From the NCBI RefSeq assembly GCF_900129845.1, contig NZ_FQXB01000003.1, forward strand, positions 124,001 to 188,000: DNA of 64,000 nucleotides. The letters run 5' to 3'. The notes beneath the pieces are model-generated. The model searched no databases, had not been told where the DNA came from, and was given only the letters and a program-made list of their open reading frames with translations. Position 1 is the stretch's first letter; each line of letters opens with the position of its first letter. Below are positions 1 to 64,000 of this stretch, piece after piece. Origin of the DNA: Cognatiyoonia sediminum. Its GTDB lineage: Bacteria > Pseudomonadota > Alphaproteobacteria > Rhodobacterales > Rhodobacteraceae. Position numbers and translations under genes: made by a program.

Positions 1-556
1 TACCTGCACTAGGTTGGCCGGGGATTTCGAAGCCGCGCAAAGGGTTTGAGGTGTCGGTCAACTCCAGCTCGATCACGGTGTTATCAAGCTCACCAGATTT
101 CAGCTTCCGACGGAACATCTCGCGCGTTGAGTCTCGTGCATCGGTTCCTGCAACGGCTGAAATCACGCGGTCTTCTGCCGCTTCCAACGCTTTGGACTTT
201 ACGTCTTCCCGCATGTGTTCACGTGTCTCAACAATCGCCGCTTCAACCAGATCACGGATGATCTGTTCGACGTCCCGGCCGACATAGCCAACTTCGGTAA
301 ACTTCGTCGCTTCGACCTTGATGAATGGGGCGCGGGCCAGCTTTGCCAAGCGGCGCGAAATCTCGGTTTTACCTACACCGGTTGGCCCGATCATTAGGAT
401 GTTCTTTGGATAGACCTCATCGCGTAAATCTTCGCCAAGTTGCTTGCGCCGCCAGCGGTTTCTGAGCGCGACTGCAACCGCACGCTTTGCATCTTTCTGG
501 CCAATGATGAACCGGTCGAGTTCGGAAACGATTTCACGGGGAGTTAGGTCAGTCAT
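1..556 (-). CDS. hslU: ATP-dependent protease ATPase subunit HslU (N-terminal part)
   Basis: This is the AAA+ unfoldase that feeds proteins into the HslV peptidase in the cytoplasm. About 185 residues are present, starting at the ATG at 554-556; the rest lies beyond the window start. The N terminus begins [20 protein letters not shown], typical of HslU, followed by the Walker A motif GPTGVGKT and the [16 protein letters not shown] segment that is diagnostic of HslU against ClpX. It lies downstream of hslV on the same strand, with a membrane-protein gene inserted between the two (568-1632). Family assignment is firm; only completeness is unknown. Confidence 0.96.
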
Positions 557-567
557 AGCAGTCCTGT

Positions 568-1632
568 CTAAACAGATGGTGGGAGGCGGTGAACCGGAAC
601 GAAAGACGGCAGCACCTTTAGGAGGCGTGCACGAATGCGTTCCCAAAATGCACCGAGCAAGAGGAGGGCGATGCCAAGGATTAAGATCGTCGTTGCCGCA
701 CCTTCGCCACCGAAAACAGTCGCGGCTAGGGCGACAACGTAGCCAATTGCGGCGATCAAGAAGGATCGGCGGTCGATGATGATTGCGATCAGAGCGAAGA
801 CAAACAGCACAAGCGCCAAGGCCAAATTCGTACTGGTTGACTCAGAAGCCAAAAGCGACAGCGCAATCGTGTTCACGAGTGCTGGAGCCGCAACAACGTG
901 AAGCCAAAACGCATTTGCTGATCGGCGTGTCACCCGATGCGGGTCGCTCATGTCAAAAATCATCGCGACGACAAAGACACCGATGCCGAGTGCGAGGGTG
1001 ATCCATGCAAAAGGCCCGCCCGCAGAGAGGAGGAACATTTCTTCGAATGAAGAGGGTGTCCCACTTTGGCTCGCGGCGACAAGCATGGCCACGATGAAAA
1101 GACCAACGGCAATCATTGCCATCGCAAACGGAACTCTGAACCGGAACCAATAGATGAAGAGCGCGAACGTCCCCAAGGCAAAAGGCAAAGGAAGACTGCT
1201 GAAATCTTCCTGCGCCACCATGAAGGGTTGCGCAAAATAGGCTGTGAGACTGAAAGCCGCGTTCAGTGCAAAAAGTATGGAAAGCGCGATTGCTGGTGCG
1301 ACCATCCTCCGACGACGGATAAAATACTCAGACAGTAGCCATAAGATTACCGTCCCCACCAACCCGAAGGGAATTGCCGCTTGCTGAGGGTTATTGATGG
1401 AATCCGCATAGGCCACGGCGCTGATGCTCGTCCAACCAACAGTGAGTATGCACAGACCAATAACGATGAAGATTTCATTGAACCCCTTGAAAAGTTCGAA
1501 AGGTTCATCGCCAGCCGCAAGGTTTTCTCGGGCACCACGGCGGCTGTGGGACAGCGTCAATAAGGACGCAGCCTGTTGTTCGCTCACGATCCCGGCGCTG
1601 ACAGCGGCCTTTAGGTCGTCTTGTTCAATCAT
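568..1632 (-). CDS. DUF2157-like multi-pass membrane protein
   Basis: A 354-residue inner-membrane protein of unknown function. The first ~35 residues are a soluble segment with the sequence [15 protein letters not shown], resembling the start of DUF2157 proteins, and the rest is about ten hydrophobic helices. I chose the start at 1630-1632 because it overlaps the hslV stop by 4 bases (ATGA), implying translational coupling; an upstream in-frame ATG would lie inside hslV. It sits between hslV and hslU, so it is probably co-transcribed with the heat-shock protease, but no functional link can be read from the sequence. Confidence 0.75.
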
Positions 1633-2186
1633 GCTTTGATGGACTCGACCGTCAAGTTGCCATTTGTGTAGACGCAAATGTCAGACGCAATCGCCATCGC
1701 TTCGCGTGCGATTTCTTCGGCTGGTTTATCGGTCGACATGAGTGCGCGCCCAGCGGCCAAGGCGAAGTTGCCGCCCGAACCGATGGCAGTGACATCATGT
1801 TCAGGTTCTAAAACGTCGCCCCCGCCTGTGATGACGAAGAGCTCTTTGCCATCGCTGACGATCAGCATCGCTTCTAGTTTTTGAAGGTATTTGTCTGTCC
1901 GCCAGTCTTTGGCGAGCTCGACAGATGCCCTTGCCAATTGACCGGGCGTTGCTTCGAGCTTCTTTTCCAGACGCTCCAGTAAGGTGAAGGCATCGGCAGT
2001 TGATCCGGCAAATCCGGCGATCACCTCATGCCCGCCGGGCTTAAGACGCCGCACTTTTCTTGCAGTTCCTTTGATGACGGTTTGGCCAAGGCTCACTTGC
2101 CCGTCGCCTGCGATGACAACTTCGCCGCCTTTTCGCACACCGATGATTGTGGTGCCGTGCCAGCCTGGAAACTCTTCCTGCGCCAT
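1629..2186 (-). CDS. hslV: ATP-dependent protease subunit HslV
   Basis: The proteasome-beta-like threonine peptidase that forms the double-hexameric core of HslUV. The protein is 185 residues. A short propeptide precedes the catalytic Thr in [12 protein letters not shown], and [10 protein letters not shown] and the Gly-rich [15 protein letters not shown] segment follow, as in the family. The ATG at 2184-2186 is preferred over the ATG at 2199-2201 because it has an AAGGA ribosome site at the right distance, while the upstream ATG has none. A heat-shock-like promoter precedes it (2213-2242). The stop overlaps the next gene by 4 bases. Confidence 0.96.
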
Positions 2187-2212
2187 GATTTTATCCTTCA
2201 TCTGTCGGACCC

Positions 2213-2242
2213 TATATGGCGATGGGTGCGCGCATCGGCAAG
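2213..2242 (-). promoter_or_regulatory. Sigma-32-like promoter of hslV
   Basis: Read on the minus strand, CTTGCC (2237-2242) is followed by a 15-base spacer and CGCCATATA (2213-2221). The classical sigma-32 consensus is CTTGAA, 13-15 bases, CCCCATNTA, so the -10 element differs at one position and the spacer fits. It lies between the trxA terminator and hslV, where a heat-shock promoter is expected. The assignment is pattern matching only. Confidence 0.5.
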
Positions 2243-2248
2243 GTTCAA

Positions 2249-2275
2249 CAAAAAAGGGCGCCGCGACGGCGCCCT
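2249..2275 (-). terminator. Rho-independent terminator after trxA
   Basis: AGGGCGCCG and CGGCGCCCT form a perfect 9-bp stem with a CGA loop (2255-2275). On the minus strand it is followed by six T residues (2250-2255). It lies 22 bases after the trxA stop and closes the addB-addA-trxA transcription unit. Confidence 0.85.
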
Positions 2276-2296
2276 AGATTGTTTTTTGGTGATGTC

Positions 2297-2617
2297 CTAG
2301 ACAGACTCTTCAATCCAGCCTTGCAAAGCTGCTTTTGGCGCAGCGCCGGCACGGTTGGAAATCACTTCACCGTCTTTGAAAATGAAAAGAGCAGGGATGC
2401 CGCGAACGCCCATTTGTGCAGGGGAGTTCGGGTTTTCGTCTACGTTGACTTTGACGATTTTGACCTTGCCGTCCATCTCGTCAGAGAGTTCTTCAAGCGC
2501 TGGGCCGATCTGCTTACATGGGCCACACCACTCCGCCCAGAAGTCAACGACAACTGGAATGTCGGACTGGCGCACTTCGGCGTCGAATGTTGCATCGGAT
2601 ACTGCGACTGTTGCCAT
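2297..2617 (-). CDS. trxA: Thioredoxin
   Basis: Cytoplasmic dithiol oxidoreductase of 106 residues. The active site [13 protein letters not shown] and the cis-Pro segment [13 protein letters not shown] are intact, and the length equals that of E. coli Trx1. The start at MATVAVSD is chosen because it matches the family N terminus; the reading frame extends 18 codons upstream without similarity to thioredoxins. It is the last gene of the run that includes addB and addA, 57 bases after addA, and is followed by a strong terminator. Confidence 0.96.
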
Positions 2618-2674
2618 TGTGGCCTCCAAAAATATCTTTTCAGGATGCGAAAGTATGAACGCTTCGCCCAATGG

Positions 2675-5600
2675 TCAAGGCGTGTTCACGCGGGCGAGTG
2701 CGCTTGAAACAAGATCGTTGGAGAGATCGAAAATTTCGGCCGTTTCTGTCCAAAGGATCGCGGTTTTGATTTGCTTGTCGGGATAAATTTGCGAGAGCGC
2801 TTCGGCATAGGCCCCCATCTGGCGCAGGATACCTTCGGGTGTTTCGGAAGCCGACGTTGGTGTGGTGGAATTTGATTTGAAATCGACGGCGGTGATGGTT
2901 TCATCCTCGATGACGAGGCGGTCGATGATCCCATGCATCCGAGCGCCATTGAGCGTTGGCAAATTTGTGGAGATTGGGACTTCTTTGATGGCGTTTGGTG
3001 CAAAAATCCAGCTCAGTTTTTGATCATCCAAAAGCGCGATTGTCTGATCAATGTCGCTTTGGTTCAAAACTGGACCGTCCGGATGATTTGCTAAAATTTT
3101 CGTCGCGAACTTGCTGCGCTCGTCAGCGGGCACTCTTGTCATATTTTCGAGCAGATGGTGGATAGCACGACCTCGGGCAAGACCGTCTTCCTCAGAATGG
3201 GGTTCACCAGCCAGTGCTTTCGCGCCACCGAGGTCGGAGGGCGATAGGGTTTTGGTTGGCATGCTTGGCTCGATAGATTGCAAAGTTGGAAGCGGTGCGC
3301 TGGAGGTGTTCGCTACCTTGTTTTGGAGCGTCGGCGTTGTGTGCCAATCGCCAAATTCGACCCGCTTTATTACTTCTCCGTTGCGAACGATCTCGAAGCG
3401 ATCCGCGTGATCCAAAGCGGCATCGACAATCGCGTACCAACTGCCCTTGTCGATGTTTGATTGCCCGGCCCCACAGACGATCAGCCAATTCTCTGCCCGC
3501 GTCATCGCGACGTAAAGCAACCTCATCCGCTCATTTTCTTGCGCATCTTTTATTGCGCTCAACCCGTCCTGAAGCGCGCTTGGCGTTTCATCGCTAGCTG
3601 GCTTCCAGTGAATTTGGCCGTCGAACTTAACAATCGCATCTTGCAGCCGGTTTTGGCGATCGGCTGTGTCAGGCAGGATAACTATGGGCGCTTCGAGGCC
3701 TTTGGCGCCGTGCACCGTCATCACGCGAATTTCGTCGGACTGACTGTCGCTTTGGCGTTTGATCTCCGTCATCTCGGATTCGAGCCAGCATAGGAAGCCC
3801 GTCAGGCTTGGCGTTCCCTTGGATTCATAATTGATGGCTTGGGTTAGAAGCGCGTCGATCCCATCCGCGGCTTCCACCCCGAGCCGTCGGAGCAACTTTC
3901 GTCGGCCGTCGTGGCGAGTTAGAAGGCGTTCAATGATCTCGTAGGGTCGCAGGAAATCCGATTTGGATCGGAGGTCATTCAGAACACCCAATGTTTTAGG
4001 ATGCTCAGTTGAATTTCGCAGTGCTTGCCAAAGATGATCTTCGGTGCGGTGGTAGGCCAAGGCGTACAGGTCCTGTTCCGACCAATCGAACAGTGGAGAC
4101 TTGAGCGCATTCGCAAGCGATAGGCTGTCTTCCGGTAGCGCTAGGAAACTGAGGATCGCGCAAATGTCCTTCACCGCAAGTTCAGCGTTGAGTTGGAGCC
4201 GGTCTGCACCCGCAACTTTCAGACCCTTCGATTTGCAGGCGCGAATGATCTCATTGAACAGGTCAGATCGGCGCTGCACGAGGATCAGGAAATCGCCCTC
4301 GGTGATTTTGCGGTAGCCAATCTCACCCGTATCGCGGTTTTTGACTGGCAGGATTTCTTGCGCAATTGTCTTGCCAATTTCATCCGCGATTTGTTCTGCG
4401 AGGCGGACATCGTGATGGGATTCTTGCAGAGTATCGATGGGTTCAAACCAATCTTGACCGTATTCCGCATCGTCTGATTTCTCGATTAACGGCCATATGT
4501 CGACCCGCCCCGGAAGATCATCGTTGAAGGCAAAATGGGCCGCAGTTCCGCCAATCGCATCGCCACGATCCCCTTGGAACACATGGTCAACAATGTTGAG
4601 GATTGCGGAAGACGAGCGGAACGAATGCCGAAGTTCTGGCGTTTGAAGTGGCGTTTGAGCCTCGTTCAATGCTTGGTCAAAATGTGCGCGCATTCTGTCG
4701 AATTCTTTCGGGTCTGCGCCTTGGAACGAATAGATCGATTGCTTTTTGTCACCCACGACGAAGACCGTGCGCTTTTGATTTTCGCGCGCGGAGGCGCCGC
4801 TGGAGAACTCTTGTGTGAGCGCTTCGATCACGGACCACTGGATCGGGCTGGTGTCTTGCGCTTCGTCCACAAGCAGATGGTCGATACCGCCATCGAGCCG
4901 GTACAAGACCCATTGCGCGACTTTGGAATCCTTCAGAAGGAAGAGGGTCTTTTCGATTAGATCGTCAAAATCTAACACGCCACGCTCGAGCTTTTTGGCC
5001 TCATAGATTTGCACAAAGAGCGACCCAAACTGGTGCAGGGTTTGCGCGCGTTCGAAAGCAAGGAAAGAAAGCCGTTGTTCACGCGCATCGGCAACGCTTT
5101 CCATGAACTCATGGACGGTTTCGACAAGGTCTGGATGCGCCTTTTGAATCGGTTTGGTTGGAAAGCGATCCACTCTGGCTGCAAATGGGGCTTTCGCTTT
5201 ATCGCCGTAGAGAAACACATCTTCGAGGTCACGGAGCGTCGAAAGATCAGGGGATTGGCTGCAAATGGGGTCCAGTTTCGCAGCATCTTTTTGATCGTTT
5301 TTGCCGCTGGTTCTCAGGACGGTGATAAGGTCCGATAGCGTCTTTTTCCAACCCGGTTCAAACACGGCTTCGATCAGATCAGACACCTTGAAATCAGGCC
5401 GGACGCTCAGATCTCGGCGGAGTCCTGCTTCATCAAACGGCGCCAAAAAGTACCTGCTCTCCTTCGATATCGCGGCGGTAAGCTTCAATAATTCTACGCT
5501 TGGGAACCGATCTAGCACCCTGCGCAAAATGTCTTTGTTCGGCCCTTCGGCGATGTCGTCCAAACACTCTTCTTGCAACAGTTCGGCCGCGGTCTCGTCC

Positions 5601-6040
5601 AGTTCGACAAACTGGGGGCTGACGCCAGCCTCAAGCGGGAACCGCCTTAGAACGCTGGAACAGAAAGAGTGGATCGTTTGTATTTTCAAACCACCGGGCG
5701 TTTCGATAGCGCGCGCGAACAAGCACCGCGCTTCAGAAAGGCTGATCTGTCCCGATTTATCATCAGCACCCAGCCGTTGGAGATCTTTACGCAGATCAGC
5801 ATCAGATAACATTGACCACGCCCCAAGCCGTTGGAACAGCCGGTTTTGCATCTCGGAGGCGGCGGCTTTGGTGTAGGTGAGGCAGAGGATGTTTTGCGGG
5901 CTGACGCCATCAAGCAAAAGCCGTGCCACGCGATCCGTCAGAACCCGCGTTTTGCCAGAACCTGCGTTGGCCGAAAGCCATGTGTTTCGATGCGGATCGG
6001 CCGCATCGACTTGGTTTTGAGAGGCGGCATCCCGGATCAT
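2675..6040 (-). CDS. addA: Double-strand break repair helicase-nuclease AddA
   Basis: The UvrD-type motor and nuclease subunit of AddAB, the alphaproteobacterial counterpart of RecBCD; it resects DNA ends for RecA. It is 1121 residues. Walker A is SANAGSGKT (residues ~23-31), the Walker B/motif II is LLVDEAQDT, and the motif GDKKQSIYSFQGADP is typical of superfamily-1 helicases. The C terminus carries a RecB-like nuclease with IIDRL...AVDFKS, giving the Asp and Lys of the PD-(D/E)XK fold. It overlaps addB by 4 bases (ATGA). Confidence 0.95.
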   Translation of the reverse strand: MIRDAASQNQVDAADPHRNTWLSANAGSGKTRVLTDRVARLLLDGVSPQNILCLTYTKAAASEMQNRLFQRLGAWSMLSDADLRKDLQRLGADDKSGQISLSEARCLFARAIETPGGLKIQTIHSFCSSVLRRFPLEAGVSPQFVELDETAAELLQEECLDDIAEGPNKDILRRVLDRFPSVELLKLTAAISKESRYFLAPFDEAGLRRDLSVRPDFKVSDLIEAVFEPGWKKTLSDLITVLRTSGKNDQKDAAKLDPICSQSPDLSTLRDLEDVFLYGDKAKAPFAARVDRFPTKPIQKAHPDLVETVHEFMESVADAREQRLSFLAFERAQTLHQFGSLFVQIYEAKKLERGVLDFDDLIEKTLFLLKDSKVAQWVLYRLDGGIDHLLVDEAQDTSPIQWSVIEALTQEFSSGASARENQKRTVFVVGDKKQSIYSFQGADPKEFDRMRAHFDQALNEAQTPLQTPELRHSFRSSSAILNIVDHVFQGDRGDAIGGTAAHFAFNDDLPGRVDIWPLIEKSDDAEYGQDWFEPIDTLQESHHDVRLAEQIADEIGKTIAQEILPVKNRDTGEIGYRKITEGDFLILVQRRSDLFNEIIRACKSKGLKVAGADRLQLNAELAVKDICAILSFLALPEDSLSLANALKSPLFDWSEQDLYALAYHRTEDHLWQALRNSTEHPKTLGVLNDLRSKSDFLRPYEIIERLLTRHDGRRKLLRRLGVEAADGIDALLTQAINYESKGTPSLTGFLCWLESEMTEIKRQSDSQSDEIRVMTVHGAKGLEAPIVILPDTADRQNRLQDAIVKFDGQIHWKPASDETPSALQDGLSAIKDAQENERMRLLYVAMTRAENWLIVCGAGQSNIDKGSWYAIVDAALDHADRFEIVRNGEVIKRVEFGDWHTTPTLQNKVANTSSAPLPTLQSIEPSMPTKTLSPSDLGGAKALAGEPHSEEDGLARGRAIHHLLENMTRVPADERSKFATKILANHPDGPVLNQSDIDQTIALLDDQKLSWIFAPNAIKEVPISTNLPTLNGARMHGIIDRLVIEDETITAVDFKSNSTTPTSASETPEGILRQMGAYAEALSQIYPDKQIKTAILWTETAEIFDLSNDLVSSALARVNTP

Positions 6041-8970
6041 TTCACAGGCTCCGGTTTTGCATCGTCACTGACGCTCCATTCCCCGAAGCGCGACAGGTGG
6101 TCGTAGTTTCCAATGTCCGATTTCTTGAACATCGCGATGCGGGCGGAATATCCGCGATCTTGGTCGTTCCAATTGGTGATGAGCTTGAGAAGGTCCGCCC
6201 AAACTTGGTCCGCAGACACTTCATCCAATGGCGCGTCGACGGCGGCGACTTTTGACCCGATGCCAAGGAACTTTGCCTCTTTGACGGCGGTTGCGGTGAT
6301 CCTTTCAAAGGCCCCACGCTCCTGCATCGCGGCCTCCAATAGCAGCTGTTTGTCAAAATGGCGCTGTTGCGGTTTGGACGGAAGGCTACCCGTTTTGTAA
6401 TCGTAAATCGCGGCGAGACCATCGTTGGTCAGGTCGATGCGGTCGGCAATACCGACGAGCGTGAAATCGGGAAGATCGGATGACAGTTTGCCGCGAACTT
6501 CTGTGTAGCCTTTTGTTCGTTGATCCTGACGCTTGGCCTCCTGCGTAAGGAAGGCGGGAATGATCGACTTCAGGCGGCTTTCCCATTGTAAGCGGACGTG
6601 AGGCCAAGGGCAGCCTTTGAGCAGAACCTTCTCTGCGATTTTCAGAAGCTCGTCTTCCGCATCCGCTGTTAGCCCGGCCTCGGTGAAATGCTGCAAAATC
6701 TTGTGAAACAGCACGCCGCGCAACTGGTATTCTTGGCGAACCGAAAGCTGGTTCAACGGACGCAAACGCAGCAACGCTTCAGCGTAGATTGCGTAAGGAT
6801 CACGGATCAGGGTTTTGATCTTGGTGACGGAAAGTTGCTTTGGTCGATGATTGATGGGTGGTTGCGGGGACGGACGATGCGTTGGGTTCGGTTGCTCTGT
6901 TACGCTAAGCTGGCTTTCCGCCGCTTGAACCCAGACATTCCCCCGCTCTTTCATTTCATCTAGCGCTTTGGGACCGTGATTATTGGGCAAGCCGGATAGA
7001 AGGTTCGCAAGGCGATTGACCCAACGCGATGGAACAGTGTCTGAATCTGCCGTTCTGACCGACCGCGAAATCACCACTTCTTTTGAAGACAACGCCTGTT
7101 GGTAATCATGCGCGGAGAGGCCGATCCTTCGATCTGGCGACAAAAGCCCAACGTCTTTTCGCATCTGACGATTGAGCCATGGGTCTGGATTTGGGGCAGG
7201 TGGCCAGACGCCGTCGTTCAACCCGCCGAGGATCACAAGGTCGGCGGATTGAACCCTCGATTCCAAGGTGCCAAGGATCAAAAGATCTGGCCGACCTTCA
7301 TCGTGATTGCGAACGGTTTCGTTTGCCAGATATCCGCGGACGAGGTTCGTGTAGTCCCGAAGCGAAACAGCGCCGGAGGACTGCGCTGCTTCGGTAAGTG
7401 AAGTGATGGCTTGTTCCACCGAGCGACCTTCGGCTTCTAACCAAAGCTCGCCCATTTCGGATGAGTCCGGTCCAGCAGAAAGATATTCGGCAATGGCAAT
7501 GTGGTGGCGAAGGTAGTCTTCAAGGGGCGCGTTAGGTGACACTGTGTTGTCGAATACGGCTTTCTTCAACCAGCCCAACCAAACAACGATTTCGGGGTCT
7601 GAATTTCTGCGTCTTTCAGCAAAATCACCTAGCGTTTCTACGTCGACGCTCACTTTGCCCGAACGCCTGAGCAAAAGCTCCAACTCGCGGGTCCGTAAAA
7701 GATGTTGGCCGCGGTCCATGTTGCCGGTGTGAACGATGGGGTGTTTGAGTAGCGTTACCAGTTTTTCCGCCGTCATCGGTGGGAGGAACAGATCCATAAC
7801 TTGGCACAGCAATCGCCCGGGCGGTGTGAGCGTCAGTGGAACACCCGCGCTGTCATCGGGCACCAAATCCCAGCGATCCAAAGCGGCTGCAACTTGACGG
7901 GTGAGATTTCGGTCGGGCGAAATGAGCGCGACTGTTTTTTGTTCTTGAAGCGCATAGCGCATCCGGATCGCGATGGCCTCTGCCTCGACTCGTGGTGATG
8001 GCGCTTCGATCAAGGACAGGGTTTCTGTAGCAACGGTCAATTCGCCGAGCTTAGGGCCTTCTTCAAGCCAAGCATCTGTGACAGGAGCCGGTCGCAAAGA
8101 GAGCGAAATTAGATCGTTGAGTGGGCTGTGTTGCGCTGGGCAAGACGACCATTGTTCGACGTCTACAACACTCAAGTCCATCTCTTGGAGGAAATTCCAA
8201 AACCGAAACTGTGGATGATCTTCTTGGATCGAAGAACCATCTTTTCCGAGTTCCGGCCACACATCCGCCGGCATCGCCCAATCGAACCCTGGCAATAGAA
8301 CTGCGCCATGCGGAAGGGCGGCGACGGCTTTCATAAGAATGCGCGTTGTTTTCCGTGAACCAGTCGATCCCAAAACGATGACAGGATGATCGGGCGGGTT
8401 GTCTGCCCAATGCTCAATCTGTCGTTCGACCGCTTGCTGTTGCAAGGCACCGGCAATTTGGCCTTGATCCAAAATCGGCTCTACGATTTTGAGGAAATCC
8501 AAAGCACGGGACCAGTGGCCGGATTGGTCAGTAATGTCCAGCGATTTCAGGTCTTCGAAACTTACCCCTTCCTCGGCCATTTCATCGAGCAAGCTGACGA
8601 GGCTGTCGGTCAAAGGAAAGAGCGAGGACTTGGGTGCAATATCGGGCGCTGCATCCAAAAGCGATGAGATCAGGCGCGAAATTTCGAGTTTCAGTTGCAG
8701 CGCATTTGGTGCGGTTTCGGCACCGCTAAACAACGGGTCGGAGCTGATGTCGGTCAGCAATTTAATTCTTGGGACAAGGGAATCTGGCCCGCGGTCAAAC
8801 GCCTCTCGTAAGCTTCTTTGCATACGCGCCGTGTTGACGAAAACCTCGGACTTGGCGATTTGAACGGGCGAAAGCCCTTCGCAGAAATCATGGAACCCAC
8901 TTGCGAATGCCTCTGCTACATTCGTTCCAAGAGGCAGGCCGTAGATTTTGGATTTTGGGCGATCACTCAT
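6037..8970 (-). CDS. addB: Double-strand break repair protein AddB
   Basis: Partner subunit of AddA, 977 residues from the ATG at 8968-8970 (MSDRPKSKIYGLPLG). The helicase-like N-terminal part contains LGSTGSRKTTRILMKA where a Walker-A-like loop is expected, with Arg in place of the usual Gly. The C-terminal RecB-type nuclease has GIADRIDL followed by IYDYKTG. The start is chosen because it gives an 8-base overlap with the preceding murU-like gene; a longer frame begins inside that gene. Gene order is the standard one in alphaproteobacteria. Confidence 0.94.
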   Translation of the reverse strand: MSDRPKSKIYGLPLGTNVAEAFASGFHDFCEGLSPVQIAKSEVFVNTARMQRSLREAFDRGPDSLVPRIKLLTDISSDPLFSGAETAPNALQLKLEISRLISSLLDAAPDIAPKSSLFPLTDSLVSLLDEMAEEGVSFEDLKSLDITDQSGHWSRALDFLKIVEPILDQGQIAGALQQQAVERQIEHWADNPPDHPVIVLGSTGSRKTTRILMKAVAALPHGAVLLPGFDWAMPADVWPELGKDGSSIQEDHPQFRFWNFLQEMDLSVVDVEQWSSCPAQHSPLNDLISLSLRPAPVTDAWLEEGPKLGELTVATETLSLIEAPSPRVEAEAIAIRMRYALQEQKTVALISPDRNLTRQVAAALDRWDLVPDDSAGVPLTLTPPGRLLCQVMDLFLPPMTAEKLVTLLKHPIVHTGNMDRGQHLLRTRELELLLRRSGKVSVDVETLGDFAERRRNSDPEIVVWLGWLKKAVFDNTVSPNAPLEDYLRHHIAIAEYLSAGPDSSEMGELWLEAEGRSVEQAITSLTEAAQSSGAVSLRDYTNLVRGYLANETVRNHDEGRPDLLILGTLESRVQSADLVILGGLNDGVWPPAPNPDPWLNRQMRKDVGLLSPDRRIGLSAHDYQQALSSKEVVISRSVRTADSDTVPSRWVNRLANLLSGLPNNHGPKALDEMKERGNVWVQAAESQLSVTEQPNPTHRPSPQPPINHRPKQLSVTKIKTLIRDPYAIYAEALLRLRPLNQLSVRQEYQLRGVLFHKILQHFTEAGLTADAEDELLKIAEKVLLKGCPWPHVRLQWESRLKSIIPAFLTQEAKRQDQRTKGYTEVRGKLSSDLPDFTLVGIADRIDLTNDGLAAIYDYKTGSLPSKPQQRHFDKQLLLEAAMQERGAFERITATAVKEAKFLGIGSKVAAVDAPLDEVSADQVWADLLKLITNWNDQDRGYSARIAMFKKSDIGNYDHLSRFGEWSVSDDAKPEPVK

Positions 8971-9664
8971 CAGAAGCGATAATGCCATTTAGCATATCTT
9001 CGGCAAGTGGAATTGCTTCGGGATAGCCAACATCGCACCAGTGGCCGGGGTAAACGGCGCCGAAAAGTGTACCGTCCAAAATCTGCTGATCCCAGATTAC
9101 GTTGGACGAGAATTTCTTGGCATTCATTTCTGCGTAAAGCGCGGTTTGAGTAATTTGCAGTCCTGTAAAAATGTATCGTGACCCTCGAATGAGTCGGCCG
9201 TCTGCGGTCATGTCAAAATCGCCAGAACCTTTGTGGCCCACAACTGTGCTTTTCTCTGCAACAAGTAAGAGCGCGGCCATACTTGAATGCCAGTGGCTCA
9301 GAGCAAAGCGTGTCGGATTTGAGCCGGACCAAACAGCGTCGGAGTTCAAAGTCGCCGTCACCTCCGAATCCAAGAGAGGCAGTGCGTTCTTCAGACCCCC
9401 TCCAGTTTCAAGGAGCTGAGTTTCATCGGAGAAGAGAACAGGTCGTTCGAAAGGATGGGTGTGAATTTGAGAAGCCTTGAATTGAGTGTTTACGACGATT
9501 TTTGAGATATGCTCTGATGCAGCAGCATCCATCGCGTGATCTATTAGGGCGCGGCCTGCCACCTTGATCAAAGGCTTGGGTTGGTCCTTCGTGAGCTCCC
9601 TCATCCGAGTGCCCATCCCGGCGGCATAGATCAACATGGGTATGTTCAATTTTTGATCTCCCAT
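8963..9664 (-). CDS. murU: Nucleotidyltransferase, probable N-acetylmuramate-1-P uridylyltransferase
   Basis: A 233-residue sugar-1-phosphate nucleotidyltransferase with the signature AAGMGTRM followed by PKPLIKVAGRALIDH. MurU makes UDP-MurNAc from MurNAc-1-phosphate in the cell-wall recycling route that bypasses de novo MurNAc synthesis. The specific call rests on the gene pair with the AmgK-like kinase directly upstream (19-base overlap); sequence alone would also fit a generic GlmU/RfbA-like transferase. Confidence 0.82.
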   Translation of the reverse strand: MGDQKLNIPMLIYAAGMGTRMRELTKDQPKPLIKVAGRALIDHAMDAAASEHISKIVVNTQFKASQIHTHPFERPVLFSDETQLLETGGGLKNALPLLDSEVTATLNSDAVWSGSNPTRFALSHWHSSMAALLLVAEKSTVVGHKGSGDFDMTADGRLIRGSRYIFTGLQITQTALYAEMNAKKFSSNVIWDQQILDGTLFGAVYPGHWCDVGYPEAIPLAEDMLNGIIASDE

Positions 9665-10626
9665 GAGGCGAAAAGCCTTTCGGTAGGTTTAGGGAAATGC
9701 TCAAAGACGAGGTCTCGAAGTTCGCTGAATTCTGGCGGCGCTAGATCTTCCATCAAAAGTTCCCAAGTACGGGAAAGAAACTGAAGGTATCTTGCCTTTC
9801 CCTCTTCCCGAATGAGCCGACCGAACACGCCTAAAATTCTCAGGTTACGCTGGATCGCAAGGCAGTGAAGTTGAAGGTCAAAATCGTGAGTCAGGTCATA
9901 ATGTTCCTTATACAGGGCTGTCATTTTGCCTTGCGTTTCCAACGATACCCGCCCGCGTACGTCTCGCAAAAGGGATATCAGATCGTATCCTTTCGGGGCA
10001 TAAAAAGCGTCTTGATAGTCGAGCAAACCAACTTTTCGATCTGATGTTTGATCATCACGCCAGATGACATTCTCTACATGGAAATCCCTTAAGGCGAGGG
10101 TTCGCTCGGTGTCGCAATATTTCTCAAAATAACCTTCGACCAAGGCGGAGATTTCAGCGCCTAATTCAAGCGCATCTGCGTAGCTTATGGCAGCGATAGT
10201 CGTCATTTCGCCAGCGGTGCTGTTGGTCAGAACTGGTAGGTCGGGGATGATCAGTGTTTCGACTTTTAAGAGAGCGTTCAGTATCTCTTTATAAACCTCA
10301 ACTTCGCGGAAGGGCTCTGATTGAAGAACGTCTCGAGCCGTCCTTTTACCTAAATCACGGAGGATGAGGTAGCCTTGATCGAGGTCAAACCCTAGGATTT
10401 CCGGAGCGACTAGGTCGGCAGCTAGCAGATGTTCCGTAACGTCGACGAAAGTTGGGGTCTTTGGATTAGATGAGGGAGGCGCGTCCATTAGAATGAGGCG
10501 ATCTTTCCCGCTTGAGAACTTGTGATAGGTCCGTTGCGACGCATCGCTTGGCAATTTTCTTAAATCGGTTGGTTCGAAGCCAGCTTCGTTGAGAAATTTG
10601 AGAGGATTTAACCGCAACTCAGACAT
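9646..10626 (-). CDS. amgK: Sugar kinase of the aminoglycoside phosphotransferase fold, probable AmgK
   Basis: 326 residues. Kinase motifs are RDFHVENVIW (catalytic Asp and Asn) and VGLLDYQDA (metal-binding Asp). AmgK phosphorylates MurNAc and GlcNAc at the anomeric position, supplying MurU. The adjacent murU-like gene and the tsaE gene upstream (8-base overlap) match the conserved alphaproteobacterial order. Function is inferred from family and neighbours. Confidence 0.83.
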   Translation of the reverse strand: MSELRLNPLKFLNEAGFEPTDLRKLPSDASQRTYHKFSSGKDRLILMDAPPSSNPKTPTFVDVTEHLLAADLVAPEILGFDLDQGYLILRDLGKRTARDVLQSEPFREVEVYKEILNALLKVETLIIPDLPVLTNSTAGEMTTIAAISYADALELGAEISALVEGYFEKYCDTERTLALRDFHVENVIWRDDQTSDRKVGLLDYQDAFYAPKGYDLISLLRDVRGRVSLETQGKMTALYKEHYDLTHDFDLQLHCLAIQRNLRILGVFGRLIREEGKARYLQFLSRTWELLMEDLAPPEFSELRDLVFEHFPKPTERLFASWEIKN

Positions 10627-11083
10627 CGAGCGATGCTAGTCTCTCAGCCCAGGACTGATCACCAAAAAACCTGATCGAGCGAGTGTCGCCTTCAACCTGA
10701 AACGACACTTGCAGCGCAGAGAATGGTACTTCTTCGCCCAATCGGTCGGGCCACTCTATCAACGTTATCGAATTGGCGAAAGCTAGATCTAACCCAAGTT
10801 CCACGATTTCGTCAGGTGATGTGAGGCGATAGAGGTCACAGTGCCAGATTTCACCGATGTTGGAGTCGTAAGTTTGAACAAGTGTGAAGGTCGGCGAGGG
10901 GACATCAATATTCGATCCCACCGCCTCTCGAATGAAGGTGCGTGCAAAAACGCTTTTTCCGGCCCCTATGTTACCTTCCAATAGGAGGACGTCCCCTGCC
11001 TTGGCAATTGATACAAATTGCCTTGCCAAGACTTCCGTTTCTTCGGGGCTATTGGACTGGAAGGATGCGATGGGGGAGGACAT
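10619..11083 (-). CDS. tsaE: tRNA t6A37 synthesis ATPase TsaE
   Basis: A 154-residue P-loop ATPase with LLEGNIGAGKS as Walker A and SPTFTLVQTY and HCDLYRL segments typical of TsaE (YjeE). It works with TsaB and TsaD in making N6-threonylcarbamoyladenosine at position 37 of ANN-decoding tRNAs; tsaD lies separately at 21325-22419. It overlaps amgK and starts 50 bases past the end of the damaged PAS gene. Confidence 0.94.
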   Translation of the reverse strand: MSSPIASFQSNSPEETEVLARQFVSIAKAGDVLLLEGNIGAGKSVFARTFIREAVGSNIDVPSPTFTLVQTYDSNIGEIWHCDLYRLTSPDEIVELGLDLAFANSITLIEWPDRLGEEVPFSALQVSFQVEGDTRSIRFFGDQSWAERLASLDV

Positions 11084-11133
11084 GTCCGCAACCTATCTGG
11101 TTAGGCATCCTTCGCAACTAGAATTGCGGCTTA

Positions 11134-12671
11134 CTATCTTACTGCGCGCTCCAGAACTTTGGGTGTTTTCAGGACCGCAGCTTTCTTATGGGTGAGATCG
11201 AAGCATCTGAACCCACCTTTCATGGGGCGACACCTTAGTTCGAAAGATCGGCCGTCATTTAGACTTACGCCGATGCCGGTCGAACGCGCGACGGATAGGT
11301 CTTTATGGTCAGTTTTCTGCCAGGAATGGTTTTGCTATTTAAGAATTCCAGAAAATCAAAAATGTTGCCGATCGTGCCTATCGGTCCGATGGTTTTGGCT
11401 GTGACGCGCTCATTATTGGTGATGAAACGTCCGTCAGCGGAGAAGAGAAACGTCGGTTTATCCACCAATTCAAACAGGTCTTGGTAGAGGGTCACTTCTG
11501 TGCGGTATCTGCGAGCAAGCGCCAATTCCGAACTTACATCCTCGATCAGCAATGCAATCGATCCTGTGTGATAAGGACGCGCCGTAACCCTTAGGCTCTG
11601 ACCGTCCGCCAATGTCCAAACGGATTCGTAGGTTCCGCCCTCGGCGGCCCTTTCTATTTTGCGAATGGTCTCTCTTAAATCCTCAAAGTCTTTTGGTTCA
11701 GGCGTTTTCCCTTTCTGTCGCATCTCTTCGACGAGCCGCAAAAGCGTTGGCTTGCCGGTTAAGAACACAGGGTCCAAGCCCGAGAGTTCCGAAATAGATG
11801 GGTTGTAGATTGAGAGCTGTCTGTTTTCGTCAAAAATCGCAAAGCCAATGGAAAGCTGTGCAAAGATCTGAACAAAGGTCCGAAGCGAAGTGGTTTGCGC
11901 TTTTCGGGCTTCAACGGTTTCCGTGGCGTCGATCGCGATATGAAGGTCGCCATCATCCGTCGGGATGCTTGTCACTTTAAACCAGTGGTCTTGCCCGTTG
12001 CTGTCGATATGCTGAAAGGATTCGTTTGATCCGACCAAATGCTTCGATGTTGCATGGGTATGAGAAAACAATGACATCTGACTAACAGCCGGATCGTCGT
12101 CTGTTTGAATTCTCGCCAACTTTGCAGAAGCGTCTTGGTATTGCCTATTTGCCCATAAGATTTGCCCACTGGAATGTTGCCTCCAGATCATGCCGGGCAA
12201 CTTATCCATGAATTCGCTTAGGCTTTGAACACGAGCTGCCAACAAGTCTTCTTGTACGGTTTTGCCGAGCGAGTTGGGGTTATAAAGGAAGCGGATCGAA
12301 ATGCGCTCTCCCGATCTGGCGATTGCTAGGTCGGATACGCCGGTGGTAACGTGTTCCAAAGTGGCGGACTCGAGACTTTCTAAACTGTCCCACGTCATTT
12401 CGAGATCTGGATATTCGTCTTCGCAAAGCAGGATGAGGTTCCGTTTGTCGCAACCAAACGTGTCTAGACCGGCCAAAAGGTCCTTTCCGGTCGGCGTCGC
12501 ATCAATGAGTTCTTCGCCCTCGAACAAAAAAGCCGTTCGCGCCGGAATTTGATTGGCCGCGTCATTCGTAACGGAGACTCGACGCCTATTTGCGAAGAGC
12601 ATTCCAGCGCAGAAGCATATAAGCGACGCTAAAATTAGAAGTACGGAATCTACCATCACCCAGACCGACAA
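11134..12671 (-). pseudogene. PAS-domain signalling protein, frameshifted near its C terminus
   Basis: An N-terminal membrane anchor (residues ~6-25) is followed by PAS-like modules, including QRLSEFMDKLPGMIWRQ-type and FAIFDENRQLSIYNPSISEL segments; no kinase core is seen. The open frame stops at 11265 after a nonsense-looking tail (IKTYPSRVRPASA). In the -1 frame, translation continues with family-like sequence SLNDGRSFELRCRPMKGGF to a stop at 11134. Adding one A to the four-A run (11330-11333) would join the two frames. Proteins at this locus upstream of tsaE in Rhodobacterales are PAS proteins that end in a similar LxDGRxxxxxxxPLxGG strand (recalled, not checked). Either a real frameshift or a sequencing indel. 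Confidence 0.7.
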
Positions 12672-12721
12672 ATTTTAGCTAAATTTGTTCCGCCAAGGTT
12701 AAGTTATGATTAATCCGTGGT

Positions 12722-14107
12722 TCAGGGCAAGTTCAGTTCGTTCTCGCCCAATGCGCTGCCGATGTTTGCCCGCCCCATCTCAATCGACGCCCTCGGCCAA
12801 GTGACCGTAACGATCGCGCCAACATGTTCGTTTCCGGACCCGACCTGATCTCCGTTGACGAAAACGAGTTCGGCCGCACTTCTTTCCAACAACGTTTTAG
12901 CGATGAACAACCCCAATCCCATCCCTTCGTAGTTGGGTCTATTTCTAAGGTCTTGGCTTTTCCTTCGGCGACGAACGAAAGGGTCGCCGATGCGACCAAT
13001 TACTGACGCAGGAATGCCTAGCCCATCATCGGCGATGCGAACTGTGATCTCGTTGCTGGTCCATGAAATATCAATCTCGACCCGCTCGTGCGCGAAATCG
13101 ACCGCGTTTTGTATCAGGTTCCGCAGCCCATGGATGATTTCTGGACGGCGCATGATTGAGGGCTGGGCGAGATGAGACTCCGCCTCCGGGGCCGCGTCAA
13201 ACAGGACGGTCTTGCCGCGATTCATGTGCGGTTCGGCAGCTTCACGCACCACAGCTTCGAGGGGCGCGGTCCGCAGGTGAACGTCATCTTTCCCCGCGCG
13301 GCCCATCGAATGCAAGATTTCTCGGCACCGTTCGGCTTGTTCCGCGATCAGTTGCACGTCCTCGTTGAGATCTTTGCGATCTTCCAGCTCTTCGGCCAAT
13401 TCGGTGCTAACAAGTTTAATCGTTGCAAGTGGTGTCCCAAGTTCGTGCGCAGCCGCAGCGACCACTCCACCAAGGTCAGTTAGCTTTTGTTCTCTAGACA
13501 GCGCCAATTGAGTCGCTACCAGTGCGTCGCCCATTGCTTGCATTTCAACCGTGATTTGTCGGGCGTAGCCAGCAAGAAAAATCACACCAATTGTCATTGC
13601 GACCCAAAACCCAAACCCGAAGAGGATTGGGAGCTCGAGGACAGCGCCATCTGCGTCGCGTATTGGAATACTGTTCTGACTTAAGACCGCGATACAGAAG
13701 AGTGCGGCGGCCACAACAACAAACATACTGCGACGGTGAAGGACTGTCGCGGAAATGGTCACAGGTGCCAGAATGAGCAGCATGAAAGGGTTGTTGATGC
13801 CGCCGGTTAGATAAAGAAGGAGCGACAACTGAATAATGTCGAACAACAACATCAAAGTCGCTTCTCGCTCTGTTAGCCTTCGGTTCTCAGGATAGAGAAA
13901 ACTGGAAAACAGATTTGCTAGGATCGAGCTGCCAACAACAAGGACGCAGGGGCCAACTTCGATCTGCAAATCAAAGACGTAGACAGCCACCAAGATCGCC
14001 ATGATCTGGCCTGTGATCGCGAACCAACGCAGCGTGACCAAAGTACGCAATCTAACCCAATTGCTCCTTTGGTTTTCCTGGATTATCTGGAACTGAGTTT
14101 CGTTCAT
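12722..14107 (-). CDS. regB: Redox-sensing histidine kinase RegB/PrrB/ActS
   Basis: 461 residues with about six membrane helices (residues ~25-200). The quinone-binding motif GGINNPF is present between helices. The H box is AAAHELGTPLATIKL, and a Cys lies exactly 40 residues after the His (EQAERCREIL), matching the His225/Cys265 spacing of Rhodobacter RegB whose Cys is the redox switch. The N, G1 and G2 ATPase motifs follow (LIQNAVDFA, IADDGLGIP, EGMGLGLFIAKTLL). It phosphorylates RegA and is divergent from senC and regA. Confidence 0.94.
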   Translation of the reverse strand: MNETQFQIIQENQRSNWVRLRTLVTLRWFAITGQIMAILVAVYVFDLQIEVGPCVLVVGSSILANLFSSFLYPENRRLTEREATLMLLFDIIQLSLLLYLTGGINNPFMLLILAPVTISATVLHRRSMFVVVAAALFCIAVLSQNSIPIRDADGAVLELPILFGFGFWVAMTIGVIFLAGYARQITVEMQAMGDALVATQLALSREQKLTDLGGVVAAAAHELGTPLATIKLVSTELAEELEDRKDLNEDVQLIAEQAERCREILHSMGRAGKDDVHLRTAPLEAVVREAAEPHMNRGKTVLFDAAPEAESHLAQPSIMRRPEIIHGLRNLIQNAVDFAHERVEIDISWTSNEITVRIADDGLGIPASVIGRIGDPFVRRRRKSQDLRNRPNYEGMGLGLFIAKTLLERSAAELVFVNGDQVGSGNEHVGAIVTVTWPRASIEMGRANIGSALGENELNLP

Positions 14108-14152
14108 CGCGGCCTTGTGAGTTTAGGATGGGCTTTGCCCTTGTTAATCGGG

Positions 14153-14167
14153 GTGCGACATTCGATC
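14153..14167. promoter_or_regulatory. Possible RegA box in the regB-senC intergenic region
   Basis: GTGCGACATTCGATC fits the remembered RegA consensus (GYGSSRNNWWNNCGC) at all but two fixed positions. It lies between the divergent regB and senC genes, where autoregulation by RegA is known in Rhodobacter. The match is short and could be chance. Confidence 0.25.
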
Positions 14168-14194
14168 AATGCGACCAAATATTGGGATAGGTCA

Positions 14195-14797
14195 ATGGAT
14201 AAGAAAATCGCCATCATTTCCGCCACTGCCCTAGGGGCGTTGCTACTGGGTTCGGTCGCTTTTATTCTGAGAGGCAGTGCTTACGCGTCGGCCTGTTCAG
14301 CATCAGTGGTTGCGGGCGGAGCTATTGGTGGACCGTTCACGCTGGTTGATGAGTCAGGTGTAGAAGTGACCGATCAGGACGTGATCGACGCACCATCGCT
14401 TATCTATTTTGGCTATACGTTTTGTCCTGACTTCTGCCCGTTAGACGCGCAGAGAAACGCGGTCACATCAGATATACTGGCGGACCAAGGGCTCGATTTG
14501 AACACTGTATTCATCACAATCGACCCTGCGCGAGACACACCAGAAGTGTTGGCCGAATATACCGATAATTTTCATCCTGACATGGTTGGCCTGACAGGCT
14601 CTGACGAGCAAATCAAAGCCGCCGCGAATGAATACAAGGTGGTCTACAGCCGCGCGGATGATGATCCTGAGTTCTACTTGATGAACCATTCCGTTTTTAG
14701 CTATTTCGTGACGCCGGAGGATGGTTTCGTCGATTTCTTCAAGAATGATGACACTCCCGAAGCCGTTGCAGAGCGGATTGCCTGTCATATTGGTTAG
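14195..14797 (+). CDS. senC: SCO1/SenC copper chaperone-like thioredoxin-fold protein
   Basis: A 200-residue membrane-anchored periplasmic protein: an N-terminal helix (residues ~5-22) followed by a thioredoxin fold. The copper-binding CxxxC is in GYTFCPDFCP, and the distal His is in YLMNHSVFSY. SenC/Sco proteins deliver copper to the CuA/CuB sites of cytochrome oxidases. The start at 14195 has a GGATAG upstream and removes a leader that would overlap regB. It lies between regB and regA as in Rhodobacter. Confidence 0.94.
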   Translation: MDKKIAIISATALGALLLGSVAFILRGSAYASACSASVVAGGAIGGPFTLVDESGVEVTDQDVIDAPSLIYFGYTFCPDFCPLDAQRNAVTSDILADQGLDLNTVFITIDPARDTPEVLAEYTDNFHPDMVGLTGSDEQIKAAANEYKVVYSRADDDPEFYLMNHSVFSYFVTPEDGFVDFFKNDDTPEAVAERIACHIG

Positions 14798-14821
14798 GTT
14801 GATTTGACGCTATTCCTCGCC

Positions 14822-14840
14822 GCTCTAAATCACTTAGAGC
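14822..14840 (+). other. Hairpin between senC and regA
   Basis: GCTCTAA and TTAGAGC form a 7-bp perfect stem around a five-base loop, and the flanking CCTC and GAGG can extend it. No T run follows, so it is not a standard terminator; it may stabilise or attenuate the senC-regA transcript. Confidence 0.4.
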
Positions 14841-14864
14841 AAGAGGCGGAACGAAGGATTGTCT

Positions 14865-15410
14865 ATGGAAAACCCAGATTTAGGTCCTGACCCGTCCCTT
14901 CTTTTGGTGGACGACGACGAAGCATTTGTAAGGCGTTTGGCCAAGGCCATGGAAAAGCGCGGCTTTAGTGTTGAGACCGCACAATCTGTTGCTGAAGGGC
15001 AGACAATCGCAATGGCGCGGCCACCTGCTTACGCGGTCGTTGACTTGCGGCTAGAGGATGGAAACGGGCTTGATGTGGTTGAAACCCTACGCGCCCGCAG
15101 ACCGGAAAGCCGTATTGTCGTCTTGACCGGATATGGGGCAATTGCAACTGCTGTTGCGGCCGTTAAAATTGGTGCCACTGATTACATGGCGAAACCGGCG
15201 GACGCCACAGATGTCACCAATGCGCTATTGGCAACCCAAGATGAATTGCCGCCGCCTCCAGAAAACCCAATGAGTGCGGATCGTGTGAGGTGGGAGCATA
15301 TTCAACGCGTTTATGAGCTTTGCGATCGAAACGTTTCTGAAACAGCGCGTCGATTGAACATGCACCGCCGGACACTTCAGCGCATTTTGGCGAAACGAAG
15401 CCCGCGTTAG
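14865..15410 (+). CDS. regA: Redox response regulator RegA/PrrA/ActR
   Basis: 181 residues. The receiver domain has LLLVDDDEAF (acidic pocket), AVVDLRLEDG (phosphoacceptor Asp) and the conserved Lys in YMAKPADATD. A Pro-rich linker ELPPPPENPMS is followed by a Fis-type helix-turn-helix ending RRLNMHRRTLQRILAKRSPR. The C-terminal sequence is the highly conserved DNA-binding end of RegA. The ATG at 14865 follows GAAGGA; a TTG lies two codons upstream. The last bases overlap the end of the converging GNAT pseudogene. Confidence 0.96.
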   Translation: MENPDLGPDPSLLLVDDDEAFVRRLAKAMEKRGFSVETAQSVAEGQTIAMARPPAYAVVDLRLEDGNGLDVVETLRARRPESRIVVLTGYGAIATAVAAVKIGATDYMAKPADATDVTNALLATQDELPPPPENPMSADRVRWEHIQRVYELCDRNVSETARRLNMHRRTLQRILAKRSPR

Positions 15411-15877
15411 AGAGCCATTCGCTTCACAATCCGATCGACCCAACGACCGTCAGCACGCTGATGGTCGCGTTCTATCACGTAGTCATCTATGAAACTGGAT
15501 CGGCTGTAGTATCCCAAGCCAGAAGCGTTGTCTGATGTGATCTTTGCGATGATCGATTGAAACCCTTGTTCTTTTGCAGCCTTGACGGAATGTTAAATCA
15601 GTGCGCGGCCAGCTCCCTTAACCGGATTTTGTTGGTCGGTGAAACTGCCGACCGAAAGTACGCCCTCACTGACATCGAACAAGCCTTGAAAACCGACGAC
15701 ACGTCCCGCCTGTTCCACCACGAAACAAAGGGCTGTGTCTTCTCGGTAGTTCTGATCGAACCCATCAACTGAAAAAGGTTCTTCATATGCTGTCGCGCCA
15801 CCCAGACTGATCGTATGGTTGATGATTTCTGCGCAGGCTTGCGCGTCTTTTTGTTCAATTGGGCGAACAGTCAGCAT
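15407..15877 (-). pseudogene. GNAT acetyltransferase with an in-frame stop
   Basis: The frame encodes a GNAT N-acetyltransferase ([18 protein letters not shown] at the start; acetyl-CoA loop NPVKGAGRALI). A TAA at 15593-15595 interrupts it directly after this loop. In the same frame the expected rest follows: HSVKAAKEQGFQSIIAKI, then the SGLGYYSRSSF helix and a stop at 15407. A CAA-to-TAA change would explain it. The truncated protein of 94 residues would lack the C-terminal half of the fold. Its start overlaps the stop of the HD hydrolase by one base (TAATG), so the two form an operon. Confidence 0.8.
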
Positions 15878-16509
15878 TAGATTTGCTCCAAAAGCTGTGC
15901 GTGAAGGTCAATAAACTCCTGACGCACCTCCATCGGGGGGCGAAGCGTGAGTTTTAGGTCGCCAGTTATATCGCTACTTACCTTACCGAAGAACTTTGTA
16001 GCTTCGGCTTCGGAGAAACCGGCCAACTGGGTTGCTTCCATCCAAGCACTGATTTTGTCGGCTGCTTTGATCTTGCGCTTAACATCTGCAGGAATTTTTG
16101 CCGGCAGCCCAAACTTGATATGAATGGCTCTTGTGAGCCGCTCGTCCAAATCCTCGTATCCGGGTCCAACCGCTGCCTTTACTGGAGAGATCATATCCCC
16201 AATCACATATTCTGGTGCATCGTGCAGAAGCGCTGCTAACTTCCACTTCATTGGGGCTTTGGGCTCAAGCCGTTCGTAGATTTTTACGACAAGGATAGAG
16301 TGTTCAGCAACGGAATAGGCATAGTCGCCGACGGTCTGGCCATTCCAGCGCGCAACGAAAGACAGGCCATGCGCAATGTCCTCAATCTCGATGTCCATCG
16401 GCGTGGGATCAAGCAAGTCCAACCGTCGCCCCGATAACATCCTTTGCCATGCTGTTTTCTGTGCCACGACACCCTCTTTCAGCGACAAATGATCCGCCGC
16501 AGTAGCCAT
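15877..16509 (-). CDS. HD-domain phosphohydrolase (YfbR-like)
   Basis: 210 residues. HD-fold metal ligands are seen in [19 protein letters not shown] and the later Asp in IKAADKIS. This pattern is that of YfbR-type 5'-nucleotidases and of other small HD hydrolases. The start used here is the ATG at 16507-16509; another in-frame ATG lies at 16543-16545. The frame stays open far upstream, antisense to ahcY, but that extension shows no protein character. Divergent from ahcY with under 70 bases between them. Confidence 0.85.
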
Positions 16510-16572
16510 GTGTTGTCGATATTTCAAACCCGTGCTATCCGCCATCGAAACTTGAGCGCAAAGGTGCACAAA

Positions 16573-17961
16573 ATGTCCAATGATTATGTCGTAAAAGACA
16601 TCGAACTCGCGGCGTTTGGCCGTAAAGAACTTGATATCGCCGAAACAGAAATGCCGGGCCTGATGGCGCTGCGGGCTGAGTATGGCGCCAGCAAACCGCT
16701 GAGCGGTGCGCGGATCGTTGGATCGCTGCACATGACGATCCAGACGGCTGTTCTGATCGAAACTCTGGTTGAACTTGGCGCGGATGTGCGCTGGGCGTCC
16801 TGTAATATCTTTTCGACGCAAGACCACGCGGCGGCTGCCATCGCCGCAGGCGGCACACCCGTGTTCGCGGTCAAAGGTCAGACATTGGAAGAACATTGGG
16901 ATTACCTCGACAAATCCTTCATGTTCCCTGACGGTCCGAACCTGATTTTGGACGATGGCGGCGACGCGACGCTTTATGTTCTGTTGGGCGCACGCGCTGA
17001 AGCGGGTGAAGACATCATTCCTGTTCCTCAGTCTGAGGAAGAAGAAGTGATCAAAGCGCAAATCAAGAAGCGTATGGAAGCCAGCCCTGGGTGGTTCACA
17101 AAGACCAAAGAGCAGATCATCGGTGTGTCCGAAGAAACGACAACGGGTGTTCACCGCCTGTATGATCTGCACAAGACCGGCCAATTGCCGTTCCCTGCGA
17201 TCAACGTGAATGACTCTGTCACCAAGTCGAAGTTCGACAATAAATACGGCTGTAAGGAATCCCTCGTCGACGGTATCCGCCGCGCGACCGATACGATGAT
17301 GGCCGGCAAGGTTGCTGTTGTTATGGGTTACGGCGACGTGGGCAAAGGCTCTGCCGCGTCCCTTCGCGGCGCAGGTGCGCGTGTGAAAGTAACCGAAGTT
17401 GATCCGATTTGCGCGCTTCAAGCAGCGATGGACGGGTTTGAAGTTGTCCTGCTTGAAGATGCTTTGGCAGACGCGGACATCTTCATCACCACAACTGGCA
17501 ACAAAGACGTCATCCGTATCGAGCATATGCGCGAAATGAAGGATATGGCGATCGTCGGGAACATCGGTCACTTCGACAACGAAATCCAAGTGGCAAGCCT
17601 GCGAAACCACAAGTGGACGAACATCAAAGAACAGGTGGACATGATCGAAATGCCCAATGGCAATCGGTTGATCCTTCTTTCCGAAGGTCGTTTGCTGAAC
17701 CTTGGTAACGCCACAGGGCACCCATCCTTCGTGATGTCCGCGTCTTTCACCAACCAGGTTCTGGCACAGATCGAACTGTGGACGAAAGGTGATGAGTATC
17801 AGCCGGGCGTTTTCATCCTGCCGAAGCATTTGGACGAAAAAGTTGCGCGCCTGCATCTCGATCGGATCGGCGTGAAGCTGTCCAAGCTGAACAAAGAACA
17901 GGCTGATTATATTGGTGTTGCACCAGAAGGGCCGTTTAAGCCAGAGCATTACCGGTACTAA
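16573..17961 (+). CDS. ahcY: Adenosylhomocysteinase
   Basis: NAD-dependent hydrolysis of S-adenosylhomocysteine to adenosine and homocysteine, closing the methyl cycle. 462 residues. The conserved motifs include the NAD site [12 protein letters not shown], the substrate segment [16 protein letters not shown], and the C-terminal tail PFKPEHYRY that completes the neighbouring subunit's NAD site. The start [10 protein letters not shown] is preceded by AAGGTG. I looked for an upstream SAH riboswitch, but the space before the gene is too short. Confidence 0.97.
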
Positions 17962-17997
17962 TTTGCCGGACCTGAGAGCTTTGAGGACCGCGTGAAG

Positions 17998-18697
17998 ATG
18001 CTTCGCGCGGTCTTATTGTTTCTATTCATTGCGATCGCGTTTGCCGTTCCGATTGCCTTGTTTCATCCAGAAAGCCCGTTGCCAGATGAATGGCACCCCT
18101 TCGAACCTCTGGCTGTGAGCGATCCGGTCACGCCATTGACCGCATGGAAACTTCGGCGGACGCTAGAGGATCCTCTTCTTTGCTTGGAGGTGTTATCTGA
18201 TGCGGCTGATTTCGAGGTTTTGGAGGATCAACTGGATGGTCCGAATTGCGGGATTTCTCCGAGGCTGAAGATCACGTCAGTTGGTTCGAGCCAGCTTGAT
18301 GATCTTGAGACAACTTGCGCAACTGCGCTGACTACCGCTCATTGGGAGCATCACAGCCTACAGCCGCGCGGAAGAATATCTTGGTGGTCCAATCAGCCGT
18401 ATTGCTCATTCGGGTAGCTACAGCTGTCGCATGATCAGGGCACCGTCCGGCGAAGGCACGAATTGGAGCACCCATGCGCGTGCTTTGGCTTTGGATGTTG
18501 CTGGATTTGAGACAATGGATGGTGAGCGGCTTTGACTACTTGATGATTGGGAAGGATCGGATAGCCGTTCTACGTATCTTAAAGCGGTTCGCGATGATGC
18601 CTGTGATTGGTTTGGGCTGACCTTATCCCCAGACTTCAACGCCCTTCATGCGGATCATTTTCACCTCCAAGTCTTCGGTTGGGGTGGGTGTCGCTGA
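17998..18697 (+). pseudogene. Extensin-like C-terminal domain protein, decayed
   Basis: The N terminus has a signal-anchor (LLFLFIAIAFAVPIALF) and the first part of an extensin-like catalytic domain, ending CATALTTAHWEHHSLQP. A one-base shift near 18362-18370 moves the family sequence into the next frame: GGPISRIAHSGSYSCRMIR, then THARALALDVAGF. A TGA at 18533-18535 interrupts this, and the remainder runs DDWEG, then DACDWFGLTLSPDFNALHAD and HFHLQ to a stop at 18695-18697. Without the lesions this would be a full-length protein of the extensin_2 type. The stretch 18698-18835 holds nothing else. Confidence 0.82.
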
Positions 18698-18835
18698 GCA
18701 GGATATGGCGGAATTCCCCCGTGATTTTCCTTTACCCACGCCAGTTTGTCCCTTTAGTCTGACCGCAATACGTGCGGAACAAACCGTATGTGAGACCCGG
18801 TCAATTTTGGCCAAGTACCAACAGAGGGACGTATT

Positions 18836-19177
18836 ATGGGAAAAAGAGATGATTTGATCGCGAAGTATGCCGACGATCTAAAGAATAAGTGCGGCTTGAC
18901 GCCCGACATGGATTTGCTGACAAAAGTTACGATTGGCTGTGGTCCGGCGATCTATGATGCAGATGCCTCTACCGTAGCCGCGAGCCAAGAACATGAGCTT
19001 GAGACCGTCAAACAGAACTACCTGATGAAGAAACTTGGCCTCGCTGATGGTCCGGAGTTGATGGAATCTATCAACAAAGCGATGGATACTTACGGTCAAT
19101 CAGAGCGGAATAAGTACCGTGCAGTTGTTTACTACATGCTGTGTAAACACTTCGGTAAAGAGTCTGTTTACGGCTAA
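18836..19177 (+). CDS. DUF2853 family protein
   Basis: A 113-residue cytoplasmic protein with the DUF2853 features MGKRDDLIAKYADDLKNKCG at the start, VTIGCGPAIYDADASTVAAS in the middle and KHFGKESVYG at the end. Its function is unknown. A strong terminator follows 23 bases after the stop. Confidence 0.9.
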   Translation: MGKRDDLIAKYADDLKNKCGLTPDMDLLTKVTIGCGPAIYDADASTVAASQEHELETVKQNYLMKKLGLADGPELMESINKAMDTYGQSERNKYRAVVYYMLCKHFGKESVYG

Positions 19178-19200
19178 TAGCCTAAAATATCTAGAGAAAT

Positions 19201-19226
19201 GCCCGCCAATTTGGCGGGCACTTTTG
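19201..19226 (+). terminator. Rho-independent terminator after the DUF2853 gene
   Basis: GCCCGCC-AATTT-GGCGGGC followed by ACTTTTGTT. On the other strand the stem is followed by a weaker T-rich stretch, so it may also serve the convergent DUF1761 gene. Confidence 0.85.
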
Positions 19227-19619
19227 TTAGATCAAGGTCAGTACTAGCCCGATGATCGCGCATCCGAAGGCGGCATAGCCGCCATCGATCAATGTCAACT
19301 TGAATGGTCGGCCCCCATATCCATTGTTGATCATGATCCACGGGCTGATGAAGAAAAGGCCAACGCCGAGGCCTGAAATGAGCCCTTTCGAGGCCGTATC
19401 GATCCCCGACAATGCAAATGTGTGGCGCATCATTCCAGCCACCAAAACCATCGCTAAAGCTGCCATGATATAGGGCAGTGGGTTGTCGTTTTCGGGCCTT
19501 CCGTCTTCACCAACTTTGATGTTTGCCGCCTCTATCCATGGTTTGGATAAAACCATGTACCAGAAAGCACCAAACGCGAACCCGGCTACGGCCGCGACGA
19601 TGACTGATAGAAATCCCAT
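19227..19619 (-). CDS. DUF1761 family membrane protein
   Basis: 130 residues with four predicted membrane helices. The FGAFWYMVLSKPWIEA segment near the N terminus is the family hallmark. The role is unknown. Single gene, convergent with the DUF2853 gene across the shared terminator. Confidence 0.85.
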   Translation of the reverse strand: MGFLSVIVAAVAGFAFGAFWYMVLSKPWIEAANIKVGEDGRPENDNPLPYIMAALAMVLVAGMMRHTFALSGIDTASKGLISGLGVGLFFISPWIMINNGYGGRPFKLTLIDGGYAAFGCAIIGLVLTLI

Positions 19620-19672
19620 CGTGTTCCCTCCTGTTATTTTGACCTAAGTATGCCGGTCAAATTGTCGCAGGG

Positions 19673-20092
19673 CTAGGGTTTTGTCTCCCCCAAGGAGCAG
19701 ACGATGTTCCACTCGTCGTCAGTGACTGGCTGGACAGACAAGCGGGAATTCTTGACCAAAACCATCTCCGACAGGCGTTGATCTGCTTTAATCATGTCGA
19801 GCGAAACTGGTTTAACAAATGATCGAATGGCGCGAACATCGACGCAGTCCCAGCGTTCATCGTCGGTTGTGCTGTCTTGATGGGACTCGGCGCAAACCTC
19901 TACGACCCCAACGATCTCCAAACCGCTTCGAGAGTGGTAAAAGAAACCGAGGTCCCCCATTTTCATGGCCCGCATATTGTTGCGTGCCTGATAATTGCGA
20001 ACGCCATCCCACTCTTCTCCAACGTCGCCTTTGGCGGTCAGATCGTCCCAGCCGAAGACGTCAGGTTCTGATTTGAAAAGCCAATACGCCAT
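19673..20092 (-). CDS. EVE domain protein
   Basis: 139 residues. The EVE (PUA-like) fold is recognisable by MAYWLFKSEPDVFGWDDL, GVRNYQARNNMR and GDLGFFYHS. EVE proteins bind modified bases in RNA or DNA; the substrate here is unknown. The start at 20090-20092 overlaps the yciI-like stop by one base, so the two genes are translationally coupled; an earlier start would extend into that gene. Confidence 0.9.
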   Translation of the reverse strand: MAYWLFKSEPDVFGWDDLTAKGDVGEEWDGVRNYQARNNMRAMKMGDLGFFYHSRSGLEIVGVVEVCAESHQDSTTDDERWDCVDVRAIRSFVKPVSLDMIKADQRLSEMVLVKNSRLSVQPVTDDEWNIVCSLGETKP

Positions 20093-20364
20093 CAGCCAAC
20101 CACCTTTTTCCATTCTTGGATGCGAACGTCGGAGAACAGACTCGCTTTGTTGTAAGGGTCATCTTCTGCCCAACTTTCCGCGGCATCTACAGAATCAACG
20201 TCCAATACAATCAACGACCCACACATGGCCCCGTCAGTATCCAAAAACGGACCAGCCATCGCGATCACACCTGTTTCTTTAATGTAGGTGAGATGGGCGT
20301 CGCGGTTGTCCAAGCGCGTTTGAAGCGCGCCGTCTTTGTCGGTGGTGATTACGGCGACGAGCAT
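20092..20364 (-). CDS. YciI family protein
   Basis: 90 residues of the ferredoxin-like YciI fold (MLVAVITTDKDGALQTRL at the start, ETGVIAMAGPFLD, then EDDPYNKASLFSDV). It has the His/Asp surface typical of the family, although the catalytic role is not settled. It forms a run with gpsA (one-base gap) and the EVE gene. Confidence 0.88.
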   Translation of the reverse strand: MLVAVITTDKDGALQTRLDNRDAHLTYIKETGVIAMAGPFLDTDGAMCGSLIVLDVDSVDAAESWAEDDPYNKASLFSDVRIQEWKKVVG

Positions 20365-20365
20365 G

Positions 20366-21328
20366 TCATTCCTCCTTTAGGGGTCTCGATAGAAGTGCGG
20401 TCAACGCCTCTTTTGGTGTCAATTTTCCAGAGCAGATCGCATCGACGACAGAGCATACCGGTAAATCCAGATCGTGTTTGGTCGCCAAAGACACAACAGC
20501 TTGGGCCGTTGAGATGCCTTCGACTGTTTTCTTTGCATCCGGATCTTGCCCTCTGCCAATAGCAAGGCCGTGGCAGAAGTTGCGAGAAAGCTCCGACGTG
20601 CAGGTCAAAGCGAGATCACCGAAACCGGACAGACCGTTCAATGTTTCCGGCTTTGCGCCGAGGACTTCTGCCAGTTGCCGCATCTCTCCGAAACCGCGCG
20701 TCATCAGCGCGGATCTGGCGCTGTCACCCAAGCCGTTTCCGATGGCGATCCCTGCGCCAATTGCGATCACGTTTTTCAATGCGCCGCCAAGTTCCGCGCC
20801 GATCGTATCTTCGGAGCGGTAGACACGAAGCGCGCGTGTGCTGAGCAGGTTTTGCAGAACTTCGCCGTCTTGTCCTTTGGAGGTTGCGAGCGTCAGTGCC
20901 GTGGGGAGCCCCCGCGCGATGTCGAATGCGAAAGATGGTCCGGTAAGGATGGCAGGAGTCGAGTCAGGCACGCATTCAGCGATGATCGAGGTTGGGCCTG
21001 TTAAGGTTTTGAGGCCGATGCCTTTGCAGCAAGCAACGAGGTATTTTCCGGATAAGGCGGACGAATGGTCGCTCAGAAAGGTTCGGAGTTTCTGAGTTGG
21101 AACCGCGAGCAGTATGACGTCAGCCGCCTCGTAGCGTGCGATATCCGAACAGACCTTTAGACTGTTAGGAAGCGGGCACCCAGAAAGCTTTGGGTTCTCC
21201 TGACCTATCTTGATCGTGTCCGCCGCAGCTTGGCTTCGAGCAACCAAAGTCACGTCGCGATCAGCATCTGCCAAAGAAATTGCCAAAGCGGTTCCGAATG
21301 CGCCAGCTCCGGCAACTGCGATCTTCAT
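20366..21328 (-). CDS. gpsA: Glycerol-3-phosphate dehydrogenase (NAD(P)+)
   Basis: Makes sn-glycerol-3-phosphate from dihydroxyacetone phosphate for phospholipids. 320 residues: Rossmann motif [11 protein letters not shown], catalytic Lys in [14 protein letters not shown], and the domain marker [11 protein letters not shown]. It overlaps tsaD by 4 bases; the tsaD-gpsA-yciI-EVE order is typical of Rhodobacterales. Confidence 0.96.
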
Positions 21329-22419
21329 GCTTTGGCTCCCTTTTTACCTGACCCCAACATCGAAGGGCTTTCAGAGTCGAGTGGCCATCTGGGACGCGCG
21401 GACAGGTCGAACCCGTCGAAGTCACTCCGCTTGAATTTTGTCAGACCTGCATAGGCGATCATGGCGGCGTTGTCGGTGCAGTACTTCATAGGTGGCGCAA
21501 CAAACTGTGCACCAGCGTCTTGCGCGACCTGCTTCAGATCGCCGCGGATTGTCTGATTGGCGGCGACACCTCCAGCGACTGCAAAGCAAGGGTGCTTTGG
21601 TTCAAATTCGAGATAGCGTTGGAATGCCCATTGAGATTTGACCTTTAAAATGTCAGTGACGGCCGCCTGAAACGACGCAGCAAGGTCACATTGATCCTGC
21701 CGCGCGATTTCATTTTGATCGTTCAAAACAGCGTCCCGCGCCCGCAAAAGTGCCGTTTTCAGGCCAGAGAAGGACATGTCGCAGCCGTCTCGGTTGAGGA
21801 GTGGACGGGGCAAATCAAAACACTTGGGGTCGCCCTGTTTGGCTGCTTCTTCAATCGCTGGTCCACCAGGTTGCGGTAGCCCCAAGATACGCGCTGCCTT
21901 ATCGAATGCTTCGCCAGGGGCGTCGTCGATCGTGCCACCGATGCGGATGAATTTGTCGTCCGATTTCGCGATCAGGAACTGACAATGCCCGCCCGACACC
22001 AGCAGCATTAGATAAGGAAAGGGGCTTTGGCCTTCGATCTGGGGCGAGAGCGCGTGACCTGCGAGGTGGTTCACGCCGATCAATGGAATATTTAGTGCAG
22101 CGGCTAAACCTTTGGCGCACATCAAACCGGACACGACACCGCCAACCAAACCTGGACCGGCGGTGGCGGCAACTGCTGTAAGGTCTGTAATCTGGATGTT
22201 TGCCTCTTCAAGCGCCTGTTCGACGGCGAGATCAAGTTTCTCCGCATGCGCTCGCGCTGCGATTTCGGGTACCACGCCACCGAATGCCTTGTGTAGCTCG
22301 GTTTGACCTATCACAACGGACGACAGCACCGCATGACTGTCGGCATCAGCGCGAAGCACTGCTGCTGCGGTATCATCGCAGCTACTTTCAATTCCAAGGA
22401 TGTAGACGGGATCGGTCAT
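21325..22419 (-). CDS. tsaD: tRNA t6A37 threonylcarbamoyltransferase TsaD
   Basis: 364 residues. N-terminal [11 protein letters not shown] and the metal-binding His pair in [11 protein letters not shown] are intact, as is the ASKNH-fold [10 protein letters not shown] segment. It transfers the threonylcarbamoyl group to A37 of tRNA, together with TsaB and TsaE (tsaE is at 10619-11083). Divergent from hemD with 67 bases between them. Confidence 0.96.
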
Positions 22420-22486
22420 TTGCAGCTTCGCTAATTCTCGAATTCAGGTAACATGTCGCGCATACCCCGACAATGATCGGATCAAG

Positions 22487-23185
22487 ATGACCACTGCCAC
22501 ACTGCTCCTTTGCCGAACAGAAGCGAAGTCCTTGGAATTCCAAAGGGCGGTTGAGACGAAAGTTGGCCACGGTGTCGAAACAATCATTTCTCCGGCATTT
22601 CGAATAGAAGACATTGAGACCAAGCCCGCTAAAACGAGCTATGACCACTTGATCTTCACGTCTGCGAACGGTGCTCTGAGGGCAGGCCAACTGGGCCTCA
22701 GGTCTATCTCAACCGTTTTCTGCGTCGGCCCTGCGTCGGCCTCAAAAGCTAGGGCGCTGGGCTTTGAGGCGATCGACGTGGGTGGTGACGTCAACGAGCT
22801 CACCTCAACGATCAAAACACAAAACCTGAAAGGGAGCTTGCTTCATGTGTCGGGTGAGCATGTCGCTGGTGACCTTATCGGTGATCTTGGACAGGCAAAC
22901 ATCCAAGTCGAACGTTTGGTCGCCTACCGGCAGGTTCCGCTGCCGCCGACGACCGAGTTTTCGAACTGCTTGGAAAGTGGTGCGCCGAAAGTCCTGCCGT
23001 TCTTTTCCCCACGCGCGACGTTGATATTAGAGGGTGTAAATGCCGGCTCAAACACCTACATCATCGCAATGAGCGAAGCTGTGGCGGATTGTCTTGGTGA
23101 CAGGTGTAAATTTGACATTACAATTGCCCAGTCGCCCAATTTTCGAGCAATGCTGGACGCAACCTGCGCAAAATTGGTGTCGTAA
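22487..23185 (+). CDS. hemD: Uroporphyrinogen-III synthase
   Basis: 232 residues with the weakly conserved HemD pattern: LLLCRTEAKSLEF, the central LIFTSANGALRAG, VGPASASKARALGF and HVSGEHVAGDL. It closes the linear hydroxymethylbilane with ring-D inversion in tetrapyrrole synthesis. Context supports the call, since the tsaD-hemD-Mic60-hemY order is conserved in alphaproteobacteria. Confidence 0.9.
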   Translation: MTTATLLLCRTEAKSLEFQRAVETKVGHGVETIISPAFRIEDIETKPAKTSYDHLIFTSANGALRAGQLGLRSISTVFCVGPASASKARALGFEAIDVGGDVNELTSTIKTQNLKGSLLHVSGEHVAGDLIGDLGQANIQVERLVAYRQVPLPPTTEFSNCLESGAPKVLPFFSPRATLILEGVNAGSNTYIIAMSEAVADCLGDRCKFDITIAQSPNFRAMLDATCAKLVS

Positions 23186-23273
23186 CGGAACGCAGCCGTT
23201 ACTTGAGGCGAAGGGCGAGGCAGGGTATTTTATCCCGTATTCCTAGAATCCCTTTTCTATCGAAGGACTCAAC

Positions 23274-24512
23274 GTGGCGAAGAAATCCTCTCCGAAAAAT
23301 AATGACTTAGTTGAAGATGTCATTGATGCAGAAGAGATCAAAGAACCGGAAGAATCGGTAGAAGAAGCCGAAGATGCCGTTGCTGAAGCAGTAGAACCTC
23401 TGGAAGAAGAAGCCGCAACTGAGGCAGAAGCCGAAGTCGTAGAGGAAGCCACGAAAGTTGACACTTCTGAAGCTCCAGCGTCGGAAGCGCCGGCCAAAGA
23501 AGTCATTGCACCAGAGCCATCACCAACCCCGCCATCAGAACCGCCACGTCAGCCATCAACGTTTATGCCGATGTTGCTTGGCGGTTTGGTTGCCGGTGGC
23601 CTTGGGTTTGGTGCCGGTTACTATTTGTATAACCAATCCAACCAAGATATTCCCGGTCAGGTCGAGGCACTTCAATCTCAGTTGGAGGAACTCGCCGCTC
23701 AGAGCCAAGTTGATCTGAACCCTATAAATGATGCGATTTCTGGTCTTGAAGGAAACGTCGAGCAAGTTCAGTCAAACCTAGCCGCCGCGATCGCTGAACT
23801 CGCTGCACGCGTTGATACGGTTGAACGCCAGCCCAATGGCGATGGCACTTTGTCCGAGTCAGCGGCCTCCGCTTATGAAAGCGATATTCAAGCGCTGCGG
23901 GATCAATTGACAGCTCAACAGTCTGAAATGCAGGCGATGTTGGACGCGACATCGCAGCAGTTGGAAGAAACGCAAAAAGAAGCCGCGGCGATCGAAGAAC
24001 AGACTGTCGCTGCTGCCAAAGCGGCAACTGCACGATCTGCTTTGGCACGGATTCAAACCGCGCTCGATGCCGGCGCTCCTTTCGGAGCGGTGTTGGCTGA
24101 ACTGGAAGCAGTCGTGGATGAACCGATCCCTGATGCGCTCACCCAAGCTCAGGACGGTGTTCCAACGTTGGCGGTTTTGTCGGCGGAGTTTCCAGAAGCA
24201 GCACGCGCCGCATTGACAATGGCCCGCGTGGAAGGAGCGTCTGGCGAAGAAACGACTGGCTTCTCGGCGTTCTTGAGAAACCAATTTTCGGTCAGGTCCG
24301 TCGTGCCGCAAGAAGGTGGTTCTGTTGATGCGATATTGTCACGTGCGCAGGGCGCGCTGGACGAGGGCCGTTTGAACGACGCTTTGGCCGAAGTCGCGAG
24401 CGTTCCAGAAGTCGCCCGCGTAGAAGTTTCGGATTGGGTTGCACGGGCGGAGCTACGTGCGGACGCCGTAGACGCGGCATCGTCCCTCTTTACTACATAT
24501 AATTCAAATTAA
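23274..24512 (+). CDS. Mitofilin/Mic60-like inner membrane protein
   Basis: 412 residues starting at a GTG. Residues 1-95 are an acidic, Ala/Glu/Pro-rich disordered region. A Gly-rich membrane helix (residues ~97-119, with GGLVAGGLGFGAGYYLY) is followed by a coiled coil (~125-260) and a mitofilin-like C-terminal domain. This is the alphaproteobacterial ancestor type of the mitochondrial MICOS subunit Mic60, which shapes crista-like membranes. It is encoded between hemD and hemY, the known linkage. Confidence 0.85.
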   Translation: MAKKSSPKNNDLVEDVIDAEEIKEPEESVEEAEDAVAEAVEPLEEEAATEAEAEVVEEATKVDTSEAPASEAPAKEVIAPEPSPTPPSEPPRQPSTFMPMLLGGLVAGGLGFGAGYYLYNQSNQDIPGQVEALQSQLEELAAQSQVDLNPINDAISGLEGNVEQVQSNLAAAIAELAARVDTVERQPNGDGTLSESAASAYESDIQALRDQLTAQQSEMQAMLDATSQQLEETQKEAAAIEEQTVAAAKAATARSALARIQTALDAGAPFGAVLAELEAVVDEPIPDALTQAQDGVPTLAVLSAEFPEAARAALTMARVEGASGEETTGFSAFLRNQFSVRSVVPQEGGSVDAILSRAQGALDEGRLNDALAEVASVPEVARVEVSDWVARAELRADAVDAASSLFTTYNSN

Positions 24513-24523
24513 AGGCTGCTTTC

Positions 24524-25981
24524 ATGCTTTGGTCCCTTATCAAGATTTTGTTGTTCATCGCAGTCGTTATCGGCCTCACCTATGGGGCGACGCAGCTTAT
24601 GGAAGTATCCGGTGGCGCAACTGTCACCATGGCCGGTACTGAGCTTACGCTGACACCGATCCAGCTCGCGTTCGGTCTTGCCGCTTTGGTTTTCCTTGTT
24701 TGGTTGGGGCTTAAACTGCTCGCGTTCTTGGTTGCGACGTTCAAATTCCTGAATGGTGATGAAACCGCAATTTCCCGCTATTTCGACCGCAATAGAGAGC
24801 GCCGAGGCTACGAAGCGCTATCCGAAGGAATGATGGCGTTGGCGTCTGGTGAAGGCCACCTAGCGCTTACCAAAGCAGCGCGTGCGGAACGTTACCTTAA
24901 CGAACCGCAGCTAACCACATTGCTGACGGCACAGGCTGCTGAGATGACCGGCGATGGGAAAAAGGCCGAGCAGAGTTATCGCCAGCTTCTTGAGGACGAC
25001 AAGACACGCTTTGTCGGTGTTCGCGGAATTATGAAGCAGAAGCTGGAAGAGGGCGATACGGATACCGCGATGGCGCTGGCCCAAAAGGCTTTTGCCTTGA
25101 AGCCGCGGCATGAAGAAACGCAGGACATCTTGCTTCAACTTCAAGCCGAAAAGCAGGATTGGACAGGTGCGCGTGAAACGCTGAATGCGAAGCTCAAGTC
25201 TGGTAGCTTGCCCCGCGATGTCCATCGTCGGCGTGATGCGATTTTTGCCCTGTCGTCGGCCAAGGACGTGATGGACGAAGGCAAGGATATCGAGGCCCGC
25301 GAGATGGCGATTGAAGCCAATCGCCTGTCTCCTGACCTGATTCCAGCGGCTGTTTTGGCAGCTGAGGGTTACATTGAAAACGAAAAACCAAAGAACGCTG
25401 CTCGTATTCTGACCAAGGCTTGGGGTGTCGAACCTCATCCAGATTTGGCTGCGGCTTTTGCAAAAATTGAACCGGAAGAAACCGCTCAAGCGCGGCTGAA
25501 GCGGTTCCGTGCGCTAACGAAACAGAAGCCAGATCACCCAGAAACCAAGCTGTTGCTGGCCGAACTCAATTTGTCAGCGGAGGATTTCCCCGCGGCGCGG
25601 AAGGCTCTGGGAGACCTTGTCGAAACTGACCCGACAGCACGTGTACTCACAATCATGGCCGCGATTGAACGGGGCGAAGGCACCGACGAACCCGTCGTGC
25701 GCGATTGGCTCGCCAAGGCCCTGTCTGCGCCACGCAGCGAACAGTGGATTTGCGATAACTGTCAGCATATAAATTTGGCCTGGACGCCGACTTGCAGCAA
25801 CTGCAGTTCAATCGATACGCTGACTTGGAGACGCCCACCCGAGGGTGTGGCTGCCATGCCAACTGGAACAGAGATGCTTCCCCTTCTCGTCGATCCCGTA
25901 AAGCCGGAACGGGGAGTTGTCGAAGTCATTGAAAAGGTGGAAGTCGTAACCGATATAGCCGATGGTGAGAAAACGAGTTAG
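24524..25981 (+). CDS. hemY: HemY-like TPR membrane protein
   Basis: 485 residues. Two N-terminal membrane helices (~5-25 and ~45-65) carry the HemY_N domain with YFDRNRERRGYEALSEGMMAL, followed by TPR-like helices. Near the C terminus (residues 408-427) is a small zinc-ribbon with Cys at 410, 413, 424 and 427. The role is not an enzymatic step of heme synthesis but probably a scaffold next to it. Eleven bases after the Mic60-like gene. The stretch 25982-26199 after it holds nothing recognisable. Confidence 0.88.
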   Translation: MLWSLIKILLFIAVVIGLTYGATQLMEVSGGATVTMAGTELTLTPIQLAFGLAALVFLVWLGLKLLAFLVATFKFLNGDETAISRYFDRNRERRGYEALSEGMMALASGEGHLALTKAARAERYLNEPQLTTLLTAQAAEMTGDGKKAEQSYRQLLEDDKTRFVGVRGIMKQKLEEGDTDTAMALAQKAFALKPRHEETQDILLQLQAEKQDWTGARETLNAKLKSGSLPRDVHRRRDAIFALSSAKDVMDEGKDIEAREMAIEANRLSPDLIPAAVLAAEGYIENEKPKNAARILTKAWGVEPHPDLAAAFAKIEPEETAQARLKRFRALTKQKPDHPETKLLLAELNLSAEDFPAARKALGDLVETDPTARVLTIMAAIERGEGTDEPVVRDWLAKALSAPRSEQWICDNCQHINLAWTPTCSNCSSIDTLTWRRPPEGVAAMPTGTEMLPLLVDPVKPERGVVEVIEKVEVVTDIADGEKTS

Positions 25982-26199
25982 CGCTCTTCGTTAGGTTCCA
26001 CGAGTGCTAGCGAGCCTCCAGTACTGCTGTATTTCAGCTAGTAGAACAGCTGTCGTGTACGGATATTCTCTGGGTAGTCCCAGCAACGACATAATGCAAA
26101 CCTTGTATCGAGGGGCTTTGAGAAGCGCATAGATAGGTAATAGCAAAACGGGGGCTTTGGTTCTGGGATGGGAAATTTTGATCCGCATTTAAATAAGCG

Positions 26200-26580
26200 T
26201 TAGTGATTTTCTCGATAGAACTGCCAAGCATCAACAACGCGTTCTACCATAATCACGCACTCACCATATTGGTCGCCGGAGTCACTTGTAACGATGCGAT
26301 AAGCGCCACCTTGTTCGACACAAAAGACCGCGGCCGGGTTCGCCATACGTTGGCGCGGTGTGTCCACAACTTGGCTCTCGCGATAGAACTGCCAAGCATC
26401 GATGCGTGTACCATCAGCCAAAATACAGTCGCCTCTGGCGCCTTCAGCTTCTTGAACGATCTCGTAATCACCACCTTGTTCGATACAAAAGACCGCCGCT
26501 GGGTTAGCAATTTGTTGTTGCGCGCTCGAGGCTCCCGCAGAGAGCACGAAACCGGTCAAGACAATGAACAGCGTTTTCAA
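26200..26580 (-). CDS. Secreted protein with two tandem DUF333 repeats
   Basis: 126 residues. A signal peptide (MKTLFIVLTGFVLSAGASSA) is followed by two copies of the same ~45-residue unit, each starting NPAAVFCxEQGG and ending DAWQFYRE; each unit contains two Cys that could pair. DUF333 proteins are small secreted proteins of unknown function, sometimes labelled haemolysin-like without proof. Single gene at the start of an AT-richer region. The 265 bases upstream hold no gene. Confidence 0.8.
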   Translation of the reverse strand: MKTLFIVLTGFVLSAGASSAQQQIANPAAVFCIEQGGDYEIVQEAEGARGDCILADGTRIDAWQFYRESQVVDTPRQRMANPAAVFCVEQGGAYRIVTSDSGDQYGECVIMVERVVDAWQFYRENH

Positions 26581-26845
26581 TTTGAATTCTCCAAGGCAAG
26601 TAAATTGAGTGCATTTGTTAAGTCCCAGTCTTATTTTGGGCCAATAGTTTAGAATTACATCACTCAGCTACCTTGATGCAATTTCTAACGTCCGAAAGGT
26701 AGTTGAATTAGAAAATTCTGCAGAATGAGTGACAACTTTTAGTTTGGTTTTGGAGAAGTCGTTTGGAAATATGGTAATAGTTGGTTTAGGCTTGTTCGAA
26801 ATATAAGAAAACGTAGCTGACAAATTTAAGGGATGGAGTAGTTCG

Positions 26846-27319
26846 ATGAATTTCACTGAAGCAATCCGGTCTGGGTTTGAAAACTATGCAAACTTTTCCG
26901 GTAGAGCGCAGCGATCTGCTTATTGGTATTGGGCTCTGTTTATAGTGCTTGTCACGCTTGCGCTGAATGTTCTCGATACGACATTTTTTTCAGAATTTAC
27001 CGAATTAGAAGATTTGGCAAATTATGCACCCGGTCCTTTGGCGTCATTGTGGTCCATAGCTGTCCTTATTCCAAACTTAGCTCTTGCTGTGCGCCGCTTA
27101 CACGATCGGGATAAGTCGGGATGGTTCGTATTGCTAATGTTCATACCGATCGTGAACTTTTATATTCTCTATCTTTTTGTAACACGTGGAACTGACGGTC
27201 CAAATCGGTTTGGTGAAGATCCACTGGGTGGTTCAGGAAAGGGTTCTGTGTCAGTCTTGGAAAAAGAAGGTGATGGCTACAGCAAAAGCAATATTCCACC
27301 GGTAGATCCTGACAACTGA
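26846..27319 (+). CDS. DUF805 family membrane protein
   Basis: 157 residues. The DUF805 markers are FSGRAQRSAYWYWALF, VRRLHDRDKSGWF, and the final TRGTDGPNRFGEDPL. Four membrane helices are predicted. These proteins are common inner-membrane proteins without a settled function. The C-terminal tail after residue 135 is hydrophilic and extra to the domain. Monocistronic. Confidence 0.88.
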   Translation: MNFTEAIRSGFENYANFSGRAQRSAYWYWALFIVLVTLALNVLDTTFFSEFTELEDLANYAPGPLASLWSIAVLIPNLALAVRRLHDRDKSGWFVLLMFIPIVNFYILYLFVTRGTDGPNRFGEDPLGGSGKGSVSVLEKEGDGYSKSNIPPVDPDN

Positions 27320-27672
27320 AGTCAGTTCTGTGAGTATCTTAATTTTTCCTCCTGTAGTCTATGTCGGTCCAAATTTGGAGATTAGTTCAGCTTAGGACCA
27401 GCAACTTAGCTGCTAAATTTGTTTTTTGACCGCTTTCTCCAAAGCATTTGGGAACGGGACGATTAAAAATTGCAACAGTACGTTTTTGCAACGCGTGGTC
27501 TATTAAAACTCTCATGGTTTCTACCACACTGGTAGTGATATGCACCATTTTGAAAACGAGGAAAGATCAAAAAAGTCATACCTTTAAGCTAAATCTCCAC
27601 AGCTTCTCTATTAATCTAGGACTCCCTAAGTTAATCAGTATTTAAAAATGCAGGGTTTTACGGGGTATTCGA
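27320..27672. other. Intergenic gap, no feature seen
   Basis: 353 AT-rich bases. I found no convincing coding frame, tRNA or hairpin with a T run; short open frames here do not resemble proteins. Confidence 0.5.
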
Positions 27673-28713
27673 ATGCGTCGTTGGGTTTCAAAGGCTGTAG
27701 AGAAAATCGAAGCCGATTATCAGAGATCGGCAGATACGCATCTTTTTAAGCTGGATATCCCAACGCTCAAAGATATCGATATCTACCTCAAAGATGAAAG
27801 CACTCATCCAACAGGGAGTTTGAAGCACCGTCTCGCGCGCTCTTTATTTCTCTACGCACTGTGCAACGGAAGAATTTCTGAAAACACGACAATCATTGAA
27901 GCATCATCTGGAAGTACGGCAGTTTCCGAAGCCTATTTTGCACGCATGCTTGGCCTGAAGTTCATCGCTGTAATGCCGCGCAACACTGCGCAGAGTAAAA
28001 TTAATAAGATCACTCTGTTTGGCGGCCAATGTTACTTTGTAGATAACGCAACACAAATGCACGACGCCGCTACATCATTGGCTGATCAAACGGGTGGCTA
28101 TTTCATGGACCAGTTCATGTTTGCTGAGCGGGCTACAGATTGGAGGGGCAACAATAACATTGCGGAAAGCATCTTCCTGCAAATGGAAAAAGAGACACAT
28201 CCAATACCGCATACTCTTGTTATGAGTGCAGGAACAGGAGGGACATCAGCAACCCTTGGCCGCTACATTCGGTTCAGAGGTCATGATACAAGTTTAGTTG
28301 TGGTCGACCCTGAAAATTCTGTTTTTTATGACAGTTTCACTAAAAAGGACCTTTGCCTCGAGAATAATTCTTCAAGTAAAATCGAAGGAATAGGGAGGCC
28401 AAAAGTGGAGAAATCCTTTCAGCCTCATGTGATTGATTCGATGATAAAGGTTCCCGACGCTGCGAGTGTGGCAACTATGTTATGGTTGGAGCGACGAATT
28501 GGTCGTAGAGCTGGCGCATCAACAGGTACAAACCTTTGGGGCGCATTACAGGTAGCGATGGAAATGCGCAAAGAGGGCCTAGCAGGCTCGGTCGTATCAA
28601 TAATGTGTGATGATGGTGATCGGTATCTAGATACCTATTATAATGCAGAATGGGTACGGGCTGTGATTGGAGAAACTCAGACTTACAGCGAGGAGCTAGA
28701 AAAACTATTGTGA
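27673..28713 (+). CDS. cds1: PLP-dependent cysteine desulfhydrase, Cds1-like
   Basis: 346 residues of the beta family of PLP enzymes. The PLP Lys is in [14 protein letters not shown], the substrate loop is [19 protein letters not shown], and the phosphate-binding Gly loop is [14 protein letters not shown]. These segments, with [20 protein letters not shown], match the mycobacterial Cds1 (Rv3684) type, which releases H2S from cysteine, rather than CysK or CysM. Start: [20 protein letters not shown] is the family N terminus. It stands alone in the accessory region. Confidence 0.85.
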
Positions 28714-28877
28714 ACCACGCAACGGCCTTTTTGTTTTCAGAAATAGTCTTCTGCGATGTTCGTCAAGCTGGCGTATTTTCTGTGCTGTTCAAATAGAGGC
28801 GATTAGCCTAGTTATTGCTGGAGAATTTTCTAAAGTAAGAACGTTCGACGGATAAAAATTTTATATAGAATGGTAGC

Positions 28878-29006
28878 ATGAAGGTCATTTTTGGCGGTTC
28901 GTCTACTATTTGCATCCTGCAATTTGGTGGGTTGGCACCGCAAAATATGGCTGGGTCGATGCATGTCAGCACTTATTTTGACTCATATTACCTGGAAACT
29001 GATTGA
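28878..29006 (+). CDS. Possible 42-residue small protein coupled to the NUDIX gene
   Basis: A short frame starting MKVIFGGSSTICILQFG and ending in a TGA that overlaps the NUDIX ATG by one base (TGATG). The overlap is the only evidence of translation; the protein is unrecognised and has no clear signal peptide or helix. Confidence 0.25.
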   Translation: MKVIFGGSSTICILQFGGLAPQNMAGSMHVSTYFDSYYLETD

Positions 29007-29557
29007 TGGTTTGGAAAACGCTGGAAAGTAAAATTTTGCTGGACGTATCTCCCTTTCTACGGGTGCGTCAGGAACGGATAGAAATTCGGCCAAATGAAGT
29101 CATTAATGATTTTTATCAAGTTGACTTACGCTCCTTTGCTTTGGTGGTTGCCGTGCTCGAAAATGGAAATTTATTGATGATTGACCAATACAAGCATGGT
29201 CCACGCCGGAAGGTATTGAATTTTCCAGGTGGATTTCTTGAAGCCAACGAGCGTCCTGAAGTAGCAGCGCGACGTGAATTACAGGAAGAAACTGGTCTTG
29301 AGCCCGCTACACTCTATCCCCTCGGGAGCTTCATTGACAATGGTAATCAGCGTGGCTGTATGGGCCATTATTTTTTGGCGATAGGCTGCCGGCAGACTGC
29401 GGCTCCAAACCCTGGTGACTTAGAAGATTTCTCCTATGTTGAAATGACTAAATCCGAAGTTGGTGAAGCTCTAGAAATGGGTCGAATTGGTGTTATTCAC
29501 CATGTAGCAGGTTGGGGTCTTGCCCAAACAAAACTAGCTGAGTTGGCTGCATTGTAA
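29006..29557 (+). CDS. NUDIX hydrolase
   Basis: 183 residues. The Nudix box is complete: GGFLEANERPEVAARRELQEETGLE, with the glutamates that bind metal. The remaining pattern (VDLRSFALVVAVLENGNLLMIDQYKHG) resembles ADP-sugar or ADP-ribose pyrophosphatases, but the substrate cannot be told. A TTG lies just before the ATG; the ATG is chosen. Confidence 0.88.
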   Translation: MVWKTLESKILLDVSPFLRVRQERIEIRPNEVINDFYQVDLRSFALVVAVLENGNLLMIDQYKHGPRRKVLNFPGGFLEANERPEVAARRELQEETGLEPATLYPLGSFIDNGNQRGCMGHYFLAIGCRQTAAPNPGDLEDFSYVEMTKSEVGEALEMGRIGVIHHVAGWGLAQTKLAELAAL

Positions 29558-29893
29558 TTCTAATTTTTCTTTATAGAGCTGGAGACCCGCTTCACCCGGC
29601 TATTTCGTTTGCGATGGTAGGCTTATACTCTTTAAAACAGTCGTGATTGTAAGTTCTTGTATAGGTTGCGGTGTAGGTATCTGCTAAAATTTCGGTTCCT
29701 TAAATTACACGTCTCAACATAAGAGCGAGCGATGTATTCCTTGACTGATAGGGGGTGCTTTTTTGCTGTCGTCATTCAGGCGCTATGAGTGTGCCATATG
29801 GAAGCAACTATGAAGATAAACAAATAGCTGAACATCTTTAATGTGCTGCTATTTGAAGCGCTAAGTTTTTCAACAGCATTGATTGAAGAACCA
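29558..29893. other. Intergenic gap, no feature seen
   Basis: 336 AT-rich bases between two converging genes. No convincing coding frame or strong terminator was found. Confidence 0.5.
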
Positions 29894-30934
29894 CTACTTC
29901 AAACTGTCTTGCCATTCAAAATCTGCTGTCCGGTCTGTTACGGAGAAGCCCGTTTCCATTTTAAGCGAAGTCGGCTGACTTAAGCTTTCAATGGCCTTGA
30001 TGACGTCGACCATCTCTACGCTTTGCGTTAAGTAGGTTTTGTAATAATACTTTACGTTTTTGGTGTCGGCTGCGGAAGTCCAAATTGTATAATCTGTTAG
30101 AAGAGCATCGCCGTGTTCCTCTTTGATTGAGCCCTTCGGAATATCAAATGCGTTAAGCATGTGAAATGCCTTAAAAATAGCCTCATCAGCAGTATGTGAA
30201 GGGAGTAGGGTGTTGGCAAAAGCCACGGCACGAACAAACCGCGATGGCGAAGAGTGATCTCCTGGCAGGCCAAAAAGGCCGCTTCCTTGCCCAAAAGGTA
30301 ATATGTTTTCATCCCCAACTTTGATTTGTCCAAGATTGAAGCTTTGTAGTCCAATGTAATTGCGTAGATTTGTTAAATGCCAGTCATATGACGGATTGTT
30401 GGTAATGGCAGATACCGTGTTGTCAAAAATACGGAGCCCGTTTGATGTATATTCAATTACTATGCTGGTTCCGGAGGCGTCTGTCACCGCATAGTGAAAG
30501 GGAGCAAAGCCATCAATCTCAGTTACATAAGTTCCCACAACCGAGATGGTTGGCAGAGCTTCTTTAACCTCTTCCACCGTAGAAAATTGTCCCAAAATCC
30601 AGTTGCCCATCTCTTCTGAAGACACGGCTCGACCGATATTTTCATCTGAGAGCTCTTCAAAGACTGCGTCACCAGCGAAGTAAAAAGCACCAAAGTAGAG
30701 ACCTTCAGTATTCACGCCATCAAAAACAATCGGCATGTCTAGTCCATTAGCACCCAGAAACCCGAATTTCGTTTCGAAAGTGAAACCTCTTTTTTCGGAG
30801 TTCAATCCAAGTGTTTCGATTTTTGTGCCGGCAGGTATTGCAAATATGTTTGAGAATATGTCGAAGCCAAATTCCATAGTGCGAGCTGGTACCGTGGCAC
30901 CGTCTTTAGATTTTAGGATAATTCCTGTACACAT
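29894..30934 (-). CDS. Linear amide C-N hydrolase (choloylglycine hydrolase/penicillin V acylase family)
   Basis: 346 residues. The protein begins MCTG, placing the N-terminal nucleophile Cys at residue 2 after Met removal. Other conserved residues of the Ntn hydrolase fold are in VPARTMEFGF, ITNNPSYDWHLTNL and SPSRFVRA. Family members hydrolyse bile-salt amides, penicillin V or acyl-homoserine lactones; the substrate cannot be assigned. No signal peptide precedes Cys2, so the product is predicted cytoplasmic. Single gene. Confidence 0.88.
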   Translation of the reverse strand: MCTGIILKSKDGATVPARTMEFGFDIFSNIFAIPAGTKIETLGLNSEKRGFTFETKFGFLGANGLDMPIVFDGVNTEGLYFGAFYFAGDAVFEELSDENIGRAVSSEEMGNWILGQFSTVEEVKEALPTISVVGTYVTEIDGFAPFHYAVTDASGTSIVIEYTSNGLRIFDNTVSAITNNPSYDWHLTNLRNYIGLQSFNLGQIKVGDENILPFGQGSGLFGLPGDHSSPSRFVRAVAFANTLLPSHTADEAIFKAFHMLNAFDIPKGSIKEEHGDALLTDYTIWTSAADTKNVKYYYKTYLTQSVEMVDVIKAIESLSQPTSLKMETGFSVTDRTADFEWQDSLK

Positions 30935-31141
30935 TTTCAGTCGTTCTCCCTATAAGGTTCGTCCATCCAGAATAAAGAATTTCTTAGGGCTCGGCAGAGA
31001 AATGCCGTAAATTATAGTTTAAAGTAGGATGCGTTTATAGACTGTTGTCAATTTATGAAGAATGCCGAGTTTCCCGGTGATTGCAAAGATCCGTGGCTTG
31101 GCAAAAACTCAAAATCAAAAAGTAATATATCTACCGCAAAA

Positions 31142-31768
31142 CTATCTGGCTCTCGGTTTCAGAACTCGAAATCCGAAAATCATTAAAGTGATCTGGACCA
31201 GAAGCGCAATCAGGAAACTGGTGAGGTTTGAAGTGATTGATGATATGTCATTAGAAATAAAATAGTAAATCGTGAATAAGCTAACCGGTATGTTCAATAC
31301 AATACTCACGATCAAGCCAGGATTGTAACCTACCTTCAGCGACATACCTACGTGGGATAGGGCGTTAATTAGAGAGAAATAGGCAGTCCATAGCCCAACA
31401 GTTAAACCTACAATGCCAGACAACAAAGCTGAGATAGGGAAGGCTACAAAAATAATTGGAATATTTATCCAAAAGGATGCTTTTAAGTCCAAGGGGAAAT
31501 CGGCTGATGTTGATCCGAGCATTTCACGATTAAAGAATTCAACAAATCCACCAGGTAACACATATTCTTCAAATTGATGGACGAAATAGACTACCGTCTG
31601 CATCCAGATAAGAAACAACGCCATATCTTCGTCTAAGATGTATGCCATGCTGAATATCAGGACAAAAATTGCCAGAAAGATGGTTGAACAGTACCAATTT
31701 CGATATAGCCAATTCATAGCTTGTGTCATGATACGTAAATGTCCTGAGCGCTTTTCAGGAATAGTCAA
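31142..31768 (-). CDS. HXXEE domain membrane protein
   Basis: 208 residues (195 if the ATG at 31727-31729 is used). The HXXEE motif is present as VHQFEEYVLPGGF. Five to six membrane helices surround it. Function is unknown. The gene is AT-rich like its neighbours. Confidence 0.75.
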   Translation of the reverse strand: MTIPEKRSGHLRIMTQAMNWLYRNWYCSTIFLAIFVLIFSMAYILDEDMALFLIWMQTVVYFVHQFEEYVLPGGFVEFFNREMLGSTSADFPLDLKASFWINIPIIFVAFPISALLSGIVGLTVGLWTAYFSLINALSHVGMSLKVGYNPGLIVSIVLNIPVSLFTIYYFISNDISSITSNLTSFLIALLVQITLMIFGFRVLKPRAR

Positions 31769-31902
31769 AACTAAGTTCTTAGATCTGTCTAGAAATATTG
31801 AACCATTTGCAAGATTTGAGCGGTCTAATTTTCACGAAACCGCGCTCCGATGCTACCAACAAACGACATATAAATAAAAAGAGGCTAACAAAAGAGAACT
31901 AA

Positions 31903-32904
31903 ATGATACTGCCGAGTAAAATTGCAACTTTTGTCATGCTTGCTAGCATTTCGCTTACATTAACTCCAAATTCAAGTGCTGCGCAAAACCAAGGCGTAAT
32001 GAACGCCGACGATGTCACGGATTTTCGAGAAGACGGGAGTGGCGCATTTCGAACCCATTGCATTGAGTCACACATAAGCTTTGACGATCCGTTAGTCTCG
32101 CCAGGCCAGCCCGGAGCTGCACACCAACATGTTTTCTTTGGCAACTCAATTGTTGATGCTTACACCACCCCGCAATCACTCTTTCAAGCCGAAGAGACAA
32201 CATGCGATGGCGGGACGCTAAACAGTTCCGCCTATTGGGTCCCTACTCTATTTGATACAAACGGCGAACGCGTTCGATTTATTGATCCTCTTTTTTACTA
32301 CAAAACAGGTTATCATTTGCCTGCAAAATCAATTCAGGCACCCCCACGCGGGCTTCGCATGATTGCAGGTAATGCGGACGCACAGACAGTACAGAGCGCT
32401 CGGGTTGTCAAATTTCGATGCAGCAGTTGGATGTCTGATAAAATATGGTTTGATCCAGGCGATCCTTTAGATCATGTGCCCTACCTTCCCGACTGTCCCG
32501 CCGATGACGTTTTGGAAATCCGCATTGTATTTCCCCAGTGTTGGGATGGAGAGAATCTGAGTTCTGCCAACTTTCAAGATCACATGACTTATCCATCAGC
32601 GGCTACCCCACCAGTCACTGGCACTGGATCATGTCCTGCCAGTCACCCCGTGGCAATTCCCGAAATTTCCTACAATTTCGCGGTACATGTTGACCCAGAC
32701 CGTGGACCTACTAACACTTGGAGTTTGTCATCGGATATGCAGAAAACACCAAAGCCTGGCGCTAGTCTCCATGCAGATTGGATGAACGGCTGGGATCCTG
32801 AAATTATGGAACGCATTGTAGAAAATTGTCTAAATCCGGGTCGCGAGTGTGGCGTTGGTCTCCTAGGAGACGGAGAGATGCTTCGACCAGTTATTCTAGA
32901 TTGA
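31903..32904 (+). CDS. DUF1996 domain secreted protein
   Basis: 333 residues: a signal peptide (cleavage near SSAAQNQG) followed by a DUF1996 domain with AFRTHCIESHISFDDPLV, GAAHQHVFFGNS and HADWMNGWDPE. DUF1996 is best known from fungi and actinobacteria, mostly secreted, with several paired Cys; at least eight Cys are present here. Function unknown. The stop lies immediately before an IS3-type transposase remnant, so the end of the gene may have been altered by insertion, though the final residues still look family-like. Confidence 0.85.
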   Translation: MILPSKIATFVMLASISLTLTPNSSAAQNQGVMNADDVTDFREDGSGAFRTHCIESHISFDDPLVSPGQPGAAHQHVFFGNSIVDAYTTPQSLFQAEETTCDGGTLNSSAYWVPTLFDTNGERVRFIDPLFYYKTGYHLPAKSIQAPPRGLRMIAGNADAQTVQSARVVKFRCSSWMSDKIWFDPGDPLDHVPYLPDCPADDVLEIRIVFPQCWDGENLSSANFQDHMTYPSAATPPVTGTGSCPASHPVAIPEISYNFAVHVDPDRGPTNTWSLSSDMQKTPKPGASLHADWMNGWDPEIMERIVENCLNPGRECGVGLLGDGEMLRPVILD

Positions 32905-32905
32905 A

Positions 32906-33446
32906 CAAGCAGAGAATTGAGAATTTACTCCGAAAAGCGCCTGAACGCCGTGCTCATGTTTGGTCCTACGACTTCATGCATTGCCCTACGGATGAGGGAA
33001 GAGTGTTCTGCACGCTGAACATCATTGATGAATACAGCTGAGAATGCTTGGCAATCCGTGTCGATAGAAAGCTGAATTCAGGTAATGTCATCGATGTGCT
33101 GAGTGACCTCTTCATCCCGCGTGGTGTCCAGTCGTTCATTCGGTCAAATAGTGGTCTTGAGTTCGTTGTTTAGGCCGTACAGAATTGGATCAAAGTGGTT
33201 GGTGAGAAAACCAAGTATATCGCACCAGGCAGCCCTTGCGAGAACGGATACTGTTAAAGCTTCAAAGCACTGTTCCGCGATGAGTGTTTAAAGGGCGAAA
33301 CCTTCTGCAGTCTACGCGAGACGCAAATCCTAATCGAAGAATGGAGGAAACACTACAAAACCAAACGGCCACATAGTGCTTTGGGCTACCGCTCACCGGT
33401 CCCTAAAACCATCGTCCAGATAGACCCAATGCCGGTCATGCACTAA
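32906..33446 (+). pseudogene. IS3-family transposase (OrfB) remnant, inactive
   Basis: One reading frame gives an IS3 OrfB integrase core: ERRAHVWSYDFMHC, TLNIIDEYS, then ECLAIRVDRKL, VIDVLSDLF, and the C-terminal RPHSALGYRSPVPKTI. It is interrupted by TGA (33039-33041), TAG (33171-33173) and TAA (33255-33257). Of the DDE triad only the first Asp survives: the second is Asn (RSNSG for RSDNG) and the Glu codon is the TAA. The 5' half is missing, ending at the DUF1996 stop. Confidence 0.85.
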
Positions 33447-33480
33447 CAATCAAATTAGACCACTTAAGTGGGGTTGATCA
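32906..33480 (+). mobile_element. Truncated IS3-type insertion sequence
   Basis: The remnant transposase is followed by a non-coding stretch ending in CCACTTAAGTGGGG and TTGATCA (33460-33480), which resembles the right terminal inverted repeat of this IS3 group. No matching left end was found upstream, so the element is one-sided and cannot move. Confidence 0.6.
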
Positions 33481-33561
33481 ATTGACCGTCTTGGACCTTT
33501 ATCTTTTGACACCGTTGGTATCACATTTCGAACTTTCGAAAATACGGTGAAGTTACATTTC

Positions 33562-34737
33562 CTAGCGCGCTTTTTTGATTGCTTGCTCTGTAAGTTCGCG
33601 CAATTCATCCAAGCTCGCTAGCCGTGGGTTCGTTGTGGCAGCGCTATCTTGCATAGCCTTTCTTGCAATGCGTTCTGCACAATCAATTGGCACCCCAATC
33701 GCACTAAGTGAGGTTGGTATTTTTATTTCATTCAGTATTTTCTCGACTGCTAAATTAAAGGTTTTAGTCGATGAGTCATCTAACCCCATAGCATCTGACA
33801 TTCGTTTCACCTTGTTATCCATTCCAGGAGTATTGAACCGTAACACAACCGGTAGAATAATGGCGTTGGTCAGGCCATGCTGAGTGTTATACTCGGCTCC
33901 GATCATGTGTGAAATTGCGTGAACCAGGCCGAGACCTTTAAGAAACGAAATACCCGCAAGGCATGAGCCCACGAGCATAGCGCTTCGTGCAGCCATGTTA
34001 TCGGGTTCGCGGACAGCAACCGGGAGCCATTGAGAAATTAGAGCTAAGCTCTCCAATGCAAGTCCATCGCATAAAGGCTCGAAGCCTGGCACCAAATAGG
34101 CTTCAATTGCATGCGTCATTGCATCAGCACCTGTCCAAGCAGTGAGATGCGGCGGTAGTCCTCGCGTAAGCTCAGGATCAAGCAATGCCAGAGAGGGCTT
34201 AAGGTCGGGGTGCCAAATACAAAATTTCATACCTTTAGCTACGTCCGTGACCATCGCTGTACTTTCCGTCTCTGCACCCGTTCCTGCAGTTGTTGGAATA
34301 GTAATTAGTTTAGGAAAACGCTGATCTATTGGAATTTGGGGGGTTGGCTTCTCAAATTCAAAATCCCAAAGACTAATTTCATTATTTGCAGTGAGGCAGA
34401 TAGATTTTCCTCCATCCATCGCACTGCCTCCGCCAATTGCAATTATGGCATCATGGCCTTTGGTTTTGTAAAATTCACGGCCGGCACCGATCTCATCGTC
34501 GCGTGGATTTGGTGAGATTTCACAGAACAAGCCGCTTCGTAGCCCAGAAGTAGAAAGAAGATTTTGCAGCTCTCTGATGAAAGGCAAGTCTTGACTGCCT
34601 CGATCTGTGACAATTAGTGGGTAGGAGATACCCAGAGAGCTGCATTTTTGACCAATTTCCGATAAGCGACCGGCGCCGTATGCGATTGGAATGGGAAAGC
34701 TCCAGTCCTTCGGCGCTAGAATATCTTGCTGGTTCAT
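33562..34737 (-). CDS. Iron-containing alcohol dehydrogenase
   Basis: 391 residues of the type III ADH family. NAD binding: AIGGGSAMDGGKSI. Metal ligands: Asp and His in TGADAMTHAIEAYL, then His in GLVHAISHMIGAEYNTQHG. TTAGTGAETESTAM marks the family. The substrate (short alcohol, lactaldehyde or other aldehyde) is unknown. It is divergent from the CoA ligase gene at 35198. Confidence 0.92.
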   Translation of the reverse strand: MNQQDILAPKDWSFPIPIAYGAGRLSEIGQKCSSLGISYPLIVTDRGSQDLPFIRELQNLLSTSGLRSGLFCEISPNPRDDEIGAGREFYKTKGHDAIIAIGGGSAMDGGKSICLTANNEISLWDFEFEKPTPQIPIDQRFPKLITIPTTAGTGAETESTAMVTDVAKGMKFCIWHPDLKPSLALLDPELTRGLPPHLTAWTGADAMTHAIEAYLVPGFEPLCDGLALESLALISQWLPVAVREPDNMAARSAMLVGSCLAGISFLKGLGLVHAISHMIGAEYNTQHGLTNAIILPVVLRFNTPGMDNKVKRMSDAMGLDDSSTKTFNLAVEKILNEIKIPTSLSAIGVPIDCAERIARKAMQDSAATTNPRLASLDELRELTEQAIKKAR

Positions 34738-35197
34738 TTTTACTTGGCCTCTTACACCATGGAATTTCGAAAATTCGAATATGCCTAAACCTACCGGTTA
34801 CTGCAGCAAGAATCCAAGTCTTCCAAGTTAATCGACCGAAGCTTTGAATTGACAACTTTTTCTTCAAAAACTTCGGAACTCTGTCGCAATGCGTTAGGAA
34901 ATATTTGCGTTTCTTTATGGCGTAGAGATCTTGTTTTCGTGACTATTTAGGTTCTGTCGTCTAACCACATGATTTCAAAATTCACTATTACCGAGTGTAG
35001 CAAAGGGATTTCTGTGTCTTGAAGAGACTTTGGCAATTCCAGGGAATATTGGCATCGGCACATCTGAGCATTTTGATTGCAGAACTGATCTACAAGCATT
35101 TTACTATCAAAAAATGGGGCCTTCACGATGGGGGCATCACAATACTCCGATCAAAAGGCTATATGGGCTTAACTGATACGACAAAAATGAGACCCAG
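34738..35197. other. Long divergent intergenic region
   Basis: 460 bases between the alcohol dehydrogenase and the CoA ligase. AT-rich, with no protein-like frame and no tRNA. It should carry the promoters of both genes, but I cannot point to convincing elements. Confidence 0.5.
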
Positions 35198-36754
35198 ATG
35201 ATAATCTACAAAAGCAAGTATCCAGATATACCGACTGTTGACCTCACTGTTACTGAACGCGTGTTCGAAGGACTTAAAAGCAGGCTATCTGATGTGGTTC
35301 TGACCGATGGTTTAGATGGAAGGACATTTACGGCTAGTGACTTCATGCACCACGTTAAATGCCTTGCTGGGGGATTGGTCGAACGCGGCTACAGCACGGG
35401 TAAAACAGTTGCAATCATGGCGCCAAATTCACCAGAGTATTGTTTCATTTTCCATGCGGTTGCTTGGGCTGGCGGGACCATTACGACATTGAACCCAACT
35501 TACACGGATCAGGAAGTAAAACATCAGGTTAAGGACTCTGGAGCGGATATGCTAATTGTGTTCGCCCACTTTGCGGATATTGCAAAAGCTGCCCTTAAGG
35601 AAATGCCAGATGTAACCCTATATTCAATCGGAGATGTAGAAGGATTACCATCCTTGGACACGCTTTATGGTGCTGTCCTTGATGCTCAAGTTCCAGTCGA
35701 TCTTGATACGCACAGCGTGGTAGCTCCTTATTCTTCCGGGACAACTGGTCTGCCCAAAGGTGTCCGCTTATCACACCGCAATCTTGTAATGAATATAGAT
35801 CAGACAGCTGCTGGTGTAGATTTTCGCCAAGGTGAAGCTGCTGCTGCGTTTTTACCTTTCTTCCATATTTATGGAATGAACGTGCTTATGAATATGCATT
35901 TGGCCTGTGGCGGCGCGCTGGTCACAATGCCAAGGTTTGACCTCGAAATGTTCTTGAGTATTACGCAAGATCATAAGGCTCGTAGAATGTGGGTTGTCCC
36001 GCCAGTTGCGTTAGCTCTAGCAAAACATCCCATGGTCGATCAATTCGACCTCAGCAACATCGACCAAGTGTTTTCAGGGGCAGCGCCGATGGGATCTGAC
36101 CTTTCAGATGCAGTTTCGGCTCGTTTGAATTGCCAAATGGTTCAGGGTTTTGGCATGACTGAACTCTCCCCAGTCTCTCATGCGACTCCGCTAACCGAAC
36201 CACGCTCTGGTTCATCTGGCCTCGCGTTGCCAAATACGGAATGTCGTATCGTCGATCCCGACACGGGCGCAGACCAATCTGCTAGTATGACTGGAGAGTT
36301 ATGGATCCGTGGCCCGCAAGTCATGATAGAATACCTGAATAATGAAGCTGCAACGGCGAGTGCCTTGACTGATGATGGTTGGCTAAAAACTGGCGACTTA
36401 GCCTATATTGATGATGACGGGTTTATGTTCATCGTGGATCGGCTAAAGGAGCTGATCAAATTTAAAGGTTTTCAAGTTGCACCGGCTGAATTGGAGGCGG
36501 TCCTCGTATCACATGATGGCATTCAAGATGCTGCTGTGATTGGCAAACCTGATGATGAAGCAGGCGAACTTCCAATCGCTTTCATTATAGCTGCTGATCC
36601 AGAATTGACGGAACAGGGCGTTTATAATTACATGAGCGAGATGCTAGCCAGCTACAAGCAGTTACATAAAGTCAATTTCGTTACAGAAATTCCAAAGTCC
36701 CCATCTGGAAAAATTTTGCGACGGCTTTTACGAGATCAGATTGCGAACAGATAA
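35198..36754 (+). CDS. 4-coumarate-CoA ligase-like acyl-CoA synthetase
   Basis: 518 residues of the ANL superfamily. ATP loop YSSGTTGLPKG; MTELSPVSH and the hinge YIDDDGFMFIVDRLKELIKFKG follow; the catalytic Lys is in PKSPSGKILRR. The overall pattern fits plant-type 4CL, activating aromatic or medium-chain acids with ATP and CoA. The AT-rich composition matches the surrounding accessory region. The exact substrate is not visible. Confidence 0.88.
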   Translation: MIIYKSKYPDIPTVDLTVTERVFEGLKSRLSDVVLTDGLDGRTFTASDFMHHVKCLAGGLVERGYSTGKTVAIMAPNSPEYCFIFHAVAWAGGTITTLNPTYTDQEVKHQVKDSGADMLIVFAHFADIAKAALKEMPDVTLYSIGDVEGLPSLDTLYGAVLDAQVPVDLDTHSVVAPYSSGTTGLPKGVRLSHRNLVMNIDQTAAGVDFRQGEAAAAFLPFFHIYGMNVLMNMHLACGGALVTMPRFDLEMFLSITQDHKARRMWVVPPVALALAKHPMVDQFDLSNIDQVFSGAAPMGSDLSDAVSARLNCQMVQGFGMTELSPVSHATPLTEPRSGSSGLALPNTECRIVDPDTGADQSASMTGELWIRGPQVMIEYLNNEAATASALTDDGWLKTGDLAYIDDDGFMFIVDRLKELIKFKGFQVAPAELEAVLVSHDGIQDAAVIGKPDDEAGELPIAFIIAADPELTEQGVYNYMSEMLASYKQLHKVNFVTEIPKSPSGKILRRLLRDQIANR

Positions 36755-37284
36755 AGTGCCATCTCTACCATTAATCTTATCACTTGGTTACGATACCTCT
36801 TGCTCGTAAAACGCCATTAACTACATGTGCTAAACGATAACAACTTTGGATGACACTTGAGAGGCCATACCAGGCATAATTGTCATTATGTATTCTTGGT
36901 TGGTTCAATAATGTGAGATTATTTGATCATAGTTCTTAAAAGATCTTTCCTCACGCGACAGCTGCGAGGGAGACCAAAGCCGTCAGCCAACAAAAAAGCA
37001 CTTCTACTAACAACGCGGCGTACTGTTTCTATGGTTGCTTCTTAACGAACGTTGCACCGGCCCCAGCACTGAGATTGACGTGAGTTTCCAAGTGCTCTGC
37101 ATTTTCTGATAATGAGGTATAACTCTTTGCATTTTGAACGTTGAATGTGTTTGAAACCTCTCATGCTATGGCAGACAAGTCTGCGATATTTGATCCGAGC
37201 TCATCCGGAAACGGTAATGGTACACCTAATGCAGCCCATATCACTGTAGTTTTGATCACCGCTTTATGAAGACGCAATAAAATA
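36755..37284. other. Intergenic gap, no gene seen
   Basis: 530 bases between converging genes. Several short frames exist on both strands, but none shows protein character; no tRNA or terminator with a clear T run. Confidence 0.5.
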
Positions 37285-38070
37285 TCATGTTTTTCTGGAG
37301 CGTGGTTGGAGGCGTAAAGTGCATAACGTTCCAATCCCAGCCAGTAAAAGCAGTATGCTTGCTGGAACAGGAACAACAGACACGTTTGATGGAACAGCAG
37401 CCCCATATGTGAGGCCATTGATCGAATAGCTACCCAAAAGAGTTCCAGAGCCAGAAAGAGTATCGATAGATAAAAGTTGATTTGCTTCCGTCAGGCCAAA
37501 AAGAGTGCCACCGATACGCGCTAACCCATAGACATTATTGTAACCTATTGGCCCTATCGCCGAACCAACGCCTGTTGATGTATCTATGCTGAAGAGACAA
37601 TCTGAACCGCCTTCACATCCGCTTAATGAGCTTGCGAAAAGCTTACCTTTTTGATCGAATGCGATGTCTCCAGAAGAATTGAAATTACCACCTACGGCAC
37701 CGACAAGATTGGAGGATCCAGTTGCCAGGTCTAGTGTATATAGGTTACCTCCACCTGCTCCAAAAAGCACATCTGAATCATCGAATGCTAGTGAATTAAC
37801 GAATGAGTGATTTCCTAGTCTTAAACCCATAGCTTCGTTAGCTACGTCTATAGAGTATAAAGCTTGCCCAGTAGTGCCATAGACGTCACCAGTGTTGTTA
37901 ACGGCGATATCAAACCATGCTGGTCCGGCATCATATGACCCAAGTATTGTGTTCGCACTAGTATCGAGGCTTGCAACCGTCCCGTTCGAACCGCCAACGA
38001 TTATTGTAGCTCCAGTTGATGGTCCGGCGAGCAATGCTGTGAGTAAGATAGACATCCAGATATGTTTCAT
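37285..38070 (-). CDS. Secreted VPLPA-CTERM-like surface protein
   Basis: 261 residues: a signal peptide (MKHIWMSILLTALLAGPSTG), then a beta-propeller-like body of repeats in which LYSIDVA, LYTLDLATG, LFSIDTSTG and LLSIDTLSG recur about every 40 residues. The C terminus is VPVPASILLLLAGIG followed by a basic tail. This is the VPLPA-CTERM form of the PEP-CTERM sorting signal known in Rhodobacterales and processed by an exosortase; no exosortase gene is in this window. The start at the ATG before KHIW is chosen because it gives a clean signal peptide. Confidence 0.82.
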   Translation of the reverse strand: MKHIWMSILLTALLAGPSTGATIIVGGSNGTVASLDTSANTILGSYDAGPAWFDIAVNNTGDVYGTTGQALYSIDVANEAMGLRLGNHSFVNSLAFDDSDVLFGAGGGNLYTLDLATGSSNLVGAVGGNFNSSGDIAFDQKGKLFASSLSGCEGGSDCLFSIDTSTGVGSAIGPIGYNNVYGLARIGGTLFGLTEANQLLSIDTLSGSGTLLGSYSINGLTYGAAVPSNVSVVPVPASILLLLAGIGTLCTLRLQPRSRKT

Positions 38071-38275
38071 TGTTTCCTCGCAAATTTTACCACGTCGTAG
38101 AACAGCTTTGTTCATGTCGTCAGGTTACTTTTGCCTGCAACTCTTTGCTTCAGATATTTAGATTAGGTTTGCTATACCCCAGCATAGACAGCCAATATGG
38201 AGCGTATTGGGTTTAAATTTTTTGCTTCATCAGCAGTGTACAGTCAAAATTTGACACAAGAGTATTATCGTGTGG

Positions 38276-38404
38276 CTAGAGCTTGCTTTCTGCCCCCACG
38301 CGTACGGCGAGGCCACGCAAAGCTGAGTCCCTGTAAATGACTTGTCGTCCCTGGGCATATGGCAAACCGTCGATAGCTGACTTTGTGAAACGAATGTTTG
38401 GCAT
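38276..38404 (-). pseudogene. N-terminal stub of a tyrosine integrase
   Basis: A 42-residue frame with its own GGAGG ribosome site. It contains FTKSAIDGLPYAQGRQV followed by YRDSALRGLAVRVGAESK, which is the DUF4102 start of phage-type integrases (YxDxxLxGLxxRV). It ends in TAG at 38276-38278 where about 350 further residues are expected. It marks a lost integrative element. Confidence 0.7.
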
Positions 38405-38757
38405 CGGAACCTCCAAGTGACTTCAACTGCCGTAACTGCAAAATCTGAAAAAACAAAGCGTTTTCATATACCTATGCGGTGTCATCGGGTTTGCGCGTGG
38501 ATTGTCCAAGCGTGTCCAAGCAGGCTGTATCCTCGCGCGCACGCGCGCGCAGAGACCTGTAGAGTCTGCTGAAACAAATGGTTTCAGCGATTCGCGGGAA
38601 TGGCGGGTTTGCAGGGTTTTTCTCAGACGCAAAAACTAAACATAAGGGCGCTTATCAGGCCGGAACCATCCAATGACAGAAATGAGCGGGAAGCAGACAT
38701 CGCATTGATACGCCTGCGTTCGTTACAAACTGCAATTTGAAAATGGTCGAATGTTCT
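38405..38757. other. Gap upstream of the integrase stub
   Basis: 353 bases with no gene. It contains an alternating C-G/A-C tract (38534-38550) and AT-rich flanks. I looked for a tRNA or a direct repeat that could be the attachment site and found none. Confidence 0.5.
38534..38550. repeat. Alternating purine-pyrimidine CG tract
   Basis: CGCGCGCACGCGCGCGC, a 17-base run of alternating pyrimidine and purine, capable in principle of forming Z-DNA. Its location next to a decayed integrase is notable but no role is implied. Confidence 0.6.
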
Positions 38758-39345
38758 TCAGTGCTTCGCCAAAAGCGCCGCCTCAGAAAGTCTCTTGATC
38801 TGGTTTTCATATTCTACCTGCGACCAGCCACATTCGCGTACCAAGCGCTCCCAGTTTTCGACTGACAAGAGCGTCCACAGTAGATCTGTTGCAACTTCAA
38901 TGTTTAGATCAGGTCTCAGCATCTTATCTGCTGCCAAAGCTGCGACTGCTGCTGCACACCCGTGCCTGACAGCTTGCATCCGGTCGTCCCATGCCGCCGC
39001 TGCCTCAGCATCACTGTCGCGCATACTTCGCAGGGCAACCGAAAGGCCGTGGATTTCGGGAATGTAGCCGCCCCATGCACCGATAAAGGACGCTAACCGG
39101 TCACGTCCGGAAGTTGCTGCTCTGCTATCGGCAAGTCGCGCGTCCACGTTCTTCACAGAATCGATATGTCTAGTCGTGGCAATCAGAAGCTCTGCGCGCG
39201 TGGGGAAGTGCAGGTAGAGCGCTTGTCGGCTGATGCCAACTTCTTTGGCAATATCTGACATGCGAACTTTTTTATCCCCGGATTCCAATAGGTTCCAGGT
39301 GCAATCGAGGATGCGGGTGCGGGTATCGGATGAATCTCTTGACAT
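38758..39345 (-). CDS. TetR family transcriptional regulator
   Basis: 195 residues. The N-terminal helix-turn-helix is RMSDIAKEVGISRQALYLHF, typical of TetR. The C-terminal ligand domain is generic. It is divergent from an NAD(P)-binding protein gene, and three palindromes lie in and before its start, so it probably represses itself and the 39434-40546 operon. Confidence 0.93.
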   Translation of the reverse strand: MSRDSSDTRTRILDCTWNLLESGDKKVRMSDIAKEVGISRQALYLHFPTRAELLIATTRHIDSVKNVDARLADSRAATSGRDRLASFIGAWGGYIPEIHGLSVALRSMRDSDAEAAAAWDDRMQAVRHGCAAAVAALAADKMLRPDLNIEVATDLLWTLLSVENWERLVRECGWSQVEYENQIKRLSEAALLAKH

Positions 39346-39354
39346 GATGTCAAG
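39338..39354. promoter_or_regulatory. TetR operator-like palindrome 1
   Basis: CTTGACATGATGTCAAG, a perfect 17-base palindrome overlapping the tetR start codon (39343-39345). It shares its half-site TTGACA with two further sites just upstream. Confidence 0.7.
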
Positions 39355-39364
39355 GTAGCGCTTA

Positions 39365-39379
39365 TTGACACCGTGTCAA
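39365..39379. promoter_or_regulatory. TetR operator-like palindrome 2
   Basis: TTGACACCGTGTCAA, a perfect 15-base palindrome in the tetR/39434 intergenic region, with the same half-site as palindrome 1. Confidence 0.7.
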
Positions 39380-39396
39380 CTTTACATCGTGTCAAG
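39380..39396. promoter_or_regulatory. TetR operator-like site 3, imperfect
   Basis: CTTTACATCGTGTCAAG, matching palindromes 1 and 2 with few changes and directly abutting palindrome 2. Confidence 0.5.
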
Positions 39397-39433
39397 TAAC
39401 TGACTCGGTATCAACCTCGAAAGGAGTACAACA

Positions 39434-40063
39434 ATGAAAGTTATCGTATTTGGCGCCACAGGGACTGTTGGACGTCTCGCTGTCGAAAACTTATTGAAAG
39501 CTGGACACACCGTCACAGCCTTCGCCCGTTCGCCTCAGAACCTGAACTTAAATGACCCCAAACTGCGCCTCGTCGCTGGAGATGCGATGAAGCTCTCTGA
39601 CGTGACAGACGCCGTTGCGGGGCAGGAGGCAGTCGTCGTGACCCTTGGCGCTGGGATGTCGCGCAAGAGCAAGATTCGCTCGCAAGGCACAATGAACGTC
39701 ATCAAAGCCATGCAGACCCACGGGGTTCGCCGTCTGATTGCACAGTCCACTTTGGGTGCGCGCGATAGCTGGCCCACGTTGAACTTTTGGTGGAAGCGCG
39801 TGATGTTTGGGGCGCTTCTCGCCCCAGTGTTCCGCGATCACGAGTTGCAGGAACAGTTGGTCGAAGCAAGTGGTTTGGACTGGACCATCGTCCGCCCCGG
39901 CGCCTTCACGGATAAGGCCACCGAACGCGCGGTGATAGAGGATGTACCAAATACCGCCCGTGGTCTTGATTTGAAGATCGCCCGTAGCGAGTTAGCCCGT
40001 TTCCTGACGCGTCAATTGTCTGACCGCCAATATGTTGGCCGGGCCGTTGGCCTTTCGAGCTGA
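39434..40063 (+). CDS. NAD(P)H-binding protein, atypical short-chain dehydrogenase
   Basis: 209 residues. The Rossmann motif FGATGTVGRLAVENLL sits at the N terminus, and IAQSTLGARD and LDWTIVRPGAFTD are typical of the NAD(P)H-binding family related to biliverdin reductase B and NmrA. The reaction is unknown. Thirteen bases before the DUF1772 gene and divergent from tetR. Confidence 0.88.
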   Translation: MKVIVFGATGTVGRLAVENLLKAGHTVTAFARSPQNLNLNDPKLRLVAGDAMKLSDVTDAVAGQEAVVVTLGAGMSRKSKIRSQGTMNVIKAMQTHGVRRLIAQSTLGARDSWPTLNFWWKRVMFGALLAPVFRDHELQEQLVEASGLDWTIVRPGAFTDKATERAVIEDVPNTARGLDLKIARSELARFLTRQLSDRQYVGRAVGLSS

Positions 40064-40075
40064 GGAGCAAGGACC

Positions 40076-40546
40076 ATGGATTGGATATTGATGATCGCGG
40101 GTCTAGCCGCTGCGCTGGTAGCTGGAGTGTTTCTTAGCTTCTCTGACTTCATCATGCGGGGACTGATACAAGCCCCCGCATCTCAAGGGGCCGCGGGCAT
40201 GGTGGGGCTTAACCGAACAGTCTATCGATCAGTTTTTATGGTCCTGTTGCTTGGGCTGGTGCCGGTGTCTGGAGGCCTCGGTTTGTTCGCTCTTTGGCAG
40301 TTCGAAGGCGCGGCACCATTACTGACCTTGGTGGGGGCTGTTATCTACCTCATTGGTGTATTTGCAGTGACCGGTATGGGCAATGTTCCAATGAATAAGC
40401 GCCTGGATGCGATGGACGGCCAGCCGCGCGAAACCGCAGACTATTGGCCGCGCTATGCACAACGTTGGACACGGTTAAACCATGCAAGAACCTTCTCTTC
40501 GGGAATAGCGGCAGTTTGCTGGCTGGTTGCCGCACAGACAGTGTGA
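40076..40546 (+). CDS. DUF1772 (anthrone oxygenase-like) membrane protein
   Basis: 156 residues with four membrane helices. VFLSFSDFIMRGL and NVPMNKRLDAMD with WPRYAQRWTRLNHART are the DUF1772 hallmarks. Family members include anthrone oxygenases of fungal polyketide pathways, but most bacterial members are uncharacterised. Second gene of the TetR-controlled pair. Confidence 0.87.
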   Translation: MDWILMIAGLAAALVAGVFLSFSDFIMRGLIQAPASQGAAGMVGLNRTVYRSVFMVLLLGLVPVSGGLGLFALWQFEGAAPLLTLVGAVIYLIGVFAVTGMGNVPMNKRLDAMDGQPRETADYWPRYAQRWTRLNHARTFSSGIAAVCWLVAAQTV

Positions 40547-40736
40547 GGTCGCGTGGATGCAGGACACTTCCTATCGCGCTTGGCGGTTGCCAATACGGCG
40601 GCTTGATCCGCCTAGCCGAGCTCACCCACCCCCGCAAGATTTCGTAACATTTGCGAAATAGTTCTGAAAAACTCCTGTCGAAAACTCTTGTTGATTGGCG
40701 CTGCGCATGTTTGCATGGCGCCAACTGGGAGGAAAA

Positions 40737-42686
40737 ATGGGAAACACTTCGTCCGATTTGGTGACGATGCCGCAGCTGTTGGTGCGAAACGTTGCGCGCT
40801 ATGGGGATAAAGCGGCTTATCGGGAAAAAGAATTCGGGATTTGGCAATCGTGGACCTGGGCGGAAGCCTCTGACGAGATCCATCAGATTGCGCGGGGCTT
40901 TGTAGCGCTTGGCCTGAAAGAAGGGGACAGTGTTGCGATCATTGGGCGCAACCGGCCCGTTCTATACTGGTCGATGATTGCGGCTCAGATGTGCGGGGCC
41001 ACGCCGGTGCCGCTCTATCAAGACGCGGTCGCGGAAGAGATGGCCTATGTGTTGGACCACTGTGGCGCTCGGATCGTGATCGCGGCAGATCAGGAGCAGG
41101 TCGACAAAACCATCGAAGTGCAGGAGACCGTCAAGGGCATTGAGCAGGTAGTTTATGTGGACGGGCGCGGCCTGCGGAAATACGACCACAGTACGATGCA
41201 TTCGATGGATGATCTCAAGGCCATGGGTAAGCCTGAGCATCAGGCGGAGCTAGACGCTCGTGCGTCGCGTCAGAACGGTGATACAACTTGCGTGATCCTC
41301 TATACCTCTGGCACGACGGGGCGGCCGAAAGGTGTAGTGCTTTCCAACAGCAATATCATTGAGACGTCGAAGAATTCGTCCGACTTTGATCATCTGCGCG
41401 CGGATGATGATGTGTTGGCCTATCTGCCGATGGGGTGGGTCGGCGATTTTATCTTCTCTATTGGGCAGGCGATGTGGACGGGGTTCTGTGTGAACTGCCC
41501 AGAGAGCGGCGATACGCTGCATACGGACCTGCGCGAGATTGGGCCGACCTATTATTTCGCGCCGCCGCGGGTGTTTGAGACGCAGCTGACCAATGTGATG
41601 ATCCGGATGGAGGATTCCGGTCGCTTCAAGAAGTGGTTGTTCGATCACTACATGGCCCACGCCAAGAAAGTTGGACCTGCGATCTTGGATGGTGAGAGCG
41701 TCAGCCCTGGCGATCGGCTGAAGTACCGGCTTGGCAATCTTTTTGTCTATGGGCCGCTGAAGAACACCCTCGGGTTCAGCCGTGTGCGCGTTGGCTATAC
41801 CGCGGGGGAGGCGATTGGGCCGGAGATTTTTGATTTTTACCGCTCACTCGGGATCAACTTGAAACAGCTTTATGGGCAGACGGAGGCGTCTGTTTATATT
41901 ACTCAGCAGCCGGATGGAGAGGTGCGCGGCGATACCGTTGGTGTGCCGTCGCCGGGGGTGGAGTTGAAGATCGCGGACAGTGGCGAGGTGTTCTATCGCT
42001 CACCCGGGGTGTTTCAGGAATATTTCAAGAACGCTGATAGCACGGCTTCGACGAAGGACCCCGAGGGCTGGGTCGCGACGGGGGATGCGGGCTTTATCGA
42101 AGAAGGTTCTGGTCATTTGCGGATCATCGACCGTGCCAAGGATGTCGGCAAAATGGCGGATGGATCGCTCTTTGCGCCAAAGTATGTTGAGAACAAGCTG
42201 AAGTTCTTCCCCAACATCCTAGAGGCCGTTGTGTTCGGCAACGGGCGCGATCGCTGCACCGCGTTTTTGAACATCGACCTGACAGCGGTGGGCAATTGGG
42301 CGGAACGGAACAACATCGCCTATTCGTCCTATCAGGAACTGGCGGGGCATCCTCAGGTGATGGATACGCTGCAGGCCCATGTGGAAGAGGTGAATGCCTC
42401 GGTCGCAGAGGATCCTATGCTTGCGGGCTGTCAGGTGCATCGTTTTGTCGTCCTACACAAACAGCTTGATGCCGACGATGGGGAGCTGACGCGGACCCAG
42501 AAGGTGCGACGCAAGATCATCGAAGAGAAGTTCGAGGATCTGATCACGGCGCTTTATGACGGATCGGGGTCCGTCTTTACCGAAACCGAAGTGACCTATG
42601 AAGATGGGCGCAAGGGCAAGATTTCCGCAACCTTGGAGATCAGAGACGCGGCAGTAGTCGCGCCAATGGCGGTGGCTGCGGAATGA
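40737..42686 (+). CDS. Long-chain acyl-CoA synthetase-like AMP-dependent ligase
   Basis: 649 residues. ATP loop LYTSGTTGRPKGV; QLYGQTEASVYI; hinge VATGDAGFIEEGSGHLRIIDRAKD. The insertion-rich layout (LPMGWVGDFIFSIG) fits the FadD15-like long-chain group. The start at 40737 has GGGAGG 4 bases upstream. The stop overlaps the next gene by 4 bases. As the first gene of the operon that also encodes a LIV-type transporter and a second ligase, it probably activates the imported acid. Confidence 0.9.
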   Translation: MGNTSSDLVTMPQLLVRNVARYGDKAAYREKEFGIWQSWTWAEASDEIHQIARGFVALGLKEGDSVAIIGRNRPVLYWSMIAAQMCGATPVPLYQDAVAEEMAYVLDHCGARIVIAADQEQVDKTIEVQETVKGIEQVVYVDGRGLRKYDHSTMHSMDDLKAMGKPEHQAELDARASRQNGDTTCVILYTSGTTGRPKGVVLSNSNIIETSKNSSDFDHLRADDDVLAYLPMGWVGDFIFSIGQAMWTGFCVNCPESGDTLHTDLREIGPTYYFAPPRVFETQLTNVMIRMEDSGRFKKWLFDHYMAHAKKVGPAILDGESVSPGDRLKYRLGNLFVYGPLKNTLGFSRVRVGYTAGEAIGPEIFDFYRSLGINLKQLYGQTEASVYITQQPDGEVRGDTVGVPSPGVELKIADSGEVFYRSPGVFQEYFKNADSTASTKDPEGWVATGDAGFIEEGSGHLRIIDRAKDVGKMADGSLFAPKYVENKLKFFPNILEAVVFGNGRDRCTAFLNIDLTAVGNWAERNNIAYSSYQELAGHPQVMDTLQAHVEEVNASVAEDPMLAGCQVHRFVVLHKQLDADDGELTRTQKVRRKIIEEKFEDLITALYDGSGSVFTETEVTYEDGRKGKISATLEIRDAAVVAPMAVAAE

Positions 42687-43501
42687 AAGATACAGTGGAC
42701 AGCTACGTCACCGCAGACGGTCGCACGATTGGCGGCGTGATGATGGAGATGCGCAATATCACGCTGCGGTTTGGCGGGGTGAAGGCGATCTCTGACATCT
42801 CCTTTGATATTCGCGAAGGCGAAATCCGCGCGATCATTGGGCCGAATGGGGCGGGGAAATCCTCCATGCTCAATGTGATTTCGGGGTTCTATCATCCTCA
42901 GGAGGGTGAGGTTTGGTTCCGAGGAGCCAAGCGCCCGACGATGAAGCCTTATCAGGTGGCGCAACAGGGGATCGCGCGGACGTTCCAGAATATTGCGCTC
43001 TTCGAAGGGATGACGGTGCTCGATAACGTGATGACGGGCCGTCTGAACAAGATGAAGGTTGGCATGTTCGGGCAGGCGATCTGGAAAGGGGCGGCTGAGC
43101 GCGAAGAGGTTGAAAACCGAGAAGCGGTTGAGCGCGTTATCGACTTTCTTGAAATCCAAGCCATTCGGAAAACGCCGGTGGGCCGTTTGCCCTATGGGTT
43201 GAAAAAACGGGTGGAGCTGGCGCGGGCTTTGGCAGCGGAGCCGAAGCTGTTGTTGCTGGACGAACCCATGGCGGGGATGAACGTGGAAGAGAAAGAGGAC
43301 ATGAGCCGCTTTATCCTCGACGTGAATGACGAATTTGGCACCACGATTGCGTTGATTGAGCACGATATGGGCGTAGTGATGGATCTATCCGACCGTGTGG
43401 TCGTGATGGATTACGGCCGCAAGATCGGGGACGGCACACCGGATGAGGTGCGCAACAATCAGGATGTGATTGATGCGTATTTGGGGGTGAGCCATGACTA
43501 A
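42683..43501 (+). CDS. livG: Branched-chain amino acid-type ABC transporter ATPase (LivG)
   Basis: 272 residues. Walker A GPNGAGKSS, signature-like LPYGLKKRVELARAL, Walker B LLLLDEPMAGM. The N-terminal ~20 residues are an extra leader before the ABC domain. It pairs with LivF (47216) in a heteromeric ATPase. ATGA overlap with the ligase. Confidence 0.92.
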   Translation: MKDTVDSYVTADGRTIGGVMMEMRNITLRFGGVKAISDISFDIREGEIRAIIGPNGAGKSSMLNVISGFYHPQEGEVWFRGAKRPTMKPYQVAQQGIARTFQNIALFEGMTVLDNVMTGRLNKMKVGMFGQAIWKGAAEREEVENREAVERVIDFLEIQAIRKTPVGRLPYGLKKRVELARALAAEPKLLLLDEPMAGMNVEEKEDMSRFILDVNDEFGTTIALIEHDMGVVMDLSDRVVVMDYGRKIGDGTPDEVRNNQDVIDAYLGVSHD

Positions 43502-43512
43502 GGGGCAGAACC

Positions 43513-44508
43513 ATGTCAGCTGATTTTCTCTATGGCATAGAAGTTGTTATCAACGGGCTTATGGCTGGGGTGCTGTATGCGCTGGTGGCACTCGGGTTCG
43601 TGCTGATCTTCAAAGCTTCTGGCATTTTCAACTATGCGCAAGGGGTGATGGCCTTGTTCGCGGCGCTCACTCTTGTGGGCATCATGGAAGGGCAGGTGCC
43701 GTTCTCACATTTGATCAATGCGATCTTTGGGACTGACCTGCATTACTTTGGCTGGACTGTTCCGGCGCTCTTAGCCATCGCGGTAACGGTTGTGATCATG
43801 ATATTTTTCGCCTGGGCGGTGCAAAAATTCGTGTTCCGACATTTGGTCGGGCAAGAACCAATCATTTTGTTCATGGCGACCATCGGTTTGGCGTTTTTCC
43901 TTGAGGGCGTCGGGGATTTGATGTGGGGATCGGATATCCGCACCATCGGTTTGGGATTGCCACAGGGCGGGAGCCTTTGGATTGAAGAGGCGACGGCCAG
44001 CCTTGGCGGTGACGACTTCTATGGCTTCTTCCTTGATAAGTTGGATATTCTTGCCACGGCCGTGGCCGCAGTTTTGGTGGCCGCACTGGTCGCGTTTTCT
44101 CAATACACGAAACAGGGCCGCGCGATGCGCGCTGTTGCGGATGACCACCAAGCCGCGCTTTCGGTGGGTATCTCGCTCGATTTCATCTGGATCTTGGTCT
44201 GGTCCATCGCTGGTTTTGTGGCCTTGGTTGCAGGTGTCCTTTGGGGCGTGAAATCCGGCGTGCAATTCTCGCTGTCGCTCATTGCGTTGAAGGCTTTGCC
44301 GGTGCTGATGTTGGGCGGCTTTACGTCGATCCCCGGGGCCATCGTGGGTGGCTTGATTATCGGGGTTGGGGAGAAGCTGTTCGAATATCTCGTAGGACCG
44401 CTCGTTGGGGGCGCGACCGAGAATTGGTTCGCCTATGTGCTGGCTCTGATCTTCCTCGTGTTCCGACCGCAAGGGCTTTTCGGCGAAAAGATTATCGAGA
44501 GGGTTTAG
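43513..44508 (+). CDS. livH: ABC transporter permease (LivH)
   Basis: 331 residues with eight or more membrane helices. The LivH start GLMAGVLYALVALGFVLIFKASG and the EAA-like loop MRAVADDHQAALSVGI are present. It lies 11 bases after livG. Confidence 0.92.
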   Translation: MSADFLYGIEVVINGLMAGVLYALVALGFVLIFKASGIFNYAQGVMALFAALTLVGIMEGQVPFSHLINAIFGTDLHYFGWTVPALLAIAVTVVIMIFFAWAVQKFVFRHLVGQEPIILFMATIGLAFFLEGVGDLMWGSDIRTIGLGLPQGGSLWIEEATASLGGDDFYGFFLDKLDILATAVAAVLVAALVAFSQYTKQGRAMRAVADDHQAALSVGISLDFIWILVWSIAGFVALVAGVLWGVKSGVQFSLSLIALKALPVLMLGGFTSIPGAIVGGLIIGVGEKLFEYLVGPLVGGATENWFAYVLALIFLVFRPQGLFGEKIIERV

Positions 44509-44511
44509 GAT

Positions 44512-44709
44512 ATGCTCAGAGGAATTGGCAATTTGGTCGTGTTAATCTCGATCCTTCCGTTTTCGATTGCGGCGGCTGCTGGTGCAGATTGGCACGCCAA
44601 ATATCCGACAGATGATCCTGACCCACCTCGTGTTATGTTTGCGTTGGGTCTTATCGGTCCTGCGTTGCTTGTTTGTGGAATGTTCCTAAGAATGAAGGGG
44701 GCTTCTTAA
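44512..44709 (+). CDS. Small membrane protein between livH and livM
   Basis: 65 residues with two hydrophobic segments (ISILPFSIAAAAGA and ALGLIGPALLVCGMF), the first possibly a signal peptide. It starts 3 bases after livH, and its stop overlaps the livM start by one base (TAATG), so it is translated within the operon. No family recognised. It may be an accessory subunit of the transporter. Confidence 0.65.
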   Translation: MLRGIGNLVVLISILPFSIAAAAGADWHAKYPTDDPDPPRVMFALGLIGPALLVCGMFLRMKGAS

Positions 44710-45785
44710 TGCTGTATCGTGAGGCCGGTGACTTTAAGACGTCTTATGCGGCGGATAGCCAGACATTCCCCATTGCCTTTGACCGCTATCGCTATTGGGC
44801 CGTTTTGGCGGTGGCGTTCCTAGTCGTCCCATTCTTCGTCAATGACTATTGGGCGAACGCAATTCTAGTGCCGTTCCTGATCTACGCCATTGCAGCCATC
44901 GGGTTGAACATCCTGACGGGCTACTGTGGGCAGGTGTCTTTGGGCACGGGCGGATTTATGGCTGTGGGGGCTTTTGCCTGCTACAAGTTGATGACCGCTT
45001 TCCCAGATGTCTCGATTGTTATTCACCTGATACTCTCTGGCGTGATCACCGCGGCGGTGGGCGCGGCCTTTGGGCTGCCCAGCCTTCGGATCAAAGGGTT
45101 CTATCTGGCGGTGGCCACTTTGGCGGCGCAGTTCTTTCTTGTCTGGCTCTTTAACCGTGTGCCGTGGTTCTATAACTACTCTGCCTCCGGTCAGATCAAT
45201 GCGCCGGAACGGACTGTGTTCGGCGTGCCTGTGACAGGACCGAACACTGAAGCTTGGGCGCAATATTTGATCTGTCTGGTCTTTGTGACGGTCTGCGCGA
45301 TCATCGCACGCAACCTGACGCGCGGCACACAAGGCCGCACATGGATGTCGATCCGCGACATGGACATTGCGGCAGAGATTATTGGGGTGAACCCGTTGAA
45401 GGCGAAACTGACCGCCTTTGCCGTAAGCTCATTCTTTGTCGGCATCGCAGGCGCGCTGTTCTTTGCCGTCTACCTCGGCGCCGTTGAAGTGGGCGAGGTG
45501 TTCGGCATTCAGAAATCGTTCCTCGTACTATTCATGATCATCATCGGCGGCTTGGGGTCGATCTTTGGGTCCTTCGCAGGGGCTGCGTTCCTTGTGATCT
45601 TGCCTGTCGCGCTGAAACTCGTGGGCGTTGACCTGCTGGGTTGGCCAACCGACCTTGTGGCGCATTTGCAGTTGGTGATCATTGGTGCGTTGATCATGTT
45701 CTTCTTGATCAAGGAACCGCATGGCTTGGCCCAATGGTGGCGGGTCGCGAAGGAGAAATTAAGACTGTGGCCGTTCCCCTATTAG
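44709..45785 (+). CDS. livM: ABC transporter permease (LivM)
   Basis: 358 residues with about ten membrane helices. LNILTGYCGQVSLGTGGFMAVGA is the LivM hallmark, and the EAA-like loop SIRDMDIAAEIIGVN follows. The start is chosen from the coupled TAATG overlap; an in-frame upstream extension runs into the small gene. Confidence 0.92.
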   Translation: MLYREAGDFKTSYAADSQTFPIAFDRYRYWAVLAVAFLVVPFFVNDYWANAILVPFLIYAIAAIGLNILTGYCGQVSLGTGGFMAVGAFACYKLMTAFPDVSIVIHLILSGVITAAVGAAFGLPSLRIKGFYLAVATLAAQFFLVWLFNRVPWFYNYSASGQINAPERTVFGVPVTGPNTEAWAQYLICLVFVTVCAIIARNLTRGTQGRTWMSIRDMDIAAEIIGVNPLKAKLTAFAVSSFFVGIAGALFFAVYLGAVEVGEVFGIQKSFLVLFMIIIGGLGSIFGSFAGAAFLVILPVALKLVGVDLLGWPTDLVAHLQLVIIGALIMFFLIKEPHGLAQWWRVAKEKLRLWPFPY

Positions 45786-45857
45786 GGGCGGTCCAACGAT
45801 ACGACCGGGATGAACCCGGCTTTAATCAATCGGACGAACCAAGGGAGGAGAAACCCG

Positions 45858-47141
45858 ATGAAAATTAAAACTTTGGCCGCATTGGCCCTTTCCAGCGCAT
45901 TGGTTGCTGGCTCTGCCGCAGCGGATCTTGTGATCCCTGATCTGTCGTATCGGACGGGTCCGTATGCTGCGGGTGGCACGCCTGTGTCTGACGGCTATCA
46001 GGACTACTTCAACATGCTTAACGCTCGTGACGGCGGCGTCGGCGGTGTGCCTTTCCGCATTGTGGAATGTGAGACCGGCTATAACACCGAAAAAGGCGTT
46101 GAATGCTATGAGGCCACCAAAGGCGAAGGCGCGTTGATCTATCAACCGCTCTCCACCGGCATCACCTATCAGCTGATCCCCAAAGTGACAGCGGACAACA
46201 TCCCACTGCACACGATGGGCTATGGCCGGACGTCCGCTGCGAACGGTGAGATTTTCCGCAACGTATTCAACTATCCTGCGAACTACTGGGATGCCGCCTC
46301 TGTGGCTGTGAACTACCTGTTGGATGAGAACGGAGGATCGCTGGACGGCAAAACCATCGCGCTGGTCTATCACAACTCCGCATATGGCAAGGAGCCGATC
46401 CGCACATTGGAAGCGCTGTCCGAGATGCACGGGTTTGACTTCACACAGATCGCTGTAGACCACCCAGGTCAGGAACAGAAGTCACAGTGGCTGCAAATCC
46501 GTCGTGAACGCCCAGACTATGTTCTGATGTGGGGCTGGGGCGTGATGAACCAGGTTGCTGTTCAAGAAGCCGCGAACATTGGTTTCCCGATGGAGAACTT
46601 CATCGGCAACTGGTGGTCTGGTGCAGAGCATGACGTGACACCTGCTGGTATGGCAGCTGATGGCTATAAGTCGCTGAACATGAACCGCGTGGGTGATCTG
46701 GCAGTGTTTGATGACATCAAGACACTTGTTCACGATGCAGGCAACGCAGCGGGTGACGGATCGAACCTTGGTTCGGTGCTTTATACACGCGGCATGTATG
46801 CGGCGATGCTGGCAGCGGAAGCTGTGGCAAAAGCGCAGGAAATCCATGGCGTGGCAGAGATCACGCCAGCGATGATGCGTGACGGCATGGAAGCGCTGGA
46901 AATCACGGAAGAGCGGATGGCTGAACTGGGCATGGCGGGCGTTGGCCCTGCGTTCTCTGTCAGCTGTGCGGATCACGGCGGGTCCGGCCTTGGTATCGTT
47001 CAACAGTGGGATGCGGCAGCAGGAAACTGGGTTGCTCTGACCGACTACATCGCACCCGACGATAGCGTCACCGGTCCTCTGATCGCCGAAGATTCTGCTG
47101 CGTTTGCGGCTGAGAACGGCATCGAGCCTGGCTGCTCCTAG
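45858..47141 (+). CDS. livK: ABC transporter substrate-binding protein (LivK-like)
   Basis: 427 residues. The signal peptide is MKIKTLAALALSSALVAGSAAA, starting after a GGGAGGAG site. The mature protein has the periplasmic Leu/Ile/Val-binding fold, but the ligand segments differ from the amino acid binders, and the length is above the usual ~370. The ligand is therefore probably an organic acid. A terminator hairpin directly follows. Confidence 0.9.
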   Translation: MKIKTLAALALSSALVAGSAAADLVIPDLSYRTGPYAAGGTPVSDGYQDYFNMLNARDGGVGGVPFRIVECETGYNTEKGVECYEATKGEGALIYQPLSTGITYQLIPKVTADNIPLHTMGYGRTSAANGEIFRNVFNYPANYWDAASVAVNYLLDENGGSLDGKTIALVYHNSAYGKEPIRTLEALSEMHGFDFTQIAVDHPGQEQKSQWLQIRRERPDYVLMWGWGVMNQVAVQEAANIGFPMENFIGNWWSGAEHDVTPAGMAADGYKSLNMNRVGDLAVFDDIKTLVHDAGNAAGDGSNLGSVLYTRGMYAAMLAAEAVAKAQEIHGVAEITPAMMRDGMEALEITEERMAELGMAGVGPAFSVSCADHGGSGLGIVQQWDAAAGNWVALTDYIAPDDSVTGPLIAEDSAAFAAENGIEPGCS

Positions 47142-47149
47142 GAGCTTTG

Positions 47150-47180
47150 CGGGCGGCCCTATGCTGGGCCGCCCGTTTTT
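47150..47180 (+). terminator. Terminator or attenuator between livK and livF
   Basis: A 10-bp stem (CGGGCGGCCC and GGGCCGCCCG) with a TATGCT loop, followed by five T residues. It lies inside the operon, so partial read-through would make the upstream genes more abundant than livF and the second ligase, as is common after binding-protein genes. Confidence 0.8.
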
Positions 47181-47215
47181 GAGTTTATTGGCCAAGATGA
47201 TGAAGAGCGAATTCA

Positions 47216-48037
47216 ATGTTGGATAGTGGCGAACAGTCAGTTGAGACCCTTTTGGAGGTCAACAACATCGAGGTGATCTATAATCACGTCATCTTGGTTC
47301 TAAAGGGCGTGTCCTTGACCGTGCCCAAGGGCGGGATCACCGCATTGCTGGGTGGCAACGGGGCAGGGAAGACCACAACCCTGAAAGCGATCTCAAACCT
47401 GCTGCACTCTGAACGCGGCGAGGTTACGAAGGGATCGATTGAATATCGTGGAGAGCCTGTCGCAGACAGCTCCCCCTCCGAGTTGGTGAAAAAGGGCGTT
47501 ATTCAGGTGATGGAGGGCCGTCACTGTTTTGAACACTTGACCATCGAAGAAAACCTGATGACCGGGGCCTACACGCGCCGTGATGGTGGCGCCGCTGCGG
47601 ATTTGGAGATGGTCTATAATTATTTCCCACGTCTGAAGGAGCGTCGCAAATCTCAGGCCGGCTATACCTCTGGCGGGGAGCAGCAGATGTGCGCGATTGG
47701 TCGCGCCTTGATGTCACGGCCAGAGACGATCCTTCTGGATGAACCGTCCATGGGATTAGCCCCGCAGCTGGTGGAAGAGATTTTCGGTATCGTGAAGAAC
47801 CTCAACGAAAAGGAAGGCGTGTCGTTCCTTTTGGCAGAGCAGAACACCAACGTCGCGCTGAGGTTCGCGCACCACGGCTATATTTTGGAAAGCGGTCGCG
47901 TTGTGATGGAAGGCCCTGCGGCAGAGCTGCGCGAAAACCCTGATGTGAAGGAGTTTTATTTGGGCATGTCGGATGAGGGCCGCAAATCCTTCCGTGACGT
48001 GCGCAGCTATCGCAGACGTAAAAGGTGGCTGAGTTGA
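47216..48037 (+). CDS. livF: Branched-chain amino acid-type ABC transporter ATPase (LivF)
   Basis: 273 residues. Walker A GGNGAGKTT; signature TSGGEQQMCAIGRAL; Walker B ILLDEPSMGL; the H-loop region reads LLAEQNTN. It is the LivF partner of LivG. The C terminus (SYRRRKRWLS) runs into the next gene with a 13-base overlap. Confidence 0.92.
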   Translation: MLDSGEQSVETLLEVNNIEVIYNHVILVLKGVSLTVPKGGITALLGGNGAGKTTTLKAISNLLHSERGEVTKGSIEYRGEPVADSSPSELVKKGVIQVMEGRHCFEHLTIEENLMTGAYTRRDGGAAADLEMVYNYFPRLKERRKSQAGYTSGGEQQMCAIGRALMSRPETILLDEPSMGLAPQLVEEIFGIVKNLNEKEGVSFLLAEQNTNVALRFAHHGYILESGRVVMEGPAAELRENPDVKEFYLGMSDEGRKSFRDVRSYRRRKRWLS

Positions 48038-49227
48038 CCTATTTTGATGATCTCGAAACTCGTTCAGCTGATGCGCGGGAGGCGGCGCAACTAAGCGCGT
48101 TGAATGCGCAACTCGAAATGGTTGCGAAGGCTGCAAACAGTTGCTTGCCGGATGTCGGCAAACTTCAATCACTGACGGATTTGTCGAAATTACCCGTCCT
48201 TCGCAAATCTGAGCTGGGCGCGTGGCAAAAAGATACGCCACCGCTTGGCGACATCCCGACGCAAAACATCACACGGTTGTTCCAATCGCCCGGGCCGATC
48301 TATGAACCGGGCGGGTCCAGTACGGATTGGTGGCGGTTTAGCCGGTTTCTTCATGCCGTTGGCATCGGCGCGGATGACGTTGTCCAGAACACGTTTTCTT
48401 ACCATTTCACCCCAGCAGGCGCGATGTTTGAAAGCGCAGCTATGGGCGTGGGTGCCAAGGTCTTTCCCGCAGGGGTCGGGCAAACCGAACTGCAAGTCGA
48501 GGCAGCGGCGGCCTTGGGCGTGACCGCCTATGCAGGGACGCCGGACTATCTGGGTGCGATCCTTGAGAAGGCCGACGCGATGAGTGTGGACCTCTCGAAA
48601 ATCACCAAGGCCGCCGTGTCAGGCGGTCCGCTCTTCCCGCAAGTGAGACAAGCCTATGCGGATCGCGGCATCACATGCCTGCAGTGCTATGGCACCGCCG
48701 ACGTAGGGCACATCGCTTATGAGACGCCCACGATGGAGGGGATGGTCGTCGAAGAAACGGCGATCGTTGAGATCGTGACACCGGGGACGGGCACACCTGT
48801 GGCGGAAGGTGAGGTTGGTGAGGTTGTCGTAACAGCGCTCAACCCAGATTACCCGTTGATCCGGTTTGGCACGGGCGATCTGTCTGCCGTGATGCCGGGA
48901 CAAAGCCCGTGCGGGCGGACCAATATGCGGATCGTCGGATGGCGGGGACGCGCGGATCAGGCGGCGAAGATCAAGGGTATGTTCGTGCGGCCTGAACAGG
49001 TGGCGCGCTTTGTTGACCGGCATCCCGAGATCGACCGCGCGCGTGTGGAAGTCACACATGATGGCAAAAGCGACGCGATGCTGGTGAAGATCGAAGCCGC
49101 TCAACCAAATGGCGCAGACTATGCAGCGTCGATCAGAGAAGTGTTCAAGCTGCGCGCGGATATTGAGTTTGTATCGCCCGGCGACCTGCCGCGCGATGGT
49201 GTGGTGATTGCGGACTTGCGGGAGTAA
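48025..49227 (+). CDS. Phenylacetate-CoA ligase-like AMP-dependent ligase
   Basis: 400 residues of the PaaK-like group of the ANL superfamily. Recognisable are TYFDDLETRSADAREAAQL at the start, SPGPIYEPGGSS at the ATP site, CLQCYGTADVGH, and the RFGTGDLSAVM hinge. The GTG at 48025 is used; a TTG is available at 48034. Most PaaK proteins keep an ATP-loop Ser/Thr-rich SSGTTG motif, here changed to SPGPIYEPGG. The gene ends the operon and likely makes the CoA thioester of a transported acid. Confidence 0.8.
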   Translation: MAELTYFDDLETRSADAREAAQLSALNAQLEMVAKAANSCLPDVGKLQSLTDLSKLPVLRKSELGAWQKDTPPLGDIPTQNITRLFQSPGPIYEPGGSSTDWWRFSRFLHAVGIGADDVVQNTFSYHFTPAGAMFESAAMGVGAKVFPAGVGQTELQVEAAAALGVTAYAGTPDYLGAILEKADAMSVDLSKITKAAVSGGPLFPQVRQAYADRGITCLQCYGTADVGHIAYETPTMEGMVVEETAIVEIVTPGTGTPVAEGEVGEVVVTALNPDYPLIRFGTGDLSAVMPGQSPCGRTNMRIVGWRGRADQAAKIKGMFVRPEQVARFVDRHPEIDRARVEVTHDGKSDAMLVKIEAAQPNGADYAASIREVFKLRADIEFVSPGDLPRDGVVIADLRE

Positions 49228-49476
49228 ATGTAGTAAGTTGATATGAATTTAGGTGACAAGCCATATTGCTTATCTCTAGATAATTCGGATTAATCTGACA
49301 AACACGCAACCTTCATTTCGTGTAATGAAGATTATGCTAAATATTGACAATTACAACAAATCAGCCAAATGAATTTGACACCATTCGCTTAACGTAGCTT
49401 AGAAAAAATGGTCCGACCATCGAACAAACCGTCGGACCAGAAAGCGCCACAAGCACATTGTTATTGGCGGCTAGAA
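49228..49476. other. AT-rich gap with a minus-strand terminator
   Basis: Short gap between the ligase and the small frame at 49477. It is AT-rich and holds the terminator hairpin described separately; no gene is visible. Confidence 0.5.
49403..49438 (-). terminator. Rho-independent terminator facing the minus strand
   Basis: GGTCCGAC (49410-49417) and GTCGGACC (49431-49438) form a perfect 8-bp stem with a 13-base loop. Read on the minus strand the stem is followed by ATTTTTTCT (49401-49409). The only minus-strand genes that could use it are those ending at 50282, so it implies a transcript running antisense through 49477-50333. Confidence 0.7.
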
Positions 49477-49629
49477 ATGTCCAATCACTGCTTATCTTCG
49501 GTCATACAGGTGACCGAGCAACGTTCTTATTTCTTTGCCGGTGCGACTGGTGCTTCGCCAACTTTTGACGAACTTGCCGCCTTTGAACCTGACAAGATAA
49601 GAAGTTTCTTTACGTCGACGTTCATTTAA
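49477..49629 (+). CDS. Possible small protein (50 residues)
   Basis: Frame starting MSNHCLSSVIQVTEQRSYFF and ending IRSFFTSTFI. There is a GGCGG about 10 bases upstream. It has one Cys and an acidic centre. A longer start at 49408 would include the terminator hairpin. It is unrecognised. Because it is next to a putative peptidyl or carrier-bound amino acid hydroxylase, a role as a peptide substrate is possible but unproved. Confidence 0.25.
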   Translation: MSNHCLSSVIQVTEQRSYFFAGATGASPTFDELAAFEPDKIRSFFTSTFI

Positions 49630-49670
49630 GTACCTTTCCGTTGAATCCCCACCAAAATGAGTGGTGAAAA

Positions 49671-50333
49671 ATGCTAAAACGAAGCACCATCCATTTGCAA
49701 GAAAAGTTGATGCAAACTTGGCCAGGACGTGCCCTCGATCCGCGCGGAATTGTTCGTATTTCAAATGAATCAGGCGAAAAACATCCAATATTTTGGATTT
49801 TTAACTCCGCGCGTACAGCCGAGGCTCTCGCGAAGTTTCTTGGGCCCGACCAGCCTATAGTCTTTACTAGATCGACAACACTTATGTTTTCCGAATTCGA
49901 GGCCAGATCGAAGGGCGCGGAAGAACTCTCTCGGCATGCACTTTTGTATATCAAAAAGGAAGTTGACTTCACCAATCTACGCATCGGCACAGCTTGCGAA
50001 GGGAACAAGCTTCTTTCGCTCATTTGTGCAGATTTAAAGGAATCGGGTGCAAAAATACCCGCGTTATACCTCATTAACTGTAGTTTGCTCTTGCCTGCGC
50101 TCGGTCTTCCAGCGCTCTTGATCTACGGCGATGAAGATCTTCGATATGACCCGTTCTGCGATCCATCGAGAGACGCTGAATACGAGGCTTCCTGCAAGTT
50201 CTCTAAGTTTAGGCGTGTTGTTTTACCCGCAAAGCACGCAAGATATTTTACCCCAAAAAATATTCGAAAGGGTTGGGAAAACTACGAAGAATTTTTGTCG
50301 GAGCTTTCTATTAGCGCCGCCGCTAGCTCTTGA
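49671..50333 (+). CDS. Thioesterase-like alpha/beta hydrolase with Cys nucleophile
   Basis: 220 residues. I place it in the thioesterase-type alpha/beta hydrolase group from three elements: a nucleophile elbow IGTACEGN with Cys109 in place of Ser, the acidic strand LLIYGDEDLRYDPF (Asp154/156), and a late His in LPAKHARYF (His189). Such proteins release acyl or aminoacyl groups from carrier proteins. The gene converges on the carrier-protein gene with a 52-base overlap of 3' ends. Family assignment is by motif only. Confidence 0.6.
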   Translation: MLKRSTIHLQEKLMQTWPGRALDPRGIVRISNESGEKHPIFWIFNSARTAEALAKFLGPDQPIVFTRSTTLMFSEFEARSKGAEELSRHALLYIKKEVDFTNLRIGTACEGNKLLSLICADLKESGAKIPALYLINCSLLLPALGLPALLIYGDEDLRYDPFCDPSRDAEYEASCKFSKFRRVVLPAKHARYFTPKNIRKGWENYEEFLSELSISAAASS

Positions 50334-50551
50334 ACTGTCGGATGGTTCAACACTATTGAAGGGTGTACATCACGGCCCAAACTTTCCTCTAGTTCAGCAC
50401 ACAATGCCACCAAAGCAAGGGAATCTCCGCCTAAGTCAAAGAAATCACTCTCAGCTTCGACGACTTCCCCTGGAAAAAGTTTCTCAAATAGCTTCACCAT
50501 CTCGGCCAATTCAATCTTAGAAACTGACAAAGGTATCTCCACTAACTTCAA
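50282..50551 (-). CDS. Acyl/peptidyl carrier protein
   Basis: 89 residues. The phosphopantetheine site is DFFDLGGDSLALVAL with Ser44, and the helix 3-4 region HPTVQELAAALIE fits peptidyl carrier proteins of NRPS type rather than fatty-acid ACPs. It is the third gene of the minus-strand operon and its first bases overlap the adenylating enzyme by 35 bases; a TTG start at 50530 would reduce that to 14. Confidence 0.85.
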   Translation of the reverse strand: MKLVEIPLSVSKIELAEMVKLFEKLFPGEVVEAESDFFDLGGDSLALVALCAELEESLGRDVHPSIVLNHPTVQELAAALIESSDKNSS

Positions 50552-51980
50552 CTAGAGCTTTGAGTTCGCGTAGACTGATTTTTTCAGCAGCGTTCCGCGG
50601 TAACTTTCGCCTGACATATATACGATCTGGGCGACGGTAGCTCGACAAGGACCTTCTAATCAACGTTCGGACAACAGTTCTACTAATCTCGCTTTCCACA
50701 GCTAGGAATACGACGTCGTCACCAGTTTCAGGATCAGCGATAGCGAAAGCGATGCAATCTGAAATGCCCTGGAGAGATCGAATGTCGGACTCGAGATCGG
50801 CTAGATTAATGTTTATTGAATGACGTATCGCGTTTTGTTCGGTTCTGCCTGTTAGAAAAAGGAAACCGTCTTCGTCTATGTACCCTAGATCTCCCGTTTC
50901 GATTTCAACCGCGTTTGGGTGCAATGTATTTTTTGCAAAGACATGTCCAATACCTCCTGCAGGTGTGGCCTGACCGTTCGGCCCAATGATGCGAACGACA
51001 ATGCTATCGAATGGGCGACCGACGGAACCACCTTTTTGTAAAGCTTCACCGCCAGAAAGTCGAGAGATTGGTCCGATACCACTCAGTGAATAAGAGGATT
51101 CGATATTCGGTGTCAAAATTTCAAAAGCACGCCTGAGATCCCTACCAGAAACGGGTCCGCCGACTGTTCTTAGCTGTTTCAAATGTGGAAATGCAGGTTC
51201 GATCCGAGATTTCAAATCCACCACATGGTAGTTGATTAACTCTCGCAGGGCTGCAGGTGATAGACTGGCCACCCCCAAATCTTCACGAGAAAGGTTTTTG
51301 TAAACGTCCTTAGTCAGATAAAAGGAAAACAGATCGATGATCGGCGCTCCCAGAAAAAGCCAACGTATCCAAGCAAAGGACATTGCACTAAAAGAAAGGT
51401 TCCCAATCATCAGACGAAACAATGAGAGTTCCGCCCCCAATCCGATCGTCGTTTCCAAGTTTGCTATACCGACAGCCAGCCGGCTATGCGTAACGCCACG
51501 AACCTTGGGGACCCCTGTTGTACCCGAAGACGTGAACACAATCGCGTCGTCTTCTGGCCGACAAGCAGAGAATGACAAGAGGGTCTCCGAGGGCGCAATA
51601 TCTCGCGGGATCGCTTCAAAATCGGATCGGCGCTGAAATGTGGGCAGATCGCTAAACTTGAATTTGACCTGCGCCGCGTCACAAATAGCGCTCATGTCCG
51701 CGGCCGACTGCCTCGGATCTAGGAAGACGACCCGAGCTCTCAAATCCCAAAGGGCAAGGGCGCATTCCAACCCTCTTCCTGCCGTTGTGCAAAGGATGGC
51801 TACCGTGTCTCCCTTTGCTATCCCAAACCTAAGTAAGAGCTTCCTCAGAGTCGAAGCTCGTGCTACAAACTCGAACCTTGTTGTCACTCGTCCTTCGAAC
51901 TCAACGCAAGGAGCGTCCGGGTACGACCCCGCATGCTCAAGTATGCGTTGGCCAATGTGAACTTCAGAAATCTCATCCAT
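50517..51980 (-). CDS. Stand-alone adenylation enzyme (NRPS-like)
   Basis: 487 residues of the ANL superfamily. ATP loop FTSSGTTGVPKV (149-160), SYSLSGIGPIS at the A5 position, A7/A8 TGDLGYIDEDGFLFLTGR, and the A10 Lys in PRNAAEKISL (~467). With the carrier protein next to it, it probably adenylates an amino or carboxylic acid and loads it onto Ser44 of that protein. The ATG at 51978-51980 overlaps the hydroxylase stop by 8 bases. Confidence 0.85.
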   Translation of the reverse strand: MDEISEVHIGQRILEHAGSYPDAPCVEFEGRVTTRFEFVARASTLRKLLLRFGIAKGDTVAILCTTAGRGLECALALWDLRARVVFLDPRQSAADMSAICDAAQVKFKFSDLPTFQRRSDFEAIPRDIAPSETLLSFSACRPEDDAIVFTSSGTTGVPKVRGVTHSRLAVGIANLETTIGLGAELSLFRLMIGNLSFSAMSFAWIRWLFLGAPIIDLFSFYLTKDVYKNLSREDLGVASLSPAALRELINYHVVDLKSRIEPAFPHLKQLRTVGGPVSGRDLRRAFEILTPNIESSYSLSGIGPISRLSGGEALQKGGSVGRPFDSIVVRIIGPNGQATPAGGIGHVFAKNTLHPNAVEIETGDLGYIDEDGFLFLTGRTEQNAIRHSININLADLESDIRSLQGISDCIAFAIADPETGDDVVFLAVESEISRTVVRTLIRRSLSSYRRPDRIYVRRKLPRNAAEKISLRELKALVEVSGDTFVSF

Positions 51981-52962
51981 TGACGATCGAATCCGCTGAA
52001 GCAAACAACTCCTCACCTAGAAGCGATAGTTTTCCTTCCTTGGATACTGTGACAGCACAATCTCGATAGGCGTTTGCAGAGTCATCAATTATGCTCTGCA
52101 ACTTTTCTCTATCGAGCTTTGAACTGTTTCCGTCCAAAATGTCGATCCCCGCAGCCACCATTCGTGCCGAGACCCACATCGCATGGAAAATGCCTTCCAT
52201 CGGACGAGGTTGTTGCCGCAGGGGTGATGAATATGCAGCCTTTTCATCGTTTAGAACAACAGGATCGTCCAAATGGAAGAGGAACATTTGCAAATGAGAT
52301 GTTTCATGAACCAAGCTAAGGGCGATCTGCTCGGTCGATTCAAACTGATCCGGGTTCATTAATACTGAACCAAAAGCATCAAAAACTGCTGCGCCGCCAA
52401 AAGTCCGCGTGGCGACTGCCGAAGGTGACGCTAAATATATCTGAGGGGCCAGAGCTAATATCTCTTGCTTCCACGGCATTGACGACGAACCTATCAAATC
52501 CAATGCATCTTGTATCTGGGCTGTCGCTTGAGAAACCTCCTCCTCCGATGGCGCCACTAAAGAAACTGTCAGCCCCACATCATCGGCGTAAGCTCTTTGC
52601 AACAGAACAAGTTCGTCGGGGTCCAAAGCGATGTCAGAAAACGCTATTACGTTCAGAGATTGCGGTGCACCTCCAGTCGTTGCCGAAATCCGTTCCAACT
52701 GCTCTAGGCGATCGTCAAATTGCGATGCCGCATTTGAGAGAGCCGCTTCTATCAGCGCAGAATTCGCAGCAAAGATGCTAGCACTCGGGAAGTCACCTGG
52801 CCCAACCAACGTCCTTTGAAGAGTTTCTCTATCCAAAGCGCCCCGATACTGCTTTGGATTGGCCTCAAAAATCAGATGATCAAGGGATAGAACAATGCGT
52901 TCCACAAGTGTCGCTCGGACGTCCGTGATCCACTTCAGATTTGGCAGAACATAATTCGACAT
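51973..52962 (-). CDS. aKG-HExxH-type beta-hydroxylase homologue
   Basis: 329 residues. LVHETSH at 217-223 supplies an HExxH metal site, and downstream AAYSSPLRQQPRPMEGIFHAM (242-262) matches the conserved PWRxDPRPxxG...LHG segment of the HExxH-type 2-oxoglutarate-dependent hydroxylase family (TIGR04267), not a zinc protease. Members hydroxylate the beta carbon of residues in peptides or on carrier proteins. No signal peptide. It is the first gene of the A-carrier operon. Confidence 0.78.
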   Translation of the reverse strand: MSNYVLPNLKWITDVRATLVERIVLSLDHLIFEANPKQYRGALDRETLQRTLVGPGDFPSASIFAANSALIEAALSNAASQFDDRLEQLERISATTGGAPQSLNVIAFSDIALDPDELVLLQRAYADDVGLTVSLVAPSEEEVSQATAQIQDALDLIGSSSMPWKQEILALAPQIYLASPSAVATRTFGGAAVFDAFGSVLMNPDQFESTEQIALSLVHETSHLQMFLFHLDDPVVLNDEKAAYSSPLRQQPRPMEGIFHAMWVSARMVAAGIDILDGNSSKLDREKLQSIIDDSANAYRDCAVTVSKEGKLSLLGEELFASADSIVNG

Positions 52963-53033
52963 TTGCGCTCAGCCTTCTGGCACCAAAAACATTTCTAGGT
53001 CGGGCATCTATACATCCCTTTGAATCAAAGACG

Positions 53034-53921
53034 TTACAACCCAAAAACCTTCAAACTCTCTGGCATCTGTTCAGAAGGCTCCCATCCAAAATACTCCTCT
53101 AGAGAGGGTTCTTCGCGACACTGCAAGGGTCCAAATACGGCAGCGACCTGATCACCCTTTCCGGTTATCAAACCCAATGATCTTATTATCGATTGCGGCA
53201 GCCAAAACACCCTTGTTTCAATTTCCATCGATTTCCCCAGCATTTCGGCAAGATCCCGTGTGCCGACTTTCCGACCATCATTTGGTTCGAATATTAGACC
53301 ATCAGCTTTCTTCCAAACGGGATCTCCGGCTTCGACCATTTGTGAAAGAAGGGCACATAGGTTTACGATGGAAAGGTAGGTACGCGGCTCGCTCGCATTC
53401 GCGAGCGGCAAGGGCAGACCGCGTTGTACGAACTTGAGCAAGGTGCCAAAAGGTCCAGTAGCCCCCTCCCCATAGATCACAGGCGGTCGCAAGGTGACGA
53501 TCTGGCAGTTGTTCAATCCATCGGCCAACGCGTGTTCCGCTGCTAATTTCTGCACGCCATAGGGCCGTTTCGATCGGTCATTTTCTTCCGCCAATCTGGC
53601 GGCGATAGAACTCAAATGGATAAGGCGTTTCACCTCTGATCGGTTCACGCTGACAGCAACCCGTGCCGCAATGTCTTTGGTCTGCTCACCTTTCGGATCG
53701 ACGGTGCTGCCTGCTTTCGATGCCGCGAGATGTACGACCACATCGACGTCTTTCAAAAGATCGTTTGGAATATTCTCTCTCGCCAGATCGATGCTTGGCG
53801 TCCCGCTCCGCCCTATTCGCACAACGGTATGTCCGCAGCCTTCCAAGTGCTCACATAAATGCTTGCCCACGAAACCGGTCGCGCCGGTAACAAGGATGCG
53901 TTTCTTTTCAGTTTGGGACAT
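53034..53921 (-). CDS. NAD-dependent epimerase/dehydratase
   Basis: 295 residues of the extended SDR family. NAD motif VTGATGFVGKHLCEHL; active-site YGVQKLAAEH (YxxxK); substrate region LRPPVIYGEGATGPFG. It resembles UDP-sugar 4-epimerases or reductases of O-antigen loci. With the phosphoglycosyl transferase next to it, it probably makes the first sugar of the repeat unit. Confidence 0.85.
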   Translation of the reverse strand: MSQTEKKRILVTGATGFVGKHLCEHLEGCGHTVVRIGRSGTPSIDLARENIPNDLLKDVDVVVHLAASKAGSTVDPKGEQTKDIAARVAVSVNRSEVKRLIHLSSIAARLAEENDRSKRPYGVQKLAAEHALADGLNNCQIVTLRPPVIYGEGATGPFGTLLKFVQRGLPLPLANASEPRTYLSIVNLCALLSQMVEAGDPVWKKADGLIFEPNDGRKVGTRDLAEMLGKSMEIETRVFWLPQSIIRSLGLITGKGDQVAAVFGPLQCREEPSLEEYFGWEPSEQMPESLKVFGL

Positions 53922-53993
53922 GCCAACTCAAATCAATTGCTGGAAACCACTGTGGACCGAAAAGGAAACTGTGTCAGCAGGCTAGTATGCCAA

Positions 53994-54548
53994 TCAGGCC
54001 TTGATGGCGTCTCCGACACCCTTGCCGCGGATTGTCGCCCAGATAATCGAACAGTCGAGTTTGAAAGACCTGCCTTGCACGTATTCTCGGTCAATCAATG
54101 CGAGTTTCTCAGGCACTGACATATCGACACCTTGCACCTGTGCGAGACCTGTAATTCCGGGCGAGACATCATAGACTTTGTGAGCATCCCGTGCAGCAAT
54201 CAATGCGGTCTGAGACGGGAGGTTTGGGCGTGGGCCAACAAAGCTCATCTGGCCCATCAGGACGTTGAAAATCTGCGGCAGTTCGTCGAGTCCGGTTTTT
54301 CGAAGAAATCCACCGATTTTCGTGATCTGATTGGCGGAGGCTTCGTGAGAGGCGACTTCCGCAGTATCGACCGACATTGTTCTGATTTTGTAGCAGGTAA
54401 ATGGCACCTGCCCTTTGCCGACTCGCACCTGCTTTAAGATTGGCGAATGTCTGTCTTCAATGAATACCAGCGCCATAAGGGCGATCATAATGGGAACCAA
54501 AATGATCAATGATACCAAGCACAGGATCAGTTCAACAAAACGGTTCAT
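53994..54548 (-). CDS. Monotopic sugar phosphoglycosyl transferase (PglC/WcaJ type)
   Basis: 184 residues. One membrane-dipping helix near the N terminus, the Arg-Thr segment [10 protein letters not shown], and the hallmark [23 protein letters not shown]. It transfers a sugar phosphate onto undecaprenyl phosphate, starting assembly of a repeat unit. It is the small PglC-like form, lacking the four-helix domain of WbaP. Confidence 0.9.
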
Positions 54549-54653
54549 ATATCAGCCAATACCCTAGTTCATAAGACAAAGATCGTTTCGAAATGACCTA
54601 AGGTCACTTTGAATTCCAATACCTTCTCAACTCAAGGGTGTCAAAGCAGTGGC

Positions 54654-56573
54654 TTAGTGAGGTGCGCTTCCAGTTGTCGCAGGTTTGGCTTCAAACCCTT
54701 CGACATATTGTTCCAAAATCCCCCGAATGGCATTGGCCGAAGCTGTCTCGCTGGCCTTCTGGAGATCTTTGAGGATTCTCGCCATCTCAAGTTGGGACAC
54801 CGATGCCTCCTCTGCGCGCAGGATTTTTTCGTGTGGCGTGGGAAGCGCATTGTCCCCGATCAGAAGCTCTTCGTGCATTTTTTCACCGGGTCGCAACCCG
54901 ACGATTTCAATCTCGATTTGTCCATTCGGATTGTTGTCGTCCTTGATCGTAAGGCCTGACAGCTCGATCATCCTTTTCGCCAGCTCTTTGATTGATACGG
55001 CTTTACCCATATCGAGCACGAAAACATCTCCACCAGTCGCGTAAGCGCCCGCCAAAAGGACAAGCCGCGCCGCTTCTGGAATGGTCATAAAATAGCGCGA
55101 GATATTGTCATGGGTCAGCGTGATCGGGCCGCCTTCGGCAATCTGTTTCTGGAACAGCGGGATAACCGAACCGGATGACCCCAATACATTACCAAACCGC
55201 ACCATAGCAAATTTGGATTCTGGCGTTCTTGTTTGAAGATCCTGCACGACCAGCTCCGCCAATCGCTTCGTCGCGCCCATCACATTCGTTGGCCGCACCG
55301 CTTTATCTGTAGACACCAGAATGAAACGCTCAACCTCGGCAGCGGCCGCGGCTTCCGCAACGGTTTGAGTACCGACGACATTGTTGAATGTCCCGACAAC
55401 CTCATTCGTTTCGATCAAGGGGACATGTTTGTAAGCTGCCGCGTGCAACACAATATCGACATTGGATTCGGCAAGAACCTCATCAACCGTCATCCGATCA
55501 CAGACCGAACCCAATCTCGCAATCAGCTCGACGCCCAATTGCTTCGCGGTCGCTGCAAGTTCTCTTTCGATGGAATAGAGTGCAAATTCGCTATGTTCGA
55601 ACAGAACCAACCGGTGTGGGTTACATCTTATGATCTGATTGCAAAGTTCTGATCCGATCGACCCACCTGCCCCAGTGACCAAAATGCTGCGCCCAGCATA
55701 GGTTCGAGCGATTTCAGGCGTATCCAAATCAACTTTGTCTCGGGCCAAAAGCATGTCAGCATCGACCGGTTGCAGTTTATCGACAATCCCGCTTTCGCCG
55801 ATCAGTTCGCTGTAAGATGGAAGCGCGTAAACTTCACAATCCAGTTTGGAGAGCTCTTTGATCTTCTGACGCCTGACCCCTTCAGTGGCCGACGGCATCG
55901 CCAACAAAACACGCTGCACGCGTTTATTGCGCACCATGACGGCGAGCTTTTCCGCTGAATAAACCGGGAGGCCCGCAATCGTCATGCTTTGAAGCGTTAC
56001 GTTGTCATCGACGAACAGCACCGGGCGCATCTCAAAATCTTGGCGCAACGCGGCCATAAGCTGAACGCCCGCAGAACCAGCGCCGTAAATTGCCACAGGG
56101 ACGCGTTCGCTATCTCGACCCGAGATGTACATGAGCAAAGAACGCGCGAGAATACGGACCAGTATGTGAAGCGTCAAAAAGACCGTTCCGAAGATCAATG
56201 GCATAGACCGAGGACCATCCAGGCGAAGGAGGTAACTGACAACGATCGCCACGACAGTCAGGCACATCGCCGCCACCACGCCACGCCCGATATCTTGAAC
56301 TTCAAAGGCAATGAGCTTGATACGATTGAGCTTGGTGAGGCTAAAAATGGGGAGAGATGCGAGCAAGACCAAAACAAACAATGGGATTGAATCTTGCAGT
56401 TGCTGTGTTTCAACCTGCACGCCAAATCGCAGTGAAAACGCCCAATACATGCTGATCGGCACCAAAGCACAATCAATCATCAACAGTATGGCTCGCTTTA
56501 CGCCTCGAGGTAATGAAGCCAAGTATTGAAACATATTTTGAACCCAAACAGTCGCTGCATAGGTAGCCATCAA
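54654..56573 (-). CDS. Membrane-bound UDP-sugar 4,6-dehydratase (CapD/PglF/WbpM family)
   Basis: 639 residues. Four N-terminal membrane helices (~25-140), a CoA-binding-like Rossmann domain with IYGAGSAG, then the SDR domain with TGAGGSIGSELCNQI and the active-site VSTDKAVRPTNVMGATKR. Produces UDP-4-keto-6-deoxy sugars such as those for QuiNAc or bacillosamine. It shares the locus with the phosphoglycosyl transferase. Start: ATG at 56571-56573, or the adjacent one three bases down. Confidence 0.92.
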   Translation of the reverse strand: MMATYAATVWVQNMFQYLASLPRGVKRAILLMIDCALVPISMYWAFSLRFGVQVETQQLQDSIPLFVLVLLASLPIFSLTKLNRIKLIAFEVQDIGRGVVAAMCLTVVAIVVSYLLRLDGPRSMPLIFGTVFLTLHILVRILARSLLMYISGRDSERVPVAIYGAGSAGVQLMAALRQDFEMRPVLFVDDNVTLQSMTIAGLPVYSAEKLAVMVRNKRVQRVLLAMPSATEGVRRQKIKELSKLDCEVYALPSYSELIGESGIVDKLQPVDADMLLARDKVDLDTPEIARTYAGRSILVTGAGGSIGSELCNQIIRCNPHRLVLFEHSEFALYSIERELAATAKQLGVELIARLGSVCDRMTVDEVLAESNVDIVLHAAAYKHVPLIETNEVVGTFNNVVGTQTVAEAAAAAEVERFILVSTDKAVRPTNVMGATKRLAELVVQDLQTRTPESKFAMVRFGNVLGSSGSVIPLFQKQIAEGGPITLTHDNISRYFMTIPEAARLVLLAGAYATGGDVFVLDMGKAVSIKELAKRMIELSGLTIKDDNNPNGQIEIEIVGLRPGEKMHEELLIGDNALPTPHEKILRAEEASVSQLEMARILKDLQKASETASANAIRGILEQYVEGFEAKPATTGSAPH

Positions 56574-56806
56574 TCCTCAATCAAAGCGCGAGTTACAAAT
56601 TTTTCCGTGCTCCGTAGATCTTTGGCCAGATCGCCTAGAAATTTAAAGGTAGGTTAGTTTCGACGAAACGCTTTGTCCATTCAGATCAATAAAAGAGGCC
56701 TACTTGTTGCCATTTCATGTCGAGCCTCGCAGCTCGCAAGCACAACCCTGAACTGAAGATCCTGAGAGCTGAGCATTTTTGATAACTCTCTGCACGAAAA
56801 CGAGAA

Positions 56807-60155
<3,349 letters not shown>

Positions 60156-60166
60156 CAGCGAAACCT

Positions 60167-61141
60167 TCAATAAAGCAAAGAAGATAGAATACTATCTGCC
60201 AAAGAAGGCGATCTTCGCCGCCTGATACGCGAATAATCTCTCAGATCAATGCGATTTAGGTGTTTTTTGTATCTTTCATTGAAAGCTGGCTTCACCTGAG
60301 GCTCAAGTCGCCCGTATGCCCACCGGGATGTCCTATGTACGAAAGACCAATAGTGATGCGCATACCTGCTCCGCAGTTCAGGTCTCGCGTCCAAAACATC
60401 GTAGGTTTCGTCAAGCGCATCAAACAGCGTCAATCGTACCTGTGAAGCCTGATTTGTCAGATTTGAACCTGAAGCCTCAACAATATGAGTACAAACTTCT
60501 GAGTCGATCAGCAAAATATCGTCGGCGAACAGCAAACTATACCAATGACCGAGAATATCATTATTAACCGGAGTTGATCCGTAGCGAAGGCCAACCTCCC
60601 GGAAGGTCTTGGTTCGAATGACCTTGTTCCAAGGATAGTTAGAGAACCCAAGCAGTGAGGCGGCGTCATCCAGTTTGACAGTTTTTCGCTTCGCCCGACC
60701 CATTATGTCAGACCATACTTTGCTATCGTTTAAGTTCATCGCGTCATGCGACGACGAAAGGCTCCGGCGATAGAAGTAAGGCATCATCGCAACGTCAGCG
60801 CCGCCCTCGTCCAAACCATTAATGGCGTCACAAATCACATCTGTATGGACAATATCATCCGCATCAAAAAAGATCGTGTAGCGTCCGACGGCTTTTTCAA
60901 ACCCTACATTTCGCGCTTTTCCCGCTCCTTGATTTGTGCCTTGAACAATACTCTCCACGTTCTCATGATCATCGGAAAACTGATTGGCTAAATCAACACT
61001 TCCGTCTGATGAACCATCATCGACAAGTATAACCTGAATTGAGAAATGTGAGATCGAAAGAAAGTCTTCTGTTAGAGTGCGAAGTGTATCTGCGGCATTG
61101 TAGACAGGTATAACAACCGACAGATCGTAACTTTCAGACAT
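60167..61141 (-). CDS. Glycosyltransferase family 2
   Basis: 324 residues. GT2 motifs: SVVIPVYNAADTLRTL, VDDGSSDGSVDL, and FFDADD. It is the first gene of the minus-strand glycosyl-transfer run that leads into Glf. Substrates are unknown. Confidence 0.88.
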   Translation of the reverse strand: MSESYDLSVVIPVYNAADTLRTLTEDFLSISHFSIQVILVDDGSSDGSVDLANQFSDDHENVESIVQGTNQGAGKARNVGFEKAVGRYTIFFDADDIVHTDVICDAINGLDEGGADVAMMPYFYRRSLSSSHDAMNLNDSKVWSDIMGRAKRKTVKLDDAASLLGFSNYPWNKVIRTKTFREVGLRYGSTPVNNDILGHWYSLLFADDILLIDSEVCTHIVEASGSNLTNQASQVRLTLFDALDETYDVLDARPELRSRYAHHYWSFVHRTSRWAYGRLEPQVKPAFNERYKKHLNRIDLRDYSRIRRRRSPSLADSILSSLLY

Positions 61142-61460
61142 TCGTTGCTTTCCAAATGTAAAAGGCGGAAATCGATTCCTAAAAACGTACTGTTACGGTC
61201 AATAGTGCAACCGCCCCTTTCAACCTCAAGGGGATGAGTAGATCAATCCGGATACGAAAGCAAACGACCATTTGATTGGTTCAATTTTTTAAGGAATGTT
61301 CCTATCACTACGACTCCTTACCAAAGTGTTTTAGTTTGGGGACATTTTTGAACTCAGATAGGGTTCGTTAGAAGACTTCTCGTTGACAATTAAAGGACTT
61401 TCCACTGAATGTTGGCCACTATACCCGATAAGCTGAAACCACTCTGAGAGAGGGCGCAAA
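61142..61460. other. Divergent intergenic region before the capsule exporter
   Basis: 319 bases between the minus-strand glycosyltransferase genes and the plus-strand exporter operon. AT-rich. A TTGACA (61383-61388) is present but has no convincing -10 partner, so I do not call a promoter. No RNA gene is visible. Confidence 0.45.
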
Positions 61461-62237
61461 TTGACTAAGACTGCCGAACTCGCAGCTCCACGTAGCGTGA
61501 TGGCTTTGGTGCTACGCGAAATGTCCTCCACCTATGGCAATTCACCTGGCGGTTATGTTTGGGCGGTTCTTCAACCAATAGGAATGATTGTCGTCTTATC
61601 GTTTGGTTTTTCACTTCTTTTTCGCACTCCCTCACTTGGCACCAGCTTCATTCTTTTCTACGCGACCGGTTATTTGCCCTACGACATGTATACTCAACTG
61701 TCGCAAAAGGTTGGCACCTCAATAAAATACTCTCGCTCGATGCTTACTTACCCAAGAGTGGTTTGGTTGGATGCGATCCTCGCTAGGTTTGTGCTCAACT
61801 TTCTTACACTGCTGACTGTTTTTTCTATCGTGATAACGGGCGTTCTATTGATCGTGAACACGCCAACAATAATATCGTTAACACCAATTCTTTTGGGGAT
61901 CTCAATCGCGGCCTTAGTCGGGCTCGGCGTGGGCGTTATGAATTGCCTGTTGGTGGGGCTTTTCCCTGTTTGGGGCATCATCTGGAAAATCGCTACTCGA
62001 CCAATGTTCATCGCTTCCGGCGTGCTCTTTATCTATGAGGATATGGGTGGCCTTGTTCAAACCATCCTATGGTGGAACCCAATCCTCCACGTAACTGGAT
62101 TGGTCCGATCAGGATTCTATGCGAGCTACGAAGCAAGTTATGTCTCGCTTACGTATTGTTTTGGCCTAGCATTGACTTTAATCTGCTTTGGACTGCTGTT
62201 CTTGCAGGCCAATCACAAGCAGATCGTCAACAATTGA
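61461..62237 (+). CDS. kpsM: Capsule polysaccharide ABC exporter permease (KpsM type)
   Basis: 258 residues, starting at TTG (61461), with six membrane helices. LREMSSTYGNSPGGYVWAVLQP is the ABC-2/KpsM-type cytoplasmic amphipathic start, and WWNPILHVTGLVRSGFY the conserved end. It forms the transmembrane part of a capsule or O-antigen exporter with the ATPase at 63448. Confidence 0.9.
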   Translation: MTKTAELAAPRSVMALVLREMSSTYGNSPGGYVWAVLQPIGMIVVLSFGFSLLFRTPSLGTSFILFYATGYLPYDMYTQLSQKVGTSIKYSRSMLTYPRVVWLDAILARFVLNFLTLLTVFSIVITGVLLIVNTPTIISLTPILLGISIAALVGLGVGVMNCLLVGLFPVWGIIWKIATRPMFIASGVLFIYEDMGGLVQTILWWNPILHVTGLVRSGFYASYEASYVSLTYCFGLALTLICFGLLFLQANHKQIVNN

Positions 62238-62254
62238 GATGACCTAGGATCAAT

Positions 62255-63439
62255 ATGGCAAAGACGCCTGCACAACCTAAACCTGCGGAAAACACTGCGC
62301 CAAAACAGTCGAAGCCAATTGCCGGACCGTCCCGAAAGAAAGGCAGGCATTGGGGCTTATTGCTCTATTTTGTCATTTTGGTTGTTTTGCCAATTGCTGC
62401 CGCTGTTTGGTACCTCAACACTAAAGCTGTGGACCAATATGCATCTACAGTGGCGTTTACTGTTCGGTCAGAAGATGTCAGCAGCGCGACAGATCTACTT
62501 GGAGGATTAGGTTCGACGTTCAGCGGGAGCACATCTACTGATACTGATATCCTTTACGAATTTATCCGCAGCCAACCACTTGTCGCGGCCGTCGATGAGC
62601 GTGTTGATCTAAAGTCGATCTACTCTCCGCCCCACGAAACAGACCCTATTTTCGGACTAAATCCGGATAGTACCATCGAAGAAATGACCGACTATTGGCA
62701 ACGCATGGTTAGGGTGTCCTACGATGCAAGCTCCGGTCTTATGGAACTTAGGGTCCTCGCGTTCAATCCCGAAGATGCAACAACGCTTGCCCAAGTCATC
62801 TTCGAAGAGAGTTCCGCGATGATTAACGATCTCTCCGCAATAGCCCGCGAAGATGCAACGCGTTACGCACGCGAAGATCTTGATCTCGCTCTCGAGCGAC
62901 TAAAAGGAGCCCGCGAAGCCTTGACATCTTTTCGGATCGCGAACGAAATTGTCGATCCTTCAGCTGATATTCAAGGGCAAGTCGGTCTCGTGAACACCTT
63001 GCAAGCGCAACTGGCCGAGGCGCTCATTGAATTAGACCTTCTGACCTCTTCCACTCGGGCAGGCGATCCAAGGTTGGTACAAACGGAAAAGCGTGTTGAA
63101 GTCATCGAAGAGCGCATCCGGCAAGAACGTCGCAAATTCGGTGTTGGCAGTGCAGTCGACGACAGCGGATACGCGACAACGATTGCTGAGTTCGAACGTT
63201 TGGCGGTTGACCGAGAATTTGCAGAACAAGCTTATGGGTTGGCACTTGCGGCCTTCGACAGCGCCAGAGCGGAAGCAAACCGACAAAGCCGGTATCTTGC
63301 GGCTTACATCGAGCCAACAATGGCAGAGAAATCCGAATTCCCCCAACGCCTATTGATGATCTTTATAGTAGCTCTCTTCAGTTTCCTGATTTGGTCAATC
63401 GGCTCGCTGGCATATTATGCTCTTCGGGACAGGCGCTAG
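62255..63439 (+). CDS. kpsE: Capsule polysaccharide export inner-membrane protein (KpsE/BexC/CtrB type)
   Basis: 394 residues. Disordered N terminus, membrane helix (~33-55), periplasmic Wzz-like domain with coiled coil (~190-330), C-terminal helix (~365-388) and the family end YIEPTMAEKSEFPQRLL. It connects the ABC exporter to the outer-membrane polysaccharide channel. Seventeen bases after the permease stop. Confidence 0.93.
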   Translation: MAKTPAQPKPAENTAPKQSKPIAGPSRKKGRHWGLLLYFVILVVLPIAAAVWYLNTKAVDQYASTVAFTVRSEDVSSATDLLGGLGSTFSGSTSTDTDILYEFIRSQPLVAAVDERVDLKSIYSPPHETDPIFGLNPDSTIEEMTDYWQRMVRVSYDASSGLMELRVLAFNPEDATTLAQVIFEESSAMINDLSAIAREDATRYAREDLDLALERLKGAREALTSFRIANEIVDPSADIQGQVGLVNTLQAQLAEALIELDLLTSSTRAGDPRLVQTEKRVEVIEERIRQERRKFGVGSAVDDSGYATTIAEFERLAVDREFAEQAYGLALAAFDSARAEANRQSRYLAAYIEPTMAEKSEFPQRLLMIFIVALFSFLIWSIGSLAYYALRDRR

Positions 63440-63447
63440 AATCTCCG

Positions 63448-64000
63448 ATGATCCGTCTCGAAAACGTCTCAAAGAGTTTTGCGACCCCGCGCGGCCCCAA
63501 AGTCGTGGCAGACAACATCAATGCTACATTTCCTTCGGGCGTCTCCGTCGCATTGTTGGGCCGCAATGGCGCGGGCAAATCGACATTGATGGGCATGATC
63601 GGAGGATCACTAAAACCAGACAGTGGGAATATCGATATACGAGGGTCCATTTCCTGGCCGGTTGGGTTCGCAGGTAGTTTTCACCGCGACCTGACGGGTG
63701 CGCAGAATACAAGATTTGTTGCCCGCGTTTATGGCGTCGATACGGATGAACTCCTAGAATTCACCGAAGAATTCGCCGAACTGGGCGCGCATTTCCATTT
63801 ACCAGTGCGACACTACTCATCCGGAATGAAATCTCGACTTGCTTTTGGGATTTCTATCGGAATTCCTTTCGATACCTATCTGGTAGACGAAGTGACCAGC
63901 GTGGGCGACGCAATTTTCAAACGGAAAAGTAGGATCATTTTCAAGGATCGTCTAAAGCAATCCGGTGCTGTTGTAGTTACCCATCAAATGGGTCAAGTCA
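63448..64000 (+). CDS. kpsT: Capsule polysaccharide ABC exporter ATPase (KpsT type), partial
   Basis: Runs off the window end after 184 codons. Walker A GRNGAGKST; signature HYSSGMKSRLAFG; Walker B YLVDEVTSVGD. This layout, with a short helical domain and D-loop ending SVGD, is that of KpsT/BexA exporters. Energises the permease at 61461. Confidence 0.94.
   Translation, partial: MIRLENVSKSFATPRGPKVVADNINATFPSGVSVALLGRNGAGKSTLMGMIGGSLKPDSGNIDIRGSISWPVGFAGSFHRDLTGAQNTRFVARVYGVDTDELLEFTEEFAELGAHFHLPVRHYSSGMKSRLAFGISIGIPFDTYLVDEVTSVGDAIFKRKSRIIFKDRLKQSGAVVVTHQMGQV

What the first reader, a model, noticed from the sequence alone, without database searches (positions are those of the whole stretch)
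49477..52962. Dissected one-module NRPS with an HExxH 2-oxoglutarate hydroxylase
Seen: an HExxH-type hydroxylase homologue, a stand-alone adenylating enzyme and a single carrier protein overlap in a minus-strand operon (8 and 35 bases), and converge on a thioesterase-like protein with a Cys at the nucleophile elbow. Known: adenylation enzymes load carriers, and HExxH-type hydroxylases act on peptide- or carrier-bound residues. Inference: the four act in order to activate one amino acid, tether it, beta-hydroxylate it, and release or pass it on. No condensation domain or precursor peptide gene is obvious, and the product is unknown. The locus touches a polysaccharide cluster, so the product may decorate a surface glycan or lipid.
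Basis: partly seen in the sequence, partly recalled or inferred. Interest (0 to 1): 0.85.

Follow-up and report, generated by a model that had tools for sequence, protein, structure and literature searches.

The report
Ribosomal peptide cassette with carrier-protein acyl transfer
The four enzyme genes are real and conserved as a unit, but they sit beside an overlooked 32-residue peptide gene, so this is most likely a small factory that hydroxylates a gene-encoded peptide and attaches an acyl group to it from a carrier protein, not a one-amino-acid non-ribosomal synthetase.

Summary
The observed genes are real: an aKG-HExxH hydroxylase, an adenylating enzyme, a carrier protein and a convergent Cys-thioesterase-fold protein. 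The same four genes occur together in 10 Rhodobacteraceae genomes, in three gene orders.

All 10 cassettes carry a ~30-residue peptide gene (window 49527-49625, minus). Its motifs are DxxKLLxL and K[VI]G, and it is under purifying selection (pooled pN/pS 0.23).

Of 16 related HExxH loci without A/carrier/TE, 12 also have a peptide gene with the same leader motif directly upstream of HExxH. Ten of those 12 have a shared ATP-grasp enzyme instead.

Best reading: a RiPP-type unit. HExxH hydroxylates the ribosomal peptide; A + carrier + Cys-TE activate a carboxylic acid and transfer it to the peptide. This resembles NosI/NosJ/NosK of nosiheptide and replaces the ATP-grasp ligase of sister loci.

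A single-module NRPS is disfavoured. The genome has no condensation domain, and the A enzyme lacks the Asp that binds an alpha-amino group in all 10 homologues. The polysaccharide link is not conserved.

Gene content, conservation, folds and selection were computed. Substrate, modified residue, bond and bioactivity are inferred.

The parts
49527..49625 (-). Conserved 32-aa peptide gene, proposed RiPP precursor: MNVDVKKLLILSGSKAASSSKVGEAPVAPAKK; GGAAAGG upstream of the ATG; divergent from the TE gene
   Evidence: homologues in all 10 cassettes; pN/pS pooled 0.23; profile hits at E<1e-11 only in the cassette genomes among 395 searched
49593..49616 (-). leader-type motif DVKKLLIL (DxxKLLxL), residues 4-11 of the peptide
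49557..49565 (-). KVG core-type motif, residues 21-23 of the peptide; the Lys is invariant in the cassette peptides
49671..50333 (+). Cys thioesterase-fold protein (220 aa), proposed acyltransferase or release enzyme
   Evidence: AF2 pLDDT 88; Foldseek top hits PKS/NRPS thioesterases; homologues fused to A-PCP in L024-L026 and L053
49995..49997 (+). Cys109 of the TE (GTACEG), proposed nucleophile; His189 at 50235-50237
   Evidence: both invariant in 9 aligned cassette proteins; Cys invariant in all 14 family members aligned
50282..50551 (-). carrier protein; likely TTG start at 50530 (14-nt overlap with A, as in Shimia)
   Evidence: PF00550 55.4 bits
50420..50422 (-). Ser of GGDSL, proposed phosphopantetheine site
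   Evidence: sequence
50517..51980 (-). stand-alone adenylating enzyme (ORF open to GTG 52016); Asp235 equivalent is Ser; catalytic Lys kept
   Evidence: PF00501; alignment with EntF and EntE; A3
51973..52962 (-). aKG-HExxH-type peptide beta-hydroxylase homologue (329 aa)
   Evidence: TIGR04267; AF2 pLDDT 86.7; Foldseek 8s5f E 2e-9
52294..52308 (-). HExxH motif HETSH, residues 219-223; H219, E220 and H223 invariant

Best explanation
This is a five-gene RiPP-type cassette. The 32-residue peptide is ribosomally made, and its DxxKLLxL segment probably serves as the recognition sequence. The aKG-HExxH enzyme hydroxylates a residue of the peptide, most likely in or next to the conserved KxG segment. 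In parallel, the stand-alone A enzyme activates a carboxylic acid, probably not a canonical alpha-amino acid, and loads it on the discrete carrier protein. The Cys thioesterase-fold protein takes the acyl group onto Cys109 and transfers it to the peptide, either to the conserved Lys amine or to the new hydroxyl. The A/carrier/TE trio replaces the ATP-grasp ligase that accompanies the same kind of peptide and HExxH enzyme in sister loci. Shown by computation: gene set, conservation, coding of the peptide, folds, the complementary pattern. Inferred: which residue is hydroxylated, the acyl substrate, the acceptor and the final product.
For: Peptide gene in all 10 cassettes, duplicated in L021 and L045 and tandem within L020. 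In L045-L047 it lies in one same-strand run TE-peptide(s)-HExxH-A-PCP. Purifying selection: pN/pS 0.11-0.29 in most pairs, the opposite pattern on the antisense strand. Peptide profile specific to cassette genomes. Cassette HExxH proteins form one clade, support 100/99. Twelve of 16 non-cassette HExxH loci, and the A-PCP-TE fusion locus L053, have a [DN]xx[KR]LL/LF-type peptide directly upstream. Ten of those 12 share an ATP-grasp enzyme that is absent from all cassettes and not found in this genome. Fold match to the ChlB HExxH aKG oxygenase. Characterised aKG-HExxH enzymes hydroxylate Asp, His, Phe, Gln or Pro in RiPP precursors (PMC12636437, PMC13060819). NosI/NosJ/NosK precedent for A + discrete carrier + alpha/beta hydrolase in a RiPP pathway (PMC5585349). 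A enzymes lack Asp235. A PPTase is present.
Against: No biochemistry. No conserved protease or exporter was found. The A substrate is unknown. Transfer of the acyl group to the peptide rests on analogy and on the complementary gene pattern. The window peptide is the most diverged (pN/pS 0.52 against L018). In the non-cassette loci the peptide was picked from a few nearby ORFs, so the shuffle statistic overstates significance. The ATP-grasp assignment of the shared partner is weak by sequence (best PDB E 5e-5). The HExxH enzyme could still act on the carrier-bound acyl group.
Confidence: 0.66

Rival explanations
1. Dissected one-module NRPS: A loads one amino acid on the carrier, HExxH beta-hydroxylates it while tethered, and the TE releases it as free beta-hydroxy acid or beta-lactone. 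The peptide gene is incidental or regulatory.
For: Precedents for hydroxylation on a carrier (NikQ) and proposed discrete TE release; a Cys TE forms the beta-lactone in obafluorin biosynthesis (PMC6668435); TE homologues are fused to A-PCP.
Against: Conserved coding peptide in every cassette; HExxH relatives pair with the same kind of peptide without any A or carrier; Asp235 absent; characterised HExxH enzymes found act on ribosomal peptides.
Confidence: 0.15
2. HExxH acts on the carrier-bound acyl group, and the TE then transfers the hydroxylated acyl group to the ribosomal peptide, as NosN acts on NosJ-bound indolic acid before NosK.
For: NosN modifies the NosJ-bound group (PMC5585349); the HExxH and A genes overlap.
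Against: HExxH relatives beside peptides occur without any carrier, so their substrate is more simply the peptide.
Confidence: 0.12
3. The A/carrier/TE trio attaches a residue or acyl group to a surface glycan or lipid made by the adjacent polysaccharide genes.
For: Minus-strand sugar genes end 71 bases upstream of the HExxH start; some distant TE homologues lie near glycosyltransferases.
Against: None of the other nine cassettes shares these neighbours; the sugar genes vary within the genus; the G+C of the cassette is lower than that of its neighbours.
Confidence: 0.04

Closest known systems
aKG-HExxH RiPP hydroxylases (ChlB HExxH domain, BpmH/BipH, PflC/PosC, PesO)
   Same: same protein family (TIGR04267) and fold (8s5f, E 2e-9); beside a precursor peptide gene
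   Different: none of the clusters described in the papers read contains an A enzyme, carrier and TE; the precursor here is ~30 aa with a DxxKLLxL leader and a KxG core, not an NHLP-type or radical-SAM cyclophane precursor
NosI/NosJ/NosK of nosiheptide (and LclJ/LclI/LclK of lactocillin)
   Same: stand-alone adenylating enzyme, discrete carrier protein and alpha/beta-hydrolase in a RiPP pathway (PMC5585349)
   Different: no thiopeptide machinery; the TE here has a Cys at the nucleophile elbow; paired with an aKG-HExxH enzyme; homology to NosI/J/K not tested; acceptor unknown
Sister loci: HExxH + [DN]xx[KR]LLG[FY] peptide + ATP-grasp enzyme (L048-L052, L054-L057, L066)
   Same: homologous HExxH enzyme; same leader-type motif; KxG-rich core
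   Different: an ATP-grasp ligase in place of A/carrier/TE; longer multi-repeat cores; apparently uncharacterised in the searches made
NRPS building-block modules such as NikP1/NikQ, and the obafluorin Cys-TE
   Same: carrier-tethered chemistry; Cys TE
   Different: ribosomal peptide present; no condensation domain in the genome; no Asp235; HExxH instead of P450

Membership tests
aKG-HExxH-type peptide beta-hydroxylase (TIGR04267) | score above the curated cut-off | tested here: met
   68.5 against 40 bits
aKG-HExxH-type peptide beta-hydroxylase (TIGR04267) | HExxH metal motif and the conserved SPxR..RP block | tested here: met
   H219, E220, H223, R249, R253 and P254 invariant in 7 homologues; aligned with 22nu and 8s5f
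aKG-HExxH-type peptide beta-hydroxylase (TIGR04267) | zincin-like aKG oxygenase fold | tested here: met
   AF2 model, Foldseek 8s5f E 2e-9 and 22ob E 4e-7
aKG-HExxH-type peptide beta-hydroxylase (TIGR04267) | Fe(II)- and 2-oxoglutarate-dependent hydroxylation | not testable with these tools
   needs an assay
RiPP biosynthetic cluster | conserved precursor peptide gene with the modifying enzymes | tested here: met
   10 of 10 cassettes; purifying selection
RiPP biosynthetic cluster | leader removal by a protease and export | tested here: inconclusive
   no conserved protease or exporter among shared neighbours; may lie elsewhere in the genome
RiPP biosynthetic cluster | modified peptide product | not testable with these tools
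   needs mass spectrometry
Non-ribosomal peptide synthetase module | A, carrier and TE functions | tested here: met
   by family and fold only
Non-ribosomal peptide synthetase module | condensation domain | tested here: not met
   no PF00668 in the whole genome; the control search rang in known genomes
Non-ribosomal peptide synthetase module | Asp235-type recognition of an alpha-amino acid | tested here: not met
   Ser/Gly/Pro at that place in all 10 homologues; exceptions such as McyG exist (PMC11253843)
NosI/J/K-like carrier acyl transfer | discrete A + discrete carrier + alpha/beta hydrolase with a RiPP precursor | tested here: met
   gene content and folds
NosI/J/K-like carrier acyl transfer | homology to NosI, NosJ and NosK | not tested
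   sequences not fetched
Graspetide / ATP-grasp RiPP | ATP-grasp ligase | tested here: not met
   the sister-locus ATP-grasp enzyme is absent from all cassettes and not found in this genome; present in sister loci

The most novel reading that the evidence does not exclude
An undescribed RiPP family of Rhodobacteraceae, defined by a DxxKLLx[LFY] leader, a KxG core and an aKG-HExxH hydroxylase. Its second, ATP-dependent coupling step is interchangeable: an ATP-grasp ligase in most lineages, and a dissected adenylation-carrier-Cys-thioesterase module that acylates the peptide in this lineage.
Probability: 0.5. Interest if true: 0.82.

Novelty: new variant of a known kind. Interest (0 to 1): 0.72.

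Why it matters
If true, it joins two worlds of peptide chemistry in a very small cassette: ribosomal peptide modification by the recently recognised aKG-HExxH oxygenases, and carrier-protein acyl chemistry borrowed from NRPS. It would show one coupling module replaced by an unrelated one (ATP-grasp by A/carrier/Cys-TE) on the same kind of precursor, give a compact system to reconstitute in vitro, and supply a leader motif for mining a family of short precursors that matched no Pfam or NCBIfam model.

Tried and rejected
Polysaccharide link: rejected as a conserved feature. tblastn of the HExxH and A proteins against plasmids: no match; the TE protein hit other, mostly NRPS-type loci. Own-genus search: two congeners lack the HExxH gene. 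Promoter/terminator scan: no more sites than shuffles. Homologue of the Shimia 2OG-Fe(II) oxygenase in this genome: none. Weak peptide hits in G127, G384 and G220: E 0.001-0.04, and G127 lies beside a DegP-like gene, so treated as chance. Precursors against NCBIfam and Pfam: nothing over a cut-off. Beta-lactone or free beta-hydroxy amino acid as product: kept as a rival only. Comparison with the shuttle acyltransferases SyrC and CmaE was by literature only; no sequences fetched.
Full report
OBSERVATION. Window 49527-52962 holds five genes, not four. The HExxH protein (51973-52962, minus) scores 68.5 bits to TIGR04267 against a cut-off of 40. The adenylating enzyme and the carrier protein match PF00501 and PF00550. 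The convergent protein 49671-50333 matches no family, but its model (pLDDT 88) is closest to PKS/NRPS thioesterases, and its homologues occupy the TE position of A-PCP-TE proteins in L024-L026 and L053. Its Cys109 and His189 are invariant.

CO-OCCURRENCE. The four enzyme genes occur together in three Shimia genomes (L018-L020), Xinfangfangia (L021), Cypionkella (L022) and four unnamed Rhodobacteraceae (L044-L047), besides the window. There are three gene orders: HExxH-A-PCP with convergent TE; HExxH-A facing PCP-TE; and TE-HExxH-A-PCP on one strand. Beyond these genes and the peptide, the only neighbour shared among cassettes with an apparent link is a 2OG-Fe(II) oxygenase (PF13640), next to the TE in all three Shimia; scattered matches among transport and regulator ORFs look incidental. 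The polysaccharide genes beside the window cassette are not shared. Two congeners lack the HExxH gene, and the cassette has lower G+C than its surroundings, consistent with acquisition.

THE PEPTIDE. A search for short conserved ORFs outside the enzyme genes gave one family that recurs across the cassettes; tblastn then found it in all ten. Consensus MKLDxxKLLxLKGSAAAAAxKVGxEPxxP, invariant M1, K7, L9, L11, K21, P26. L021 and L045 carry two copies, and L020 has the unit twice in one peptide. In L045-L047 the peptide lies between TE and HExxH on the same strand. It is coding: pN/pS is 0.11-0.29 in eight of nine pairs and 0.52 between window and L018 (pooled 0.23), with the opposite pattern in the antisense reading of most pairs. 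Two hundred scrambled versions of the window peptide never came below E 0.01 against the cassette loci, whereas the real one reaches 5e-7. A profile search of 395 genomes, nearly one per genus, found it at E<1e-11 only in the five genomes of that sample that have the cassette.

SISTER LOCI. The ten cassette HExxH proteins form one clade with support 100/99. Sixteen other homologues examined have no A/PCP/TE set beside them. In 12 of these 16, an ORF directly upstream of HExxH begins with [DN]xx[KR]LLG[FY]-type motifs and carries mostly KxG repeats; L053, whose HExxH precedes a single A-PCP-TE protein, has KLDTGKLFGF and two LGRLFSKRGxVE repeats. The leader motif occurs in 27 of 28 peptides considered, shuffled mean 0.09; because the non-cassette peptides were chosen among a few nearby ORFs, this overstates significance. 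Ten of the 12 share a divergent enzyme with the D-Ala-D-Ala-ligase-type ATP-grasp signature (PDB E 5e-5); L058 and L067 have RimK-like ATP-grasp proteins next to HExxH. The shared enzyme is absent from all cassettes and was not found in this genome. A/PCP/TE and ATP-grasp are thus complementary.

MECHANISM. Characterised aKG-HExxH enzymes act on ribosomal peptides: beta-hydroxylation of Asp and His (ChlB), Gln plus backbone cleavage (PflC/PosC), Pro (PesO) (PMC12636437, PMC13060819). The model of the window protein matches the ChlB HExxH domain structure 8s5f. The simplest reading is that HExxH hydroxylates the small peptide. NosI/NosJ/NosK show how a stand-alone adenylating enzyme, discrete carrier and alpha/beta hydrolase deliver an acyl group in a RiPP pathway (PMC5585349; there the acceptor was not shown directly). 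By analogy, and because the trio stands where sister loci have an ATP-grasp ligase, I propose that A + carrier + Cys-TE acylate the peptide, at the conserved Lys or at the new hydroxyl. The A enzyme keeps the catalytic Lys but has Ser, Gly or Pro at the Asp235 place in all ten homologues, so a canonical alpha-amino acid is unlikely though not excluded (exceptions in PMC11253843). An Arg eight residues further on is invariant and may bind an acidic group; this is inference. A phosphopantetheinyl transferase is present; condensation domains are absent.

VERDICT. What is shown: genes, conservation, coding of the peptide, folds, complementary gene pattern. What is inferred: substrate, modified residue, bond, product. 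All component kinds are known; the combination was not found in the papers searched, which cover open-access text only.

Noticed in passing
L048-L052, L054-L057, L066 (with L058, L059, L067 related): Apparent uncharacterised RiPP family: [DN]xx[KR]LLG[FY]-leader peptide with KxG repeats + aKG-HExxH enzyme + divergent ATP-grasp enzyme, in several Rhodobacteraceae and relatives.
   Followed up: partly
L053:5267-9006: HExxH gene preceded by a 69-aa peptide with two LGRLFSKRGxVE repeats and followed by a single 841-aa A-PCP-TE protein: a fused version of the same logic.
   Followed up: partly
L018:4026-4706 and the same place in L019, L020: A 2OG-Fe(II) oxygenase (PF13640) next to the TE in all three Shimia cassettes; possibly a second hydroxylation step.
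   Followed up: partly
L023:11980-19015: Phaeobacter plasmid operon with a homologue of the TE, an AMP-binding enzyme, a 728-aa protein with a C-terminal P450-like stretch, a carrier protein and a carbamoyltransferase.
   Followed up: no
L024:5575-9678: Paracoccus aminophilus plasmid protein fusing a Mur ligase to A-PCP-TE.
   Followed up: no
L070, upstream of HExxH at 8002: A different repeat peptide (DTTxAxPQTGK repeats) before an HExxH homologue, another candidate precursor type.
   Followed up: no
window 53034-58914: Minus-strand polysaccharide genes: epimerase/reductase, sugar transferase, 4,6-dehydratase-like, glycosyltransferase, UDP-galactopyranose mutase; differ within the genus.
   Followed up: partly
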